Part shown: positions 1 through 64,000 of the stretch, piece after piece
Position numbering within the stretch: position 1 is the stretch's first letter
Layout of the letters: every line of letters starts with the position of its first letter
From: Synechococcus sp. CBW1002
GTDB lineage: Bacteria; Cyanobacteriota; Cyanobacteriia; PCC-6307; Cyanobiaceae
DNA length: 64,000 bases
Assembly: GCF_015840915.1 (NCBI RefSeq)
Contig: NZ_CP060398.1
Span: 1 to 64,000, forward strand
Direction of reading: 5' to 3'
Program-made: the position numbers and the translations under genes
The notes under the pieces: generated by a model
What the model was told of the DNA's origin: nothing
Database searches by the model: none
Seen by the model: the letters and a program-made list of their open reading frames with translations, nothing else

Positions 1-1413
1 GTGCAGCAGGGTCAGGAGCTGTGGCACCAGGTTCAGGAGGCGCTCCAGGCCAACCTCAGCAAGCCCACCTTCGAGACCTGGATCCGGCCGGCCCGCTGCA
101 GCGGCATGCGCGGCGACCAGCTGCTGCTGGAGGCCCCCAACAGCTTTGCCAGCGGCTGGTTACGCAAGAACTACCTCGGCACCATCGAGGCCGTGGCTTC
201 CGAGATCGCCGGTCGCGAGCTGCGGGTGGAGGTGGCCACGGCAAGCGAGGGCGACGCCCCGGCGGAGGCCATCGGCGGCAACGGCCTGACCGGGCCGGCC
301 AGCGGCACGCGGGAGACCGGCAATGGCCGGCCTGCGGCCCCGGTGCGCTCCCCCGCCACCGGCGAGACCCCCCGCAAACTCGCCCCTGGCCTCAATCCAC
401 GCTATGCGTTCAACCGCTTCGTGGTGGGCCCCAACAGCCGCATGGCCCACGCGGCCGCCCTGGCGGTGGCGGAGGCACCGGGCCGGGAATTCAACCCCCT
501 CTTCCTCTGCGGCGGCGTGGGCCTGGGCAAGACCCACCTGATGCAGGCGATCGGCCACTACCGCCTCGAGATCGACCCGGACGCGCGGGTGTTCTACGTC
601 TCGACCGAGACCTTCACCAATGACCTGATCCAGGCGATCCGCAAGGACGGCATGCAGGCCTTTCGCGACCGCTACCGCGCCGCCGACCTGATCCTGGTGG
701 ACGACATCCAGTTCATCGAAGGCAAGGAATACACCCAGGAGGAGTTCTTCCACACTTTCAACGCCCTGCACGAGGCGGGGCGGCAGATCGTGATCGCCTC
801 CGACCGTCCCCCCAGTCAGATTCCCAAGCTGCAGGAGCGCCTGATCTCCCGCTTCTCGATGGGGCTGATCGCCGACATCCAGGCCCCCGACCTGGAAACG
901 CGCATGGCGATCCTGCACAAGAAAGCCGAGCAGGAACAGATGGCGCTGCCGCGCGATCTGATCCAGTACATCGCCGGCCGCTTCACCTCCAACATCCGCG
1001 AACTCGAGGGGGCCCTCACCCGGGCTGTGGCCTTTGCCTCGATCACCGGTCTGCCGATGACGGTGGAATCGGTGGCGCCGATGCTCGACCCCGGCGGCAA
1101 CGATGTGGAGGTGACCCCACAGCAAGTGCTCGACAAGGTGGCCGAGGTCTTCGGCGTTCGCACCGAAGAAATGCTCAGCCCCAGCCGCAAACGGGCCGTG
1201 AGCCAGGCCCGCCAGGTGGGGATGTATCTGATGCGGCAGGGCACCAATCTGAGCCTGCCGCGCATCGGCGAAGCCTTCGGCGGCAAGGACCACTCCACAG
1301 TGATGTATGCGGTGGAGCAGGTGGAAAAGAAGCTTCACACCGATCCTGCCCTGGCCCGCCAGGTGCAACAGGTGCGAGACCTGCTGCAGATTGATTCGCG
1401 CAAACGCAAGTAG
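1..1413 (+). CDS. dnaA: Chromosomal replication initiator DnaA
   Basis: DnaA binds DnaA boxes at oriC and opens the duplex for replication. The 470-residue protein has the four usual parts. Domain I covers about residues 1-80, with the family pattern [10 protein letters not shown] Gly/Ala/Pro-rich linker follows to about 130. The AAA+ core has Walker A GGVGLGKT at 171-178 and Walker B ILVDDIQF near 231. The C-terminal box-binding domain carries the signature [12 protein letters not shown]. The GTG start is the first base of the window, so the upstream region and any origin are not visible. dnaN does not follow; the next gene is cbbX, convergent and 24 bases away. Confidence 0.97.
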
Positions 1414-1429
1414 ATTTCGCGCAAGCGCA
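1395..1429 (+). repeat. Near-exact 14-bp direct repeat across the dnaA stop codon
   Basis: TTCGCGCAAACGCA at 1395-1408 recurs as TTCGCGCAAGCGCA at 1416-1429, with a 21-base period. The dnaA stop codon (1411-1413) lies between the copies. The second copy would encode a second Ser-Arg-Lys-Arg tail, so a small duplication of the gene end is the simplest reading. Confidence 0.6.
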
Positions 1430-1437
1430 GGCTGGGC

Positions 1438-2439
1438 TCAGCTGGTCAGCGGCCTGGAGGGATCGAGACCTTCCAGTTCACCGCAGAACACCCGGCTGGC
1501 GGTGATGTCGTCGGCTTCGATCGTCATCAGATCTCGCTTGGTCACGCAGCTGCCCATGCGGGTGAACAGGCGATTGGCCTGGCGCATGCGGGCCCGATCG
1601 ATGGCATTGCGGATCGAGCGGGCGTTGGCGAAGAACGGCAGCTGCATGCGTCGCTGGATGTACTCGGCGAAGGCCGCCGTGGCCTCGTCGCTGAAGCGGT
1701 AGTTCTCCGCCGCGAGTATGAGCTTGGCGATCGCCAGCAGTTCAGGGCCGCTGTAGTCGGGGAAATCAATATGATTGGCGACCCGCGAGGAGAGCCCGGG
1801 ATTGGACTGGTAGAACACGTCCATGCGATCCTTGTAGCCAGCGAAGATCACCACCAGATCGTCGCGATTGGCTTCCATCACCTGCAGCAGGATCTCGATC
1901 GCTTCGGCGCCGTAGTCGCGCTCGTTCTCGGGACGGTACAGGTAGTACGCCTCATCGATGAACAGCACCCCACCCATCGCCTTCTTCAGCATCTCGCGCG
2001 TCTTCGGCGCCGTATGGCCGATGTACTGCCCCACCAGATCGTCACGGGTGGCGGTGACCACGTGTCCCTTGCGCACATAGCCGAGCCGATGCAGGATCTG
2101 GGACATCCGCTCCGCCACCGTGGTCTTGCCGGTTCCCGGTTGGCCGGTGAACGACATGTGCAGGCTGGGAGCCGCCGTCGCCAGGCCCACCTGGGTGCGG
2201 GCCCGCTCCACCACCAGCAGCGCCGCGATCTCACGGATCCGGGCCTTCACCGGCCTCAGCCCCACCAGGTCGTGATCAAGTTGCTCCAGCACCTCCTGCA
2301 CACCCACCCCCTCGTAGGCCGCCTTCAGATCGACGCGGGTGAGATCGTGGCTCAGATCTGGCTGATCAGCCTCAGCGGAGGGTTCATCGGGCGCAGAGGA
2401 TGAATCGGGCGCGGAAGAGGGATCAATCGAGGAGGGCAT
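1438..2439 (-). CDS. cbbX: CbbX-type AAA+ RuBisCO activase
   Basis: CbbX is a hexameric AAA+ motor that remodels inhibited red-type and form IA RuBisCO. The 333-residue protein has a Ser/Pro/Asp-rich N-terminus (about 1-30), then the CbbX core with Walker A GQPGTGKT at 99-106 and Walker B VLFIDEA at 158-164. The pore-loop region includes [11 protein letters not shown]. It is the last gene of the carboxysome/NDH operon. I chose the ATG at 2439, which overlaps the upstream acRAF gene by 17 bases. A frame extension up to 2496 would be almost entirely inside acRAF. CbbQ/CbbO-type activase genes are not present here. Confidence 0.93.
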
Positions 2440-2671
2440 CGACAGCCGCGGCAAAGGATTCGTCGGCAGCGCCGATCGGGGTGTCGTCCTCCTCACTGCG
2501 CAACGTGAGGTTCACATAGGTGCGTCCGAAGCTGATATCCGGGAAGCGATTGCTGCTTTCGGAGAGCTCGTTCAACCGCTCCAGAAACACCCGGGTCGCC
2601 TCGTAGTCGTCGAACTCGATACGACGTTCGAGCCGTTCAGGGCGATTCCGTTTCGTCCAGGCCTGTTCCAT
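2423..2671 (-). CDS. acRAF: Alpha-carboxysome RuBisCO assembly factor (PCD-like fold)
   Basis: This 82-residue protein belongs to the pterin-4a-carbinolamine dehydratase-like family found beside alpha-carboxysome genes. There it acts as a RuBisCO assembly chaperone (acRAF) rather than a dehydratase. The fold core is recognisable in [20 protein letters not shown] and [13 protein letters not shown]. The family catalytic His-His-Pro segment before the last strand is missing: the position reads [10 protein letters not shown]. This supports a structural rather than enzymatic role. It sits 14 bases after chpX and overlaps cbbX, inside the operon that encodes its client CbbL. Confidence 0.88.
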
Positions 2672-2685
2672 GGTCTGACCCTAGA

Positions 2686-3879
2686 TCAACTGCGGCTGCC
2701 ATCCTCCGCTGCCGACTGGTCGCTCAGGCAGTCGGTGCGGGCATGGCTGAGTCGCTCCACCCAGGCCGCGGCGTAGGCACGATTGGCCTGCAGCTGCTGC
2801 TCATCGGTGCTGTGCAGCGGATGGGGAAAGGTGCCCTTGATCGCGGCATTGGTGACGCAGAACATCGCCTTCTGAAAACTGGCGCAGATCTTCACCCGCA
2901 CATCTCCCTCGCCGCGGCCCTGCTGCCGGTACCAATGATGCAGCGGTTCGGGCAGGTGGCGATACATGTCCTGCATCAGCAGGCTGGGCGGGATGCCCGC
3001 CCCCATGGTGGGAAGGGGATCGGCGTAGAGGGCGCCGTAGGCAAAGCGGCTCTGATCCGGCGAGATCTGCTGGGCCTGGGCGTTGAACGACACCGTGCCC
3101 AGAAAGGGCATGCCCCGCAGGAACACCGCCTCGACGTAGGGCACCGCCACATCGACCAGGAAGGTGAGCGCGGCCTCGGGCGGCAGCACCCAGAACCGCT
3201 GGCCCGCCACCTCCACCGCGTAGGTGATCGGCTGAGCTGCCGCTGCCACCAGCCCATCCATCAAGAAGTCCACCAGCTGGGCAATGGAACCCACCCGTCC
3301 ATCGCGCTCGGCCCTAGCCAGATCAAGGAACAGGTCACTCATCACCCGCCAGAACTGACCCAGGGCATGGGTGGTGGCCGCCGAGCGGATCAGCTCGATC
3401 AGAAAGTCCGGAAACAGAGGATGGAGCAGACCCAGCAGCGGGTCCCGCCGGGTCTTGCAGCGGATGATGGCGGCGCAGCCCTGGCGGAAGGCGTCGGTGT
3501 CGAGATAGGCATCGAGGCCACCGGTGCCATGCCAGAACATCGCCTTCTGGCAGTACTCGGCATACTCGAAGTTGATGCGGTCGTGGTTGAGATGCCGCCA
3601 GATCCTGGCGAGGCTGGGATCACCATCAAGGAACTTGAAGATCGGCAGGGGATTGAGAAACTGCTTCTCCGCCTGGTACACCAGGTTGATGCTGTAGGCA
3701 TCAAGCACTTCTCCATAGCTCTCCAGAACCCCCACCACTTCCAGCAGATGGGTGGGGCTCTCGGCCAGCAGGGTCTCGCCGGCCAGCAGGCGCCGTTCCA
3801 GTTCTGCCGCGGTAGGGATCGGAGCCTGGCGCGTCCGCGAGCGTCCGGGATTCAGGGACGCCATGGCAGAGCTGTTCAT
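2686..3879 (-). CDS. chpX: CO2 hydration protein ChpX (CupB) of the NDH-1 CO2-uptake complex
   Basis: This 397-residue protein belongs to the ChpX/ChpY (CupB/CupA) family, which binds zinc and converts CO2 to bicarbonate on the NDH-1MS complexes. Family-typical stretches include YQAEKQFLNPLPIFKFLDG near residue 68, LARIWRHLNHDRINFEYAEY near 88 and FHP-like IKGTFPHPLH near the C-terminus. Its ATG overlaps the ndhD4 stop by one base (TGATG), which suggests translational coupling. Linkage to ndhD4/ndhF4 marks the constitutive, low-affinity NDH-1(4) system rather than the inducible NDH-1(3) system. Confidence 0.93.
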   Translation of the reverse strand: MNSSAMASLNPGRSRTRQAPIPTAAELERRLLAGETLLAESPTHLLEVVGVLESYGEVLDAYSINLVYQAEKQFLNPLPIFKFLDGDPSLARIWRHLNHDRINFEYAEYCQKAMFWHGTGGLDAYLDTDAFRQGCAAIIRCKTRRDPLLGLLHPLFPDFLIELIRSAATTHALGQFWRVMSDLFLDLARAERDGRVGSIAQLVDFLMDGLVAAAAQPITYAVEVAGQRFWVLPPEAALTFLVDVAVPYVEAVFLRGMPFLGTVSFNAQAQQISPDQSRFAYGALYADPLPTMGAGIPPSLLMQDMYRHLPEPLHHWYRQQGRGEGDVRVKICASFQKAMFCVTNAAIKGTFPHPLHSTDEQQLQANRAYAAAWVERLSHARTDCLSDQSAAEDGSRS

Positions 3880-5393
3880 CAGGCGGGCCTCCCACTGATG
3901 GCCGTCACCAAGGCTGGTAACTGACTCATGGCCGTGGTGGCCTGCTCCGAGAGAAAGCCCAACCCCGATGGTGCCAGTCCGATCGCCACCACAAGAACCG
4001 TGAGCACCATGGCGGGCAGGTGACGGAGCAGGGGCACGGCCGGCAAGCGGATGTCGAGAGGCCCTCCGGGTTCAGGAGGGGTGACGGCCAGCCGGCCAAA
4101 GAAGGCACGGTTGACCAGCAACAGGAAATAGACGGCCGTCAGACCTGATCCCACCATCGAGGCCACTGTGGCCACGGGGAAGGTCGCCAGGCTGCCGCGA
4201 AACACCAGAAACTCAGAGATGAAGCCGGCCATGCCGGGCAGACCCGCGCTGGCCATCACCCCCACAATCATCAGCGAACCGGTCAAAGGCAGACCCCGCT
4301 CTGGGTTGAGCAGGCCCCGCAACACATCCAGGTCGCGGGTGCCGGTCGTGGTGTACACCTCGCCCACCAGCAGAAACAACAGGGCGGAGATGAGACCGTG
4401 GCTCACCATCTGGAATTCAGCCCCCAGCAGACTCACGGGCGTGGCCGCCGCGGCCGCGAGCAGCACATAGCCCATGTGCCCCACGGAGCTGTAGGCCACC
4501 ATCCGTTTCATGTCCCGCTGGGCGATCGCCGCCAGGGAGCCATACAACACCGAGATCGCCGCCCAGATGGCCAGCCAGGGGGCCGCCACAGCCCACGCCT
4601 CCGGGAACAGTCCCAGGCAGAAGCGCAGCAGCCCATAGGTGCCGAGCTTGAGCAGCACCCCGGCCAGCAGCACCGACACCGGCGTCGACGCCTCGGTGTG
4701 GGCATCCGGCAGCCAGGTGTGAAAGGGAACCAGCGGGATCTTGATGCCGAAACCCACCAACAGAGCACCCAGCAGCAGGAGCTGGGTTCCCATAGCCAGC
4801 TGGCCGCCGAGCACGGGGGTGAGGCTGAAGTCCACCTCGCCGGTGACCAGCGCCAGGCCCAGAAAAGCGGCGAGGATCAATCCGCCGGACACCGCCGTGA
4901 AGATCAGGAACTTGGTGGCCGCATAGGCGCGCCGGGCTCCACCCCAGACCGAGATCAGCAACCACAGCGGAATCAGCTCCAGTTCGTAGAACAGGAAAAA
5001 GAGCAGCAGATTCAGCGAGAGGAAGGCTCCGTTCACGGCGCCGCTGATCACCAGCAGCAGGGCGAAATACAAACGCGGCCGCTGGGTCACCGTGGTGGAG
5101 GCATAGGCCGAAACCAGGGTGAGGCCGGCATTGACCAGCACCAGCGGCAGGGAGAGACCATCCACGCCAAGGCGGTACTCCAGCCCCAGACTTTCGATCC
5201 AGGGGATCGATTCCTGCAGCTGCATCCCACCGAAGGAGGGATCGAACTGCAGCAGCAGACGCAGGCTCCAGGCCAGCTGCAACACGAGCAGGGCCAGGGC
5301 GGCGCGGCGAACCTTCTCGAGAGAGAGCTCACCCGGCCAGAGCATCAGGCCCAGGGCACCGAGAAAGGGAATGGCGAGAAGGGCACTCAGCAT
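3879..5393 (-). CDS. ndhD4: NAD(P)H-quinone oxidoreductase subunit NdhD4
   Basis: A 504-residue, highly hydrophobic proton-pumping antiporter-like subunit of thylakoid NDH-1. It starts with a membrane segment and shows the conserved NuoM/NdhD stretches ELELIPLWLLISVWG, LPDAHTEASTPVSVLLAGV (key Lys/Glu region) and AYSSVGHMGYVLL. It is placed between ndhF4 and chpX, so it is the NdhD4 variant that builds the CO2-uptake complex NDH-1(4). The variant number rests on this context, not on sequence comparison. The gap to ndhF4 is 10 bases. Confidence 0.92.
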   Translation of the reverse strand: MLSALLAIPFLGALGLMLWPGELSLEKVRRAALALLVLQLAWSLRLLLQFDPSFGGMQLQESIPWIESLGLEYRLGVDGLSLPLVLVNAGLTLVSAYASTTVTQRPRLYFALLLVISGAVNGAFLSLNLLLFFLFYELELIPLWLLISVWGGARRAYAATKFLIFTAVSGGLILAAFLGLALVTGEVDFSLTPVLGGQLAMGTQLLLLGALLVGFGIKIPLVPFHTWLPDAHTEASTPVSVLLAGVLLKLGTYGLLRFCLGLFPEAWAVAAPWLAIWAAISVLYGSLAAIAQRDMKRMVAYSSVGHMGYVLLAAAAATPVSLLGAEFQMVSHGLISALLFLLVGEVYTTTGTRDLDVLRGLLNPERGLPLTGSLMIVGVMASAGLPGMAGFISEFLVFRGSLATFPVATVASMVGSGLTAVYFLLLVNRAFFGRLAVTPPEPGGPLDIRLPAVPLLRHLPAMVLTVLVVAIGLAPSGLGFLSEQATTAMSQLPALVTAISGRPA

Positions 5394-5403
5394 CGATCGA
5401 TTC

Positions 5404-7263
5404 TCAGGCGATGAACCAGTTCAGGGAGGCCAGCAGGAGCACGATCGACACCAGGGCCGTGAGCACGTAGGTCTGCATGCGGCCGCTCACGGCCAGCCGC
5501 AGACTGCCGGCCGCAGCCATCGTGAGGCTGCCGACACGATCGACCAGCACATTCACCACGGCGGCATCGAAACCGTTCGTGAGCCGCGAGAGGCCCGCCA
5601 CGAAGGTCACAATCGTGGCGCGATAGATGCGGTCGGTATAGAAGTCGAAGGCCAGGAGATCCTGCAGGGTGCGCAGCGGCTTGAACAGGGAGCGCGACCA
5701 GGCCTTGTTCAGGGGCACCACGGCCGCGGAGACAACCCCGATCAGACCGGAGCCCATCACCAGGACCGCCACCCCAGGGGAGAAGGAGGCGATGCCGGGG
5801 ACCGGATCGATGCGGGCCATGATCCAGGGCATCAACCCCACCAGCACCGTGAGGCTCACCATCGGCAGAGCCATCAGCCAGATCACCTCCGGTGCCCGCC
5901 GTGTCTTGGGCTGAGCGTCCCCGAGGAAGACCTGGCGGTACACACGGGTGAGGTTGAACAGGGTGAGCAGGTTGGTGAGCAGCACCACCAGAGCGAAGAA
6001 TCGGTGCTCGGCACTGAAGGCCTGCACCAGCAAGCCGAAGCACCAGAAGCAGCCCAGGGGTAACAGGCCGGTGACCCCGGCCGCCGCCATCAGGAAGGCG
6101 CCGGTGGTGGCGGGCATGCGTCGGCCCAGGCCACCGAGTTCAGTCAGGTCCTGACAGTTGGTGGTGGCGATGATGCTGCCCACGCTCATGAACAGCAGGG
6201 CCTTGGCCAGACCGTGGGCGAACAGCAACAGCAGGGCGATACCCGGCTGCTGCAGGGCGATGGCCACGAACACCAGCCCCAGGTAGGAGGTGGTGGAATA
6301 GGAAAAGGCCCGCTTCAGATCCACCTGGGCGATCGCCACCAGGGCACCGCCCACCGCACTGATGGCGCCCACAGCCAGGAGCACATCGGTGGCCACCGGA
6401 GAGATCAGCAACAGCGGCATCAGCTTCAGCAGCACGATGGCACCGCAGGTCACCACCACGGAATTACGCAGAATCGAGGCCGGGTTGGGCCCCTCCATCG
6501 CCTCATCCAGCCAGAGATGCATCGGGAACTGGGCACACTTGCCCATGGGCCCGGCAATCAGGCCCAGGCCCAGCAGGGTTCCGGCCAGGGGTGTGAGCGG
6601 AGCACTGGCGGCCCAGGCATAGAGCTCGGTGAACTCGGTCTGACCCGACCAGGCCGACAGGGCAACCACACCCATCAGCAACAGAACGTCGCCGACCCGC
6701 TTGGTCAGAAACGCATCCCGGGCCGCCGTGACCACCAGGGGCTGGGCGTACCAGAACCCCACCAGCAGATAGGTGGACAGGGTGAGCATCTCCAGCAGGA
6801 AATAGCTCATGAACAGGCTGCTGCTCAGCACCACCCCGGACATCGCGCCTTCGAAGAATCCCACCAGCGCATAGAAGCGGGCCAGGGACCACTCCTTGTC
6901 GAGATAGCCCAGGGCAAAAACCTGGCCCAGCAGGCTGAGGCCAGTGACCAGCTCAAGAGCGGCCAGATTGGTGAGCGAGAGATCAAAACCGATCGAGAGA
7001 TTCAGGTCGGCGGCGTGGAACCAGGGGATCTCAAGGTGATGGGGGCCAATCAGCCAGACCTGACGCAGCACCAGGCTGCCGTGCAGAAAGGCCAACAAGG
7101 TGACCAGAAGATTGAGATAGGCCGCAGGTCGTGGTCCATTGCGCTTGATCCAGCCGCTGGACCAGGGCAGGGAGAGCAGCACCCCGCTGAAGCCATACAG
7201 CGGGATCAACCAGGCCAGCTGCATGGACAGGGGCAGGTTGTACAGGGGAAGTTCGGCGACCAA
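5404..7263 (-). CDS. ndhF4: NAD(P)H-quinone oxidoreductase subunit NdhF4
   Basis: A 619-residue NuoL/NdhF-family membrane subunit with about 15 hydrophobic segments. Conserved stretches include EGAMSGVVLSSSLFMSYFLL, GKCAQFPMHLWLDEAMEGPN and LKRAFSYSTTSYLGL. The long C-terminal part carries the lateral helix region typical of NdhF. The first start is TTG at 7263; the next in-frame ATG (7224) would remove 13 residues. I prefer TTG because the upstream residues look like normal family sequence. It precedes ndhD4 and chpX, giving the three-gene NDH-1(4) module in the carboxysome operon. Confidence 0.9.
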   Translation of the reverse strand: MVAELPLYNLPLSMQLAWLIPLYGFSGVLLSLPWSSGWIKRNGPRPAAYLNLLVTLLAFLHGSLVLRQVWLIGPHHLEIPWFHAADLNLSIGFDLSLTNLAALELVTGLSLLGQVFALGYLDKEWSLARFYALVGFFEGAMSGVVLSSSLFMSYFLLEMLTLSTYLLVGFWYAQPLVVTAARDAFLTKRVGDVLLLMGVVALSAWSGQTEFTELYAWAASAPLTPLAGTLLGLGLIAGPMGKCAQFPMHLWLDEAMEGPNPASILRNSVVVTCGAIVLLKLMPLLLISPVATDVLLAVGAISAVGGALVAIAQVDLKRAFSYSTTSYLGLVFVAIALQQPGIALLLLFAHGLAKALLFMSVGSIIATTNCQDLTELGGLGRRMPATTGAFLMAAAGVTGLLPLGCFWCFGLLVQAFSAEHRFFALVVLLTNLLTLFNLTRVYRQVFLGDAQPKTRRAPEVIWLMALPMVSLTVLVGLMPWIMARIDPVPGIASFSPGVAVLVMGSGLIGVVSAAVVPLNKAWSRSLFKPLRTLQDLLAFDFYTDRIYRATIVTFVAGLSRLTNGFDAAVVNVLVDRVGSLTMAAAGSLRLAVSGRMQTYVLTALVSIVLLLASLNWFIA

Positions 7264-7307
7264 GGCAGCAGATGGACGGCATCGAGGCTGGACGTCCAGC
7301 GCCGGAT

Positions 7308-7811
7308 TTAGAAGCTGGCGCGATGACGGGAATAGTCGTAACGGATCGCGGCGGGGATGGCAGGGGGCTGTGAAACCACCGCCAGCTGCCGCAGCCAGCC
7401 ATTCAGCTCTTCGCCGTGATGCTGTTCCTCCTTCCAGAGCGCCCGGAAGAATTCGGCATTTTCTTCATCACCGATCAGCACGCAAAAGCGAACGGCCTCG
7501 GCGTAGTGGTTGATCAGATCGTGCTCCAGCACGCTGTTCAGCCGCAGCAGACCGACCAGATCCGGCGCATGGGTGACAGCGCGCAGCTGGGAGGCCGCAG
7601 GGGCCACCCGCAGACGCAGCATCTGCTGCACGATGCGCTCGGCATGCTGCATTTCCTCCACGGTCTCGCGGCGAAAACGCTCCGCAGCCTCTGCATCTCC
7701 CCAGAGCTCCACAAGGGAGGCCTGGGTCATGTACTGCTGCACGGCGGAGAGCTCAAGGCTCAGGGCGCGCCCGAGATATCCGAGGACGCGGGGATGGGCG
7801 GCTTCGTCCAT
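7308..7811 (-). CDS. Ferritin-like (bacterioferritin-type) protein of the cso operon
   Basis: A 167-residue four-helix protein with ferritin-like di-iron motifs: E20 in the first helix, EMQH at 53-56, E96 in EHDLINHY, and EEQHH at 128-132. A ferritin-like gene is a known resident of many alpha-carboxysome clusters, with unproven function; iron storage, redox protection and a structural role have all been suggested. The ATG at 7811 was chosen because the longer frame (to 7844) would overlap csoS1E. The gap to csoS1E is 5 bases and to ndhF4 44 bases, so co-transcription is likely. Confidence 0.85.
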   Translation of the reverse strand: MDEAAHPRVLGYLGRALSLELSAVQQYMTQASLVELWGDAEAAERFRRETVEEMQHAERIVQQMLRLRVAPAASQLRAVTHAPDLVGLLRLNSVLEHDLINHYAEAVRFCVLIGDEENAEFFRALWKEEQHHGEELNGWLRQLAVVSQPPAIPAAIRYDYSRHRASF

Positions 7812-7816
7812 AAGAA

Positions 7817-8605
7817 TCAGAGGCGACGGGTGACGCCGGTGCAAACCAGGGCGGGCTCGACCTCGCCATGGGGACGGGCAATGATGTGGGCCGCCACCAG
7901 GCCGTCACCGACACGCTCACAGGCATCGGCACCGGCCCGGACCGCGGCGTTCACAGCCCCGGTTTCGCCACGCACCATCACGGTGACGTAGCCACCACCG
8001 ACGAATTCCCGTGAGATCAGGGTGACTTCCGCGGCCTTGGTCATGGCGTCGGCGGCTTCGATCGCGGGAACCAGGCCACGCGTCTCGATCATGCCAAGGG
8101 CGATGCCCTGTACGGAGGAAGCCATCGGAAAGGAAGGAGAAGCGGAACGGTTGGGAGGGGTGAGGCTGGAGGAGCCGCCGCCCGTGGCAGCGGAGGCAGC
8201 GGCACGACCGGAACCAGAAGCCCGGCCAGTGGAGGCACGGCTGGCGGCGGGGCGGGTCGCAGCCGAGCGGCTGACGGCCCGGGTGGTGGAGGTGCGAGCC
8301 ATGGCGGTACGGGAAGAAGGGACGCGGGCAGCGGCAGTGGAGCGAGCGCTGCTGCGCTTCGCCGGAGTGGTGGGGGCAGCAGTCAGTGAACTGGCGGCAG
8401 GGCTATCAGTGGTCGAAGGGGTGGGCAGGGCCTTGGGTGAGGTGGAGCCCTTGGACTCAGTGGAGGCCATGGGCGCCGTCGCGCTGACCACGGCCTCCGC
8501 AGGAGCGGGGGCAGGGGCCTCTGCAGCGGGAGTGACGGCAGGGGCTGTCTCCGCAGACGGGGCCGGGGTGGATCCGGCGGCGGGGCTGGGCGTCGGGGTG
8601 GCCAT
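7817..8605 (-). CDS. csoS1E: Carboxysome BMC shell protein with long basic N-terminal extension (CsoS1E)
   Basis: The 262-residue protein has a BMC-H domain from residue 161 to about 252 that is nearly identical to CsoS1 in this window (MIETRGLVPAIEAADAMTKA, VRGETGAVNAAVRAGADACE). A 160-residue low-complexity extension comes first. Residues 1-80 are Ala/Pro/Thr/Ser-rich; 83-136 are rich in Arg, Ser, Ala and Thr and strongly basic. This layout matches CsoS1E of some Synechococcus/Cyanobium strains. The BMC domain should tile into the shell facet, leaving the tail free to contact cargo, RNA or CsoS2 (inference). No good ribosome site is visible before the ATG at 8605. Confidence 0.9.
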   Translation of the reverse strand: MATPTPSPAAGSTPAPSAETAPAVTPAAEAPAPAPAEAVVSATAPMASTESKGSTSPKALPTPSTTDSPAASSLTAAPTTPAKRSSARSTAAARVPSSRTAMARTSTTRAVSRSAATRPAASRASTGRASGSGRAAASAATGGGSSSLTPPNRSASPSFPMASSVQGIALGMIETRGLVPAIEAADAMTKAAEVTLISREFVGGGYVTVMVRGETGAVNAAVRAGADACERVGDGLVAAHIIARPHGEVEPALVCTGVTRRL

Positions 8606-8682
8606 GGTCAGGGAGGGGGTGGCGGGAGCTGGCGAACGTAACGGGCGTTAAGGGCGGGCTGGCGCGTAGGCCCGGTTGAGCG

Positions 8683-8934
8683 TCAGCCGTCCGGCTCCCA
8701 GAAGTCGATGATTCCACCGATGGTGAGATCGGTGAACAGGCTGGCGTCACCTGTGGCATGGCGGGCAGCGGAGCCACTGGCGGTGAAGACCCAGTTGCCA
8801 GTGGCGGCCCCGACGGGATCCACAGCGACACTGAGCTTGCCCTTCGGAGTCCGAAGCACACGAAGGTTCTGGTGGGCGAAGCCTTCGACCCGTTGGGTGC
8901 AGACCAGTGAACCCATCACCTGCATGATCTCCAT
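8683..8934 (-). CDS. csoS4B: Carboxysome pentameric vertex protein CsoS4B
   Basis: An 83-residue BMV (EutN/CcmL-like) protein that forms pentamers capping shell vertices. The family core is visible as LVCTQRVEGFAHQNLRVLR, then AVDPVGAATGNWVFTASGSA, then the end motif IGGIIDFWEPDG. Its ATG shares one base with the csoS4A stop (TAATG), so the two vertex genes are probably translationally coupled. The paralogue in this window is csoS4A. Confidence 0.95.
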   Translation of the reverse strand: MEIMQVMGSLVCTQRVEGFAHQNLRVLRTPKGKLSVAVDPVGAATGNWVFTASGSAARHATGDASLFTDLTIGGIIDFWEPDG

Positions 8935-9212
8935 TACTTACTCCCCCCTGACGCCATCGCCTTGGCGGCATCGGGATCCCAGTGATCGATGATGCCCACG
9001 ATCGTGAGATCACTCGGGTAAGACTTGCTGCCTGCCGCCTCGCGGGCCGCCGAGCTGCCCACACAGATCACCCAATCGCCGGGAATGCAGCCAACGGCAT
9101 CCACAGCAACCTTCTGGGTACTGCCATCCAGCACCACCTGAAGATGCTTGTGCTCGAAGTCGGGAATGCGGTTGGTCGAAACCAGCGGCTTCAACACCTT
9201 GCAGATCAACAT
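8934..9212 (-). CDS. csoS4A: Carboxysome pentameric vertex protein CsoS4A
   Basis: This 92-residue BMV-fold vertex protein starts MLICKVLKPLVSTNRI and contains AVDAVGCIPGDWVICVGSSA and TIVGIIDHWDPD, all typical of CsoS4A. I chose the ATG at 9212 because a strong GGAGGAGG ribosome site lies just upstream. The longer frame to 9236 would run into csoSCA. The start follows the csoSCA stop by one base, and the gene end overlaps csoS4B by one base. Confidence 0.95.
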   Translation of the reverse strand: MLICKVLKPLVSTNRIPDFEHKHLQVVLDGSTQKVAVDAVGCIPGDWVICVGSSAAREAAGSKSYPSDLTIVGIIDHWDPDAAKAMASGGSK

Positions 9213-9213
9213 G

Positions 9214-10947
9214 TCAGTGTCCTCCTCCGCTGGCAAAGCTGATCGTGGATCCGATCGTCTCCGCTGGTGCGTGGCGATCCTGATCGCGAATCGTCAGCAA
9301 CACGTGCAGGAGCCCTTCACGACAGAGCTCGCCGTAGCGCGACTCAATCGCCTGCTGGACCCGCCGGCAATGGCGCTCAGCCCGGTCACGGGCACCGGGG
9401 ACCTGGCCGTTGTAGTCGAATCGCACCACCACCGGCACCGGCAGACCACGGGACACATTGAGACCTTTGAAGATCTTCACCCCCACGTCGAGGTCGGGGG
9501 CGCCCTCTTCAACGGTATCCATGTAGGCGAAGTAGGTGAGGTTGCGCAGGTGCACCTCCTTGAACCCGATGCCGACTCCAATGAACCGCTCGGCATGGCC
9601 AGCATCGCTGTAGTGACCACCATGGAACTGGCGGACGTAATCAATCTGGGAGAGGTTGTGCTCCAGCAGTCTGCTGATCAGACGCACCATGCCGGGATCC
9701 GGCGTGCTGGCAGCAGCCTGCTGAACCAGCGCCAGGATCCGGTCGCGAGCCTGCTCGGCACTGAGCCCCGCGGTGGCCTCATACACCTCGCGGGCATCGA
9801 GCCAACGCTCGAGATTGGTGCTGCCATCCAGGCCCGGAACGTGAACCCTCAGGGCATCGGTGTCGGTATCGATCCCCAACAGCAGCAGGTCCACCGAGGC
9901 GCCGCAACAGAAGCTGTTCTCCACGGCCTGCTGGAAATCCTTGAGGCGACTGAGACCACAACCGGCCGCCAAAGCATCGTCGCTGCCGTGGGCCGCACAA
10001 CCCTCATGGCTGGGATCGAGGGAGCTGAAGTGGTAGAGCACCACTTTGAGATAGCGGGTATCGGCATGGGCCGGATTGGGCAGGCCCTCCCGATAGCGGC
10101 GGTGCTCGGTCTTCACCCAGCGACTCACCGTGTTCTCGACATCAAAGAGAGCACCCGCGTGGGGACGACGCCGCACCGAGCCGAAGGGCAACCGCAGGGC
10201 ATAGGCGATGGCATGGGCCAGACGACCATCGGCGCAGGGCGTGATGTCGAGCAGGTGAAAGCCGCAGTCGAGCAGAAAAGCATCGAAGGATTCCACCGTG
10301 GCTGAGCCTGGTCTGCCCTGGAGCGGATCCCGCTCGAAGAAACTGGCGCTGGTCTGCTCGTAGGTCTCGAACACGCACCAGGCGAACAGGGTGCGCATGT
10401 CCAGCTGCGTCACCCAGGCTGTCTCCAGGATCGGCTGGGGCAGCTCGAAACCAAGCTCGGCCCGGGCCAGCTCCTGTGCCCGTGGGATGAAGTCGTCCTC
10501 ATGCTGCAAGGCGGAAAGCCGCTTGAGCACAGGCACGAGCCGATCAAAGGCGCCCTTGACCTGGGCGTCGTAGGTCTGCAAGGCCGCGTTGGCCCGGCTG
10601 TCGGTCAGGGGATGGAGCCTCACGGAGGCGGAAGCCGAGGATCGGCGCGACCGCCAGGCGTCAAGGCCGGCAGCGGCAGCACCGAGACCAGGGGATTCAT
10701 TCCTCTGAGTCAGCTCAGGAGTCCGACGGACCCGGGCACGACGGCCTGTGTCCCAGGGGTTGGCGGCTGGATCAACACCGTCCTCGGAGACGCTGGTGGC
10801 GGTGGTGATCTCAGGCTCTAGCAGGCGCCCACGCAACCTCTGGACGGAGCGGCGCAGCTCATCGGGGCTGGGGGCCGCAGGGCGGCGGCGCTGGGCCGGG
10901 GCGCCCTGGGGAGTACGCGCCACTGAAGAAACCGGACGGCGTGGCAT
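9214..10947 (-). CDS. csoSCA: Carboxysomal carbonic anhydrase CsoSCA
   Basis: CsoSCA (epsilon-type beta-carbonic anhydrase, CsoS3) dehydrates bicarbonate to CO2 inside the carboxysome. The 577-residue protein has an Arg/Pro-rich N-terminus (1-75), the region that tethers the enzyme to RuBisCO in related systems, then helical and catalytic domains. The motif TPCADGR gives Cys238, Asp240 and Arg242. By spacing, His306 and Cys317 (YHFSSLDPSHEGC) are the likely remaining zinc ligands; this assignment is inferred. It lies 4 bases after csoS2 and ends just before csoS4A. Confidence 0.95.
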   Translation of the reverse strand: MPRRPVSSVARTPQGAPAQRRRPAAPSPDELRRSVQRLRGRLLEPEITTATSVSEDGVDPAANPWDTGRRARVRRTPELTQRNESPGLGAAAAGLDAWRSRRSSASASVRLHPLTDSRANAALQTYDAQVKGAFDRLVPVLKRLSALQHEDDFIPRAQELARAELGFELPQPILETAWVTQLDMRTLFAWCVFETYEQTSASFFERDPLQGRPGSATVESFDAFLLDCGFHLLDITPCADGRLAHAIAYALRLPFGSVRRRPHAGALFDVENTVSRWVKTEHRRYREGLPNPAHADTRYLKVVLYHFSSLDPSHEGCAAHGSDDALAAGCGLSRLKDFQQAVENSFCCGASVDLLLLGIDTDTDALRVHVPGLDGSTNLERWLDAREVYEATAGLSAEQARDRILALVQQAAASTPDPGMVRLISRLLEHNLSQIDYVRQFHGGHYSDAGHAERFIGVGIGFKEVHLRNLTYFAYMDTVEEGAPDLDVGVKIFKGLNVSRGLPVPVVVRFDYNGQVPGARDRAERHCRRVQQAIESRYGELCREGLLHVLLTIRDQDRHAPAETIGSTISFASGGGH

Positions 10948-10951
10948 CAGA

Positions 10952-13423
10952 TCAGCCGCGGGCCCCGCCGGACACGGTCACCAGAGAGCCACGATCGGTG
11001 TTTCCACTCGATCCGGTCACCCGGCTCACCGGAGCCGGAACGGCTTCGTTGCGCTTGGCCTCGTAGGTGGGCATGGCCGTCATCGGGCCAGGACGGCTGG
11101 GGTTGCGTTGACGGGCAGACGCTCCCTCCGTACCCGTGACCCTCTCGCCACGATCCCAGTCGTCGCCGGTGATCTTCAGGCCAGCGGAGATGCCTTCGCC
11201 GGTGACACGCGACACGGGTCGCTCAGGAGCGGACGCAGGGCGCACATCCTCATCGACGCTGATCGGCGCCCGACCTCGGGCCGAGATCCGATCGAAGGCA
11301 GAGGAACCGCTGCCATGGCGGTCAAAGCGGAACTGCTCAGTGCCGGTCACCTTGCCGGAGGCCATGTCAAACGGACCGGTGATGCGGTTGCCCTGTTCGT
11401 AACTGGTGCCGGTCACAGCCGCGGATTTCTGACGCTCACTCTGGGCCGCGCGGGCCGGAGACTGGATGCTGAACTGCTCCCAGGGCTGGGAATCGAGCGG
11501 CTGAGGGAAATCAGCGTCGTGGGTTTCGGCGGCGCTGCAGGCGGCAGCCATCTGATCGGCCCCGAGGTAAGGGGTGCCGGTGACGGGCTCGCAGGCACCC
11601 CGTTCAGCGCCGGTCATGACACCACCGATGCCGGGCTGCAGGCCGGTCATGCTGGGGCCCGGAGTACCGAGGCGGGCAGGCGTGCGCTGGCGGATCTCCT
11701 TGACCTGCTTGCTGGAGCACCAGTCACCCGCCTGTTCCAGTCCGGCATAGGGGGTTCCCGTGACGGCCTTGCAGGTGCCGGGTTCATCACCGGTGACCCG
11801 GCTGGAGCGGCCGGTGCGCGTCCCGCTCACCACCTGGGCCTTGTTGGTGATTGAGAATCCAACCTTGGCCGCTTCCGGCTCGGGCTGGGATCCGCAAAAC
11901 CCTTCGTATTGCTGACGGCCGATGTATTCATCACCGGTGACGCGGCGGCAACTGCCGGGCTCATCGCCGGTGACCCGCTCGCTACGACCGACGTGGGTTC
12001 CGGTGATCCCCGTGCCACGCAGCGTCTGAAGGACATTGACCTTATCGGGGGCACGGCCGGGCACCAGGGGCTCAGATCCGAGGTACTGGGTACCGGTGAG
12101 CTGGCGTCCGGAGCCGGGCTCATCGCCGGTGACCCGCTCGCTGCGCCCCACCATCACACCGGAGACCGGACGGCCACCGAGGGTCTGGCTGTGACCCACC
12201 TTGCGCGGGCTGGGCTCGAGATCGCCGCAGTAGGCCAGGGCCTGATTGGCGGAGATGTACTCCGTGCCGGTGATCGTCTTGCAGGTGCCGGGCTCATCGC
12301 CGGTGACCTTCTCCGAACGGCCCACCTCATTGCCGGTGACGCGGTTGCCATGGCTGGTGGCAGTGACCCGGACCTTGGCAGGCTGAACGGGGGAAGGCCG
12401 GTCCTGACAGAAGGACTGAAACACCTCGGCACCCATGTATTCAGTACCGGTGATCGTGCGGCAGGTGCTGGCCTCATTGCCGGTGGTCTTGGGCGAGCGG
12501 TTGGCCTGGGTGCCGGTCACCGTCTGTCCGCGGAGGGTTTCACTGACGCCCACCTTCCAGTGGGCATCGGCGGCAGCCGCCTGCTTGGCGCCATGGAGGT
12601 TGGGGCCCGTGGGACGGGTGCTGCCGCTTCCCCGCGTGGCGCCACTGGAGCCCACCTTGCTCTTGAGCTCACGCACCTTCTGAGCCAGTTCTCGGGTGGT
12701 GAGGTCGGGGTTGCCCTGGCGCGCCACAGCAGCAGCCGTGGAATTGCTGGGCGTGTTGGCGGCCTTGCCGCGCTTGCTCAGGGCCTCACGACGGGCCAGC
12801 ACCAGAGACCGGCTGGGGTTGTGCTGCGAGGCGCGCTTCACGGCAGGGCGGCGATCAGCCGCACTGCTGCTGCGCGAGGACAGACTGCTGCCGAGGCTGG
12901 AACTCCCCAGAGAAGCCGATCGGCGAGCCGGCGCACTGCTGGTCGGGGCCGAGGCTTCAGCCTGGCGCTCCTGACACTTGCACTTGTGCTCACCGGCCGG
13001 GGCTGCTGAGGATCCGGCGCCCGCTGGAGCGACCTTCTGCAGATCGGTACGGGTGCGGTCGCGGCTGGTATCGGCCCGCTTACCCCGCTTGCTGAGAGCC
13101 TCCCGACGGGAGAGAACCAACTCCCGGCTGGGGTTGCTGATCGGCCGGGGGGTGCTGCGCGTCGGCGCCGCCACAGTTCTGGAAGGAGCCGGGGCCGACA
13201 GCGACATGGCTGCCGATCGCGCCGGACGACCGGGCCTGGTCGCCTGAACCGGGGCGGCAGGCGCCATGACAGGCTCCGGCACCGAGGTGCGGGTGGGACG
13301 GGCATCCGCAGCCGTGCGCACGCGGCTGGCGCTGGAGCCGTAACGGCCAGCGGCTTTCTTGCCTGCGCTGGTGAGGGCCTTGCGGCGCTCCAGAGCTGCG
13401 TCACGACTGGAAGTGCTGGCCAT
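10952..13423 (-). CDS. csoS2: Carboxysome assembly scaffold CsoS2
   Basis: CsoS2 is the disordered scaffold that links RuBisCO to the shell. The 823-residue protein has an N-domain with basic RuBisCO-binding repeats near 4-25, 98-118 and 202-222 (pattern SRxLVLxRREALSKRGK) and a weaker fourth near 240-257. Six M-repeats run from about 290 to 630, with VTGDEPG and VTGTxY motifs and paired cysteines. The C-domain to 823 repeats VTG motifs. The third M-repeat lacks both cysteines. The ATG at 13423 begins the family-typical MASTSSRDAALERRKAL; the frame is open further upstream but without family sequence. A Cys-Lys-Cys occurs at 148-150. Confidence 0.95.
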   Translation of the reverse strand: MASTSSRDAALERRKALTSAGKKAAGRYGSSASRVRTAADARPTRTSVPEPVMAPAAPVQATRPGRPARSAAMSLSAPAPSRTVAAPTRSTPRPISNPSRELVLSRREALSKRGKRADTSRDRTRTDLQKVAPAGAGSSAAPAGEHKCKCQERQAEASAPTSSAPARRSASLGSSSLGSSLSSRSSSAADRRPAVKRASQHNPSRSLVLARREALSKRGKAANTPSNSTAAAVARQGNPDLTTRELAQKVRELKSKVGSSGATRGSGSTRPTGPNLHGAKQAAAADAHWKVGVSETLRGQTVTGTQANRSPKTTGNEASTCRTITGTEYMGAEVFQSFCQDRPSPVQPAKVRVTATSHGNRVTGNEVGRSEKVTGDEPGTCKTITGTEYISANQALAYCGDLEPSPRKVGHSQTLGGRPVSGVMVGRSERVTGDEPGSGRQLTGTQYLGSEPLVPGRAPDKVNVLQTLRGTGITGTHVGRSERVTGDEPGSCRRVTGDEYIGRQQYEGFCGSQPEPEAAKVGFSITNKAQVVSGTRTGRSSRVTGDEPGTCKAVTGTPYAGLEQAGDWCSSKQVKEIRQRTPARLGTPGPSMTGLQPGIGGVMTGAERGACEPVTGTPYLGADQMAAACSAAETHDADFPQPLDSQPWEQFSIQSPARAAQSERQKSAAVTGTSYEQGNRITGPFDMASGKVTGTEQFRFDRHGSGSSAFDRISARGRAPISVDEDVRPASAPERPVSRVTGEGISAGLKITGDDWDRGERVTGTEGASARQRNPSRPGPMTAMPTYEAKRNEAVPAPVSRVTGSSGNTDRGSLVTVSGGARG

Positions 13424-13460
13424 CTCCGCCCGATGAATGGAATGACTGGATCGAAAGAAG

Positions 13461-13484
13461 GATCCCGGCCCTGAGGCCGGGATC
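13461..13484 (-). terminator. Perfect 10-bp hairpin between cbbS and csoS2
   Basis: GATCCCGGCC at 13461-13470 pairs perfectly with GGCCGGGATC at 13475-13484 around a 4-base loop. It lies 21 bases after the cbbS stop and 37 bases before the csoS2 start. On the transcribed strand it is followed by CTTCTTTC, a short T-rich run. It may be a partial terminator or an mRNA-stabilising element that raises cbbLS output relative to csoS2 (inference). Confidence 0.75.
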
Positions 13485-13505
13485 ACTGAAGGGAAGGGCT
13501 GAAGC

Positions 13506-13847
13506 TCAGCGGCCTTCGAAGACCACGAAGCAGGCGCCCTGGCTCTGGGTGTAAGCGTCGTAGCCCACCAGGCGGACGTGATGATCGGGATAGGCCCGAT
13601 GGCAAGCCTCAAGCTCGCTGACGATCACGCCGAGATCCTTTTCACCGAAGAACGGCAGTTTCCAGAACGACCAGTAGGTCGCCATGGAGCGGCTGGGGTG
13701 AACGTGCTCAACCAGGGGGCTCCATCCCTGGGCAATGATGTAGGCGATCTGGTCGTAGATCTCGTCCTGGGTCATCGGCGGCAGGAAGCCGAATGTCTCC
13801 AGGGTGGCGACTGTTTGATAGTCACCCACGGTGCTCTTGAAAGGCAT
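13506..13847 (-). CDS. cbbS: RuBisCO small subunit, form IA
   Basis: This 113-residue small subunit joins CbbL in the L8S8 enzyme. The sequence is full length and typical, with YETLETFGFLPP-like LETFGFLPPMT near residue 16, WSPLVEHVHP and YWSFWKLPFFGEKD in the middle, and the C-terminus ACFVVFEGR. The gap from cbbL is 145 bases, unusually long for this operon, and holds no gene. A strong hairpin follows the stop. Confidence 0.97.
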   Translation of the reverse strand: MPFKSTVGDYQTVATLETFGFLPPMTQDEIYDQIAYIIAQGWSPLVEHVHPSRSMATYWSFWKLPFFGEKDLGVIVSELEACHRAYPDHHVRLVGYDAYTQSQGACFVVFEGR

Positions 13848-13992
13848 GGGGATCCTTGGGGTGCAGAGGGGGTCCCCGACGAATCAGACGGCTTCCATCA
13901 GGCAGATTCCATCAGGATCGTCCGAATCGATCGGGGCTGGATGTCGGGACGGCATAGCGCCGCGTCGTGATGCAACGGCGAATCGCCGGCGA

Positions 13993-15405
13993 TCAGTTGA
14001 CGTCGAGCTTGTCGACGGTGTCGAACTCGAACTTGATTTCCTTCCAGGTCTCGAGGGCAATCGCCAGCTCAGGGCTGTGCTTCGCTGCTTCCGTAAGGAT
14101 GTCGCGACCTTCCCGCTCAATCTCGCGGCCGGCATTGCGTGCCTTGACGCAGGCCTCAAGGGCCACACGGTTGGCGGCAGCACCAGCTGCAGAACCCCAG
14201 GGGTGACCGTGGGTACCACCACCGAACTGCAGCACCGAATCGTCGCCGAAAATGGCCACCAGTGCAGGCATGTGCCAGACGTGGATGCCGCCGGAGGCCA
14301 CGGCGAAGACGCCGCCCATCGAGCCCCAATCCTGATCGAAGAAGTTGCCGCGGCTGCGATCTTCGGGAACGAAGGATTCACGCAGCTGGTCGATGTAGCC
14401 CAGCGTCGACTGACGATCACCCTCCAGCTTGCCCACCACGGTGCCGGTGTGCAGCTGGTCACCACCGGAGAGACGCAGGCACTTGGCCAGCACCCGGAAG
14501 TGGATACCGTGCTTGGGATGGCGGTCAATCACCGCGTGCATGGCGCGGTGGATGTGCAGCAGCATGCCGTTCTTGCGGCACCACTTCGCCAGACCGGTAT
14601 TGGCCGTGAAGCCACCGGTGATGTAGTCGTGCATGATGATGGGCTGACCCAGTTCCTTGGCGAACTCGGCCCGCTCATACATCTCCTCGGGAGTGGCGGC
14701 GGTGCAGTTGAGGTAGTGCCCCTTCTTCTCGCCGGTCTCCTGCTCAGACAGCTTGACGGCTTCGGCAACGAACTCGAAGCGGTTCTGCCAGCGCTGGAAA
14801 GGCTGGGAGTTGATGTTCTCGTCGTCCTTGGTGAAGTCGAGGCCACCGCGGAGGCACTCATACACCACCCGGCCGTAGTTCTTGCCACTCAGGCCGAGCT
14901 TCGGCTTGATCGTGCAACCCAGCAGGGGACGACCGTACTTGTTCATGCGATCGCGCTCGACCACGATGCCGTTCGGCGGACCCTGGCAGGTCTTGATGAA
15001 GGCCATCGGGAAGCGGATGTCTTCCAGACGCAGGTGGCGCAGGGCCTTGAAACCGAAGACGTTGCCGACCAGGGAGGTCAGCACGTTGGTGATCGAACCT
15101 TCCTCGAACAGATCGAGGGGATAGGCGATGAAGGCATAGAAGGCTTCCTTGTCGCCAGGAACGTCTTCGATGCGGTAGCAACGGCCTTTGTAGAAGTCGA
15201 GATCGGTGAGGAGCTCGGACCAGACGGTGGACCAGGTGCCGGTGGAGGATTCAGCGGCCACAGCGGCAGCCACCTCTTCCTTGGGCACACCTTCCTGGCC
15301 GGTGCATTTGAAGCAGGCCAGCAGGTCGGTGTCGAGGGGAACGTAATCAGGAGTCCAATACGTGTCGCGGTACTCCTTAACCCCTGCGTCGTACTTCTTG
15401 CTCAT
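13993..15405 (-). CDS. cbbL: RuBisCO large subunit, form IA
   Basis: CbbL fixes CO2 onto ribulose-1,5-bisphosphate. The 470-residue protein carries the carbamylated-lysine motif [17 protein letters not shown] and the loop-6 segment VVGKLEGDR. The N-terminus ([17 protein letters not shown]) and C-terminus ([14 protein letters not shown]) are those of alpha-cyanobacterial form IA enzymes, horizontally related to proteobacterial ones. It is the second gene of the operon, 66 bases after csoS1. Confidence 0.98.
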
Positions 15406-15450
15406 GGGGGATGTCCGGGTAAGTCGGGAAAGGGAACAATCAGCGGGTCA

Positions 15451-15463
15451 GCGCCTGAGGCGC
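15451..15463 (-). other. Small GC hairpin after csoS1
   Basis: GCGCC (15451-15455) and GGCGC (15459-15463) form a 5-bp stem with a 3-base loop, 8 bases past the csoS1 stop and before cbbL. It lacks a T-run. It could be an RNA processing or stability element, or chance in GC-rich DNA. Confidence 0.3.
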
Positions 15464-15471
15464 CAAGCCGA

Positions 15472-15783
15472 TCAGTCCTTGGAACCGACGAAATTGCCGT
15501 TGCCCAGGGCGGGCTCAACCTCGCGGTGGGGGCGGGCAATGATGTGGGCGGCCACCAGGCCATCACCCACGCGCTCGCAGGCATCGGCGCCAGCACGAAC
15601 GGCCGCGTTCACAGCGCCGGTTTCACCACGGACCAACACGGTCACGTAACCGCCGCCCACGAACTCACGACCGATCAGACGCACTTCAGCGGCCTTGGTC
15701 ATGGCATCGGCTGCTTCGATCGCCGGCACCAGGCCACGGGTCTCGATCATGCCGAGGGCGATGCCCATGGTTTCGTTTGCCAT
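15472..15783 (-). CDS. csoS1A: Carboxysome major shell protein CsoS1
   Basis: This 103-residue single-domain BMC-H protein forms the hexamers that tile the shell facets. It contains the canonical IALGMIETRGLVPAIEAAD and FVGGGYVTVLVRGETGAV segments. The ATG at 15783 begins MANETMGIALGM and is preceded by an AGGAG ribosome site about 9 bases upstream. The frame is open to 15852, but that stretch is not family sequence. It is the first gene of the operon. Only one simple csoS1 gene is present; the near-identical BMC copy lies in csoS1E. Confidence 0.96.
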   Translation of the reverse strand: MANETMGIALGMIETRGLVPAIEAADAMTKAAEVRLIGREFVGGGYVTVLVRGETGAVNAAVRAGADACERVGDGLVAAHIIARPHREVEPALGNGNFVGSKD

Positions 15784-15799
15784 TACCTGCTCCTGAAGG

Positions 15800-15815
15800 A
15801 GGGGGTGGAATGTTC
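15800..15815 (-). promoter_or_regulatory. 16-base element in the csoS1 leader, shared with sbtA
   Basis: AGGGGGTGGAATGTTC (plus-strand reading) at 15800-15815 is repeated exactly at 17601-17616 upstream of sbtA, in the same orientation relative to the gene. Its core GAATGTTC is an imperfect dyad. Here it starts 17 bases upstream of the csoS1 start codon, so it is probably in the transcribed leader. A regulatory role is inference only. Confidence 0.45.
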
Positions 15816-15892
15816 GTCCGTAACCATGGTCTGCAGCCATTCCCTCCGTCAAGCCGTTGACAGGGCTTGCGCCATCACCGTTTCCGCATTGA

Positions 15893-15923
15893 AAGATAAG
15901 GCAGACTGATCAGTGCCTCACAA
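15893..15923 (-). promoter_or_regulatory. Possible sigma-70-type promoter of the carboxysome operon
   Basis: On the minus strand TTGTGA (15923-15918) is separated by 18-19 bases from TTATCT/TATCTT (15899-15893). This would place transcription start near 15887 and give a leader of about 100 bases. The match to consensus is weak; it was chosen because it is the best AT-rich pair in the gap before the operon. The rest of the 273-base gap holds no gene. Confidence 0.3.
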
Positions 15924-15986
15924 ATCGTTAGGCATTGCTTGATCCAGCACCCATGCTGGCGCAAACCTCCCTATGCAGGTTCGCTG

Positions 15987-16019
15987 AGATCCCAGTCCAG
16001 GCCGTCCTGGCGTGGATCT
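15987..16019 (-). terminator. Candidate hairpin terminator after sbtB
   Basis: AGATCC (15987-15992) pairs with GGATCT (16014-16019), and inside it CCAGG (15997-16001) pairs with CCTGG (16006-16010) around a 4-base loop. The structure lies about 37 bases past the sbtB stop and upstream of the putative carboxysome promoter, where a terminator is expected. No T-run follows. Confidence 0.45.
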
Positions 16020-16056
16020 GAAACCCAACGGACCCGGGTTCCGAGGGGCTGTGGTC

Positions 16057-16338
16057 TCAGAGGGGCTGGGCGTCGGAGACGAAGCCAACGCCGCCGTAGT
16101 AGTTGAGCAGGGGCCGCAGTGCTGCACGGATCTGCTCCAGCACCTCCGCCTCGCAGAACACGATCACATGGGCGTTGGCGCCGTAGCCGCTCATCTCCAT
16201 CGATTCCTGCACCTCACCCCCCTTTCCCACCCCGGTGACATGGCGCATCACCGAGTAGCCGGGAGCTCCGGCGGTGCGCAGAGCCGCGCAGATCGGGCCC
16301 AGCTCCCGCTCTCCCAACAACAGATCGAGACGTTTCAT
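16057..16338 (-). CDS. sbtB: PII-like regulator of the bicarbonate transporter (SbtB)
   Basis: This 93-residue PII-like protein is encoded directly after sbtA, as is typical of SbtB. SbtB trimers bind adenine nucleotides and cap or inhibit SbtA. The ferredoxin-like fold is visible as an N-terminal strand MKRLDLLLGEREL, the stretch GAPGYSVMRHVTGVGKGGE leading into the T-loop, and the final ALRPLLNYYGGVGFVSDA. It ends right after that strand, so the C-terminal redox loop with paired Cys seen in beta-cyanobacterial SbtB is absent. The ATG at 16338 was chosen because upstream codons are not family-like. Confidence 0.88.
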   Translation of the reverse strand: MKRLDLLLGERELGPICAALRTAGAPGYSVMRHVTGVGKGGEVQESMEMSGYGANAHVIVFCEAEVLEQIRAALRPLLNYYGGVGFVSDAQPL

Positions 16339-16446
16339 CGGACAGGCCTGAGAGGCAAAACGAACGGTGGCGCGAGACAGTGACGCAGAACGGCGACGCC
16401 AGGCAGCGACAGCCTGGGAAAACCGGGGACACCGCCCTCCCAATCC

Positions 16447-17454
16447 CTAGCCGGCCGGGATCCAGCGCTGCACCATCGCCATATAGAGAGGCAGTCCAAC
16501 CACGATGTTGAAGGGGAAGGTGACCCCCAGCGCGGTGGAGATGTAGAGGCTGGGATTGGCCTGCGGCACCGTCATCCGCATCGCCGCAGGAACGGCGATG
16601 TAGGAGGCGCTGGCACAGAGCACCATGAACAGCAGTGCATCCCCCTGCGGCAGCGACAGCGCCCTGGCCACCACCAGTCCAACGGCGGCGTGCACCAGGG
16701 GAGCGCCAACAGCAAAACCGATCAGGAAGGGACCGGCCCGGCGCAGATCGTGGAGGCGCTGGGCCGAGACAATTCCCATGTCCAGCAGGAAGAAACTGAG
16801 GGCGCCATAAAAGAGTTTATTGATGAAGGGATCCATCTTCTCCAGCCCAGCGGGGCTAAAGGCTGCCACCAGAAATCCGATCACCAGACTTCCCATCAGC
16901 AGAAAGACCGAACCGTTCAGAAATGCCTCTCGCAGCAAAGAAGGCCAGCCAATCGAGCGGCCGCTGTTGGGCTCAGCCGGCACCGCCAGTTTCACCAGCA
17001 ACAGCCCCACAATGATGGCGGGCGACTCCATCAGAGCAAGGGCCGCCACCATGAAGCCATCAAACTGCACTTGCAGCACTGTGAGGAAACTTTCTGCTGT
17101 AATGAAGGTGACGGCACTGATCGATCCGTAGGCCGCGGCCACCGCAGCGGCGTTATAAGAATCCAGACGACTGCGCAGGATCAGAAAGCTGGTCAACGGC
17201 ACCAGCATCGACATCAGCACCGCCGCCGTGATCGTGAGCGTCACCTGGCCGCCAAGACCACTGTGCTGCAGCTCCAAACCGCCCTTGAAGCCGATCGCCA
17301 GCAACAGATACAACGAAAACAGCTTCGGCAGCGGCGCCGGGATCTCCAGATCCGAGCCCACCAGCACCGCCAGCATGCCGAGGAAGAAAAACAGAACCGG
17401 CGGTGACACAAGGTTCTGGAGAACCAGTCCTGATTCCATGGCCGCCGCGGGCAT
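16447..17454 (-). CDS. sbtA: Sodium-dependent bicarbonate transporter SbtA
   Basis: SbtA is a high-affinity Na+/HCO3- symporter of the plasma membrane. The 335-residue protein is a typical SbtA, with about ten hydrophobic segments, an inverted-repeat look and the conserved YGSISAVTFITAESFL and ALMESPAIIVGLLLVKLAVP stretches. The second half has YGALSFFLLDMGIVSAQRL. I chose the ATG at 17454, with an AGGGG stretch upstream; a GTG at 17484 and an ATG at 17439 are alternatives. sbtB follows after 108 bases on the same strand, and the carboxysome operon lies further downstream. Confidence 0.93.
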   Translation of the reverse strand: MPAAAMESGLVLQNLVSPPVLFFFLGMLAVLVGSDLEIPAPLPKLFSLYLLLAIGFKGGLELQHSGLGGQVTLTITAAVLMSMLVPLTSFLILRSRLDSYNAAAVAAAYGSISAVTFITAESFLTVLQVQFDGFMVAALALMESPAIIVGLLLVKLAVPAEPNSGRSIGWPSLLREAFLNGSVFLLMGSLVIGFLVAAFSPAGLEKMDPFINKLFYGALSFFLLDMGIVSAQRLHDLRRAGPFLIGFAVGAPLVHAAVGLVVARALSLPQGDALLFMVLCASASYIAVPAAMRMTVPQANPSLYISTALGVTFPFNIVVGLPLYMAMVQRWIPAG

Positions 17455-17804
17455 CGAGGGGCCCTGCAGCGTAGGCAGCGCCACCCACCTGGCTTTTTCC
17501 CGATTTCGGTCAGCAACTCCTCAAGCCAGCCCCCCACCCCTGGCCGAACGCCTGGGAGCTCCTTAACGTCTGCAGCAAGCGTGCACCCCTGGAGATTTTC
17601 AGGGGGTGGAATGTTCAACCCGGCACGCCATGGCCTTCGGGCCTAGCCACCCTGCAGGAGGTCCATCCGACAGACCCCAACACCCAAATTCCCAGGTACG
17701 GGAGCCTCTGGTTCCGTCAGTGGCCCACAATGGCGGCCGCCCGATCGATCGGGCAGATCCGTTGTTGCGATCCGTTGGCCGGAGCTCAGACCCCTGATCG
17801 ATCC
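17455..17804. promoter_or_regulatory. Divergent intergenic region between sbtA and rdgB
   Basis: About 350 bases without a convincing gene separate sbtA (minus) from rdgB (plus). The region should hold both promoters. The only pattern I can point to is the 16-base element AGGGGGTGGAATGTTC at 17601-17616, 147-162 bases upstream of sbtA and shared with the csoS1 leader. Short open frames here look like chance. Confidence 0.5.
17601..17616 (-). promoter_or_regulatory. 16-base element upstream of sbtA, shared with the csoS1 leader
   Basis: Exact second copy of AGGGGGTGGAATGTTC. Both copies precede minus-strand CCM genes and read the same way relative to them. A common regulator (for example a LysR-type CCM regulator) is possible but unproven. 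Confidence 0.45.
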
Positions 17805-18404
17805 GTGCTGGCTGCAAGCCCGTCGGTGCTGGTCATTGCCAGTGGCAATGCCCACAAGGTGGCCGAGATCACGGCCATGCTCCATGCCGTTGGTCTGGAG
17901 GTCCGTCAGCAACCAGAAGGGCTGGAGATCGAGGAGACAGGTCGCACCTACCTTGAGAACGCCCGGCTGAAGGCCCAGACGGTGGCGACGCTGACCGGCT
18001 GCTGGGCCCTGGCGGACGATTCCGGACTGGAGGTGGATGCCCTCGGCGGGGCACCGGGCCTCTACTCGGCTCGCTATGCCCCCACGGATCACGAACGGAT
18101 CCACCGCCTGCTCCAGGAACTGGGGGGCACCCCCTATCGCAGCGCCAGCTTCAACAGCGCCATGGTGCTGGCTGATCCCACCGGCCAGGTCGCCGTCGAG
18201 GCCGAGGGGATCTGCCGTGGCGAAATTCTGATCACGCCGCAGGGCCATGGCGGCGGCTATGACCCGATTTTCTGGGTGCGGGAGGCCGGCCTGAGCTATG
18301 CCCAGCTGCCCCACCATCTCAAGGAGAAGCTGGGCAGCCGCGGCAAGGCCGCCCGGCAGATGGCCCCACGGCTGCTCCAGCTGCTCGGCCTGGCCGCGGC
18401 CTGA
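17805..18404 (+). CDS. rdgB: Non-canonical purine NTP pyrophosphatase (RdgB/HAM1)
   Basis: This enzyme hydrolyses dITP, XTP and similar damaged purine nucleotides to monophosphates, keeping them out of DNA and RNA. The family motifs are present: VIASGNAHKVAEI near the start, ALADDSGLEVDAL in the middle and GHGGGYDPIF in the C-terminal part. The start is uncertain. I chose GTG at 17805, while GTG at 17826 and the far-upstream ATG at 17730 are possible. It is the only plus-strand gene inside the CCM island, and HAM1 genes are known neighbours of csoS1D in picocyanobacteria. Confidence 0.92.
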   Translation: MLAASPSVLVIASGNAHKVAEITAMLHAVGLEVRQQPEGLEIEETGRTYLENARLKAQTVATLTGCWALADDSGLEVDALGGAPGLYSARYAPTDHERIHRLLQELGGTPYRSASFNSAMVLADPTGQVAVEAEGICRGEILITPQGHGGGYDPIFWVREAGLSYAQLPHHLKEKLGSRGKAARQMAPRLLQLLGLAAA

Positions 18405-18412
18405 GCTGAGCT

Positions 18413-19228
18413 CTATCGATCGTTGATGTGGGCCACCGCCCGCATGGCGGCCGAAGCCGCCTCCTCCACATCGCCTTCACGGCCGGCGAGGGTGAGACGA
18501 CCAAAGGCCCCCACGGCCTTCACATCGACCACCGTGATGTTGGAAGCCTTTTCGGCCTCATTGGCGGCAATCAACACGTAGCCGGCCGGCTCGGTCTCCA
18601 GGATGAAGATGCTCATGCCGGCCTGGATCATCGAACCTCGCCGGTTCTGGCGGTTGATCAGCACGGCATGATCCGGCGTGATCGCGCGAATGATCTCCGT
18701 CCAGGTCACCTCGCAGGGGCTGCGTTGCTCGACCCGGCTGCCGATCGCCTCCAGCACCACATCACCGGAATGGAGCACGTTGCTCTGATCCCGGTGGTAG
18801 AGCCCCAGCGAACCGAAGGCCCGCTCCACCACCATCTGGCCGAGGCGCACGGTGCTGGCCTTGAGGGCGATGTCGGTGACACGATGCACTGCCATCCCCG
18901 GAGACACCTCCAGCCAGAGACAGGCATCACCGGGAATCGGCAGGAATCCCTGGGAGACCGTGCCCATGTAGGCGGCCAGCTGGGGCTGCAGCGAATCGAG
19001 GAAGACGTAGGTGCGCAGCTCGATCGACTGCACGTGGCTCGTCTGGTTGGCCAGCCGGCGGCCTTCGCTGTCGGTGGTGATCACACAACTGGCGCCGGAG
19101 CTGTCGCCGTGGACCTCGGTGCCGGTGATCCGCGGAGCCTCGCGCCGGCTGTCCCCACGCAGTTGGTCGCTGCGGAGCTCGGAGCGCAGAGGAGCTCGAA
19201 GCGTGGATAGGGAACGAGCGCGCTCCAT
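18413..19228 (-). CDS. csoS1D: Carboxysome tandem-BMC shell protein CsoS1D
   Basis: CsoS1D is a BMC-T protein. Its trimers stack and have a large gated pore, thought to let RuBP and 3-PGA cross the shell. The 271-residue protein has a polar N-terminus (1-60) followed by two BMC domains, the first around [20 protein letters not shown] and the second beginning near [17 protein letters not shown] and ending with [19 protein letters not shown]. The ATG at 19228 was chosen; a TTG one codon earlier is also open. It is convergent with rdgB (8 bases apart) and separate from the main operon, as in other picocyanobacteria. Confidence 0.92.
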
Positions 19229-20877
<1,649 letters not shown>

Positions 20878-20972
20878 ACTCTCCGGTTCACCTGAGCTGT
20901 GGGCTCTGAGCGCTGGTCCACCCCAGCCCCGACCCGTCTTCCGATCGCTTCTTCCCTCTCCAACCCCTTCCT

Positions 20973-22655
20973 GTGGAACTCACTCTCTGGACCTACGAAG
21001 GCCCTCCCCATGTGGGCGCGATGCGCATCGCCACCTCGATGGAAGGGGTGCACTACGTGCTGCATGCCCCCCAGGGAGACACCTACGCCGATCTGCTGTT
21101 CACCATGATCGAGCGGCGCGACCGGCGCCCTCCCGTGACCTACACCACCTTCCAGGCCCGCGATCTGGGCGGTGACACAGCCGAACTGGTGAAGCGCTCG
21201 ATCAACGACGCCGTGGAGCGGTTCCGGCCGGAGGCCCTGCTGGTGGGAGAAAGCTGCACCGCCGAACTGATTCAGGATCAGCCTGGGGCCCTGGCCGGCG
21301 GCATGGATCTGGGCGGCATTCCGGTGGTGAGCCTGGAGCTGCCGGCTTACTCCAAGAAAGAGAACTGGGGAGCAGCGGAGACCTTCTACCAATTGGTGCG
21401 AGCCCTGCTCAAACCACAGCTGCCGCCGCCCGGGGCCGCCAAGCCCTCACCGGCCCGCTGGCGCCAGGAAGGCCGCCGGCCGCGGGTGAACCTGCTGGGC
21501 CCCACCCTGCTGGGCTTCCGCTGCCGCGACGACATCCTTGAGGTCAGCCGCCTGCTGGGCGAGCTCGGCATCGACGTGACCGTGGTCGCCCCTCTGGGTG
21601 CAAGACCGGCGGATCTGCTGCGCATCCCCAGCGCCGATGCCAACGTCTGCCTCTATCCCGAGGTGGCCGGCCCGGTCTGCAACTGGCTGGAGCGGAGCTT
21701 CGGCATGCCGGTGGTGCGCAGCATGCCGATCGGCATTGGCGCCACCGGCGACTTCCTGCGGGAGGTCACCAACCTGCTGGAGATGGACTCCGAGGTGATC
21801 GCTGCCGCCACCAACGCTGAGGCGGAGCAGCGATCCCGACTGCCCTGGTATTCGCGCTCGGTGGATTCCACCTACCTCACAGGCAAGCGGGTGTTCATTT
21901 TCGGCGATGCCACCCACGCCATCGCCGCCGCCCGCATCGCCAGCCGGGAACTGGGATTTCAGGTGGTGGGGCTGGGCAGTTACAGCCGCGAGCAGGCCCG
22001 CGACGTGCGGGCCGCAGCCAAGGAGCTCGACCTGGACGCGCTGATCACCGACGACTACCTGGTGGTGGAGAAGGCCATGGCCGAGGCGGCACCGGAGCTG
22101 GTGCTGGGCACCCAGATGGAGCGGCACAGTGCCAAGCGCCTGGGCATTCCCTGCGCCGTGATCAGCACGCCGCTGCACGTTCAGGACGTGCCGGCCCGCA
22201 CCTCACCGCAGATGGGCTGGGAAGGAGCCAACGTGATCTTCGACACCTGGGTGCACCCGCTGATGATGGGGCTGGAGGAGCACCTGATCACGATGTTCCG
22301 CCACGATTTCGAGTTCACCGAAGGACACCGCAGCCACCTCGGTGGAGCACCGGATGGAGCCGGAATCGAAGCCAGCGGGACCAAACAGCCAACAACAGGG
22401 GCCGCAGCCTCGACAGAGACCACAACAGCTACAGCCGTGGCATCAGCAGCAGCCGGGGCAACAGCCGCTCCAGCAGCTGCTTTGGCGGAGAACGGCCTGC
22501 ACTGGAGCCCGGATGGGGAGGCGGAACTGGCCAAGATCCCCTTCTTCGTGCGGGGCAAGGCCAGACGCAACGCTGAATCCTTTGCCCGGGCCCAGGGACT
22601 GCATCGGATCGATGCCGAAACCCTCTACGAAGCCAAGGCTCATTTCAGCCGATGA
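20973..22655 (+). CDS. chlB: Dark-operative protochlorophyllide reductase subunit B
   Basis: ChlB completes the NB component and carries the Asp ligand of the cluster. The 560-residue protein begins [20 protein letters not shown] from a GTG start, and Asp36 (QGDTYAD) is in the expected ligand position. Other family segments are [17 protein letters not shown] and [20 protein letters not shown]. An Ala/Thr-rich linker (about 455-505) separates the core from the C-terminal domain that ends EAKAHFSR. It follows chlN by 95 bases. Confidence 0.95.
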
Positions 22656-24056
<1,401 letters not shown>

Positions 24057-24075
24057 CGTTCGTCGTCCATTGCGG

Positions 24076-24112
24076 TCAACCACCGCCATCTTCAGCAGAT
24101 GGCGGTGGTTGA
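24076..24112. terminator. Perfect 16-bp hairpin after chlL
   Basis: TCAACCACCGCCATCT (24076-24091) pairs perfectly with AGATGGCGGTGGTTGA (24097-24112) around a 5-base loop, starting 20 bases after the chlL stop. por converges from the other side. No T-run follows on either strand, so it may act by structure or stabilise mRNA ends. Confidence 0.8.
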
Positions 24113-24314
24113 TGTCATCCGGATGTCAACAGTGGATGGCCATCAATATTGAACAGACACTGATTCCGGCCGAGACTTTACTCTAGCAAGGCATTGATTC
24201 TAGCCATTGATTTGTGCTGATTGGATCTTCAATCCGGACAGATCTTGATTCCTTCCGTTGAAAGGAGGAATCGTGCTAGGCCTGCGCAGGATTGAGCAGG
24301 CCGCTAATCAGGCC

Positions 24315-25319
<1,005 letters not shown>

Positions 25320-25883
25320 CTAAGGAACCGGGCTGACGGCAGGCTTGGTGCCGGAAGGCTGCTCAACAGAAGGAAACGCGGCGGGGGACTGCCAGACGAT
25401 CCGCAGGCGATTGGGAGCAATCCACTGATCCTGCTCCCGGATGAGGCGCTGCTCTCCGTCGACGCTGAAGAGCTGATCGAAACGTTCGCGAGCCCGGTGA
25501 AGTTTGGCTTTCTCGATATCAAGAACAGCGGCCAGTTCACCCTGCCGTTCCATGCGGTCCTGATAGGCCGCTGCCAGACGCACCAAGCTGACTCCGACCA
25601 CCGACACCAGACCGATTTTCACCACCAGACCGATGACACTGCAGAGCGACTCCTTCTGCTCCTCACTCAGGCTGGGGGCCGGTAATGCGGTGACGCTTGC
25701 AATGACCGGGCTGGCAAGCCCACTCGGATCAGGATCGACGGCCCGCAACGGACGGGCTTGCGTGAGCGCTCGTCCAACGGGGCTGGACCGGCGATCGCCT
25801 GAGCCAGCCCGGACTGTGCCACGGGACTCTGCACGCCGCTGCTGCGGGGAAGAACGGGAACGACGGGGGGCAGGCACGGGCAT
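25320..25883 (-). CDS. Unknown membrane protein upstream of por
   Basis: I do not recognise a named family. The 187-residue frame has a disordered, Arg/Ser/Pro-rich N-terminus (1-70), one hydrophobic span near 80-105 (CSVIGLVVKIGLVSVVGVSL), a charged helix likely to form a coiled coil (about 107-140) and a short globular tail ending near LRIVWQSP. The ATG at 25883 was preferred to the longer frame to 25952. It lies between psaM and por on the same strand with short gaps, so a link to thylakoid or photosystem function is possible but only inferred. Confidence 0.7.
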   Translation of the reverse strand: MPVPAPRRSRSSPQQRRAESRGTVRAGSGDRRSSPVGRALTQARPLRAVDPDPSGLASPVIASVTALPAPSLSEEQKESLCSVIGLVVKIGLVSVVGVSLVRLAAAYQDRMERQGELAAVLDIEKAKLHRARERFDQLFSVDGEQRLIREQDQWIAPNRLRIVWQSPAAFPSVEQPSGTKPAVSPVP

Positions 25884-25969
25884 CGGGCCCTCAGGGCCGC
25901 TGTCGAACTGACTTGCTTGTAGCAGGCGGAGGAAAGGATGCCAATCCCCCACCCAGATTCAGCGCCGAA

Positions 25970-26074
25970 TCAGGCCTTGTACAGGCTGAAGCAAAGACGG
26001 ACGGCCAGGACGCCGGCGTGGGCGGCCACCACCAAAGCGATCAGGATTTCGGCCTGGTTCAGGGTTGAAACCAT
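25970..26074 (-). CDS. psaM: Photosystem I reaction centre subunit XII (PsaM)
   Basis: A 34-residue single-helix protein starting MVSTLNQAEILIALVVAAHA and ending FSLYKA. The pattern, an ILxALVVA helix, then RL, then a short LYK end, matches PsaM, a small PSI subunit near the trimer interface. The frame is open upstream to 26176, but the added residues are not PsaM-like. The ATG at 26074 gives the normal PsaM length. It is easily missed because of its size. It is upstream of the unknown membrane gene and por on the same strand, and divergent from crr6. Confidence 0.85.
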   Translation of the reverse strand: MVSTLNQAEILIALVVAAHAGVLAVRLCFSLYKA

Positions 26075-26163
26075 GGTTGGGGGAGCATGAACGGAATCGG
26101 CACCATTCTTTGCCGCCGGCTCGCTACGGTCCAGCCTTCTTCGCCGCGCTGTCACAGCTCTTG

Positions 26164-26676
26164 ATGGCCACCCCACCCGCCTCCGAAGACTGGCTCGTGC
26201 GGATTCCGGCCGAAAGCCTCCGCCGCCTCGACCTCAGCCCCCTGGAACCGTGGCGCCGGCTCAGCCCGGCCGAGCTGCTGGCCGGCACAGGCAAGCTCCG
26301 CCTCTCCTACGACTGGCCCCGCGCCGACGATGACCCCCGGGAACTCTCGGAAATCCCTGAGTTACGTCTCTGGAGCCTTCGCGCCGATGCCCTCTGCCCC
26401 TGGCTGACGCTGCTGCTGGACCGCAGGGACGGCGACCTGATCCGCCACGTGGCGATGCTGCTGCCCCATGGCTTCAGCCGCAACGAGGGGCTCCGCTTCG
26501 CGCCGGAAAGCCTCGATCTGTGGATCACCCATCGCCTCTTTCTGCTGGACGACTGGGCCGGTGCCGCCGGCCTGCACTGCCGTCAGAGCCTGAGCCAGAT
26601 GGCCGCCGTGCTCGGCTTCGAGCTGGATCCAGGCTTCTGGCAGTCCCTCCCCTCCCCCCCGATGGGTGAGAACTGA
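26164..26676 (+). CDS. CRR6-family NDH-1 assembly factor
   Basis: This 170-residue soluble protein belongs to the CRR6 (DUF1817) family, needed to assemble the NDH-1 hydrophilic arm in chloroplasts and cyanobacteria. The recognisable segments are DPRELSEIPELRLWSLRADA and the block around HGFSRNEGLRFAPESLDLWI followed by THRLFLLDDW. The ATG at 26164 was chosen; the frame upstream to 26065 overlaps psaM and is not family-like. It is convergent with the tauE-like gene. Its presence fits the NDH-1(4) genes elsewhere in the window. Confidence 0.85.
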   Translation: MATPPASEDWLVRIPAESLRRLDLSPLEPWRRLSPAELLAGTGKLRLSYDWPRADDDPRELSEIPELRLWSLRADALCPWLTLLLDRRDGDLIRHVAMLLPHGFSRNEGLRFAPESLDLWITHRLFLLDDWAGAAGLHCRQSLSQMAAVLGFELDPGFWQSLPSPPMGEN

Positions 26677-26692
26677 GGCCGTTGGGCCCGAT

Positions 26693-27454
26693 TCAGCCGG
26701 CCAGCAGCAGCATCACGGCGCGGCGGCTGCTGTCGATCGCCAGCAGCAGGGCCAGGCCACGCAGCATCCAGGCCAGAGAGCTCTCGCTGAAACGGTTCAA
26801 CTGGCCTGCCGACCACTGGGCCGCCAGGGCTGCCGTTCCCCCCAGCAGCACGGCAAGAACAAGCTGGCCGCGGCCGTCCTGCAGGAACGCCACCGAGGCC
26901 GCACTGGACGACACCAGCACTCCCAGGGTGCTGAACCGGATCGCCAGACGGATCGGCACCTGCAGAGCTTTCACCATCAGCGGCACCATGATCAGGCCGC
27001 CCCCCACACCCAGCAGGCCACCGGCCAGACCGGCGACGCCACCCACCGAGGTCAGGCCGGCCAGAGGCAGAGGTCGAGAGTCATGGGTTGCTGATGCCTC
27101 CTTCGGCTCGATCGTGATCGCCAGCAGCAGATACATCAGCGCCTGAAGGCCGAGCAGCATCCAGCCCTCCAGGCCCTGACCCAGACGGCTGAACAGGGCC
27201 GCACTGATGGCAGCGCCGGCGGCAATGGCGACGCCACCGCTGCGGGGCAGCTGACCGCTGCGCAGATGGGTCCATGTGCCAGCCAGGGTGGTGGGAACGA
27301 TCGCCAGGCTGCTGGTGGCCAGAGCCTGATGGGGCTCAAGGCCGATCAGCAGCAGAATCGGAGAAAAGATCAGCCCACCACCGATGCCCAGAAGGCCGGA
27401 GAGCAGCCCGGCCAGCAGGCCCAGGGGCACCAGCGCCAGCAGGGTCCAAGACAT
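26693..27454 (-). CDS. TauE/SafE-family membrane permease
   Basis: A 253-residue polytopic membrane protein with two repeats of the TauE/SafE pattern: LLAGLLSGLLGIGGGLIFSP near the start and GLAGGLLGVGGGLIMVPLM in the second half. About eight hydrophobic spans are visible. Family members export sulfite, sulfoacetate or other organic anions; the substrate here cannot be told. The ATG at 27454 was used. It diverges from lplA with only 19 bases between start codons, so the promoters must overlap coding sequence. Confidence 0.88.
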   Translation of the reverse strand: MSWTLLALVPLGLLAGLLSGLLGIGGGLIFSPILLLIGLEPHQALATSSLAIVPTTLAGTWTHLRSGQLPRSGGVAIAAGAAISAALFSRLGQGLEGWMLLGLQALMYLLLAITIEPKEASATHDSRPLPLAGLTSVGGVAGLAGGLLGVGGGLIMVPLMVKALQVPIRLAIRFSTLGVLVSSSAASVAFLQDGRGQLVLAVLLGGTAALAAQWSAGQLNRFSESSLAWMLRGLALLLAIDSSRRAVMLLLAG

Positions 27455-27473
27455 CGGCGCGGCACCTGAGGCG

Positions 27474-28307
27474 ATGAACGGGCCCCAGCATCCTGTACGG
27501 GACGGCAGCACAGCACAGGTCTGGCGCCTGCTGCCGGATTCGGCGCTCACCGGAACCTGGCAGATGGCGATCGATGAGTGGATACTCGATCAGGGCCAAC
27601 CGGCCCTGCGTCTCTACCGGTGGAGCCGCCCCACCCTGTCGCTGGGCTACCACCAGCGGCGTCTGCCGCCCCACTGGCTGGCCCTGGCGGCGGACGGCCT
27701 GATCGACCTGGTCCGCAGGCCCACTGGCGGCCGGGCGGTGCTGCACGGCTGCGGCGATCTCACCTACGCCCTGATCTGGCCCGATCCCCCTGGCCAGCGC
27801 CTGGAGGCCTACCGCCTGGCCTGCCGCTGGCTGCAGCACGCCTTCGCCGCCCTGGGGCTGCCGCTCCAGTTCGGCAACGAGTCAAGCGGCTCCCAGGGGG
27901 CCCATGCACCGAACTGCTTTGCCAGCGCCACCGCGGCGGATCTGGTGGACGCCGCTGGATTCAAGCGGATCGGCAGCGCCCAGCTCTGGCGCCGCGGCCA
28001 GCTGCTGCAACACGGCGCCATCCTGGTGACGCCGGAGCCGGAGCTGTGGCGGCAGATCTTCGGGGAACCTCCGCCGCCGCCGCCGGCAGGACGACTCAGC
28101 AGCAACCTGGGAGTGGAGGATCCCCACCATCCGCTCCGGCAACAACTGCTGACCGCGGCCCGGTCGGCCCTGCCGGGCGCTCCGGTCGTGCTGCAACCCC
28201 AGCCGCTCAGCGACACCGAATGGAACGCTGTGGAGGGGCGGCTGCAGCGCTACAGGGAAGGGCTGACGCTCACTTCCCCGGAAGCCACCATTGAGCGCGC
28301 CACCTGA
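27474..28307 (+). CDS. Lipoate-protein ligase / octanoyltransferase family (BPL_LPL)
   Basis: This 277-residue BPL/LPL-fold protein attaches or transfers lipoyl or octanoyl groups to E2 and GcvH proteins. The key motif RRPTGGRAVLH is near residue 85, followed by the lysine-containing KRIGSAQLWRRGQLLQHGAI. Whether it is LplA-, LipM- or LipL-like cannot be settled by eye. The ATG at 27474 is preceded by a weak TGAGG. The last 58 bases overlap the end of the convergent M50 protease gene. Confidence 0.85.
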   Translation: MNGPQHPVRDGSTAQVWRLLPDSALTGTWQMAIDEWILDQGQPALRLYRWSRPTLSLGYHQRRLPPHWLALAADGLIDLVRRPTGGRAVLHGCGDLTYALIWPDPPGQRLEAYRLACRWLQHAFAALGLPLQFGNESSGSQGAHAPNCFASATAADLVDAAGFKRIGSAQLWRRGQLLQHGAILVTPEPELWRQIFGEPPPPPPAGRLSSNLGVEDPHHPLRQQLLTAARSALPGAPVVLQPQPLSDTEWNAVEGRLQRYREGLTLTSPEATIERAT

Positions 28308-29506
28308 CCGAGGGCCAGACCGAGGGGATAGGTGCCCTGGCGCCGCGCCAGCTCGAGCATGGGTGCCGGCAGCTTCACACCCAACCGCCCCAGCACAGCC
28401 TCACTCAGTTCGGGGCGCTCGAGGGTGCCGCTGGGCAGCCCGGCGGGACTCAGCACCAGCAGACGGGACTCTGGACCATCCTCCAGGCGCAGGGCCGCCT
28501 GCCACAACGCATCACCCTCACCGATCGAGGGCAACGAAGCCAGCGGTTTGAGGTGATCGGCGATGCGCTCGGTGTCCCAGCGCTGAACCGGCAGGGTCTG
28601 CAGGGGGTCGTCATCGATCACACCGCACCAACGGCCCCGATCGCACACCAGCACCCAGTCGCTCGGACCCTTGTCCTGGCTGAGGCGTAGCTGGCTGAGC
28701 TGGCGCAGGCTGTCGGACGACTCCAGCACCCGGAAGCGGCGCTGGGCCGCATCCCTCACCCGCAGATCCTTGAGCGCCTGCTGCAGAGCCAGCATCTGGC
28801 GCTGGTTGCGGGCAGCTCCCAGACCAAACCAGCCGAGCAGGATCAGCCAGGCACCCGAGATGCCACCGCCACGCAGCAACAGCACGGTGCCCAGACCCAC
28901 GGCGAGGAAAGAGAGGAAACGGCCGGAGGCCATCGCCACCTCCACACCGCGGCGCTGGCTGCCCGTGACCTGCCAGACCAGGGCCTTGAGGATCAGGCCA
29001 CCATCCAGGGGCAGACCGGGCAGCAGGTTGAACAAAGCCAGCACCAGGTTGAGGATCCCGAGCTCCTGGACCATCTCGCCGAGCAGGGGGGCGAGATGGG
29101 CTGCTCCGTGCTGAAGGGAGAGCAAGGTGACGCCCAGGACCAGGCTGACGGCCGGGCCCGCCGCCGCCACCAGCAGGGCACCGCGGGCTGTGGAACACTC
29201 CCGCTCCACGCTTGCCACTCCGCCAAGCAGGAACAGGGTGATCGCGTTCACCCGCACCCCCTGATTGAGGGCCACCAGGGCATGTCCCAGCTCGTGCAGC
29301 AGCACCGAGACGAACAGCAGCACGGCCGTGAGCAGGCCCACGGACCAGGTGGCAAAGCTTCCCCCCGTCTCCCCGGAGGCCATGGCGTAGTGCTGCTGGA
29401 ACGCCACCGTGGCCACCATCAGAATCACAAACCAGCTGGGGTGGATCCGCAGCGGAATGCCCCGGATCCGCAGGATTTGCCAGCCGTTGCTCAAGCCTTC
29501 ACCCAC
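28250..29506 (-). CDS. Site-2-type M50 zinc metalloprotease with C-terminal CBS-like region
   Basis: This 418-residue intramembrane protease has HELGH at 71-75 and the second metal motif in LLPGLPLDGGLILKAL. It has six or so hydrophobic spans, then a soluble C-terminal half from about residue 235 that resembles a paired CBS-type sensor domain. Cyanobacterial members are envelope or thylakoid S2P homologues that may cleave anti-sigma factors. The start is uncertain: GTG at 29506 fits the family (GEGLSNGWQILRIRGIPLRIHPSW), and TTG at 29557 would add 17 residues. Its end overlaps lplA by 58 bases. Confidence 0.88.
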   Translation of the reverse strand: MGEGLSNGWQILRIRGIPLRIHPSWFVILMVATVAFQQHYAMASGETGGSFATWSVGLLTAVLLFVSVLLHELGHALVALNQGVRVNAITLFLLGGVASVERECSTARGALLVAAAGPAVSLVLGVTLLSLQHGAAHLAPLLGEMVQELGILNLVLALFNLLPGLPLDGGLILKALVWQVTGSQRRGVEVAMASGRFLSFLAVGLGTVLLLRGGGISGAWLILLGWFGLGAARNQRQMLALQQALKDLRVRDAAQRRFRVLESSDSLRQLSQLRLSQDKGPSDWVLVCDRGRWCGVIDDDPLQTLPVQRWDTERIADHLKPLASLPSIGEGDALWQAALRLEDGPESRLLVLSPAGLPSGTLERPELSEAVLGRLGVKLPAPMLELARRQGTYPLGLALGQVARSMVASGEVSVSPSL

Positions 29507-29589
29507 AGCCGCCGCGTTCAAGAGCCTCAGGCCGGACCCAAGGAAGATTGGTTCCAATCCTAGAAAGGCTCCTGCACCGCCCGCCCCGG

Positions 29590-30279
29590 ATGGCCCGCCC
29601 CCAGCTCAAGATCTGCGGCCTGCGGCAGCCGGACCAGGCCTCGGCCGTGGCGGCCCTGGGCGTCGATGCGATCGGCGTGATCGCCGTGGAGCGTTCACCC
29701 CGGTTTCTGGCGGCCGAGCGACGTCCGGCGCTGTTCGCTGCCATGCAGACCGCCAACCCGCTCTGCCGCGGCGTGCTGGTGGTGGCCGATCCGGGCGACG
29801 ACCGTCTGGCGGAACTGGGTGAGGGCGGTCACCGCGTGGTGCAACTGCACGGCAGTGAATCGGTGGCTCGCTGCCGCGACCTGCGGCAGCGGCTGGGCGC
29901 GGGGGTTCAGCTCTGGAAAGCCCTGCGGATCGGGTCGGCAGACGACCTGGTGAAAGCGCAGGCCTACACCGAGGTGGTGGACGCCCTGCTGCTCGATGCC
30001 TGGGTGGAAGGACAGCTGGGCGGCACGGGCCGCGCCATCCCGCTGCAGTGGCTTCAGGAGTTCCGCCCCTCCCTGCCCTGGTGGTTGGCCGGGGGCATCG
30101 GGCCGGAGAGCGTCGGCGCGGTGCTGGAGACGCTCAGCCCCGATGGCCTCGACGCCTCCAGCCGCGTGGAACTCAGCCCCGGAGACAAGGATCTCGCCCG
30201 GGTGGCGGCCCTGGTGCGGCTGGTGAAGGGCGAGGGGACCAGGCCAGCCAGCGCCAGGACTGCCGCACCGATCGGCTGA
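29590..30279 (+). CDS. trpF: Phosphoribosylanthranilate isomerase
   Basis: TrpF converts N-(5'-phosphoribosyl)anthranilate to CdRP in tryptophan synthesis. The 229-residue TIM barrel starts LKICGLRQPDQA, with the catalytic Cys in KICGL, and has the catalytic Asp in LLLDAWVEGQLGGTGRAIPL. The phosphate loop is in WWLAGGIGPESV and GLDASSRVE. The ATG at 29590 matches the family start. No other trp gene is nearby, which is usual in cyanobacteria. A GC palindrome follows the stop. Confidence 0.94.
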   Translation: MARPQLKICGLRQPDQASAVAALGVDAIGVIAVERSPRFLAAERRPALFAAMQTANPLCRGVLVVADPGDDRLAELGEGGHRVVQLHGSESVARCRDLRQRLGAGVQLWKALRIGSADDLVKAQAYTEVVDALLLDAWVEGQLGGTGRAIPLQWLQEFRPSLPWWLAGGIGPESVGAVLETLSPDGLDASSRVELSPGDKDLARVAALVRLVKGEGTRPASARTAAPIG

Positions 30280-30285
30280 CGAATC

Positions 30286-30299
30286 GCCGCCGCGGCGGC
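30286..30299. terminator. GC-rich palindrome after trpF
   Basis: GCCGCCGCGGCGGC is a 14-base perfect palindrome starting 6 bases past the trpF stop. It can fold as a 5-bp stem with a 4-base loop. It has no T-run, so the terminator assignment is weak. Confidence 0.35.
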
Positions 30300-30379
30300 A
30301 GGATCAGGACTCCCGCCGGTTGCCGCCGCCCGTGCCGATCCCCCTCTCTTCCGCGTCTCAGGCTCGCCCTGCCAGGGCC

Positions 30380-30922
30380 ATGGGCCTGTGGCAGCGTGCC
30401 CGCATGCGTCAGCTTGCTGGCCTGATCCTGGCCACCGCCCTGCCCCTGGGCGGCCCGGCGGCGCTGAAAGCCCAGGATCTGGTCGGCTGCCAGCTGATTG
30501 AGGGCGCCCTGCAGTGCGTGCCGGGAGTAACGGGAACACCGCAACAGCAGATCCGGATCCTGCGGGGCGAGATCGGGGCTGACCAGCAGCTGGAGGGGGC
30601 GGTGGAGCAGCAGATCGATGGGCTGCGACGGCTGGAGCTCCAGGGAGAGGCTCGGGTGGGCTCGCTGCTGCAGGCCACGATCGTGGCCGATGGCCAAGCG
30701 GCCCTCGCCGCCAGCCAGTACCACTGGTACCGACTGGCGCCAGGCCGCAACCACTGGGAGCTGATTGCTGAGGCTTCAGGCCCCAGCTACCAGCCCACCA
30801 CCAACGATCTGGCCTATGAGGTGATGGTGGTGTTGGTGAGCGAGACACCGAACGGAACCAGGCGCCTGGCCTCAGCACCCGTGGGACCGATCGGCGTGGC
30901 CAGACCCTCAATCACCCCCTGA
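30380..30922 (+). CDS. Secreted protein of unknown function
   Basis: I do not recognise a family. The 180-residue protein begins with a basic stretch and a hydrophobic core (QLAGLILATALPLGGPAALK) that looks like a signal peptide ending near Ala-Gln. The mature part contains two Cys (GCQLIEGALQCVPG), a Gln/Glu-rich region suited to a helix, and a C-terminal half with YHWYRLAPGRNHWELI that looks beta-rich. The ATG at 30380 or at 30404 could be used. It is downstream of trpF by 100 bases and convergent with folE. Confidence 0.7.
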   Translation: MGLWQRARMRQLAGLILATALPLGGPAALKAQDLVGCQLIEGALQCVPGVTGTPQQQIRILRGEIGADQQLEGAVEQQIDGLRRLELQGEARVGSLLQATIVADGQAALAASQYHWYRLAPGRNHWELIAEASGPSYQPTTNDLAYEVMVVLVSETPNGTRRLASAPVGPIGVARPSITP

Positions 30923-31057
30923 ACTAGCCAGCAGATCCATGATTAAGGCTCAGTGATCCGTTCCGTTGAGACGGTGGTCTTGGTCTGCTGGGGGACGTGG
31001 ATCCTGCTCAGCCGAGACCCTGTTCCACATCCGTCCCGTTGACAACCCAAGCCCATT

Positions 31058-31804
31058 TCAGGTGGACAGAACGGCTTCCTGCTGTTTCACGAGTTCGAAG
31101 AACTCCTGCTTGAGACTGGGATCGAGGCGGAAATCGCCACGCACCACGGAATTGACCATGCTGGTCTGGGGTTCCTTGACGCCGCGCCATTTCATGCAAT
31201 AGTGCTGAGCCTTCACCAGAATCGCCAATCCCTGGGGCTCACAGAGCCGCTCAATCTCATCGGCCAGAATCATCACGGCCTCTTCCTGGATATGGGGACG
31301 GGAGAAGACCCAGTCGGCGACACGAGAGAATTTGGAAAGCCCGATCACGCGGTCACCCGGCTTGATTCCAATCCAGCAGTTGCCGAGAATCGGCACGAGA
31401 TGGTGCGAACAGGCTGAACGCACGGAAATGGGGCCAACCGTATAAATTTCATCCAGCTTCTTCACATTGGGGAAACTGGCAATCTTGGGCTGCTCGTGAT
31501 AGCGCCCTTTGAAGACTTCGTGAAGATACATACGGGCGACCCGCTCGGCCGTCTCTTCGGTGTTGTGATCATTTTCGATGTCAATCACCAGACTGCGCAG
31601 CAGATCGCGCACCTTGCCTGCCACCTCAATCTCGAGCTGGTCAAGTTCACCCTCGCCGAGATAGGCGGAGATGTTGTCGTTGGCGAGGAAGGAGACACCA
31701 GCTTCCCGCAGCCGCTCACGGATACGGTGGCTCGCCGGCAGGGGAGCAGCCTCAGGCGTCGCCATGGCACCGGTTGAAAAGCGGGAGGGGAGGGTGGAGG
31801 TCAT
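31058..31804 (-). CDS. folE: GTP cyclohydrolase I
   Basis: FolE makes dihydroneopterin triphosphate from GTP, the first step of folate and pterin synthesis. The 248-residue protein has the zinc and active-site motif CSHHLVPI, then SKFSRVADWV and AQHYCMKWRGV, where the Cys and His zinc ligands lie. The N-terminal 30 residues are polar. It is the last gene of the minus-strand run ado-aar-accA-SDR-folE, starting 9 bases after the SDR stop, so it is probably co-transcribed. Confidence 0.96.
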   Translation of the reverse strand: MTSTLPSRFSTGAMATPEAAPLPASHRIRERLREAGVSFLANDNISAYLGEGELDQLEIEVAGKVRDLLRSLVIDIENDHNTEETAERVARMYLHEVFKGRYHEQPKIASFPNVKKLDEIYTVGPISVRSACSHHLVPILGNCWIGIKPGDRVIGLSKFSRVADWVFSRPHIQEEAVMILADEIERLCEPQGLAILVKAQHYCMKWRGVKEPQTSMVNSVVRGDFRLDPSLKQEFFELVKQQEAVLST

Positions 31805-31813
31805 GAAAGAGGG

Positions 31814-32524
31814 TTAGAGAGCGCCGGCGGCCGGCATGAGCGTGAGGTCTTCAACCACCTGGGTGGCGGGTTGTTGAGCCAGAAACAGCAGTGCATCGGC
31901 CGCTTGCTCGGGATCAAGCATGGCACGCCGGTCAAAGTCACTGTGGACGGTTTCGCTATCCCAAAGGCTTGAATTGACTGCACCCAGAGTGAGCGTGCTC
32001 ACTCGAATCCCGTGGGTGCGTTCCTCGACAGCCAGACAACGGCTGAACGAAACCAGTGCCGCCTTGCTGGCGCAGTAGGCGCCCCAGTCCGGGAAGGCCT
32101 GTTGGGCGGCATGGCTGCTCACATTGATGATGTGACCACGGCCGGCGGCACGCAGGTGCGGCAGAACGGCCTGACACACCTGAAAAACGCTGGTGACGTT
32201 GAGCTGAAACAGCCACTGCCACTGCGACAGAGGCATCGAGGCCAGGGCGCCGGTGTAGGCGACGCCGGCATTGTTGATCACCAGCTGTGGCAGAAGGCCC
32301 CGGCTGCAGAGCTGATCCAGCCCGACGGGGATGGCAGCGGCATCCGCCAGGTCGATGGCGGCCACCTCAACGGTTCGACCCAGGGGACGGAGTTGATCGG
32401 CCAGGGTCTCAAGGTCCGACAGGGAGCGCGCCAGCAGGAGCAGGTCATAGCCGTTGGCCGCCAGCTTGCGGGCGGCCGCTGCGCCGATCCCTCTGGAGGC
32501 ACCCGTGATCAGAGCAGCAACCAA
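31814..32524 (-). CDS. Short-chain dehydrogenase/reductase
   Basis: This 236-residue classical SDR has cofactor loop TGASRGIG, structural NNAGVAYTG, catalytic Ser in INVSSHAAQQ and YCASK. The FabG-like shape and position between accA and folE suggest a ketoacyl- or pterin-type reductase, but the substrate cannot be told. The same gene order near ado/aar is conserved in cyanobacteria. The start is a TTG at 32524 directly before the Rossmann strand; no ATG is closer. Confidence 0.9.
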   Translation of the reverse strand: MVAALITGASRGIGAAAARKLAANGYDLLLLARSLSDLETLADQLRPLGRTVEVAAIDLADAAAIPVGLDQLCSRGLLPQLVINNAGVAYTGALASMPLSQWQWLFQLNVTSVFQVCQAVLPHLRAAGRGHIINVSSHAAQQAFPDWGAYCASKAALVSFSRCLAVEERTHGIRVSTLTLGAVNSSLWDSETVHSDFDRRAMLDPEQAADALLFLAQQPATQVVEDLTLMPAAGAL

Positions 32525-32548
32525 GGTGCTCGCGCGTTCCTTCAGACC

Positions 32549-33541
32549 CTAAACAGGAGCGACGGCCTCTGGGGTAGGGGAAGCCGCCTCATACCGGCCC
32601 ATGGCCCGGTACTTGGCGTAGCGCTGCTCCAGCAGGTCGTGCTCAGACAGGCTGGACAGCTCCTCGAGCGACTCCAGCAGGGCGCCCTTGAGCGTGGCGG
32701 CAGCCTGCAGCGGTGCCCAGTGATTCCCACCCGAGGGCTCATGCAGCACCCGATCGATGATGTCAAGCCGCAGCAGATCGGGCCCCGTGATCTTGAGGGC
32801 CTCGGCCGCTGCCGGTGCCTTGGCGGCATCGCGCCAGAGAATCGAGGCACAGGCCTCGGGACTGGCCACCGTGTAGACGCTGTGCTCGAACATCAGCAGC
32901 CGATCCGCCACCCCGATGCCCAGGGCTCCACCGGAGCCGCCCTCACCAATCACGGTGGCCACGATCGGCACCCGCAGGCGGAACATCTCACGCAGGTTGA
33001 CCGCAATCGCCTCGCCCTGCCCCTGCTCCTCGGCCAGCACGCCGGCATAGGCCCCGGGCGTGTCGATGAAACAGAGGATCGGCAGCCGGAAGCGATCGGC
33101 GTGCTCCATCAGCCGCATCGCCTTGCGATAGCCACCCGGCGAGGCCATGCCGAAGTTGCGAGCCACGTTCTCCTTGGTGTCACGCCCCTTCTGATGGCCG
33201 ATCAGCAGCACGGCCCGATCGCCGATGCGGCCCACTCCGCCCACAAGAGCCTTGTCGTCGGAGCCACGCCGATCGCCATGGAGCTCAATCCACTCGTCGG
33301 TGATCAGCTGGATGTAATCGAGGCTGCTGGGCCGCTGGGGATGGCGCGCCACCTGAATCTTCTGGGCCGGAGTGAGCGCCAGAAAGATCTCCTCGCGGCG
33401 ACGGGTGGCCAGGGTTTCCAGCTGCAGGAGCTGCTGGCTCACATCCACCTCGGAATCCCGCGCCAACTGGCGAATCTGGTCGATCTGTTCCTCGAGCTCC
33501 ACCAGGGGTTTTTCGAAGTCCAGCAGGGCGCGGCGGGCCAT
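32549..33541 (-). CDS. accA: Acetyl-CoA carboxylase carboxyltransferase subunit alpha
   Basis: AccA with AccD transfers the carboxyl group from biotin to acetyl-CoA, giving malonyl-CoA for fatty acids. The 330-residue protein begins [20 protein letters not shown] and has the core [21 protein letters not shown] and [20 protein letters not shown]. It lies between aar and the SDR gene on the same strand. Supplying malonyl-CoA next to enzymes that consume acyl-ACP is a consistent functional grouping. Confidence 0.96.
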
Positions 33542-33567
33542 GGCGATCGGAAAGGAGGAGAAGGAAT

Positions 33568-34638
33568 TCAGGCCGAAGCCAGGGCGGGGGCGGCGGTGGG
33601 GTCAGCGGATTCGGGGGCCTGATCCGAGTCCAAGGCGAGGGCTGAAAAGCCATGGCGGAGGGAAGCAGCGCCAATCAGGTCCATGGCCTCAAGGGTGATG
33701 TTGTTGCGACCCCAGCTGAAGTTCGTATGGATGTCTTCGAAATCGAGCAGCATCGCCTCAGCGAAACAGGCGAACATCTGACGCTGAGGTCTGGCCATCT
33801 CCGCCACTTCCATCATCTGCCAACCGATGTCCTGCCAGAACTCGACGATGCCCCCCTTGAGCACATGCACCCCCTCAGCCGCCGCGCGACTGTCGAGGTT
33901 CTTGGGGTAGCCGCCATCGATCATCAGGCAGGGCTTGCGCAGCGTTGCCGTATCGATCTGCAGGCTCTGGGGCAGGCTCGCCACCCACACCACCACGTCG
34001 GCTTCGCTCAGGGCCTGATCCAACGGCAGAATCCGGCCGCTGCCGAGGCTCTCCTGGAGGTCCACCAATGGCTGGGGCCGTCGTGCCACCAGCAGCAAGT
34101 CACCCACGCCGCGTCGCTGCAACCAGCGGCAGACCGCACTGCCGATGTCGCCACTGGCACCGACCACCGCCACCTTGGCCGTGGCCAGATCCATGCCCAG
34201 CCGGGGAGCGTTGATCTCCACCTGCCGGCAGATCACCCAGGCCGTATGGGTGTTGCCGGTGGTGAAGCGCTGCCAATCCAGCTGCACCGCACTGACCCGC
34301 TCTTCGCGCAGAAGATTGAGATCTTCGAAAATGATTGATGTGAAGCCTCCCAGGGCCGTGATGTCAATCCCACTTTTCTGGGCCAGTTCCATGGCCTTGA
34401 GCACCTTCCGCTTCGCCGTTTTGAAGCGCCGCAGCATTTCCGGAACGAACACCGAATCGATGTAGGCGCCTCGGATGGTCTTGCCGGTGGCACTGGTGAC
34501 CGTCACCTCCTCCACCAGCTGAGGAGGAGCGGCGCACCACATGTCGAGGTCGCCATCGGCGTACTCGTCGTAGCCCAGGGACCTGGCCTTGATTCTGGCC
34601 TCCTCAAAACTGGTGGAGTGACCGATCAGGCCGAACAT
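33568..34638 (-). CDS. aar: Long-chain acyl-ACP reductase (alkane pathway)
   Basis: AAR reduces fatty acyl-ACP to fatty aldehyde with NADPH, the first step of cyanobacterial alkane synthesis. The 356-residue protein starts [20 protein letters not shown], typical of AAR. It has the Rossmann loop [19 protein letters not shown] and retains the conserved block [15 protein letters not shown] near residue 95. The ATG at 34638 was used because upstream residues are not family sequence. It lies 95 bases after ado, with a GC hairpin between. Confidence 0.95.
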
Positions 34639-34665
34639 CAGGTCTTCCGTCGCTACTAGGACAAA

Positions 34666-34688
34666 GGCGCGCCCCCTGGACGCGCGCC
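34666..34688 (-). terminator. GC hairpin between ado and aar
   Basis: GGCGCGC (34666-34672) pairs with GCGCGCC (34682-34688) around a 9-base loop, starting 45 bases past the ado stop. On the minus strand it is followed by TTTGT. It could partially terminate ado transcripts so that ado exceeds aar. Confidence 0.55.
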
Positions 34689-34733
34689 ACATCTTGCCAT
34701 GGGCATTCTCAGGCCCTGCGCCTTGGCCAGGCC

Positions 34734-35474
34734 TCAGCCCACCAGAGCAGCGGCAGCAAGCTTGGCGATCTCACGGCCGGTGAAGCCGATATCCATCAGG
34801 GCCTCCTGGTACGAGCTGAGGAAATCGGCCATCAGATCTTCCTTTTCCATCTGCAGAACGGCAGCATCCCCAGCCACCTGTTCGAGCATCTTGCGCACCA
34901 GGGGCAGATTCTCGCGGTTGGCCTGCTCCAGCTCCTGACGGGAAGCTTCAAGATTGGCCTTGAGCCACTCCTGACCGTAGTTGAGGTGGGTGTACTCGTC
35001 TTTGACCACACCTTCGGTGATTTTGCGCGCGAACGGATCGGCCACCGGGATATAGATGTGATAGGCCGAGATCGCAAAGGCTTCGATCAGGATGGCCTGA
35101 ATCAGCAGACAGGTGACCACCTTGCCTTCGGCCAGTGCCGCCTGGAAGTTGCCATGCAGCGGCGCAAAGAACTCCTTGGCAAAGGGCATGTCAGCCGTCA
35201 CACCGAGATTATTGGCACAGGCCGTGAAGCCCTTCATGTGCTTCAGCTCCATCCGGGCCAGGCGGGACAACTCCTCGGCCTGATCGGGCAACAGGCTGCC
35301 GAGCGAAATGTAGTTGTCGTGGGCTTCCTGCTCACCCTCGATCACAATCGCGTTGATGCGGCTGTAGGCATCTTTGTAACTGGAACTCTGGAAATCGGGC
35401 AGCCCCCCCTCGGCCACCGTTGTGGGCGCCAGGTCGGGCGCAGCAGACTCAACGGCACTGGGGAGTGGGGACAT
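34734..35474 (-). CDS. ado: Aldehyde-deformylating oxygenase
   Basis: ADO converts fatty aldehydes to alkanes plus formate, using a di-iron centre. The 246-residue ferritin-like protein keeps all six expected ligands at a constant offset of three from the well-studied Prochlorococcus enzyme: Glu48, Glu76, His79, Glu131, Glu160 and His163. The segments MELKHMKGF and [10 protein letters not shown] hold two of these sites. With aar it forms the heptadecane/pentadecane pathway found in nearly all cyanobacteria. Confidence 0.96.
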
Positions 35475-35492
35475 GGCGACCTCGCTTTCGAC

Positions 35493-36326
35493 TTAGGGAT
35501 GCTGGCCTGGACTGTAGTCACCCCCTGGGCTTCCGGGGGGCCAGTCACTGGCCAGCAGCGCCTCGAAGCGGCTCCGCCAACCGGCCACCAATCGCTCGAA
35601 CAGCTCCTGGCCCAGCTCGCCGCTGGCCTCACCCGGATCGCCGATCACGCCGGACCGGCTCAGATCACGGCTGAGCCAGGCGGAAGGGGCGGCCCCTTCC
35701 AGGCTCCAGCCCGTGGGAGGCGCCTGGGACGGCAGACCATCAGCAGGCGGCAGCGGCCCCACCAGGGAGGGGGCCAGATGCAGCATCAGGCTGGTTTCGG
35801 CCAGGGCGGCATGCAGCCCCTGGGACCGTTCCGGTTCCGGGATCAGGTCAGCGATGCCTTCCGGCCCGCTCCAGAGGAAGCAGGGCAACACCGCCAGGGC
35901 CGGATGGGCGGCCCGCAGCTGCCGGGCCGCCACCTGCAGCAGGGCGATCTGACCGCCATGGCCGTTGAACAGCACCAGCCGGCGAAAGCCCGCCGCCGCC
36001 AGATCGCGGCCCACGGCCTGGACCATGGCGATCAGGGTTTCCGCATCGAGGCTGAGGGTGCCGGCAAAGCCCTGATGCTCCGGCGAGAAGCCGATCGCCT
36101 GCACCGGTAACCGCCACAGGGGCCAGGCGGGCTCGTCAGGGCCTTGACGGGCCCAACCCTCCAGCACCGCCTCCAGCACCTTCTCGGCAAAGAGGGCATC
36201 GGTGCCCAGAGGCAAATGGGGGCCGTGCTGCTCGATCGCACCGAAGGGCCAGACCACGGTGCTGCCGGGTCGGGATGCCGCTGCCTGCAGGGCCGGCCAG
36301 CTCAGTCGCTCCAGGCGTCGCTCCAT
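35493..36326 (-). CDS. Creatininase-family amidohydrolase
   Basis: This 277-residue protein has the creatininase fold motifs EQHGPHLPLGTDALFAE near residue 32, SPEHQGFAGTLSLDAETL, and NGHGGQIALLQ, which supply the metal-binding His, Asp and Glu. Family members act on creatinine, dihydropyrimidine-like amides or peptide cofactors (MftE), and the real substrate here is unknown. It is upstream of ado on the same strand, with an 18-base gap, and divergent from the S1-domain gene with only 51 bases between starts. Confidence 0.88.
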   Translation of the reverse strand: MERRLERLSWPALQAAASRPGSTVVWPFGAIEQHGPHLPLGTDALFAEKVLEAVLEGWARQGPDEPAWPLWRLPVQAIGFSPEHQGFAGTLSLDAETLIAMVQAVGRDLAAAGFRRLVLFNGHGGQIALLQVAARQLRAAHPALAVLPCFLWSGPEGIADLIPEPERSQGLHAALAETSLMLHLAPSLVGPLPPADGLPSQAPPTGWSLEGAAPSAWLSRDLSRSGVIGDPGEASGELGQELFERLVAGWRSRFEALLASDWPPGSPGGDYSPGQHP

Positions 36327-36377
36327 GGGATAGAGGCAGGGTGCCTACAGTGTGTTGCTCTCGCAAGCACTGTGGAC

Positions 36378-37697
36378 ATGGCCGGAACCGGCAGCCCCTC
36401 GCCGCGCACGCCCTCCCAGCGCCCCGTTCCGCCGGGAGCGTCCAGGCCCCAGGCAGGCGCACCAGTGCGCAAGCTGCCCCAGGTGTTGATGCTCAAGAAG
36501 GAGGAGCAAGCCGCCCCGGACGCTGTTGCGCAGGACGCTGCTGCTCCACTGGCGCCGCCGGTCCGGAACGACGCCACCACGGCCCAGCCTCAGGCGGCCC
36601 CAACGCAGCAGCGGCCCGCCCGCAGCGACGATGACCTGTTCGGCATGGGAGAGCTCGAGGGGCTCACCATGGCCGATCTGCTGGGGCCCGACTCCAGCCA
36701 GCGCCGCCGCCCGAGCGGCGGGTCCGGGTCTGCCCGCTCCATCGGCCAGGGACGACCCGGTTCCGATGCCAGTGGTGATCGGCCCACTCAGCCCAGCCGC
36801 ACGGTTGACGACTTCGACTTCGACGAGGAGGCCTTCCTCGCGGCCCTCGACGAGAACGAGCCGGTCGGGACGACCGGTGAAGTGGTGCGTGGCGTGGTCA
36901 TCGCTCTGGAGAGCGATGGGGTGTATGTGGACATTGGCGGCAAGGCGCCGGGCTTCATGCCGAAGAACGAATGCGGCCTCGGGGTGATCACCAACCTCAA
37001 GGAACGCTTCCCCAAGGGGGCTGAGGTCGAAGTGCTGGTCACCCGCGAGCAGAATGCCGACGGCATGGTGACCGTGAGTGCCCGCGCCCTCGCCCTGCGC
37101 CAGAGCTGGGACAAGGTGCGCCAGCTGGAGAAGGATGGCCAGGTGGTGCAGGTGAAGGTGAACGGCTTCAACCGTGGTGGCGTCACCTGCGACCTGGAGG
37201 GCCTGCGGGGCTTCATTCCCCGGTCCCAGCTCAACGAAGGCGAGAACCACGAGGCCCTGGTGGGCAAGACCATCGGCGCCGCGTTCCTGGAGGTCAACCC
37301 CGAGACCCGCAAGCTGGTGCTTTCCGAGAAGAAGGCCGCTTCCGCCGCGAGGTTCGCCGCCCTGGAGATCGGCCAGCTGGTGGAGGGTCAGGTCGTGGCG
37401 GTGAAGCCCTATGGCCTGTTTGTCGACCTCGGTGGCGTCAGCGGCCTGCTGCACCACTCCTCCATCACCGGTGGCCAGATGCGCGACCTGCGCGAGGTGT
37501 TCGATCAGGGCGACCGGGTGAAGGCCCTGATCACAGACCTGGATCCGGGCCGCGGACGGATCGCCCTGAACACCGCCCTGCTGGAGGGCCAGCCCGGTGA
37601 GCTGTTGATTGAAAAGGACAAAGTGATGGCCGAGGCCACCGACCGCGCCAATCGGGCGCGATCCGTGCTGCGCCAGCAGGAGCAGAACGCCGGATGA
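36378..37697 (+). CDS. S1-domain RNA-binding protein (ribosomal protein S1 homologue)
   Basis: The 439-residue protein has an unusually long disordered N-terminus (1-160; Ala/Pro/Gln-rich, with an acidic patch DDFDFDEEAF near 144-153). Three S1 domains follow at about 166-240, 252-322 and 332-400, each with the G-x-V/F-V-D-x-G type core. Cyanobacteria encode two S1-like proteins, and this layout fits the second, Rps1b-like one, but I would not assign the symbol. The ATG at 36378 was chosen; its stop overlaps the tab2 start by four bases (ATGA), showing translational coupling. Confidence 0.88.
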   Translation: MAGTGSPSPRTPSQRPVPPGASRPQAGAPVRKLPQVLMLKKEEQAAPDAVAQDAAAPLAPPVRNDATTAQPQAAPTQQRPARSDDDLFGMGELEGLTMADLLGPDSSQRRRPSGGSGSARSIGQGRPGSDASGDRPTQPSRTVDDFDFDEEAFLAALDENEPVGTTGEVVRGVVIALESDGVYVDIGGKAPGFMPKNECGLGVITNLKERFPKGAEVEVLVTREQNADGMVTVSARALALRQSWDKVRQLEKDGQVVQVKVNGFNRGGVTCDLEGLRGFIPRSQLNEGENHEALVGKTIGAAFLEVNPETRKLVLSEKKAASAARFAALEIGQLVEGQVVAVKPYGLFVDLGGVSGLLHHSSITGGQMRDLREVFDQGDRVKALITDLDPGRGRIALNTALLEGQPGELLIEKDKVMAEATDRANRARSVLRQQEQNAG

Positions 37698-38611
37698 GCG
37701 GATCGACCGCCTCTGCCCAGCCCGCGGCACCGATCGAGACCGCCCGATCCGCCCCGGACTGGGAGCTCGACTTTTATTCCCGCCCGATCCTCGAAGCCGA
37801 CGGCAAGAAACGCTGGGAGCTGCTGATCTGTGCCACGCCTGAAGCGACCGACACCGGTCTGCCCTTCCGCTGGCATCGCACCTGTCCGTCCAACAGCGTG
37901 AACTCGATCTGGCTGAAACAGGCCATCGAAGAGGCTCTGGCCGAGGCCACCGACCAAGGTCTGGATCCACCCCGTCGGCTGCGCTGCTGGCGAGCCTCGA
38001 TGCGCACGATGGTGCAGCGGGCTGCTGAGGGCCTGGGGGTGGAACTGGTGCCGAGCCGCCGCTGTTACGCCCTGGTGGAGTGGCTGCAGGAGCGTCAGGC
38101 CATCGTGTATCCCGCCGAGGAGGGCTACATGGCTGGCCCCCTGGCACCCCCGCCGGTACCGATCCAGCCGGTGGCCATTCCCCTGCCGGAAGCGGCCCGC
38201 GGCGACAGCTGGAGCTGGGCCAGCCTGCCGGCAGCAGCCATCGCTGAGGCTGCGGGCTGGGACATCGACTTCGCCGGGCTGATCCGCCGCCCCGACAACC
38301 TGGCTGACGAAACCCCGATTCCCGGTGTGCGTCTGTTCAGCCGCCACCGCTCCCTGGCCCTGGCCGCCTGGTTCGCCGGGCTGGAGCCGGTCAGACTGGA
38401 GATCAGCGGCGATCAGCTGGTGCTGGAGGCGGGCCTCGAGGATCGCTGGTTGCTGGCCCGGCTGCCAGCCGAGGAAGCCAGGGCGTCTGCCGCCGCTTTC
38501 GCCGCCGCCCGTGCACAAGCGGGGGGGCTGCAGTTCCTGGCCGTTCAGAGCAGCGAGACCGAACCGCGCTTTCAGGGCTTCTGGCTGCTGCGGGATCTGC
38601 CGGACGCCTGA
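37694..38611 (+). CDS. Tab2/Atab2-family photosystem translation factor
   Basis: This 305-residue protein belongs to the Tab2/Atab2 family, RNA-binding factors needed for translation of photosystem I (psaB) and PSII mRNAs in chloroplasts. Recognisable segments are WELDFYSRPILEADGKKRWE near residue 23 and MVQRAAEGLGVELVPSRRCY near 104, with the C-terminal block FQGFWLLRDLPDA. It overlaps the preceding S1-domain gene by ATGA, so an RNA-binding pair is co-expressed. Confidence 0.9.
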   Translation: MSGSTASAQPAAPIETARSAPDWELDFYSRPILEADGKKRWELLICATPEATDTGLPFRWHRTCPSNSVNSIWLKQAIEEALAEATDQGLDPPRRLRCWRASMRTMVQRAAEGLGVELVPSRRCYALVEWLQERQAIVYPAEEGYMAGPLAPPPVPIQPVAIPLPEAARGDSWSWASLPAAAIAEAAGWDIDFAGLIRRPDNLADETPIPGVRLFSRHRSLALAAWFAGLEPVRLEISGDQLVLEAGLEDRWLLARLPAEEARASAAAFAAARAQAGGLQFLAVQSSETEPRFQGFWLLRDLPDA

Positions 38612-38625
38612 GGCGTCGCTTCGCC

Positions 38626-39438
38626 ATGGCCGAACACGTTCCGCCCCCGTTTCAGCGCCCCGATGCGGGCTTCAACGACCTGGCCGGCTGGACCTGGGTG
38701 GGCTGTTACGGCGGCTACTACCTGCAGGCCGATCTGCTCGACGGCTTTGAGCACGGCTTCTTCACCCGGCAGTGGCAGGGCCGCGGCCCCGAGGTTCTGG
38801 CCGGCTATCTGAGCGCCGGTGTCAGCATCCATCGGACCCGCCAGGTGCATGGGGCGGAGGTGGTCGCCGCCTCCGCGGCGAGGACGGATCCCTGGCCGGA
38901 TGCCGATGGCCTCTGCAGCGATGCGGGTGGCCAGAGCCTCTGGGTCTGCGGCGCCGATTGCACACCGGTGTTGCTGGCCGATCCAGGCAGCGGCCGGACC
39001 GCGGCCTGCCATGCCGGCTGGCGCGGGGTGGCGGGCCGGATCGTGCCAGCGGCGATCGAGGCCCTGGAGCGCAACGGCAGCCGCCGCCAGGACCTGCGGG
39101 CGGCCCTCGGACCGGCCATCAGTGGGCCCCGGTATCAGGTGGACCATGCCGTGGTCACGGCGGTGGCCCGCAGCCTAGAGCCTTCACCAGGGTTGGCGGA
39201 CGCCAGCCTGATCGAGAGCCTGCGGCACTCCGGCGCCCTGCTGGAGGATCCCGAGCCAGGGCGCCATCGACTCGACATCCGCGCTGCCACGGTGCAGCAA
39301 CTCGAGCGGGCCGGGATCGCCAGGGAGCGAATCGCGGTCTGCCCGCTCTGCACCGCCAGCGAAGTGGATCTGCTCCATTCCTGGCGCCGCGATCAGGTGA
39401 AGGCGGTGCAGTGGAGCGGCATCGTGGCGCAGGGCTGA
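38626..39438 (+). CDS. pgeF: Peptidoglycan editing factor / purine nucleosidase family (PgeF, YfiH/DUF152)
   Basis: This 270-residue copper-oxidase-like-fold protein has the family motifs HRTRQVHGAEVV, CGADCTPVLLAD and CHAGWRGVAGRI, with His and Cys residues that bind zinc. Members have been reported as polyphenol oxidases, adenosine-processing enzymes and editors that remove wrong L-Ser from peptidoglycan precursors. The symbol follows the editing role. It is 14 bases after tab2 and convergent with the FAD oxidoreductase (3 bases apart). Confidence 0.88.
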   Translation: MAEHVPPPFQRPDAGFNDLAGWTWVGCYGGYYLQADLLDGFEHGFFTRQWQGRGPEVLAGYLSAGVSIHRTRQVHGAEVVAASAARTDPWPDADGLCSDAGGQSLWVCGADCTPVLLADPGSGRTAACHAGWRGVAGRIVPAAIEALERNGSRRQDLRAALGPAISGPRYQVDHAVVTAVARSLEPSPGLADASLIESLRHSGALLEDPEPGRHRLDIRAATVQQLERAGIARERIAVCPLCTASEVDLLHSWRRDQVKAVQWSGIVAQG

Positions 39439-39441
39439 GGA

Positions 39442-41193
39442 TCAGTCGCTGTCCGGCGGACCCGACAACCGGGAGAGGGCCACCGCCTCGGCCACCTGAA
39501 TGCCGTCGATCGCGGCCGAGAGGATGCCGCCCGCATAGCCCGCCCCTTCCCCGGCCGGATAGAGCCCCGGCGTGTTGAGGCTCTCGCGGCTGAGCGGATC
39601 ACGGGGAATGCGCAGCGGCGAGGACGTGCGGGTCTCGACGCCCGTGAGCAGGGCGCCGGCCATCGTGTAGCCGGGCAGGCGCCGCTCAAAGGCGGGCAGC
39701 GCCTCCCGCAAGGCATCCAGCACCACCGGCGGCAGACAGGACTCGAGCGATCCGAGCCGCACGCCGGGCAGATAGGACGCCGCCACCGACGGCGGGGAGG
39801 CGCTGGGATCGCCAGGCCCCGTCTGCTGCGGCGCCGCCTGGCTGGTCTGTCCCGCCAGGAAATCCCCGACCCACTGGGCCGGCGCCCGGTAGTCGCCGCC
39901 ACCGGCCCTGAAGGCCCGCTCCTCCCAGTGACGCTGGAAGGCCACCCCGGCCAGGGGATCGTCGGGGCTTGTGCCATAGGGAGCCAGATCCGCCGGCTCC
40001 ACGGTCACCACCAGGCCGCTGTTGGCATTGCGCTCATTGCGGGAATGCTGGCTCATGCCATTGGTCACCACGCACCCCGGTTCGGAGGTGGCCCCCACCA
40101 CCAGCCCCCCCGGACACATGCAGAAGCTGTAGACGCTGCGGCCCGTGGTGGTGGGCCCGGCGCAGTGATGCACCAGCTTGTACTCCGCCGGCCCCAGCCG
40201 AGGATGGCCGGCAGCCTCCCCCCAGCGAGCCCGATCGATCAGGGGCTGGGGATGTTCGATCCGCAGGCCGATCGCGAAGGGCTTGGGGGCCATCACCACC
40301 CCCTGCCGATGCAGGGCGGCGAAGGTGTCGCGGGCGCTGTGGCCCAGAGCCAGCACCACCTGATCGGCGGCGATCGTCTCGCCACCGGCCAGCCGCACCC
40401 CCCGCACCCGCCGATCGGCCCCCTCCAGCAGCAGCTCCTCCACCCGCGCCTCGAAGCGCACCTCACCGCCCAGCGCTTCGATCCGGGCCCGCAGGCCGCG
40501 CACCACCGTGGCCAGCTTGAAGGTGCCGATGTGGGGGTGGTGCAGGGTGAGGATCTCGGGGTTGGCGCCGGCGGCCACCAGCTCCTCGAGCACCTTGCGC
40601 ACATAGGCCTGCGGTTCACTCACCTGGCTGTAGAGCTTGCCGTCGGAAAAGGTGCCGGCTCCGCCTTCGCCGAACTGGGCATTCGACTCCGGATCGAAGG
40701 GACGCTGCCCCCGCCAGAAGCCGAAGGTGTCGGCCGTGCGCTGCTTCACCGGCCGACCGCGCTCGAGCAGCAGCGGCCGCAGACCCATCTGGGCCAGCAG
40801 CAGAGCCGCGAAGTAGCCGCAGGGACCGGCTCCCACCACCAGCGGGCGCCGGCCCAGTGCCGATGCCTCAGGAGCCGCCGCGCCGGAGTCTGATCGCTCC
40901 GCCCGCAGCGGCTCCAGCGGGAAGCGATAGGTGGTGTCAGGGGTGGGGCGCAGATGGGGATCGCCACAAAACCGCTGCAGCAGCCGTTGTTCGGCCCGCG
41001 CATCCAGGTCCAGGACCAGATCCAGGCTGTAGACCAGCGCAATCGCGGCGCGGCGCCGGGCATCGACACTGCGCTTCACCAGTCGGTGCTGCAGCAGCTG
41101 CCCGGGCGGAATCCGCAGGCGCCGGCAGATCGCGAGCTGCAGATCGGCCTCACTGTGATCCAGCGGCAGCTTCAGCTCACTCAGGCGCAGCAC
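39442..41193 (-). CDS. FAD-dependent oxidoreductase (COG2509-like)
   Basis: This 583-residue flavoprotein has an N-terminal helical domain (about 1-110), the FAD loop VVGAGPCGYFAALLL, the block FGEGGAGTFSDGKLYSQVSE and the C-terminal GLYPAGEGAGYAGGILSAAIDG that closes the flavin site. This architecture matches the large uncharacterised FAD dehydrogenases of cyanobacteria and plastids; the substrate is unknown. The GTG at 41193 begins LRLSELKLPLDHSE. The frame remains open upstream to 41313 through a (GCA)7 tract that would encode seven cysteines, which is not real protein. Confidence 0.88.
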   Translation of the reverse strand: MLRLSELKLPLDHSEADLQLAICRRLRIPPGQLLQHRLVKRSVDARRRAAIALVYSLDLVLDLDARAEQRLLQRFCGDPHLRPTPDTTYRFPLEPLRAERSDSGAAAPEASALGRRPLVVGAGPCGYFAALLLAQMGLRPLLLERGRPVKQRTADTFGFWRGQRPFDPESNAQFGEGGAGTFSDGKLYSQVSEPQAYVRKVLEELVAAGANPEILTLHHPHIGTFKLATVVRGLRARIEALGGEVRFEARVEELLLEGADRRVRGVRLAGGETIAADQVVLALGHSARDTFAALHRQGVVMAPKPFAIGLRIEHPQPLIDRARWGEAAGHPRLGPAEYKLVHHCAGPTTTGRSVYSFCMCPGGLVVGATSEPGCVVTNGMSQHSRNERNANSGLVVTVEPADLAPYGTSPDDPLAGVAFQRHWEERAFRAGGGDYRAPAQWVGDFLAGQTSQAAPQQTGPGDPSASPPSVAASYLPGVRLGSLESCLPPVVLDALREALPAFERRLPGYTMAGALLTGVETRTSSPLRIPRDPLSRESLNTPGLYPAGEGAGYAGGILSAAIDGIQVAEAVALSRLSGPPDSD

Positions 41194-41500
41194 GGCTGGA
41201 GATTCACGGGCCTGCCCTCTTGTAGGCCAGCGCAGGGTCGCTGTTGCAATGCAGCAGCAGCAGCAGCAGCACACCTCAATCAATGCAAGGGTGGAAGGGC
41301 TGATCGAGCCCAACGGCTACGGATTCCGCCATGGGTCTCACCCACTGCCCCCTCTGCGTTGCCCTGGCGGTGCTTTCAGCCCTCCGGGGCGGCGCTCATG
41401 CCCTGTTGGTCTGGAGACTCTGGATCGCGGCGCCCCATCCCCAGCCTCCTCTGCGGCTGCAACGGGTCTAGGGTCCGGCCCTTCGCCGCGCCCCAACCCG
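41194..41500. other. Gap between the FAD oxidoreductase and the MBL gene
   Basis: About 307 bases, expected to hold divergent promoters. The only clear pattern is a (GCA)7 trinucleotide run at 41251-41271. No gene or strong hairpin is seen. Confidence 0.45.
41251..41271. repeat. (GCA)7 trinucleotide repeat
   Basis: Seven perfect GCA units, flanked by AAT and CAC, lie between the divergent FAD oxidoreductase and MBL-fold genes. Such tracts can vary in length by slippage. Confidence 0.85.
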
Positions 41501-42336
41501 ATGACCCTGCATGCCACCTATTTCGGCGCCAACGGCTGGCTGCTGGAGTTCGAGGGGCTGCGGGTGCTGGTCGATCCCTGGCTCACCGGCCCCCTGCGCT
41601 TTCCCCCCGGCGACTGGTTCTTCCGCGGCGAACTGCCCCACCCCTGGCCCGTGCCGGAGGGTCTGGATCTGCTCCTGCTCACCCAGGGCCTCCCCGACCA
41701 CTGCCATCCGGCCTCCCTGTCGCTGCTGGATCGCCAGCTGCCGGTGGTGGGCTCCAGCAGTGCCGCCGCCAGGGCCCGGGCCCTGGGTTTCACGCGGGTG
41801 ACGGCCGTCAGCCCGGGTCAGGAGCACAGCCATGGCCCCCTGCAGATCCAGGCCACGGCCGGGGCACCGGTGCCCCAGGTGGAGAACGGCTACCGCCTGG
41901 TGCATCCCGCCGGGTCCATCTACCTGGAGCCCCACGGCTTTCTGGCCACGGATCCCGCCACGGCGCCCCGGGGCCCGGTGGATGTGGCGATCACACCGGT
42001 GGTGGATCTGGGCCTCCCCCTGGCCGGAGCCTTCGTGAAGGGCGCCCAGGTGCTGCCCCAGCTGCTGGAGCGGCTGCAACCGGCGTGGTGCTGGCCAGCA
42101 CCGCCGGCGGCGACGTGCGCTTCCAGGGCTGGCTCAGCCAGATCCTCTGGCAGAAAGGCTCCACCGAGCAGGCCGCCGCCGTCGTAGGCGCCGCGACGGT
42201 GAGCGCCACGACCGCGAGCGGAGGGAGCTCGAGCGGCTCCATGGGCGAGACCGGCCCAGAGCGTTGCCGGCTCATTGATCCCGTGCCCGGCGAACGGTAT
42301 GTGCTGTCGGGCTGCGCAACCACAACGCCGGTCTGA
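41501..42336 (+). pseudogene. Metallo-beta-lactamase-fold protein, frameshifted
   Basis: The frame from ATG 41501 encodes an MBL-fold protein of a cyanobacterium/plastid family: TLHATYFGANGWLLEFEGLR, then VDPWLTGPL, and LTQGLPDHCHPASLSLLDRQ as the metal-site loop. Near 42076-42085 family sequence moves to the -1 frame, where LASTAGGDVRFQGWLSQILW continues to a stop at 42336. A single-base deletion would explain this. Read through, the protein is about 278 residues. It could be a true inactivation or a sequencing error; the neighbouring MscS gene has the same kind of lesion. Confidence 0.8.
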
Positions 42337-42347
42337 GGGTTCAAGCC

Positions 42348-43378
42348 GTGCCAACCTCCGGCTGGTGGAGCGACCCCCTGGTGGCCAAGCTGGCCACGGC
42401 GCTGCTGGGCGTCGGCGCATTGATCCTGTTGGTGCGGCTCACCCAGGGCTCCCTGATCCGCCGGCTCGACGACCGGGACAGCCGCTACTACGGCCGCAAG
42501 CTTGTGAGCCTGAGCGGCTACGCCGTGGGCATCGTCTTTCTGTCCCTGGTCTTCAAGGACCGACTGGGGGGCTCACGGTGGCGATCGGTGTGGCCAGCGC
42601 CGGCATTGCCTTCGCGCTGCAGGAAGTGATCGGCAGCGTGGCCGGCTGGATCGCCATCTCCTTCGGTGGCTTCTACAAACCGGGGGATCGGGTGCAGCTG
42701 GGCGGCATCAAAGGCGATGTGATCGACATCGGGATCCTGCGCACCACTTTGATGGAACTGGGGGAATGGGTGGCCTCCGACCTCTACACCGGCCGGATCG
42801 TGCGGATCGCCAACAGCTTCGTATTCAAGGCACCCGTGTTCAACTATTCCGGCGACTTTCCCTTCCTCTGGGATGAGATCCGCCTGCCCGTGAAATACGG
42901 CAGCGATCACAACGAAGCCCGCCACCTGCTCGAGCAGGTGGGTGCCGAAGTGGCCGGCGACGCTATCACCACCTCAGCCCGGGTCGCCTGGAGCGTGATG
43001 GTGCACAAATACCTGCTGGAGAACGCCACCCTCGAACCCCAGGTGACCCTGGTGCTGACCGACAACTGGATGGAATTCACGCTCCGCTATCTGGTCGACG
43101 TGAAACGCCGCCGTTCCACCAAGGACCACCTCTACACCCAGCTGCTGGATGCGGTGAACCGGCCGGGCAGCCGCGTGCAGCTCGCCTCCACCACCGTGCA
43201 GCTGGTGGACGCACCGCCCCTGGACATCCGCATCAGCCAGCCCCAGGCTGGTCAGCGCCCGGAGGGTGCTGCCGCAGCCAGCGAATCACGGCCTGGCGCA
43301 GATCTCCGGCCGGAGCAATCACGTCCACCCCGGCGGCCCCCTGGCGCAGAAAGCCCAGATTCACCTCCTGGCCGGTGA
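42348..43378 (+). pseudogene. MscS-family mechanosensitive channel, frameshifted in a G6 run
   Basis: The frame from GTG 42348 gives two or three N-terminal membrane spans (GALILLVRLTQGSLIRRLDD and SLSGYAVGIVFLSLVFKD), then breaks at the G6 run 42566-42571. In the next frame the MscS pore and cytosolic domains continue: VAIGVASAGIAFALQEVIGS, FYKPGDRVQLGGIKGDVIDI and RIVRIANSFVF. One extra G would restore a protein of about 343 residues. The second frame then runs 146 bases into the opposite-strand 5'-nucleotidase gene, and its last 45 or so residues look non-native. Confidence 0.82.
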
Positions 43379-44906
43379 GCAGGAAATCGGGCAGCACAAC
43401 CCTGTAACGCCGGCCTGGCTCGAGCGGCTCGCCATCGAGCCGCCAGCGGCCATCGGTCCCCAACGCGGCGCCATCCACCTGCAGATAGCCGCCGCTGCCA
43501 CGGTTGGCCATCCCCACCTCCAGCACCCGCTGCAGCAGCGCCCCCTCGAGGTCGACGCTGCTCAGACCACCGCCGAAGGGCAGTGCCCGGATCACCTCCA
43601 TCTCCCGGATCGGGCCAGGGGGCAGCACGTCATCGAGGCGGATCGCGCCGGCATTGAGAATCGCCGCCGCACTGGCGGGATCGGCGGCGCGCATGGCAGC
43701 CGTGATCAGGCGGGTGAGGGTGGTGGAGCCGGAACGCACCGGGGCGTCGCGGCCATCGAGCAACACGCCGCTGATGCCGATCACCCGTTCGGGCTCCAGC
43801 CCCTGGCGGCGGAAGGCCGCCTCAGTCTTCTGAAGCCAGTGATCGGCCTGCCGCGCCACGACCGGATCGCTTGGCCACCGCCCATCAACCGGCAGCAGAC
43901 TGGACTGGATCTCCAGACAGCGGCTGACCGTGTCGTAGGCCAGGGTGTGGAGCCACACCGTGCGGGCATTGGCATCCGCCTTGGCGATCGGCACTCCGGC
44001 TGGCCGGCATCCCGGAGGCGAAGGTGCCCGGGCAGCGGTGGCGGTCCCACCAGCGGCGGTCAGCTCAGGGGCCGAACCCTGAACAGCAGGATTGCGGAAG
44101 CGCAGCTGCAGCAGATTCTCGTGCTCATGGCCGCCGAGGATCAGATCGATCAGCGCCGCCGAGCTGGCCAGCTGCTGATCCTGGGCCAGGGCCTGGTGGG
44201 TGAGAGCCACGACAACGTCGGCCCCGTGCTGCCGCAGGCGCTGGGCCTGGGCGATGGCGCTGGCGACGGCATCGCTGTAGCGCACGTAGACCGCCGGGTT
44301 GCTGGGCAGGGTCACCCCCAGCAACCCGAGGCGCAGGGATGCGCCACCGGACCCACGCAGCTCGATCAGCCGTTGACGCACCACTGAAGGGAAGGGGCGA
44401 CCAGCCGTGTCGTTGACATTGCTCGAGATCCAGCCGAAACGAGCCTCCCGCAGTCGGTCACGAAAAGGCCCCTCAGCCAGGTCGAATTCGTGGTTGCCGA
44501 AGGTGGCCTGATCCAGCCCGATCGCGTTCAACACCGCCACCATCTGGCGACCATCAAGGCGGCGACCCTCCACCACCGCAGTGCCCACGGCCGAGGGACT
44601 GAGGAAATCGCCCGCCATCAGCACCAGGGTGCGGGGATTGCGGGCCCGCAACTGCCGCACCAACCCTGCCACCTGGGCCAGGTCGCCGCCGCCACCGGGA
44701 ATCGGCGTGATCTCGTAGACGTCGTTGAGCTGCACCAGCTGCAGCTCGATCCGCTCGGCCCGCGCCATCGCTGGAACGAACACCGCCAGCAGCAGGGCCC
44801 CGGCCGCCAGCAGCCCTCCAATGGCCTGCAGGCCCGCAGTGGATCGCCAGGGGGGAGACAGGCGGATCTGGCGGGCACCCAGCGGCGGGTTGGTCACCAT
44901 GAGCAA
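43233..44906 (-). CDS. 5'-nucleotidase / metallophosphatase family protein, exported
   Basis: This 557-residue protein of the UshA/5'-nucleotidase family has a signal-like hydrophobic segment near 27-50 (IGGLLAAGALLLAVFVPAMA). The metallophosphatase motifs are LVQLNDVYEITP (the usual Asp-x-His is Asp-Val-Tyr), LMAGDFLSPSAVG, FGNHEFDLAE and LGGHEHENL. The C-terminal nucleotide domain has RALPFGGGLSSVDLEGALL and GGYLQVDGAAL. It is probably periplasmic. It follows ppsA by 27 bases on the same strand and overlaps the frameshifted mscS gene at its 3' end. Confidence 0.88.
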   Translation of the reverse strand: MLMVTNPPLGARQIRLSPPWRSTAGLQAIGGLLAAGALLLAVFVPAMARAERIELQLVQLNDVYEITPIPGGGGDLAQVAGLVRQLRARNPRTLVLMAGDFLSPSAVGTAVVEGRRLDGRQMVAVLNAIGLDQATFGNHEFDLAEGPFRDRLREARFGWISSNVNDTAGRPFPSVVRQRLIELRGSGGASLRLGLLGVTLPSNPAVYVRYSDAVASAIAQAQRLRQHGADVVVALTHQALAQDQQLASSAALIDLILGGHEHENLLQLRFRNPAVQGSAPELTAAGGTATAARAPSPPGCRPAGVPIAKADANARTVWLHTLAYDTVSRCLEIQSSLLPVDGRWPSDPVVARQADHWLQKTEAAFRRQGLEPERVIGISGVLLDGRDAPVRSGSTTLTRLITAAMRAADPASAAAILNAGAIRLDDVLPPGPIREMEVIRALPFGGGLSSVDLEGALLQRVLEVGMANRGSGGYLQVDGAALGTDGRWRLDGEPLEPGRRYRVVLPDFLLTGQEVNLGFLRQGAAGVDVIAPAGDLRQAVIRWLRQHPPGADQPGAG

Positions 44907-44933
44907 TCGGAAGGAGCTGATGGCATGCCTGGA

Positions 44934-47405
44934 TCAGGACAGTGCCACTGCAGGCGGTCCAGCTGCAGTCGGAGCACCTGCAGGCGGTGCCCCTGCAGCA
45001 GCCTCCTCCAACTGGCGTTCCATCTCCGCCACCCGGATGCGGGTGGCGATCACGGCATCGGGATTGAGGCTGATCGAATCAATGCCCTCGGCCACCAGGA
45101 ACCGGGCGAATTCGGGGTAATCGCTCGGGGCCTGACCGCAGATGCCGATCTTGCGGCCGCAGCGCCGGGCGGTCTGGATCGCCAGGCGGATCATCGCCAT
45201 CACGGCGGGATGGCGCTCGTCGAACAGATCGGCCACCAGGGCGGAATCGCGATCCAGGCCCAGGGTGAGCTGGGTGAGGTCGTTGGAGCCGATCGAGAAG
45301 CCATCAAACCGCTCGGCGAAGGCCTCGGCGGCGATCACATTGCTGGGCAGTTCGCACATCACATACACCTGCAGGCCCGCCTCGCCGCGCACCAGGCCCG
45401 ACCGGGCCATTTCCGCCAGCACCCGATCCCCCTCCTCCGGTGTGCGGCAGAAGGGGATCATCGGAATCACGTTGGTGAGGCCCATCCCCTCGCGCACCGC
45501 CTTGAGGGCCGTGCACTCCAGGGCAAAGGCCTCACGGAACACGGGGCTGCAGTAGCGGGAGGCGCCGCGCCAGCCCAGCATCGGGTTCTCCTCCACGGGC
45601 TCGAAGGCCGCGCCCCCCAGCAGACGCGCGTATTCATTGCTCTTGAAATCGGAGAAGCGCAGGATCACCGGCCTCGGGAAGAAGGCGGCCGCGATCCGCC
45701 CCATGCCCTGGGCCAGCAGATCGACGTAGTAGTCGGCCGGATGGGCGTAGCCGCGCGTCAGCCGGCCAATCGCCTCCTGCTCGACCGGATCACTCACCTG
45801 ATCCGGCTGCAGCAGGGCGAGGGGATGGACCTTGATGTGATTGGCGATGATGAATTCAAGCCGGGCCAGGCCAACGCCGTCGCAGGGAATCGCCGCCAGA
45901 TTGAAGGCCTCCTCGGGGTTGCCCACGTTCATCAGGATCGCGGTGCCGGTGGCCGGCAGATGCCCAAGGGCCTGCTCCTCCACGTGGAAGGGCAGGGTGC
46001 CGCGGTAGACGTGTCCCACATCCCCCTCACAGCAGCTGATCGTGATCGCCTCCCCATCGGCGATGCGGGTTGTGCCATCCCCGGTTCCCACGATCGCCGT
46101 GATCCCCATCTCCCGGGCGATGATCGCCGCGTGGCAGGTGCGGCCCCCCTGGTCGGTCACCACGCCGCTGGCCCGCTTCAGGATCGGTTCCCAGTCGGGG
46201 TCGGTGCGCTCGGTCACCAGCAGATCCCCCTGCTCGAAACGATCGATCTCGGAGGGATCACGGATGACCCGGGCCCGGCCGCTGCTCACGGAGGAGCCGA
46301 TCGCCCGACCGCGGCAGATCTGCTCAGACCCATGGGGCGCCAGATGCCAGCTGCGCAGCACCGCCTCCTGACGGTGGGACTGCACGGTTTCAGGCCGGGC
46401 CTGCAGGATGAACAGCTCGCCGCTGAGGCCGTCCTTGGCCCATTCGATGTCCATCGGCGTGGGAGTACCGCGCTGCTCGCTGTAGTGGCGCTCGATCACC
46501 ACCGCCCAGCGGCTCAGGGTCAGCACCTCGGCATCGGTGAGAGCAAAGCGATCCCGCTCGGCTTCGGGCACATCCACATTTCGCACCGGAACATCGCCAT
46601 CGCCATAGACCATCCGGATCGCCTTGCTGCCGAGCCGCTTGCTCAGGATCGGCGCGAAACCCTGCTCCAGGGTGGGCTTGAAGATCAGGTACTCGTCTGG
46701 ATTGACGGCCCCCTGCACCACGTTCTCGCCGAGGCCATAGGCGGCGGTGAGCAGCACCGCGTCCTTGAAGCCGGTCTCGGTGTCGATGCTGAACATCACC
46801 CCCGAGCAGGCCAGATCGGAGCGCACCATCCGCTGCACGCCGATCGAGAGGGCCACCTCCAGGTGATCGAAGCCATTGAGCTGGCGGTAGGAGATCGCCC
46901 GATCGGTGAACAGGGACGCGTAGCAGTGGCGGCAGGCCTCCAGCAGGGCCGCCTCCCCCTCGATGTGGAGATAGGTCTCCTGCTGACCGGCGAAGCTGGC
47001 GTCCGGCAGGTCTTCGGCGGTGGCACTGGAGCGCACGGCCACGGCCACAGGCCCCTCCACACCAGGCAGGGCCCGATAGGCCGCCGTGATCGCCTCGCAA
47101 AGATCCGCCGGCAGGGTGGCCGCCAGCAGCAGCTGCCGCGCCGCCTGACCGGCGGCCTGCAGCGCCTGCAGGTCGTTGGCGTCAAGCCCCCCCAGCAGCG
47201 CGGCCAGAGGAGCGGTGAGTCCGTTGGAAGCCAGAACGTGGCGGTAGGCCGCGGCGGTGATCGCGAAGCCGCCCGGCACCTTCACCCCGCGGGGGCCCAG
47301 CTGGCGGATCATTTCACCAAGGGATGCGTTCTTGCCTCCCACCTGAGCAATCGCATCGATGCCCACCTGATCGAAGGGCACCACCAGACTGTCGGAACGC
47401 TTCAT
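44934..47405 (-). CDS. ppsA: Phosphoenolpyruvate synthase
   Basis: PpsA makes PEP, AMP and phosphate from pyruvate and ATP. The 823-residue protein has the ATP-grasp N-domain (VGGKNASLGEMIRQLG; SSATAEDLPDASFAGQQETY), the phosphohistidine domain with GRTCHAAIIAREMGI, and the PEP-binding TIM barrel ending in GICGQAPSDYPEFARFLVAE. The last 20 residues are an Ala/Pro-rich tail. The full-length start MKRSDSLVVPFDQVG is family-like. It is divergent from tic22. Confidence 0.95.
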   Translation of the reverse strand: MKRSDSLVVPFDQVGIDAIAQVGGKNASLGEMIRQLGPRGVKVPGGFAITAAAYRHVLASNGLTAPLAALLGGLDANDLQALQAAGQAARQLLLAATLPADLCEAITAAYRALPGVEGPVAVAVRSSATAEDLPDASFAGQQETYLHIEGEAALLEACRHCYASLFTDRAISYRQLNGFDHLEVALSIGVQRMVRSDLACSGVMFSIDTETGFKDAVLLTAAYGLGENVVQGAVNPDEYLIFKPTLEQGFAPILSKRLGSKAIRMVYGDGDVPVRNVDVPEAERDRFALTDAEVLTLSRWAVVIERHYSEQRGTPTPMDIEWAKDGLSGELFILQARPETVQSHRQEAVLRSWHLAPHGSEQICRGRAIGSSVSSGRARVIRDPSEIDRFEQGDLLVTERTDPDWEPILKRASGVVTDQGGRTCHAAIIAREMGITAIVGTGDGTTRIADGEAITISCCEGDVGHVYRGTLPFHVEEQALGHLPATGTAILMNVGNPEEAFNLAAIPCDGVGLARLEFIIANHIKVHPLALLQPDQVSDPVEQEAIGRLTRGYAHPADYYVDLLAQGMGRIAAAFFPRPVILRFSDFKSNEYARLLGGAAFEPVEENPMLGWRGASRYCSPVFREAFALECTALKAVREGMGLTNVIPMIPFCRTPEEGDRVLAEMARSGLVRGEAGLQVYVMCELPSNVIAAEAFAERFDGFSIGSNDLTQLTLGLDRDSALVADLFDERHPAVMAMIRLAIQTARRCGRKIGICGQAPSDYPEFARFLVAEGIDSISLNPDAVIATRIRVAEMERQLEEAAAGAPPAGAPTAAGPPAVALS

Positions 47406-47433
47406 CCGCGGCCACGGGCTGCTGACGCAACTC

Positions 47434-47459
47434 TGACCATGGATCCACGCCGGTGGTCA
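47434..47459. promoter_or_regulatory. Inverted repeat in the ppsA/tic22 promoter region
   Basis: TGACCA (47434-47439) and TGGTCA (47454-47459) form a 6-bp inverted repeat with a 14-base spacer in the 131-base divergent region between ppsA and tic22. This is an operator-like layout, but short enough to be chance. Confidence 0.3.
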
Positions 47460-47536
47460 TGACCGTTACCGTCCAGTGGCATGGGGGTTGCCCGGGCCGC
47501 CGTGCTTAGGGTGATTCTTTGCACTGGCCGGCCGTC

Positions 47537-48301
47537 ATGACCATCGATCGCCCCAGGCTGCGCCCATTGGTGCGACGCCGCTTTGCCGGTCTGGCCCTGG
47601 GCCTTCAGACCGCGCTGATCGCAGCAACGGGTGGCCTGGCTCTGACGGCCCCGATCCCGGCCCAGGCCATCCCCGAATCCGAAGCGGTGAAGAAGCTGGC
47701 GGTGGTGCCGGTATTCATCCTCACCAACGAGAAGGGGGCACCTCTGCCGATCCCGCGGGACAAGACCCTGATCCTGCCGATGTATCTGGAGCGGGCCAAA
47801 GCCGAGCAGGCTCTGGCGGATTTCACCAAGGCCAATCCCTCGATCAAGGCGCGGGTGGTTCCCCTGCCCATGAATGTGGCCAATGAAAAGGTCACTGCCC
47901 TGAGCAAGGAAGTGAAGGATGGTCGCACCCTGATCGCACCGGTGATCCCTGCCGACGCCGATCGGAACCAGGCCGTTCAGATTCTCAAGCAGCAGGGCTT
48001 GGCCGAGAAGGAAATCAACGAGGGGCTCAGCATCCCGGTGTTCTTCACCAAGCCATTCCTCACGGTGAAAACACCGCAGGGACCCCGTGGGGTGTTCTTC
48101 CTCAGTTATGCAGATCTGCAGAAGGCCCTGGCGGAGGTGCCCGACCGGGCGAAGCTCCAAGTACAGGCCGCTGACATGACCGCTGTCATGCGCGAGATCA
48201 TCAAGGCCAAGGACGACTCCTACGTCTTCTTTCCGACCCGCGAATACTTCAGGTTGGTTGAAGAGCAGAAGCGCAACGCCGCAGCGCCAGGCAGCAAGTG
48301 A
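47537..48301 (+). CDS. Tic22-family protein
   Basis: This 254-residue protein has an N-terminal basic and hydrophobic signal-like region (LGLQTALIAATGGLALTAPI, ending near AQA) and the Tic22 fold segments VVPVFILTNEKGAPLPIPRD and TLILPMYLERAKAEQALADF. Tic22 is essential in cyanobacteria and helps outer-membrane protein biogenesis in the periplasm; in chloroplasts it acts in protein import. The ATG at 47537 was chosen over a TTG at 47519. Confidence 0.9.
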   Translation: MTIDRPRLRPLVRRRFAGLALGLQTALIAATGGLALTAPIPAQAIPESEAVKKLAVVPVFILTNEKGAPLPIPRDKTLILPMYLERAKAEQALADFTKANPSIKARVVPLPMNVANEKVTALSKEVKDGRTLIAPVIPADADRNQAVQILKQQGLAEKEINEGLSIPVFFTKPFLTVKTPQGPRGVFFLSYADLQKALAEVPDRAKLQVQAADMTAVMREIIKAKDDSYVFFPTREYFRLVEEQKRNAAAPGSK

Positions 48302-48344
48302 CGCCCACGGTCTCCTCCCTCAGGTAGAGGATTCTGGAGACCCT

Positions 48345-48575
48345 TCAGGCATTGGGGCGGTTGGGGGTTTCCTGAGTCTTCTCCGTTTCTGGAGACTGCT
48401 CCGGCAAGAGCTGGGCCAGCAGCCCGGCTCCGATCAACACCCCGCCCAGGCTGAGGGCTAAGCCGCGGTTGGCCGCCGCAGGCCCATCCAGCCAGATTCC
48501 TGTCGCCAGAAAGGCTCCGCCCAGCAGCAGGGTGGGAACAAGCACGATGCCCTTGGCGGTGCGGTTCAGGCTCAT
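48345..48575 (-). CDS. Small two-helix membrane protein of unknown function
   Basis: A 76-residue frame with two hydrophobic segments (GIVLVPTLLLGGAFLATGIW and LALSLGGVLIGAGLLAQLLP) and a polar Glu/Thr/Pro tail. I do not recognise a family. The start ATG at 48575 is preceded by a short gap to the SNase-like gene on the same strand. Confidence 0.65.
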   Translation of the reverse strand: MSLNRTAKGIVLVPTLLLGGAFLATGIWLDGPAAANRGLALSLGGVLIGAGLLAQLLPEQSPETEKTQETPNRPNA

Positions 48576-48614
48576 GGATGTCTAGATCTGAAGGTATGGT
48601 CCCACGCGCAAGTT

Positions 48615-49076
48615 TCAGACCGGACAGCCCGCAGGGGCGGAAGAGGCCGGCTCAGCCAGACCAGCAGCCATCAGACCGGTTTCAAGATAGTCGGAGGAGT
48701 CGATGCGGCGCACCCTTGCCTGCAAGCGACCTTGCTCCTGTCCAAGGGGGCGGAGATTCACAGCTGTTCTGCGGGGCAGTTGCTGCCGCAACCAGGCCTG
48801 AGCGGCCTCCTGCTCCTCTGGCTGCACATGGATACAGGCCATCTCGACCTCATAGTTGCGATTGCCGTCACCCACCTGAAGCAATGTGCCGTTGCGGACC
48901 TGCAGCACATCGGCGGCCCCTGCAATGGGCACCCCGACGGTGAGGAGGCTCGCCATCAGCAGGCCGAGGCCGACCAGGCGAGTCACTATCCCCAGGAGAA
49001 GATCCTGGCGGCGAGCGGAGCCGGAGCCTGAAGCCTGCGCTCTGTGAGCAGGGCAGGCCGTAGGCAGCAGCAGCAC
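48615..49076 (-). CDS. Secreted SNase-like protein, probably inactive
   Basis: The 153-residue frame has a signal-like segment (VGLGLLMASLLTVGVPIAGA) and a mature domain resembling staphylococcal-nuclease (thermonuclease) folds: LQVGDGNRNYEVEMACIH, AQAWLRQQLPRRTAVNLRPL, GRLQARVRRIDSSDYLETGL and MAAGLAEP. The Asp/Glu/Arg set needed for catalysis is not clearly present, so a binding role is as likely as nuclease activity. It starts 5 bases after ilvB on the same strand. A GTG start just before the signal segment is also possible. Confidence 0.65.
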   Translation of the reverse strand: MLLLPTACPAHRAQASGSGSARRQDLLLGIVTRLVGLGLLMASLLTVGVPIAGAADVLQVRNGTLLQVGDGNRNYEVEMACIHVQPEEQEAAQAWLRQQLPRRTAVNLRPLGQEQGRLQARVRRIDSSDYLETGLMAAGLAEPASSAPAGCPV

Positions 49077-49081
49077 GATGT

Positions 49082-50983
49082 TCAGAGCTTGGCTCCGCAG
49101 CTGGGGCAGTAGAGGTGGGCGCTGGAGGTGCTGGATCCGCAGGCGTTGCAGTGACGGGTGGTATCGATGGCCAGTTCGGGATGGCTGGGCAGACCCACCA
49201 TCTGGGCATTGCTGGCGCCGGGGGGAACCATCGGGTAGCAGTTCTCATTTCGCCGCACCCGAACATCGATAAAAGCGGGGCCTGGATGGGCCAGGGCTTC
49301 GCGCAACTTCAGGTGAAGCTGTTCTCGCTCCTTGATCAGCACGCCGCGAACACCGAAGGACTCGGCCAGGGTGACGAAGTCCGGCATGCCGCCGGTCATC
49401 TCGGAGGAAGAGTAACGCTCGTCATAGAAGCTCTCCTGCCACTGGCGCACCATGCCCTGCCAGCCATTGTTGATCACCACCACCTTCACCGGCAGGTCGT
49501 ACTGGCTGATCGTGCCGAGCTCCTGGATGTTCATCAGGATGCTGGCGTCGCCAGCCACACAGATCACCTGCGCCTGCGGGAAGGCGGTCTGAACGCCCAT
49601 GGCAGCGGGCATGCCGAAGCCCATGGTGCCCAGGCCAGCGGAGCTGATCCAGTGGCGCGGGCCGTTGTGGAGGAACTGGGCCGCCCACATCTGATGCTGG
49701 CCCACATCGGTGGTGACGTAGGCCTCGGGCGCCAGGTCCCGCAGGGCCACCATCACCTCCTGAGGAGCGATCTCGCCCTCGGGGGCCGGCACCACCAGGG
49801 GGTAGTGGTGCTTCCAGGTGTCGATTCTCTCCAGCCAGGCCTGGGTGCGACCGGCCGAATCGTCGCCGCTGGACGCCGCCAGCAGGGCCTGCAGGGCCTG
49901 CTTCACATCCGCCACCACCGGCACCTCGGGTACTCGGTTCTTGCCCACCTCGGCGGCATCGATATCGATGTGAATCACCTGGGCCCGGGGGGCGAAGCTG
50001 TCGAGTCGGCCGGTGACGCGGTCGTCGAAGCGGGCCCCGACGGCGATCAGCAGATCGCACTCGGTCACCGCAAAGTTGGCGTAGGCGGTGCCGTGCATGC
50101 CGAGCATGCCCACCGCCAGGGGATGGGTCTCATCGAAGGCACCCTTGCCCATCAAGGTGGTGGTGACAGGCAGCCGGAAGCGCTCGGCCAGCTGATGGAC
50201 CGCCGCATGGGCGCCGCTGCTGATCGCGCCACCACCCACGTAGAGCAGGGGCCGGCGGGCCTGGCGGATCAGATCGAGGGCGGCGCGGATCGCCTCAGGC
50301 CTGGGCGCCGGTGGCAGCTGGTAGCCGGCCGGCTTCACCGAACCGGGCTCCACCGGCACATAGTCGAACTCCTCAACGCCCACATCCTTGGGCACATCGA
50401 TCAACACGGGCCCGGGGCGACCGGTGGCGGCGATCAGGAAGGCCTCGGCGACGATCCGGCCGATGTCGGCGGGGTCGCGCACCACCCAGGAGTGCTTCAC
50501 GATCGGCAGCGTGATGCCGAAGATGTCGGTTTCCTGGAAGGCGTCTGTACCGATCGCGGCGCGGGGAACCTGGCCGGTGATCACCACCATCGGCACCGAA
50601 TCCATCTGGGCCGTGGCGATGCCGGTCACCAGGTTGGTGGCGCCGGGGCCGGAGGTGCCGAAACAGACCCCGACTCTGCCGGTGGCGCGGGCGTAGGCAT
50701 CGGCGGCGTGGGTGCCGCCCTGCTCGTGCCGCACCAGGATGTGTTTCAGCCAGCCGCGGGCTTCCGCCTTGTGCAGCTCGTCATAGATGGGCAGGATCGC
50801 GCCGCCCGGATAGCCGAAGATATGGTCGACACCATGGCGCCTGAGGGCATCCATCAGGGCATAGGCCCCTGTGACCCGCAGCGGCGTCGATGCGGCTACC
50901 GGCGCTAGCTCCTGAGCAGGCTGCCCAGCGGAGGACGGGGTGACCGCGGCCTGGGCCGCCGGAGTAAGGGGCGTGAGCGTCAC
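49082..50983 (-). CDS. ilvB: Acetolactate synthase large subunit with C-terminal zinc-ribbon-like tail
   Basis: IlvB condenses two pyruvates (or pyruvate with 2-ketobutyrate) using ThDP, the first common step to branched-chain amino acids. The 633-residue protein has the catalytic-Glu region [18 protein letters not shown]-contact regions, and the ThDP motif [19 protein letters not shown] ending at NN. After the normal end (GLPSHPELA) it adds about 30 residues with Cys612, Cys615, Cys626 and Cys629 in a C-x2-C-x10-C-x2-C pattern, a likely zinc ribbon. The regulatory small subunit is not in the window. Confidence 0.94.
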
Positions 50984-51057
50984 GGCTGCAGCAGGCCAGG
51001 CTTCTGGCCATTCTGATGGACTGGCTCAACCTTAAGCGTCGGGACTGGAGTTGGGGA

Positions 51058-51618
51058 TCAGCGCGCCGCTTGGGCCGCCTGGCTGCGGCGCCGGCTCTCG
51101 GCCATGGCCCTGAGGATCAGGGCAGGATCGAGCCAGCGACCCTGATGGCGGATGCCCCAGTGCAGATGGGGACCTGTGGTGCGGCCACTCATGCCCACAT
51201 GGCCGATCAGCTGGCCGGTTCGGACCGCCTGGCCTGACCGCAGCTGCACAGGGCCGCTGCGGTAGATGCCGCCGGATCCGGATCCGGCCAGGTGGCAATA
51301 GATGTGTTCATAGGCACCGGAGCGGATCACCAGGCCCACACCGCAGGCGCCATCGTGGATCACATCAGTTACTACGCCGCCCCACCAGCTGTGGATCCCT
51401 GAACCCATCGGTGCGGCGATGTCGAGGCCGTAGTGGGGCTCGCTCCAGCCGCCGGAGCGCACCCGCAGGCCGAAATGGCTGGTGTAGCCCGAAAAACTGG
51501 CCACAGGGAAGGCTCCCTGCTGCCAGCGGGTGCGGTTGCTGGCCCCCGCCGGACGATCCACCGCCGCGTTGATCCACAGGCCTGCCAGCAGAGCACCGCT
51601 GAGCCCACGGCGAGCCAT
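51058..51618 (-). CDS. M23-family peptidoglycan endopeptidase, exported
   Basis: This 186-residue LytM-type metallopeptidase has a short signal-like N-terminus (GLSGALLAGLWINAAVDRPA) and the M23 zinc motifs HYGLDIAAPMGSG and GPHLHWGIRHQG, with the conserved YEHIYCHL between. It should cleave cell-wall cross-links or act as an activator in the periplasm. The ATG at 51618 was chosen. The longer frame to 51705 overlaps the hemH end and lacks family sequence. Confidence 0.9.
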   Translation of the reverse strand: MARRGLSGALLAGLWINAAVDRPAGASNRTRWQQGAFPVASFSGYTSHFGLRVRSGGWSEPHYGLDIAAPMGSGIHSWWGGVVTDVIHDGACGVGLVIRSGAYEHIYCHLAGSGSGGIYRSGPVQLRSGQAVRTGQLIGHVGMSGRTTGPHLHWGIRHQGRWLDPALILRAMAESRRRSQAAQAAR

Positions 51619-51667
51619 GACGGGCCACCGCCAGGAACCGGCTGCGGCGCGGAAGCGGAACAACTGC

Positions 51668-52921
51668 TTAGAGGAGACCAATGGCATGGAGGGGACCCCG
51701 ACCACTGAGCAACTCCAGCAGGAACGCGGAAAATCCCACCATGGCCAGCCGGCCGTTCCATACCTCCGAGCTGTTGTTCCACCCCCAGGCCCACTTGTCC
51801 TGCGGATAGAGCTTCACTGTGGTGGACAGGGCCGCCGCCTGATCGAGGTTCACCTCGGGGCCTGCCATCGACTGCTGCACCAGATCCGCCAGACCCGAGA
51901 TGAAGGTGGGATCGATATCCAGGGCCGGAACCCTGCGGAAGTTGGTGATGCCCGATTCGGTGGCGATCTCGCGATATTCGATATCGATTTCCTCAAGGGT
52001 TTCGATGTGCTCGCTCACGAAGCTGATCGGCACCACCACCAGGTCTTTGACCCCCTGCTCCCCCAGCTCATGCAGGGCTTCATCGGTGTAGGGCTTCAGC
52101 CATTCCACCGGGCCGACCCGGCTCTGGTAGGCCAAGGTGAAGGGATTGCGGTGGCCCAGCCGCTCCGCCAGGCGATCCATGATCAGGGCCGCGCAGGCCT
52201 CGATTTCCTGCTGGTAGGGATCACCGGCCTCCTCGACATAGCTCTTCGGAACACCATGGGCACTGAAGAACACATGGGCGCTGGCGGGATCGGGGCAGGC
52301 CGCCACCTGCCGTTCAATCAGGCCGGCCATGGCATTCACGTAGCCGGGGTGGTCGTAATAGCTGCGGATGCAGCGGATCGGCAGGTGGGCGAAATCCGGA
52401 TCGCTCTGGCGCAGACGCTGCAGCTCGCGAAAGCTGGAGCCACTGGTGCTGATCGAGAAGTGTGGATAGAGGGGCAACACCACGACTTCGTGGATGCCAT
52501 CGGCCTTCATATCCGACACGGCGGATTCGGTGAAGGGATGCCAGTAGCGCATCGCCACGTAGGTGGTGGCCTCCAGGCCCCGCTGGCGCAGCACGCTCTG
52601 CAGCTCGCGGGCCTGCTGTTCGGTGATGCGGCGCAGGGGGGAACCACCGCCGATCGAGCGGTAGGCCTCCCGGGATTTGCCACTGCGCAGGGTGCTGATC
52701 AGCCAGGCCAGGGGCTTCTGCAGCGCCGGCGTCGGCAGGCGGATGATCTCCGGATCGGCAAAAAGGTTGTAGAGGAACGGCCCCACATCCTGGATCCGCT
52801 CCGGTCCGCCCAGGTTGAGCAGAACCACGCCCACCTTGCCGCGCCCCTCGGCACAGCCGCCCTCCTGTCTGGTGCCTGCGCCCGTGCTGGTCTCGACCGG
52901 GCTGCTGTCGACCTGAGTCAT
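51668..52921 (-). CDS. hemH: Ferrochelatase with C-terminal chlorophyll-binding-like helix
   Basis: HemH inserts Fe2+ into protoporphyrin IX, the last step of heme synthesis. The 417-residue protein has [11 protein letters not shown] near the start, [14 protein letters not shown], the catalytic [19 protein letters not shown] and [21 protein letters not shown] linker and a final LHC/HliP-type segment ([20 protein letters not shown]) follow, as in other cyanobacterial and plastid ferrochelatases. The ATG at 52921 is followed by an Asp/Ser-rich stretch before the core. Confidence 0.95.
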
Positions 52922-53031
52922 GCCCGGCGAAAAGCGGCGAAAGACGAGGTCGAGCGTAACGCTGTCCCTTTGCCCCTGGTGTCGCGGCAGTCGGATCGGT
53001 AAGTTCAGCGCCCGCCACCGCAGGATCAACC

Positions 53032-54447
53032 GTGGATCCCGCCCTTCAGGAGCGCATCCTCCGCCGGAACGCCCTGATGGCCAGCAGCGGCATCGCCCTG
53101 CGGCTGGAGGCCCGCGGCCAGCGGCTCGGCCTGCGGGGGCCGCTGCCCTGCCGCAACGGCGACGGCATGCGGGTGCAGCGGATCAGCCTCGGTCTGCCCT
53201 TGAGCGAGGCGGGACTGGAGGAGGCCGAGCAGCAGTTGCGGCAGGTGGTGCAGGAGCTGCAACACCAGCGTTTCCGCTGGGATGACTGGAGCAGCGCCGG
53301 TAGGGATCGCCCCAGCCAGGCAGCCCCATTGAGATCCGTCAAAACCGGAGCCAAGCCCAGCGTGCGGTCGATCGGCAGTAGCCAGGCAACCGCCGCTGCC
53401 ACCGGTACGACCACGACATCCAGGCGCCGCGCCACGGCGCGGCAGGAGAGCGCACGGCTCCGCCGACAAAGCCAGTCCCAGCTCAGCAGCGCCAACAGCC
53501 GCACCATCGCCAGCCGGATCACCGCACCGACCACCACAGCGACGATCGGGGGGATGGAAGCCCTGATCGATGACTTCGAAACGGCCTTCTTCAGCGATCC
53601 GAAGCGGCGGCGCAATCCCGCCGGCAGTCGCACCACCTGGAGCAGCGCCTACCAGCCCTACCTTCGGCGTCTGGCGGTCCAGTGCAGCAGCGACGGAGCT
53701 TCATCAGGCCGCCGGTGCGTTCTGGATGCGGCCCTGCTCGAGCAGGTGCTGGACAGCTACGCCCCCACCAGCCGCAGCCGCCAGCAGTGCGGCACCGCCC
53801 TGGCCGCCCTGGCGCGCCACCTGGACCTGGACCTGCCGGCGGACTGGACTGAGCGCGCCGCCGGCTACGGACTCCACACCGCCCAGTTCCGCCATCTCCC
53901 AAGTGACGCGCAGGTGCAGCAGTGGGTCGAGCGGATTCCCAATCCCGGCTGGCGCCTGGCCTACGGACTGATGGCCACCTACGGGCTGCGCAACCACGAA
54001 GTGTTCTTCTGCGATCTCTCGGCCCTGGCCCCCGGCGGTGATCGGGTGCTGCGGGTCCTGCCCACCAGCAAGACCGGCGAGCACCAGGTGTGGCCCTTCC
54101 AGCCCGACTGGGTGGAGCGCTTCGGGCTGGAACGGCTCGTGCTCGAGCCGGAGGCCCTGCCGCAGGTGTGCACCGATCTGCGCCGCACCACTCTGCAGCA
54201 GGTGGGTCGGCGAGTGGCCGAGCAGTTCCGCCGCTATGACCTGCCGCTCACCCCTTACGACCTGCGCCATGCCTGGGCGGTGCGCACGATCCACATCGGA
54301 CTGCCGGACACGGTGGCGGCGCGGATGATGGGCCACTCGGTGGCGATCCACACCCGCACCTATCACCACTGGATCACCCGGCGCGATCAGCAGCAGGCGG
54401 TGGATGCGGCCCTGGCCCGCAGCCGCTACGGCCAGCAGGCCGCCTGA
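53032..54447 (+). CDS. Tyrosine recombinase/integrase-family protein
   Basis: The 471-residue protein has an N-terminal ALIDAD-like segment, a long low-complexity Arg/Ser/Thr/Ala region (about 95-175) and a C-terminal tyrosine-recombinase catalytic domain. Visible elements are Arg in YGLRNHE, Lys in LPTSKTGEH, the box II segment TPYDLRHAW (first His of H-x-x-R replaced by Tyr), MGHS, and the nucleophile Tyr in HTRTYHHW (codon 54361-54363). No att site, phage gene or transposon is beside it, so it may be a resident chromosomal recombinase. The start is a GTG. Confidence 0.85.
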
Positions 54448-54484
54448 TTCAGCGCTCCTGATCCAGACCACCTGATTCAGACCG
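54443..54484. repeat. Three-copy 14-bp direct repeat before cobO
   Basis: CCTGATTCAG (54443-54452), CCTGATCCAG (54457-54466) and CCTGATTCAG (54471-54480) lie at an exact 14-base period. The first copy includes the recombinase stop codon. They end about 55 bases before the cobO start. Confidence 0.7.
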
Positions 54485-54535
54485 CCGCCGCCTTCCGCCA
54501 CAGTGGGCCCAGTCCTGCGGTCCCACGACCAGCAC

Positions 54536-55231
54536 ATGAGCGATCCGGCAGCCTCCTCGACGACGCCCGATGCGAACAGCCTCGATCAGGTGGCCGCCGA
54601 GCTGGGTCCAGGCGGCGACCTGGCCCCCGAAGCCGACCAGGAGTCCTACCGCCGCCGCATGGCCCGCCGCCAGGAAGTGCAGCGGCAGCGCGTCGGAGAG
54701 CGCAACCTCGAAAAGGGCCTGGTGCTGGTGTTCACCGGCGACGGCAAGGGCAAGACCACCGCAGCGCTGGGGCTGGTGCTGCGCACCCTCGGCCACGGCG
54801 AGCAGGTGGCGGTGGTGCAGTTCATCAAGGGCGGCTGGCAGCCTGGCGAGGCCAAGGCCCTGCAACTGTTCGGCGAGGCCCTGGCCTGGCACGCCCTGGG
54901 AGAGGGCTTCACCTGGGAGACCCAGGACCGGGAACGCGACCGTCAACTGGTGCAACAGGCGTGGCAGCGCTCCCTCTCCTACCTGGCGGACGGGGGGCGC
55001 AAGCTGGTGGTGCTGGATGAGGTGAACGTGGCTCTCAAGCTGGGTTACCTCTCGATCGAGCAGGTGATCGAGGGCCTGGCCCAGCGCCCGCCCCTCACCC
55101 ACGTGGCCCTGACGGGCCGGGGGGCGCCACCAGCCTTGCTGGAACGGGCCGATCTGGTCACGGAGATGAAGCTGGTCCGCCACCCCTTCCGCGAGCAGGG
55201 GGTGAAGGCCCAGGCGGGCATCGAATTCTGA
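54536..55231 (+). CDS. cobO: Cob(I)yrinic acid a,c-diamide adenosyltransferase
   Basis: CobO adds the 5'-deoxyadenosyl group to cobalt in the cobamide pathway. The 231-residue protein has a polar N-terminal region (1-55), the P-loop FTGDGKGKTTAALGLVLRT, the segment FIKGGWQPGEAKALQLFG, and LVVLDEVNVALKLGYL with the Walker B-like Asp-Glu. The end HPFREQGVKAQAGIEF is the CobO signature. The ATG at 54536 was chosen. Confidence 0.94.
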   Translation: MSDPAASSTTPDANSLDQVAAELGPGGDLAPEADQESYRRRMARRQEVQRQRVGERNLEKGLVLVFTGDGKGKTTAALGLVLRTLGHGEQVAVVQFIKGGWQPGEAKALQLFGEALAWHALGEGFTWETQDRERDRQLVQQAWQRSLSYLADGGRKLVVLDEVNVALKLGYLSIEQVIEGLAQRPPLTHVALTGRGAPPALLERADLVTEMKLVRHPFREQGVKAQAGIEF

Positions 55232-55256
55232 GCCTGTTTCCGTCGGGTGACCGAGG

Positions 55257-55442
55257 TCAGCCCAGGTCCCGCTGCAGCGGCGTCAGAGCATGCAGCAGCA
55301 CTGACAGACCGCTGACCAGCACAGCACGATGAACCTCCGGTTCACTCCAGAAACCCGGCTGGTCGTTGCCCCGCTCCAGGGCTGAGAGAGTGAGCCGGGC
55401 CAGCACGGCGCTGGAGCGCGGTGCCTGGGGATCGCTGGCCAT
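55257..55442 (-). CDS. Small protein of unknown function
   Basis: A 61-residue frame from ATG 55442, rich in Leu and Ala, with [20 protein letters not shown] and a C-terminal hydrophobic stretch [16 protein letters not shown] do not recognise it. It is convergent with cobO and divergent from pyrH. It may be a real picocyanobacterial orphan or a chance frame. Confidence 0.45.
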
Positions 55443-55564
55443 CGGGCACGGGGCGAAGGAAGGAGCCGAGGACCTCTGGGGCCGCATGGAACCAGCACCA
55501 CCCTCAAGCCTTCCTTGGATCGGGGTTGGCATGGTTGCTACGGTGCGGGCGATTGTGGATGTCG

Positions 55565-56278
55565 ATGGCCTACAAGCGCGTCCTCCTGAAGCTCAGCGGC
55601 GAGGCGCTGATGGGCGACCAGGGTTATGGCATCGATCCCGCCATCGTTCAGTCGATCGCCAGGGATGTGGCCGAGGTGGTGGCCAGCGGCACGGAGCTGG
55701 CCATCGTGGTGGGCGGCGGCAACATCTTCCGGGGCCTTAAAGGTTCCGCCGCCGGCATGGACCGGGCCACCGCCGACTACGTGGGTATGCTCGCCACCGT
55801 GATGAATGCCATCACCCTGCAGGATGGCCTCGAGCAGGCCGGCATCCCGACCCGGGTGCAGAGCGCCATTTCGATGCAGGAGGTGGCGGAGCCCTACATC
55901 CGTCGCCGTGCCATCCGACACCTCGAAAAGGGCCGGGTGGTGATCTTCGGGGCCGGCTGCGGCAATCCCTTCTTCACCACCGACACCACCGCCGCCCTGC
56001 GGGCGGCGGAAATCAATGCCGATGTGGTGTTCAAAGCCACCAAGGTGGACGGCGTCTACGACATGGATCCGGCCAAGCACCCTGACGCGGTGCGCTACGA
56101 CACGCTCACCTTCCTGGACGTGCTCAGCGGCGAACTGGAAGTGATGGACAGCACCGCGATCGCGCTGTGCAAGGACAATGCCATCCCGATCGTGGTGTTT
56201 GACCTGTTTGGTGCGGGCAACATCGGGCGGGCCGTTTCAGGCCAGTCGATCGGAACCCGTATCGTTCCCTCGCGTTGA
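55565..56278 (+). CDS. pyrH: UMP kinase
   Basis: PyrH phosphorylates UMP to UDP with ATP. The 237-residue amino-acid-kinase-fold protein starts [20 protein letters not shown], then has [33 protein letters not shown] and the end [16 protein letters not shown]. The ATG at 55565 is preferred; an ATG two codons upstream at 55559 is possible. It is followed after 89 bases by frr, the usual pyrH-frr pairing. Confidence 0.96.
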
Positions 56279-56367
56279 CCACTGTTGTGCTGAGCATCAC
56301 CGTGCGCTGAGCACCGTGGCGTGACCTTCGCGCCGTTTCGACTGCATCCCTTCTGCGTCATCCCGTC

Positions 56368-56907
56368 ATGGATCTCGAAGCCAGCATGCGCAAGTCGGTG
56401 GAAGCCACCCAGCGCACCTTCAACACCATCCGCACCGGTCGGGCCAACCCCTCCCTGCTCGACAAGATCAGTGTGGAGTACTACGGCGCTGAAACTCCGC
56501 TGAAATCGCTCGCCACGATCACCACCCCCGATTCACAGACGATCCAGATCCAGCCCTTCGACAGCGGCTCGATCAGCCTGATCGAAAAGGCGATCGCCAT
56601 GAGCGATCTGGGGCTAACCCCCAACAACGACGGCAAATCGATCCGCATCAACATCCCACCCCTGACCGAGGATCGGCGCAAGGAATTCTGCAAGCTCGCC
56701 TCAAAATACGCCGAGGAGGGCAAGGTGGCCTTGCGCAACATCCGCCGCGATGGCATTGACCGGATCAAGAAACTGGAGAAGGAGGGAGAGTTCTCTGAGG
56801 ATCAGAGCCGAGACGAGCAGGAGAAGGTGCAGAAGCTCACCGACCGCTTCATCAGCGAACTGGAGAAGCATCTGACCACCAAGGAAGCTGAGATCCTCAA
56901 GGTCTGA
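56368..56907 (+). CDS. frr: Ribosome recycling factor
   Basis: RRF with EF-G splits the post-termination ribosome. The 179-residue protein starts [20 protein letters not shown], with [36 protein letters not shown] and the final helix [20 protein letters not shown]. Length and motifs are normal. Just upstream the leader has interleaved repeats of GCTGAGCA (56289, 56306) and CACCGTG (56298, 56312). Confidence 0.96.
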
Positions 56908-56918
56908 GGGCTGATCCT

Positions 56919-58076
56919 TTGACGCGTGATGTCGAGGTGATCGTGCTGGGGGCTGGCGCCGCCGGCGCCGCTGCTGCCTTCCATCTCAGCCACGCCGGCC
57001 GCCGGGTGCTGCTGTTGGAGCGCCAGAGCTGGCCGCGGCCCAAGGCCTGTGGCGGCGGCATGGCCGCATCGGTGCAGCGCTGGTTCCCCTTCGATCTCAG
57101 CCCGGCGGTGGACCGGGTGATCCGCCGGGTGCGCTTCACCTGGAATCTGGAGGATCCTGTCACGGCCGAGCTCCCCGGAGAGGCGCCGTTCTGGATCGTG
57201 CGCCGCCAGCGGCTTGATCAATATCTGGTCGAGCAGGCGGTGGCGGCGGGCTGCAGCCTGGAGAGCCGCTGGAGCGCGAGCGACGTGAGCCGCCATGACT
57301 CCCTCTGGCAGGTGCGCAGTGACGACGGCCGCCTGGTACGGGCAAACGCCCTGGTGATTGCCGATGGCTCCACCTCCGCCTTCAGCGCACCGCTGGGGCT
57401 GGGCCCGGCCCGGCCCCGCTTTGCCACCACCCTGGCCGCCGAGGTGGATCGAACCACCCAAACCCCGGCAGGCGAAGCCAGCGCCCATGACGATGACACC
57501 GCCCATTTCGAGTTCGGCCTGGTGCACCACGGCTTCTGCTGGGCCTTCCCCCGCCAGGGGGGCATGAGCCTGGGGGTGGGTACCTTCATCGGCCGGGACC
57601 CGGCCGACCATGCGGCCGTGCTGGAGCGGATGCTGCCCAGCCTCGGCTATGCGGCCACGGCCGGTGAGCGCCGTGGCGCTCCCCTGCGCGTCTGGGACGG
57701 CCACCACCGCCTGCATGGCGATGGAGTGATCGCCGTGGGAGATGCCGCCTCACTCTGCGATCCATTCCTGGCGGAAGGGCTGCGACCGGCCCTGATGAGC
57801 GGCAGCAGCGGCGCCGCCTGCCTGGAGCGCTGGTTGGCGGGAGACACCAAGGCTCTCGGGGCCTACACCAGCCAGATGCGAGCCGACTGGGGCGAGTCGA
57901 TGGCCTGGGGCCGGCGGATCGCCCAGGTGTTTTACCGCTTCCCGCGGGTGGGCTATCAGCTGGGGATCAAACGCCCTACCGCGCCGCAGCGCATCGCCCA
58001 GATCCTTTCAGGATCGATGGGCTACGGCGACATCGCCCAACGGGTGATCCGCAGGTTGCTGCTGCAACAGGGCTGA
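56919..58076 (+). CDS. Geranylgeranyl-reductase-family flavoprotein
   Basis: This 385-residue NAD(P)/FAD-dependent oxidoreductase of the ChlP-like family has FAD loop VIVLGAGAAGAAAAFHLSHA and the cysteine-containing segment PRPKACGGGMAASVQRWFPF. The C-terminal motif GVIAVGDAASLCDPFLAEGL follows. ChlP itself is longer and ends differently, so this is more likely a paralogue acting on another isoprenoid, and I assign no symbol. The start is a TTG at 56919, 11 bases after the frr stop. Confidence 0.82.
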   Translation: MTRDVEVIVLGAGAAGAAAAFHLSHAGRRVLLLERQSWPRPKACGGGMAASVQRWFPFDLSPAVDRVIRRVRFTWNLEDPVTAELPGEAPFWIVRRQRLDQYLVEQAVAAGCSLESRWSASDVSRHDSLWQVRSDDGRLVRANALVIADGSTSAFSAPLGLGPARPRFATTLAAEVDRTTQTPAGEASAHDDDTAHFEFGLVHHGFCWAFPRQGGMSLGVGTFIGRDPADHAAVLERMLPSLGYAATAGERRGAPLRVWDGHHRLHGDGVIAVGDAASLCDPFLAEGLRPALMSGSSGAACLERWLAGDTKALGAYTSQMRADWGESMAWGRRIAQVFYRFPRVGYQLGIKRPTAPQRIAQILSGSMGYGDIAQRVIRRLLLQQG

Positions 58077-58175
58077 AACAGAGCTGACCCGGCGCAGCAC
58101 ATCCGAAGGAACTTGAGAGCCTCTGGCGTACAGCCTCGACAGCGCCAGGCTCCATGGCCGGGCCAGCTGGCGTGA

Positions 58176-58553
58176 TCAGGGCTTGATGCAGTCTTTGAGG
58201 TGCCGCAGCCGCTGATCGATCGAGCCGAGCAGCTCAATGGCGAACATGGGAGATTCCTGCACCGCAAACAGGAACTTCTCCCGGTTCATCACCAGCAGCC
58301 TGCAGGGACTGAGGGCACGGGCATTGCCATAGCGGCGGTGTTCGTGGGTGACGAGCGCGCCGGCCCCGAACACATCACCGGCCTCGATCTGCTCGTGGCC
58401 GGTGTCCCCATTCCAGCTGAGCTGGACCGTGCCCTCCAGAACGCCGAACATGCAGTCGCCGGATTCGCCGGAGCGGAAGATCAGCTCACCCTGGGGAACG
58501 GAGACCACCTCGCCGGTGCTGGCCAGGGCGCGCATCGTATCCAGGGCGTTCAC
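58176..58553 (-). CDS. Single cyclic-nucleotide-binding-domain protein
   Basis: This 125-residue protein consists of one cNMP-binding (CAP_ED) domain: VPQGELIFRSGESGDCMFGV, then GTVQLSWNGDTGHEQIEAGD and VFGAGALVTHEHRRYGNARA, where the phosphate-binding cassette should lie. The Arg-Ser/Thr-Ala pattern reads Arg-Tyr-Gly-Asn-Ala. There is no DNA-binding helix-turn-helix, so it is not a transcription factor by itself. It is convergent with the flavoprotein gene and downstream of tal. Confidence 0.88.
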   Translation of the reverse strand: MNALDTMRALASTGEVVSVPQGELIFRSGESGDCMFGVLEGTVQLSWNGDTGHEQIEAGDVFGAGALVTHEHRRYGNARALSPCRLLVMNREKFLFAVQESPMFAIELLGSIDQRLRHLKDCIKP

Positions 58554-58660
58554 AGAAAGCAGGGAGAAGTGACTCCACAGTGTCGCCGATGCCGGGCCCG
58601 ATCGGGTTAACGGTGCCTCAAGGCCGGCGACTGGAGACGCGGCAGGAGTGACTCACTCCC

Positions 58661-59830
58661 TCAACGACTCAGGGCCAGCGCGGCTCCCAGACCGCCGCGC
58701 ACATCCTCAGGGGCGAGCCGGCCATCGCTGTCGGTGTCGAGGGCATCAAACACCGCATCGCTGCCGAGCCACTCCTCACGGGTGATGCAGCCATCGCCAT
58801 CAAGATCGTTGAGCAGGAAAATCTCCTGCACCGCATGGGTGAAGGCAGCTCCGCCCTCCAGCACCGCCAGTCGGTGGGCCAGCTGGGCCTCCAGAGTTTC
58901 GATCGCCTTGGAGAAACCGCGGATGCCCTCATCGAGCTTCTCGGAGGCCATGGGGTCCTCCGCCAGCATGGCGCGGAACCCCGCCTCATCCAGGCTGATG
59001 CGCGGCTCACTCGGCGCCGGATCGCTGCCGTTGAGCTTGCGGGGCAGCTCTGCCTCGGTGCTGCGCAACTGATCCAGCAGGGCCGGTGAGATCGTCAGCA
59101 GATCACACCCCGCCAGCTCAAGAATCTCGTCCAGGTTGCGGAAGCTGGCTCCCATCACCTCGGTGCGGTAGCCGTAGGTCTTGAAGTAATTGAAGATCCG
59201 TGTCACCGACACCACGCCGGGATCCTCGGCACCGGGGTAGTGATCGCGACCGGTTGATTTCTTGTACCAATCCAGGATGCGCCCCACGAAGGGAGAGATC
59301 AACGTGACGCCGGCTTCAGCCGCTGCCACAGCCTGGGCAAAGCCGAACAGCAGCGTGAGATTGCAGTGGATGCCGTCCTTCTCCAGCCGCTCAGCAGCCT
59401 GGATGCCCTCCCAGGTGGAGGCGATCTTGATCAGCACCCGTTCGCGACCAATCCCCGCCTGCTCGTAGAGACCGATCAGTTTGTGGGCCTTGGCCACCGT
59501 GGCCTCGGTGTCGTAGCTGAGGCGGGCATCCACCTCGGTGGAGACACGACCAGGCACGATCTGCAGAATCTCCTTGCCGAAGGTGACGCAGATCTCGTCG
59601 AGGGCTTCGTTCACCACCTCCTCGGCCGGAGCCTCCGCGCCGATCACTGCCCGCGATTCCTGCAGCGAGCGGTCGATCAGGTTCTGGTAGGTGGGAATCT
59701 GGGCCGCCGCCAGGATCAACGACGGGTTGGTGGTGGCATCCCGCGGTGTGAACTGTCGAATCGCATCGATGTCGCCGGTGTCGGCGACCACCACCGTCAT
59801 GGCGGCGAGTTGATCCAGGAGATTGGCCAT
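58661..59830 (-). CDS. tal: Transaldolase with C-terminal EF-hand pair
   Basis: Transaldolase exchanges three-carbon units in the pentose phosphate pathway. The 389-residue protein starts [20 protein letters not shown], has [16 protein letters not shown], the catalytic-Lys strand [20 protein letters not shown] and [18 protein letters not shown]. After about residue 330 it carries two EF-hand loops, [12 protein letters not shown] and [12 protein letters not shown], with canonical Asp/Glu calcium positions. The EF-hand form is known in some cyanobacteria and may link activity to calcium (inference). Confidence 0.95.
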
Positions 59831-59930
59831 CGGATATCGTCCGCTCCCTGAAGGCTAGCCAGACCCCTAGCAGCCGCCTGAGCCACTTGTGGGAATGGCC
59901 ACAGGCCTGATCAGCCCGATCCCACGGACC

Positions 59931-61742
59931 TCAGGCGGCGGGCCTGGCAGTGGCCGCGGCGGCGGCGGCCGGCTTGCTGGGGGGGATCTTCTCCAGCACC
60001 AGCAGGGCCTCCATGATCTGGCGCGACACCGGCAGGGCCACGGTGGAGCCATAGGCGTTAGCGCCCTGGGGTTCATCCACCACCACCAGGACGGCAAAGC
60101 GGGGATCCTCGATGGGCAGCACCGCGACAAAACTGCAGATCCGGGCGCCCGGGATGTAGACGCCATTGCGGGCCTTCTGGGCCGTGCCCGTCTTGCCACC
60201 GATGCGATAGGCGGCGAGCTTGGCGCCCTTGCCGCTGCCCTTCTCCACCACCGATTCCATCCAGCCCAGCACGACCTTGGTCACAGCCGGATCCAGGAGT
60301 TGGACGCCGGAGCGCGACGCCGGGCTGGCCAAGGCATCACCGGAACGAAGTCCCCGGGTGATGTGGGGACTCACCAGCCGGCCACCATTGGCCAGCATGG
60401 CGTGCATCTGCAGCAGCTTCAGGGGCGTCAGCGAGAACCCCTGACCGAAGGACGCCACAGCCGGTTCGATCGGATGGGAGACGAACTGCTGGCGATCCTT
60501 GAGCTGGCCGGCCACCGCACCAGGCAGGTCGGTGTCTGGCACCGCATCGATGCCGAGCGTATGCAGCCAGTGCCAGAAGCGATCACGCTTCACCCGCGCC
60601 ATGGCATTGACCATCCCCACGTTGCTCGACACCTGCAACACGGTGGGGAAATCGATCACCCCGTTGGCCCGCTTGTCGTGATTGAAGATCGGCCAGCCGC
60701 CAATCGTGAGGGAGCCGCTGTCGTTGACCCGTCCGTTGGGATCGATCGCCTTCTCCTGCAGGGCCAGGGCCAGGTTGATCGGCTTGAACGTGGAACCCGG
60801 TTCATAGAGATCCTGCACCGACCACTCGCGGAACAGACCGGGGTTGAACTTCCAGAATTTGTTGGGGTCATACGTCGGCGTGGACGCAAGGGCCAGCAGC
60901 TCTCCGTTGCGCACATCCATCACCAGGGCCACCCCCCGCTTCGCCTTCCACTGCTTGACCTGCTTGCTGAGGGCCTGCTGGGCCACCTGTTGCAGGCGGG
61001 CATCAAGGGTCAGCTGAAGGCGCAGATCGTCGCCGTAGAGCACGCCAGCCTGCAGACCCTCCGGCAGGGGGGTGCCATCGGCGCCGCGTCGCATGCGCAG
61101 CACCGCCTCATGGCGCTTGAGATCCCGGTCGCGGCTCTGCTCCAGGCCGGCCTGCGGCACCCGCTCCAGGTTGAGGAAGCCCACCACATTGGCGAACAAG
61201 GAACCCTGGGGATAGAGCCGCTGGGGATAGGCCTCGAGATCCAGGCCGCTGATGCCCAGTTCCCGGACCCGCTCGGCCGTGTCAGGGTCGAGATCGGTGG
61301 CCAGCTTGACTCCGCTGCGGCGGCCGCCGATACGGTCTTCCAGGCTGGCCGGAGGCACGGCCAGCACTGGAGCCAGGCGCTCGATCACGTCGGCTGGGGG
61401 CCTCAGCTTCTGGGGATCGTCACCCGGAAGGTTGAAGTACCGGGGATGGGCCCAGAGGGTGTAGCGCTCCTCATCCAGGGCCACCAGACGTCCGGTGCGA
61501 TCCACGATGGTGCGGCGCTTGCCGATCGGCACCTGGGAATGGGTCTGGATAGCCCGGGCCTTGGCCTGCAGCCGGGGCGAATCGACCACCTGCAGCCAGG
61601 CCAGTCGTGCCGCCAGACCAGTGAGGCCAACAGCCAGGATCAGATAGACGGACAGCAACCGGCCTGGGGAGATCGGATGCAGATCAACCACCCGACCCGG
61701 GGGGCGGCGACGGGGGCGGAGATCGGTCGAGGATGCCGCCAT
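59931..61742 (-). CDS. ftsI: Penicillin-binding protein FtsI (septal transpeptidase)
   Basis: FtsI (PBP3) cross-links septal peptidoglycan at division. The 603-residue class B PBP has a short cytosolic start, one membrane helix (LLSVYLILAVGLTGLAARLA), the dimerisation domain and a transpeptidase domain with GSTFKPINL (active-site STFK), VSSNVGMVNA (SSN) and GGKTGTAQ (KTG). The tail is Ala-rich. The ATG at 61742 was chosen; the frame is open upstream through non-family sequence and the next gene. The ftsL-like gene lies 40 bases upstream. Confidence 0.93.
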   Translation of the reverse strand: MAASSTDLRPRRRPPGRVVDLHPISPGRLLSVYLILAVGLTGLAARLAWLQVVDSPRLQAKARAIQTHSQVPIGKRRTIVDRTGRLVALDEERYTLWAHPRYFNLPGDDPQKLRPPADVIERLAPVLAVPPASLEDRIGGRRSGVKLATDLDPDTAERVRELGISGLDLEAYPQRLYPQGSLFANVVGFLNLERVPQAGLEQSRDRDLKRHEAVLRMRRGADGTPLPEGLQAGVLYGDDLRLQLTLDARLQQVAQQALSKQVKQWKAKRGVALVMDVRNGELLALASTPTYDPNKFWKFNPGLFREWSVQDLYEPGSTFKPINLALALQEKAIDPNGRVNDSGSLTIGGWPIFNHDKRANGVIDFPTVLQVSSNVGMVNAMARVKRDRFWHWLHTLGIDAVPDTDLPGAVAGQLKDRQQFVSHPIEPAVASFGQGFSLTPLKLLQMHAMLANGGRLVSPHITRGLRSGDALASPASRSGVQLLDPAVTKVVLGWMESVVEKGSGKGAKLAAYRIGGKTGTAQKARNGVYIPGARICSFVAVLPIEDPRFAVLVVVDEPQGANAYGSTVALPVSRQIMEALLVLEKIPPSKPAAAAAATARPAA

Positions 61743-61782
61743 GGGAGGGATCGACGCTGCAGAGACCGGTGAGCCGGAACGT

Positions 61783-62148
61783 TCAGTAACCAGACGGGAT
61801 GCGATCGATCTGGATACTGGCCAAGAGTGGCAGGCCCCGTCGTCCAGCCTCTGCCTGGGGAGCTGGCAGATAGACCAGTTTCTCACTGCTGGTGGGTTCG
61901 ACAAGGCCTGGAGTCCTGGCCACACCGAGGTGATGCTGTTCCAGCACAGCAGTGGCTTCCTGGAGGCGATGCTCCAGCACCTGAGAGGTCTCCAGTTCCT
62001 GATAGCTACGGGCCCAGTGGGCCTGCCAGTAGAGAGTGAGGGCACTCAGGCCGAGCATGGCCACACCCAGACCGAGCAAGGCTCCGTCACTCGCACGGTG
62101 AAGGCCCGCCAGCCAAGGCGAGCGGCGTGCGATCCGGGTCGGAGACAT
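61783..62148 (-). CDS. FtsL-like small membrane protein upstream of ftsI
   Basis: This 121-residue protein has a basic N-terminus, one hydrophobic helix (GALLGLGVAMLGLSALTLYW) and a coiled-coil-like helix (ARSYQELETSQVLEHRLQEA), followed by a polar tail. The topology and place just before ftsI match FtsL, which recruits FtsI, but FtsL diverges too fast to be sure by eye. The ATG at 62148 was chosen. Co-transcription with ftsI is likely. Confidence 0.75.
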   Translation of the reverse strand: MSPTRIARRSPWLAGLHRASDGALLGLGVAMLGLSALTLYWQAHWARSYQELETSQVLEHRLQEATAVLEQHHLGVARTPGLVEPTSSEKLVYLPAPQAEAGRRGLPLLASIQIDRIPSGY

Positions 62149-62325
62149 TGATCCCTGGATCAGCTCCAGAGATCGCCGGATCGGGGCTCGCCGGAGGGGT
62201 TTGGGGGAGGAGGGGGAGGCGAGCAAAGCCTGGATGGAATCTGCGCAAGTGAACCATTGAACAGGGGCACTCGCAAGCTGTGGCGGCGCCATCCGCAAAT
62301 CGGCACAGCACAGCCCGCTCCAGGC

Positions 62326-63798
62326 TCAGCCCCCAAGCAACAGCAGGTTGGAGAAGGTGAGGGCATTCCAGAGGCCATGCATCAGGACGCAGGCCCCGAG
62401 CCGGCCGCTGCGCAACCGCAGCCAGCCCAGCCCCAGACCCAGCACAAACAAGGGCGCCAGCTCGCCCAGGCTGAGGTGGGCCAAGGCGAAGAGGGCCGCA
62501 CTGCCGAGCACGCCTCCCGTACCACCGAGACGCCGCGCCAGGACCGGCAGCAGCACGCCTCGGAACAGGGTCTCCTCGAACAGAGGTGCCAGCACCATGG
62601 CCGTCGCGGCAAAACAGAGCAGCGCCGCAGAGTTGCCGCTGGTGAGCACCAGCTCCAGCAGAGGATTGCTGCCGCTTGGATCACTCCAGATCCACTGCAG
62701 GATCCAGCCGGTCAGGGCCACCACCGGCAACACCATCACCAGGTGGGAGGCGGCCCAGCGGAGGCTGAGGCTGAGCGGCCGCCAGCGCCACTGCAACCAG
62801 CCACCCTCCGGTACAGGTCCCAACCCAGCCAACAGGACAGCGAGCAGGGTCAGGGGGGCGGCCATCAGCCCCAGATAGAGCCCGAGCACCTGCAGCCCCT
62901 GGCCCAAAGCCAGGTCCACCCCGAGTGCGGCCACTGCGGAGCTGAGCAGCGGGCCTAGCAGCAGCGGGGTGAGCACTTCACCCAGCAGCACGAAACCACC
63001 GGCGATCAGCAGGGTCACATCCACACCGGAGAGGGTGGGGCCCTGCAAGGGGGGAAGGGGCGCCTGGCGACCACGCCAGGCCAGCCACAGCTGCCGCACC
63101 AGCAGGGCCAGTCCGAGCAGCAACAGCAGAGCGGGCAGCAGGTTGATGCCGACCAGCCGCCAGAGGGCTCCACGGGCAGGGCCCGCCTCCAGGCATCGCA
63201 GCGGCCGATCCTCGGCATCAGCGCTGAGCTGCTCGCAGCCCAGGCGCCGCAACAGCGGCGAGGGTGACCACGGCTCCAGCAGAGTGGCGATCAGGTCGTC
63301 GGGCGTCAGGGCGGCCAGCAGGGCGGGATCAGCGACCGCCAGAGCCGAAGGGCTGGCCGCCGGTTCCTCACCGGACCGGGAGGGGGAGGGAGACCCCAGC
63401 AGGGCATCGAGCAGGGGGCGCCGGGAGGGGGGAAGCTCGGCGGTTGCGCGTAAATCCTGCAGCAACGCCCGGGCCTGGGCGTCGTCGCCGCGGCCACGCT
63501 CAAGCAGGGCCCACTGCAGCCGCAGCGGCGGAGCGGTCAGTCCAGCCGTGTCGCCATCGAGGCGTTGCAACTCCCTCCGCAACGCTTCCAGCGGATCGGC
63601 CCCCACCAGCAGGGGCTGCAACGGAGCGGGAACCGCCGGCGCCGCCAGAGCAGCCAGCTCCAGCTGGCGCAGATCGAGGGCGGTGGCCACCGACGGCCGC
63701 TGCAGGCTGTCGAGCAGGCCGTTGAACCAGACCAGGGCACTCAGAGCCAGGCTGAGGAACGCCAGGGCGGGCTTCCAGGTTGCGGAGGACGGAGCCAT
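62326..63798 (-). CDS. CPBP-family intramembrane metalloprotease
   Basis: This 490-residue membrane protein has a soluble N-terminal half (about 30-215) and a C-terminal CPBP/ABI (CAAX-like) protease domain with FEETLFRGVLLPVLARRLGG, FALAHLSLGELAP and VLMHGLWNALTFSN holding the Glu-Glu and His residues. Members process or protect membrane proteins; in cyanobacteria and plastids they are implicated in protein maturation and thylakoid function. The ATG at 63798 was chosen, and the frame to 63876 lacks family sequence. Confidence 0.85.
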   Translation of the reverse strand: MAPSSATWKPALAFLSLALSALVWFNGLLDSLQRPSVATALDLRQLELAALAAPAVPAPLQPLLVGADPLEALRRELQRLDGDTAGLTAPPLRLQWALLERGRGDDAQARALLQDLRATAELPPSRRPLLDALLGSPSPSRSGEEPAASPSALAVADPALLAALTPDDLIATLLEPWSPSPLLRRLGCEQLSADAEDRPLRCLEAGPARGALWRLVGINLLPALLLLLGLALLVRQLWLAWRGRQAPLPPLQGPTLSGVDVTLLIAGGFVLLGEVLTPLLLGPLLSSAVAALGVDLALGQGLQVLGLYLGLMAAPLTLLAVLLAGLGPVPEGGWLQWRWRPLSLSLRWAASHLVMVLPVVALTGWILQWIWSDPSGSNPLLELVLTSGNSAALLCFAATAMVLAPLFEETLFRGVLLPVLARRLGGTGGVLGSAALFALAHLSLGELAPLFVLGLGLGWLRLRSGRLGACVLMHGLWNALTFSNLLLLGG

Positions 63799-63904
63799 GC
63801 AGTGCGCCGGTGGCCCTGGGATTCTGGTCTGCAGGGGCCGCACACCCCCCGCGACCTGGCTCCCGACCCCTCCCATACGATGGCCGCACCCGCGCCACAG
63901 CTCC

Positions 63905-64000
63905 GTGTCCCTCCGGTTGGTTCTGGTCCGTCACGGGCTGAGCACCTTCAACACCGAGCACCGCATTCAGGGACGCGACGATCTCTCCAGCCTCACCGCC
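63905..64000 (+). CDS. Histidine phosphatase family protein, cut by window end
   Basis: The first 32 residues are visible: a GTG start at 63905, then LRLVLVRHGLSTFNTE with the phosphohistidine RHG motif at the start of the fold. The gene runs past the right edge. Cyanobacterial members include two-domain phosphoserine phosphatases and phosphoglycerate-mutase-like proteins, and the subtype cannot be told from this fragment. It is divergent from the CPBP gene. Confidence 0.85.
   Translation, partial: MSLRLVLVRHGLSTFNTEHRIQGRDDLSSLTA

Follow-up and report, generated by a model that had tools for sequence, protein, structure and literature searches.

The window (the whole 64,000-base stretch analysed here, bases 1-64000 of a single-contig, 3.85-Mb genome that is 99.74% complete) contains an MscS-type channel gene, with a GTG start at 42348 and a stop at 43378, that is broken by a one-base frame change at a run of six G (G6). 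This is probably a very recent and ordinary event, in which a one-base deletion inactivated an accessory MscS-type gene belonging to an MBL-MscS unit that is dispensable in the genus. Comparison with Synechococcus sp. CS-1328, the only other genome of the genus in the searched set, overturned the homopolymer reading of the locus: CS-1328 lost the same pair of genes in other ways. The finding is an ordinary one, a recent loss within a set of redundant channels; it would add one more example of the turnover of MscS copies in picocyanobacteria, and the locus should not be catalogued as a switch.

The two-gene unit (a gene for an MBL-fold hydrolase, then the MscS gene) would have become dispensable in the genus, with redundancy among MscS channels relaxing selection, and the loss of function in the window strain would be a recent event, separate from that in CS-1328. 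The channel would now be off, with an N-terminal fragment lacking the conserved 3' region remaining, and the G6 run would be incidental, not a switch.

Reading frames of the MscS gene

The claim of the initial annotation that the G6 run at 42566-42571 breaks the MscS gene was borne out. The upstream frame, with codons counted from 42348, gives a 93-aa product whose stop ends at 42629, the downstream part runs uninterrupted in the -1 frame between 42566 and the stop at 43378, and the N-terminal part and the remainder of the channel do not share a single frame, the break lying at 42566. The intact MscS protein of Cyanobium sp. CH-040 matched both pieces in tblastn, in two frames that meet at G6, with 172 of 227 residues identical in the 3' part. 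The closest relatives by this gene were picocyanobacteria of the Synechococcus/Cyanobium kind. With this identity to an intact orthologue and an MS_channel_2nd domain in the 3' part (PF00924, Pfam E-value 1.3e-9, 38.5 bits against a curated cut-off of 20.2), the gene is like MscS-type channels, from which it differs in the break between its N-terminal part and the rest. The addition of one base at G6 would fuse both frames, as had been claimed for one extra G, but the base that was lost was not necessarily a G, judging from the site bases of relatives (see below).

The final 146 bases of the MscS frame (43233-43378) also belong to a convergent 5'-nucleotidase-like gene. In CS-1328 this overlap contains 45 additional bases, and both frames are still open there.

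Table 1. Features of the MBL-MscS locus. Positions are those of the window.
Feature	Position	Strand	Basis
MBL-fold metallohydrolase gene, 5' part (Lactamase_B_3, PF13483)	41501..42084	+	Pfam (E-value 1.1e-16)
One-base deletion in the MBL gene, CCGGC-GTGGTG	42083..42086	+	DNA alignment with three intact relatives
MBL gene, 3' part, -1 frame; end resembles the usual C-terminus of the family	42085..42336	+	tblastn with the CH-040 protein, alignment
MscS 5' part with out-of-frame tail, 93 aa	42348..42629	+	Translation, tblastn with CH-040
Imperfect 8-base repeats CCGACTGG (42560-42567) and CCGGCTGG (42642-42649), 82 bases apart	42560..42649	+	Sequence and BLAST coordinates
G6 run at the one-base frame break; alignment gap immediately before the run (CT-GGGGGG)	42566..42571	+	Sequence, alignment
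MscS 3' part, PF00924; alignment to CH-040 stops near 43246	42566..43378	+	Pfam, tblastn

The upstream MBL-fold gene

The second one-base lesion, previously placed 490 bases from the G6 run, is indeed present, some 482 bases upstream of the run at 42084/42085; it lies, however, in the MBL-fold gene and not in the channel. The whole broken MBL-fold gene spans 41501-42336; 148 of 215 aligned residues of its 5' part are identical to the intact CH-040 protein, and the 3' part alone had no Pfam match. The alignment with three intact relatives revealed no homopolymer at the lesion. Relatives of the MBL gene were found in 208 of 300 family genomes and 43 of 59 genera (window genome counted), and an MscS gene stood downstream of the MBL gene in 7 of the 29 best-scoring other loci of this search; the MBL frame was not read in one of these 7 (L176). 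Of 92 invariant columns, 5 are altered in the window MBL protein; among 28 other genomes, 27 have 0 to 3 such deviations and the remaining one has 10. The 5 deviations in the window may be taken as a slight sign of relaxation.

Orthologues at the break site

A relative of the MscS gene was found in 21 of the 300 family genomes (8 of 59 genera), the window genome, CS-1328 and 19 others; since only these 21 carry one, the orthologue is accessory. Eighteen of the 19 others were examined (G099 was left out), all from other genera, and all 18 were open through the break site (15 genomes by the site motif and 3 by protein alignment). The window MscS, set against these open orthologues, carries a frame-disrupting lesion, as a pseudogene would. 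All 16 loci bearing the motif were open through the junction; these represent 15 genomes, since two of the loci (L011 and L182) are one contig. The three loci without the exact motif had an unbroken alignment to the CH-040 protein and stand outside the count of site bases.

Comparing strains at the run had been proposed earlier, and the run proved neither kept nor variable in length among the relatives: a run of at least five G or C was absent from the site in 15/15 genomes whose site bases were displayed. Nine of them read CTC GGC/GGT GGx, five CTG GTG GGx and one CTG GGT GGC, compared with CT-GGGGGG in the window. Because the sites of relatives read in these ways, the base that is missing could be either a G of the run or the third base of the leucine codon, and a G7 ancestor would be unnecessary.

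Loss of the gene pair in CS-1328

Over 64 kb CS-1328 and the window are collinear, their large blocks being about 91-93% identical, except at the MBL-MscS locus, where CS-1328 has about 165 bases compared with about 784 in the window (a net loss of about 619 bases). The MBL protein had no match in the CS-1328 genome at an E-value of 1e-20 and no significant tblastn match at the CS-1328 locus, and the MBL gene is read as gone there, save for what looks like a trace of its start. The MscS gene of CS-1328 is interrupted by an in-frame TAG and lacks 82 bases; this deletion ends at the G6 site of the window and is bounded by the two imperfect repeats seen in the window, CCGACTGG and CCGGCTGG. The lesions by which the pair was lost in CS-1328 are thus other than those of the window, and its MscS gene appears to have been lost earlier.

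Constraint and age of the lesion

Omega for MscS between the window and CS-1328 was 0.31, compared with a median of 0.11 over 54 neighbouring ORFs, only 3 of which were higher. Twelve of 120 columns that are invariant in nine other genomes were altered in CS-1328; the window MscS was altered at 2 of the 120, both in common with CS-1328, and had zero private changes. In a leave-one-out control the nine other genomes deviated at 0 to 8 of 142-150 columns (8/150 in CS-1330), and the value of CS-1328 is high, yet not far beyond that of living genes. The changes that could be polarised were 8 nonsynonymous and 16 synonymous on the branch of the window, 18 and 11 on that of CS-1328 (Fisher p 0.054 for the contrast), and 32 were ambiguous. 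With no private change at an invariant column and an 8:16 ratio on its own branch, the window MscS thus seems to have been constrained until recently. The same MscS lesion might also have been shared by descent with CS-1328, where it would not be readable because the CS-1328 deletion takes out the site of comparison itself, but constraint was unlike on the two branches, which speaks for separate events of loss.

The highest omega among the 54 neighbouring ORFs (0.48) was that of a 135-aa ORF at 27809-28216 on the minus strand, which had no Pfam match.

Decay or assembly error

An error of sequencing or assembly, in which both genes would be intact and two bases dropped from the consensus, is unlikely, and was judged less likely than decay. 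Homopolymeric G runs are a typical spot for dropped bases on some platforms. The MscS break adjoins such a run, the MscS pieces are otherwise well conserved, and constraint does not distinguish a consensus error from a very recent lesion. Against this, the MBL lesion lies outside any homopolymer, and two errors would need to hit exactly the pair that was also lost in CS-1328. The 54 open ORFs of the window (57.1 kb) contain 40 other six-base runs of G or C, although these ORFs were picked as open and are circular as a test of error.

The ORFs of CS-1328, mapped onto the window genome, provide a fairer test. Fifty-three of them (51.3 kb) mapped inside the window, with 3 flagged for start-site or antisense effects, and none of the 53 had a mid-gene break in the window, which also argues against error. 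A wider scan (244 kb vs. 213 kb, with 186 kb aligned and 158.5 kb of ORFs) flagged 20 of 159 CS-1328 ORFs on the window genome and 22 of 163 in the opposite direction; all of the 20 were inspected by frame segments, 6 of them also base by base, together with 3 of the 22. In one of the 20 the window genome clearly changes frame in mid-gene, at a place outside the window, and another, in a strongly diverged gene, had mixed frames; the remainder resembled start-site extensions, wrong-strand ORFs, short ORFs or clusters of alignment gaps. Assembly-wide indel errors are not favoured, although the one clear case means that such frame changes have a background above zero. At one lesion per 158.5 kb, the probability of two lesions in the 1.76-kb pair is 6e-5 (rising to 2e-3 if the rate is set to its upper 95% limit), and that of both window lesions falling within the pair is 0.0009 under uniform placement over the coding bases of the window; clustered errors in a poorly covered patch fall outside these values.

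A 585-aa gene that is open in CS-1328 has a frame change in the window genome at about 3757732 (locus L139), due to two extra bases (GATCTCGAG vs. GATCGAG) with no homopolymer; the change is unpolarised.

The initial annotation had preferred error or local decay to a switch. Its suggestion of decay is the better supported, because the congener lost the same pair through different lesions, while error ranks below it. The window genes are like recent pseudogenes of accessory genes in bacteria in their single-base breaks, in that a sister lineage lost these genes as well and in the presence of paralogues elsewhere in the genome; they differ from them in that two adjacent genes are hit and in that the MscS gene is little further decayed.

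Possible switching and recoding at the G run

A reversible off state of a hypo-osmotic release channel, reached by slippage between G6 and G7 or relieved by low-level -1 rescue at CTG GGG GGC, with the gene permanently lost in the sister lineage, is very improbable. Taken by itself, phase variation, in which slippage of the G run would toggle the channel on and off, must be regarded as highly improbable. A one-base change in the run would restore the frame, and the MscS gene looks constrained until recently, both of which speak for it. However, the run is absent in the relatives, the adjoining MBL gene is broken without any repeat, and CS-1328 lost its MscS through a deletion. Moreover, GGGGGG is under-represented in the window (50 matches on both strands, in 44 runs of 6 or more G or C, vs. 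143.5 expected from dinucleotide shuffles), and the run is unremarkable as a feature of the sequence. The six Gs also fall short of the homopolymer cut-off of seven G/C that is used for phase-variable genes of Campylobacter in PMC6321876. The poly-G genes of Campylobacter are like the window gene in having a G run at a frame break, and unlike it in the length of the run, in its absence from relatives, in its lack of enrichment and in the lost base, which may not have been a G. The ON/OFF switch proposed earlier is consequently not supported. The literature search found no work joining mechanosensitive or MscS channels with phase variation and homopolymeric tracts, and no title on this locus among the matches listed.

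Programmed -1 frameshifting or transcriptional slippage, by which the G6 allele would yield a full-length channel, is hardly credible. Slippery heptamers for -1 frameshifting have the form X XXY YYZ, which CTG GGG GGC fits in the upstream frame, and the 115 bases downstream fold somewhat better than shuffles (z -1.97); but similar folding was seen in six relatives that can do without a frameshift (z -1.98 in one, -1.48 to +0.19 in the other five), so that no stimulatory structure exceeding theirs was found. In addition, 21 sense-strand runs of at least six G occur within the 54 open ORFs of the window, and 14 of these share the codon phase of the G6 run; the MBL lesion has no such slippery site. 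With a fold no better than that of relatives and same-phase runs in open ORFs, programmed frameshifting is not supported.

Other MscS genes and neighbouring features

The window genome has 8 MscS-domain matches, the broken gene and seven others. Two NCBIfam MscS models scored far under their curated cut-offs on the window gene (29.8 of 321 and 23.4 of 400 bits), and for this reason it is classed as a putative MscS-like paralogue rather than the equivalog of the E. coli channel. The presence and absence of 24 MscS channels among strains of picocyanobacteria have already been described (PMC9361551).

One of the seven other MscS-domain matches (3417229-3417420) comes from a fragment of 106 aa. 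It lies at 1429-1749 of locus L113 (3415729-3418920), directly after a DDE transposase gene of 408 aa, which suggests an older, insertion-linked loss.

The minus strand of the window carries two genes with a BMC domain (bacterial microcompartment shell), at 7817-8605 and 15472-15852, and each matches the CS-1328 counterpart of the other (84-85% over 263 bases). They presumably belong to a carboxysome cluster, and a P-II-like gene follows them at 16057-16443.
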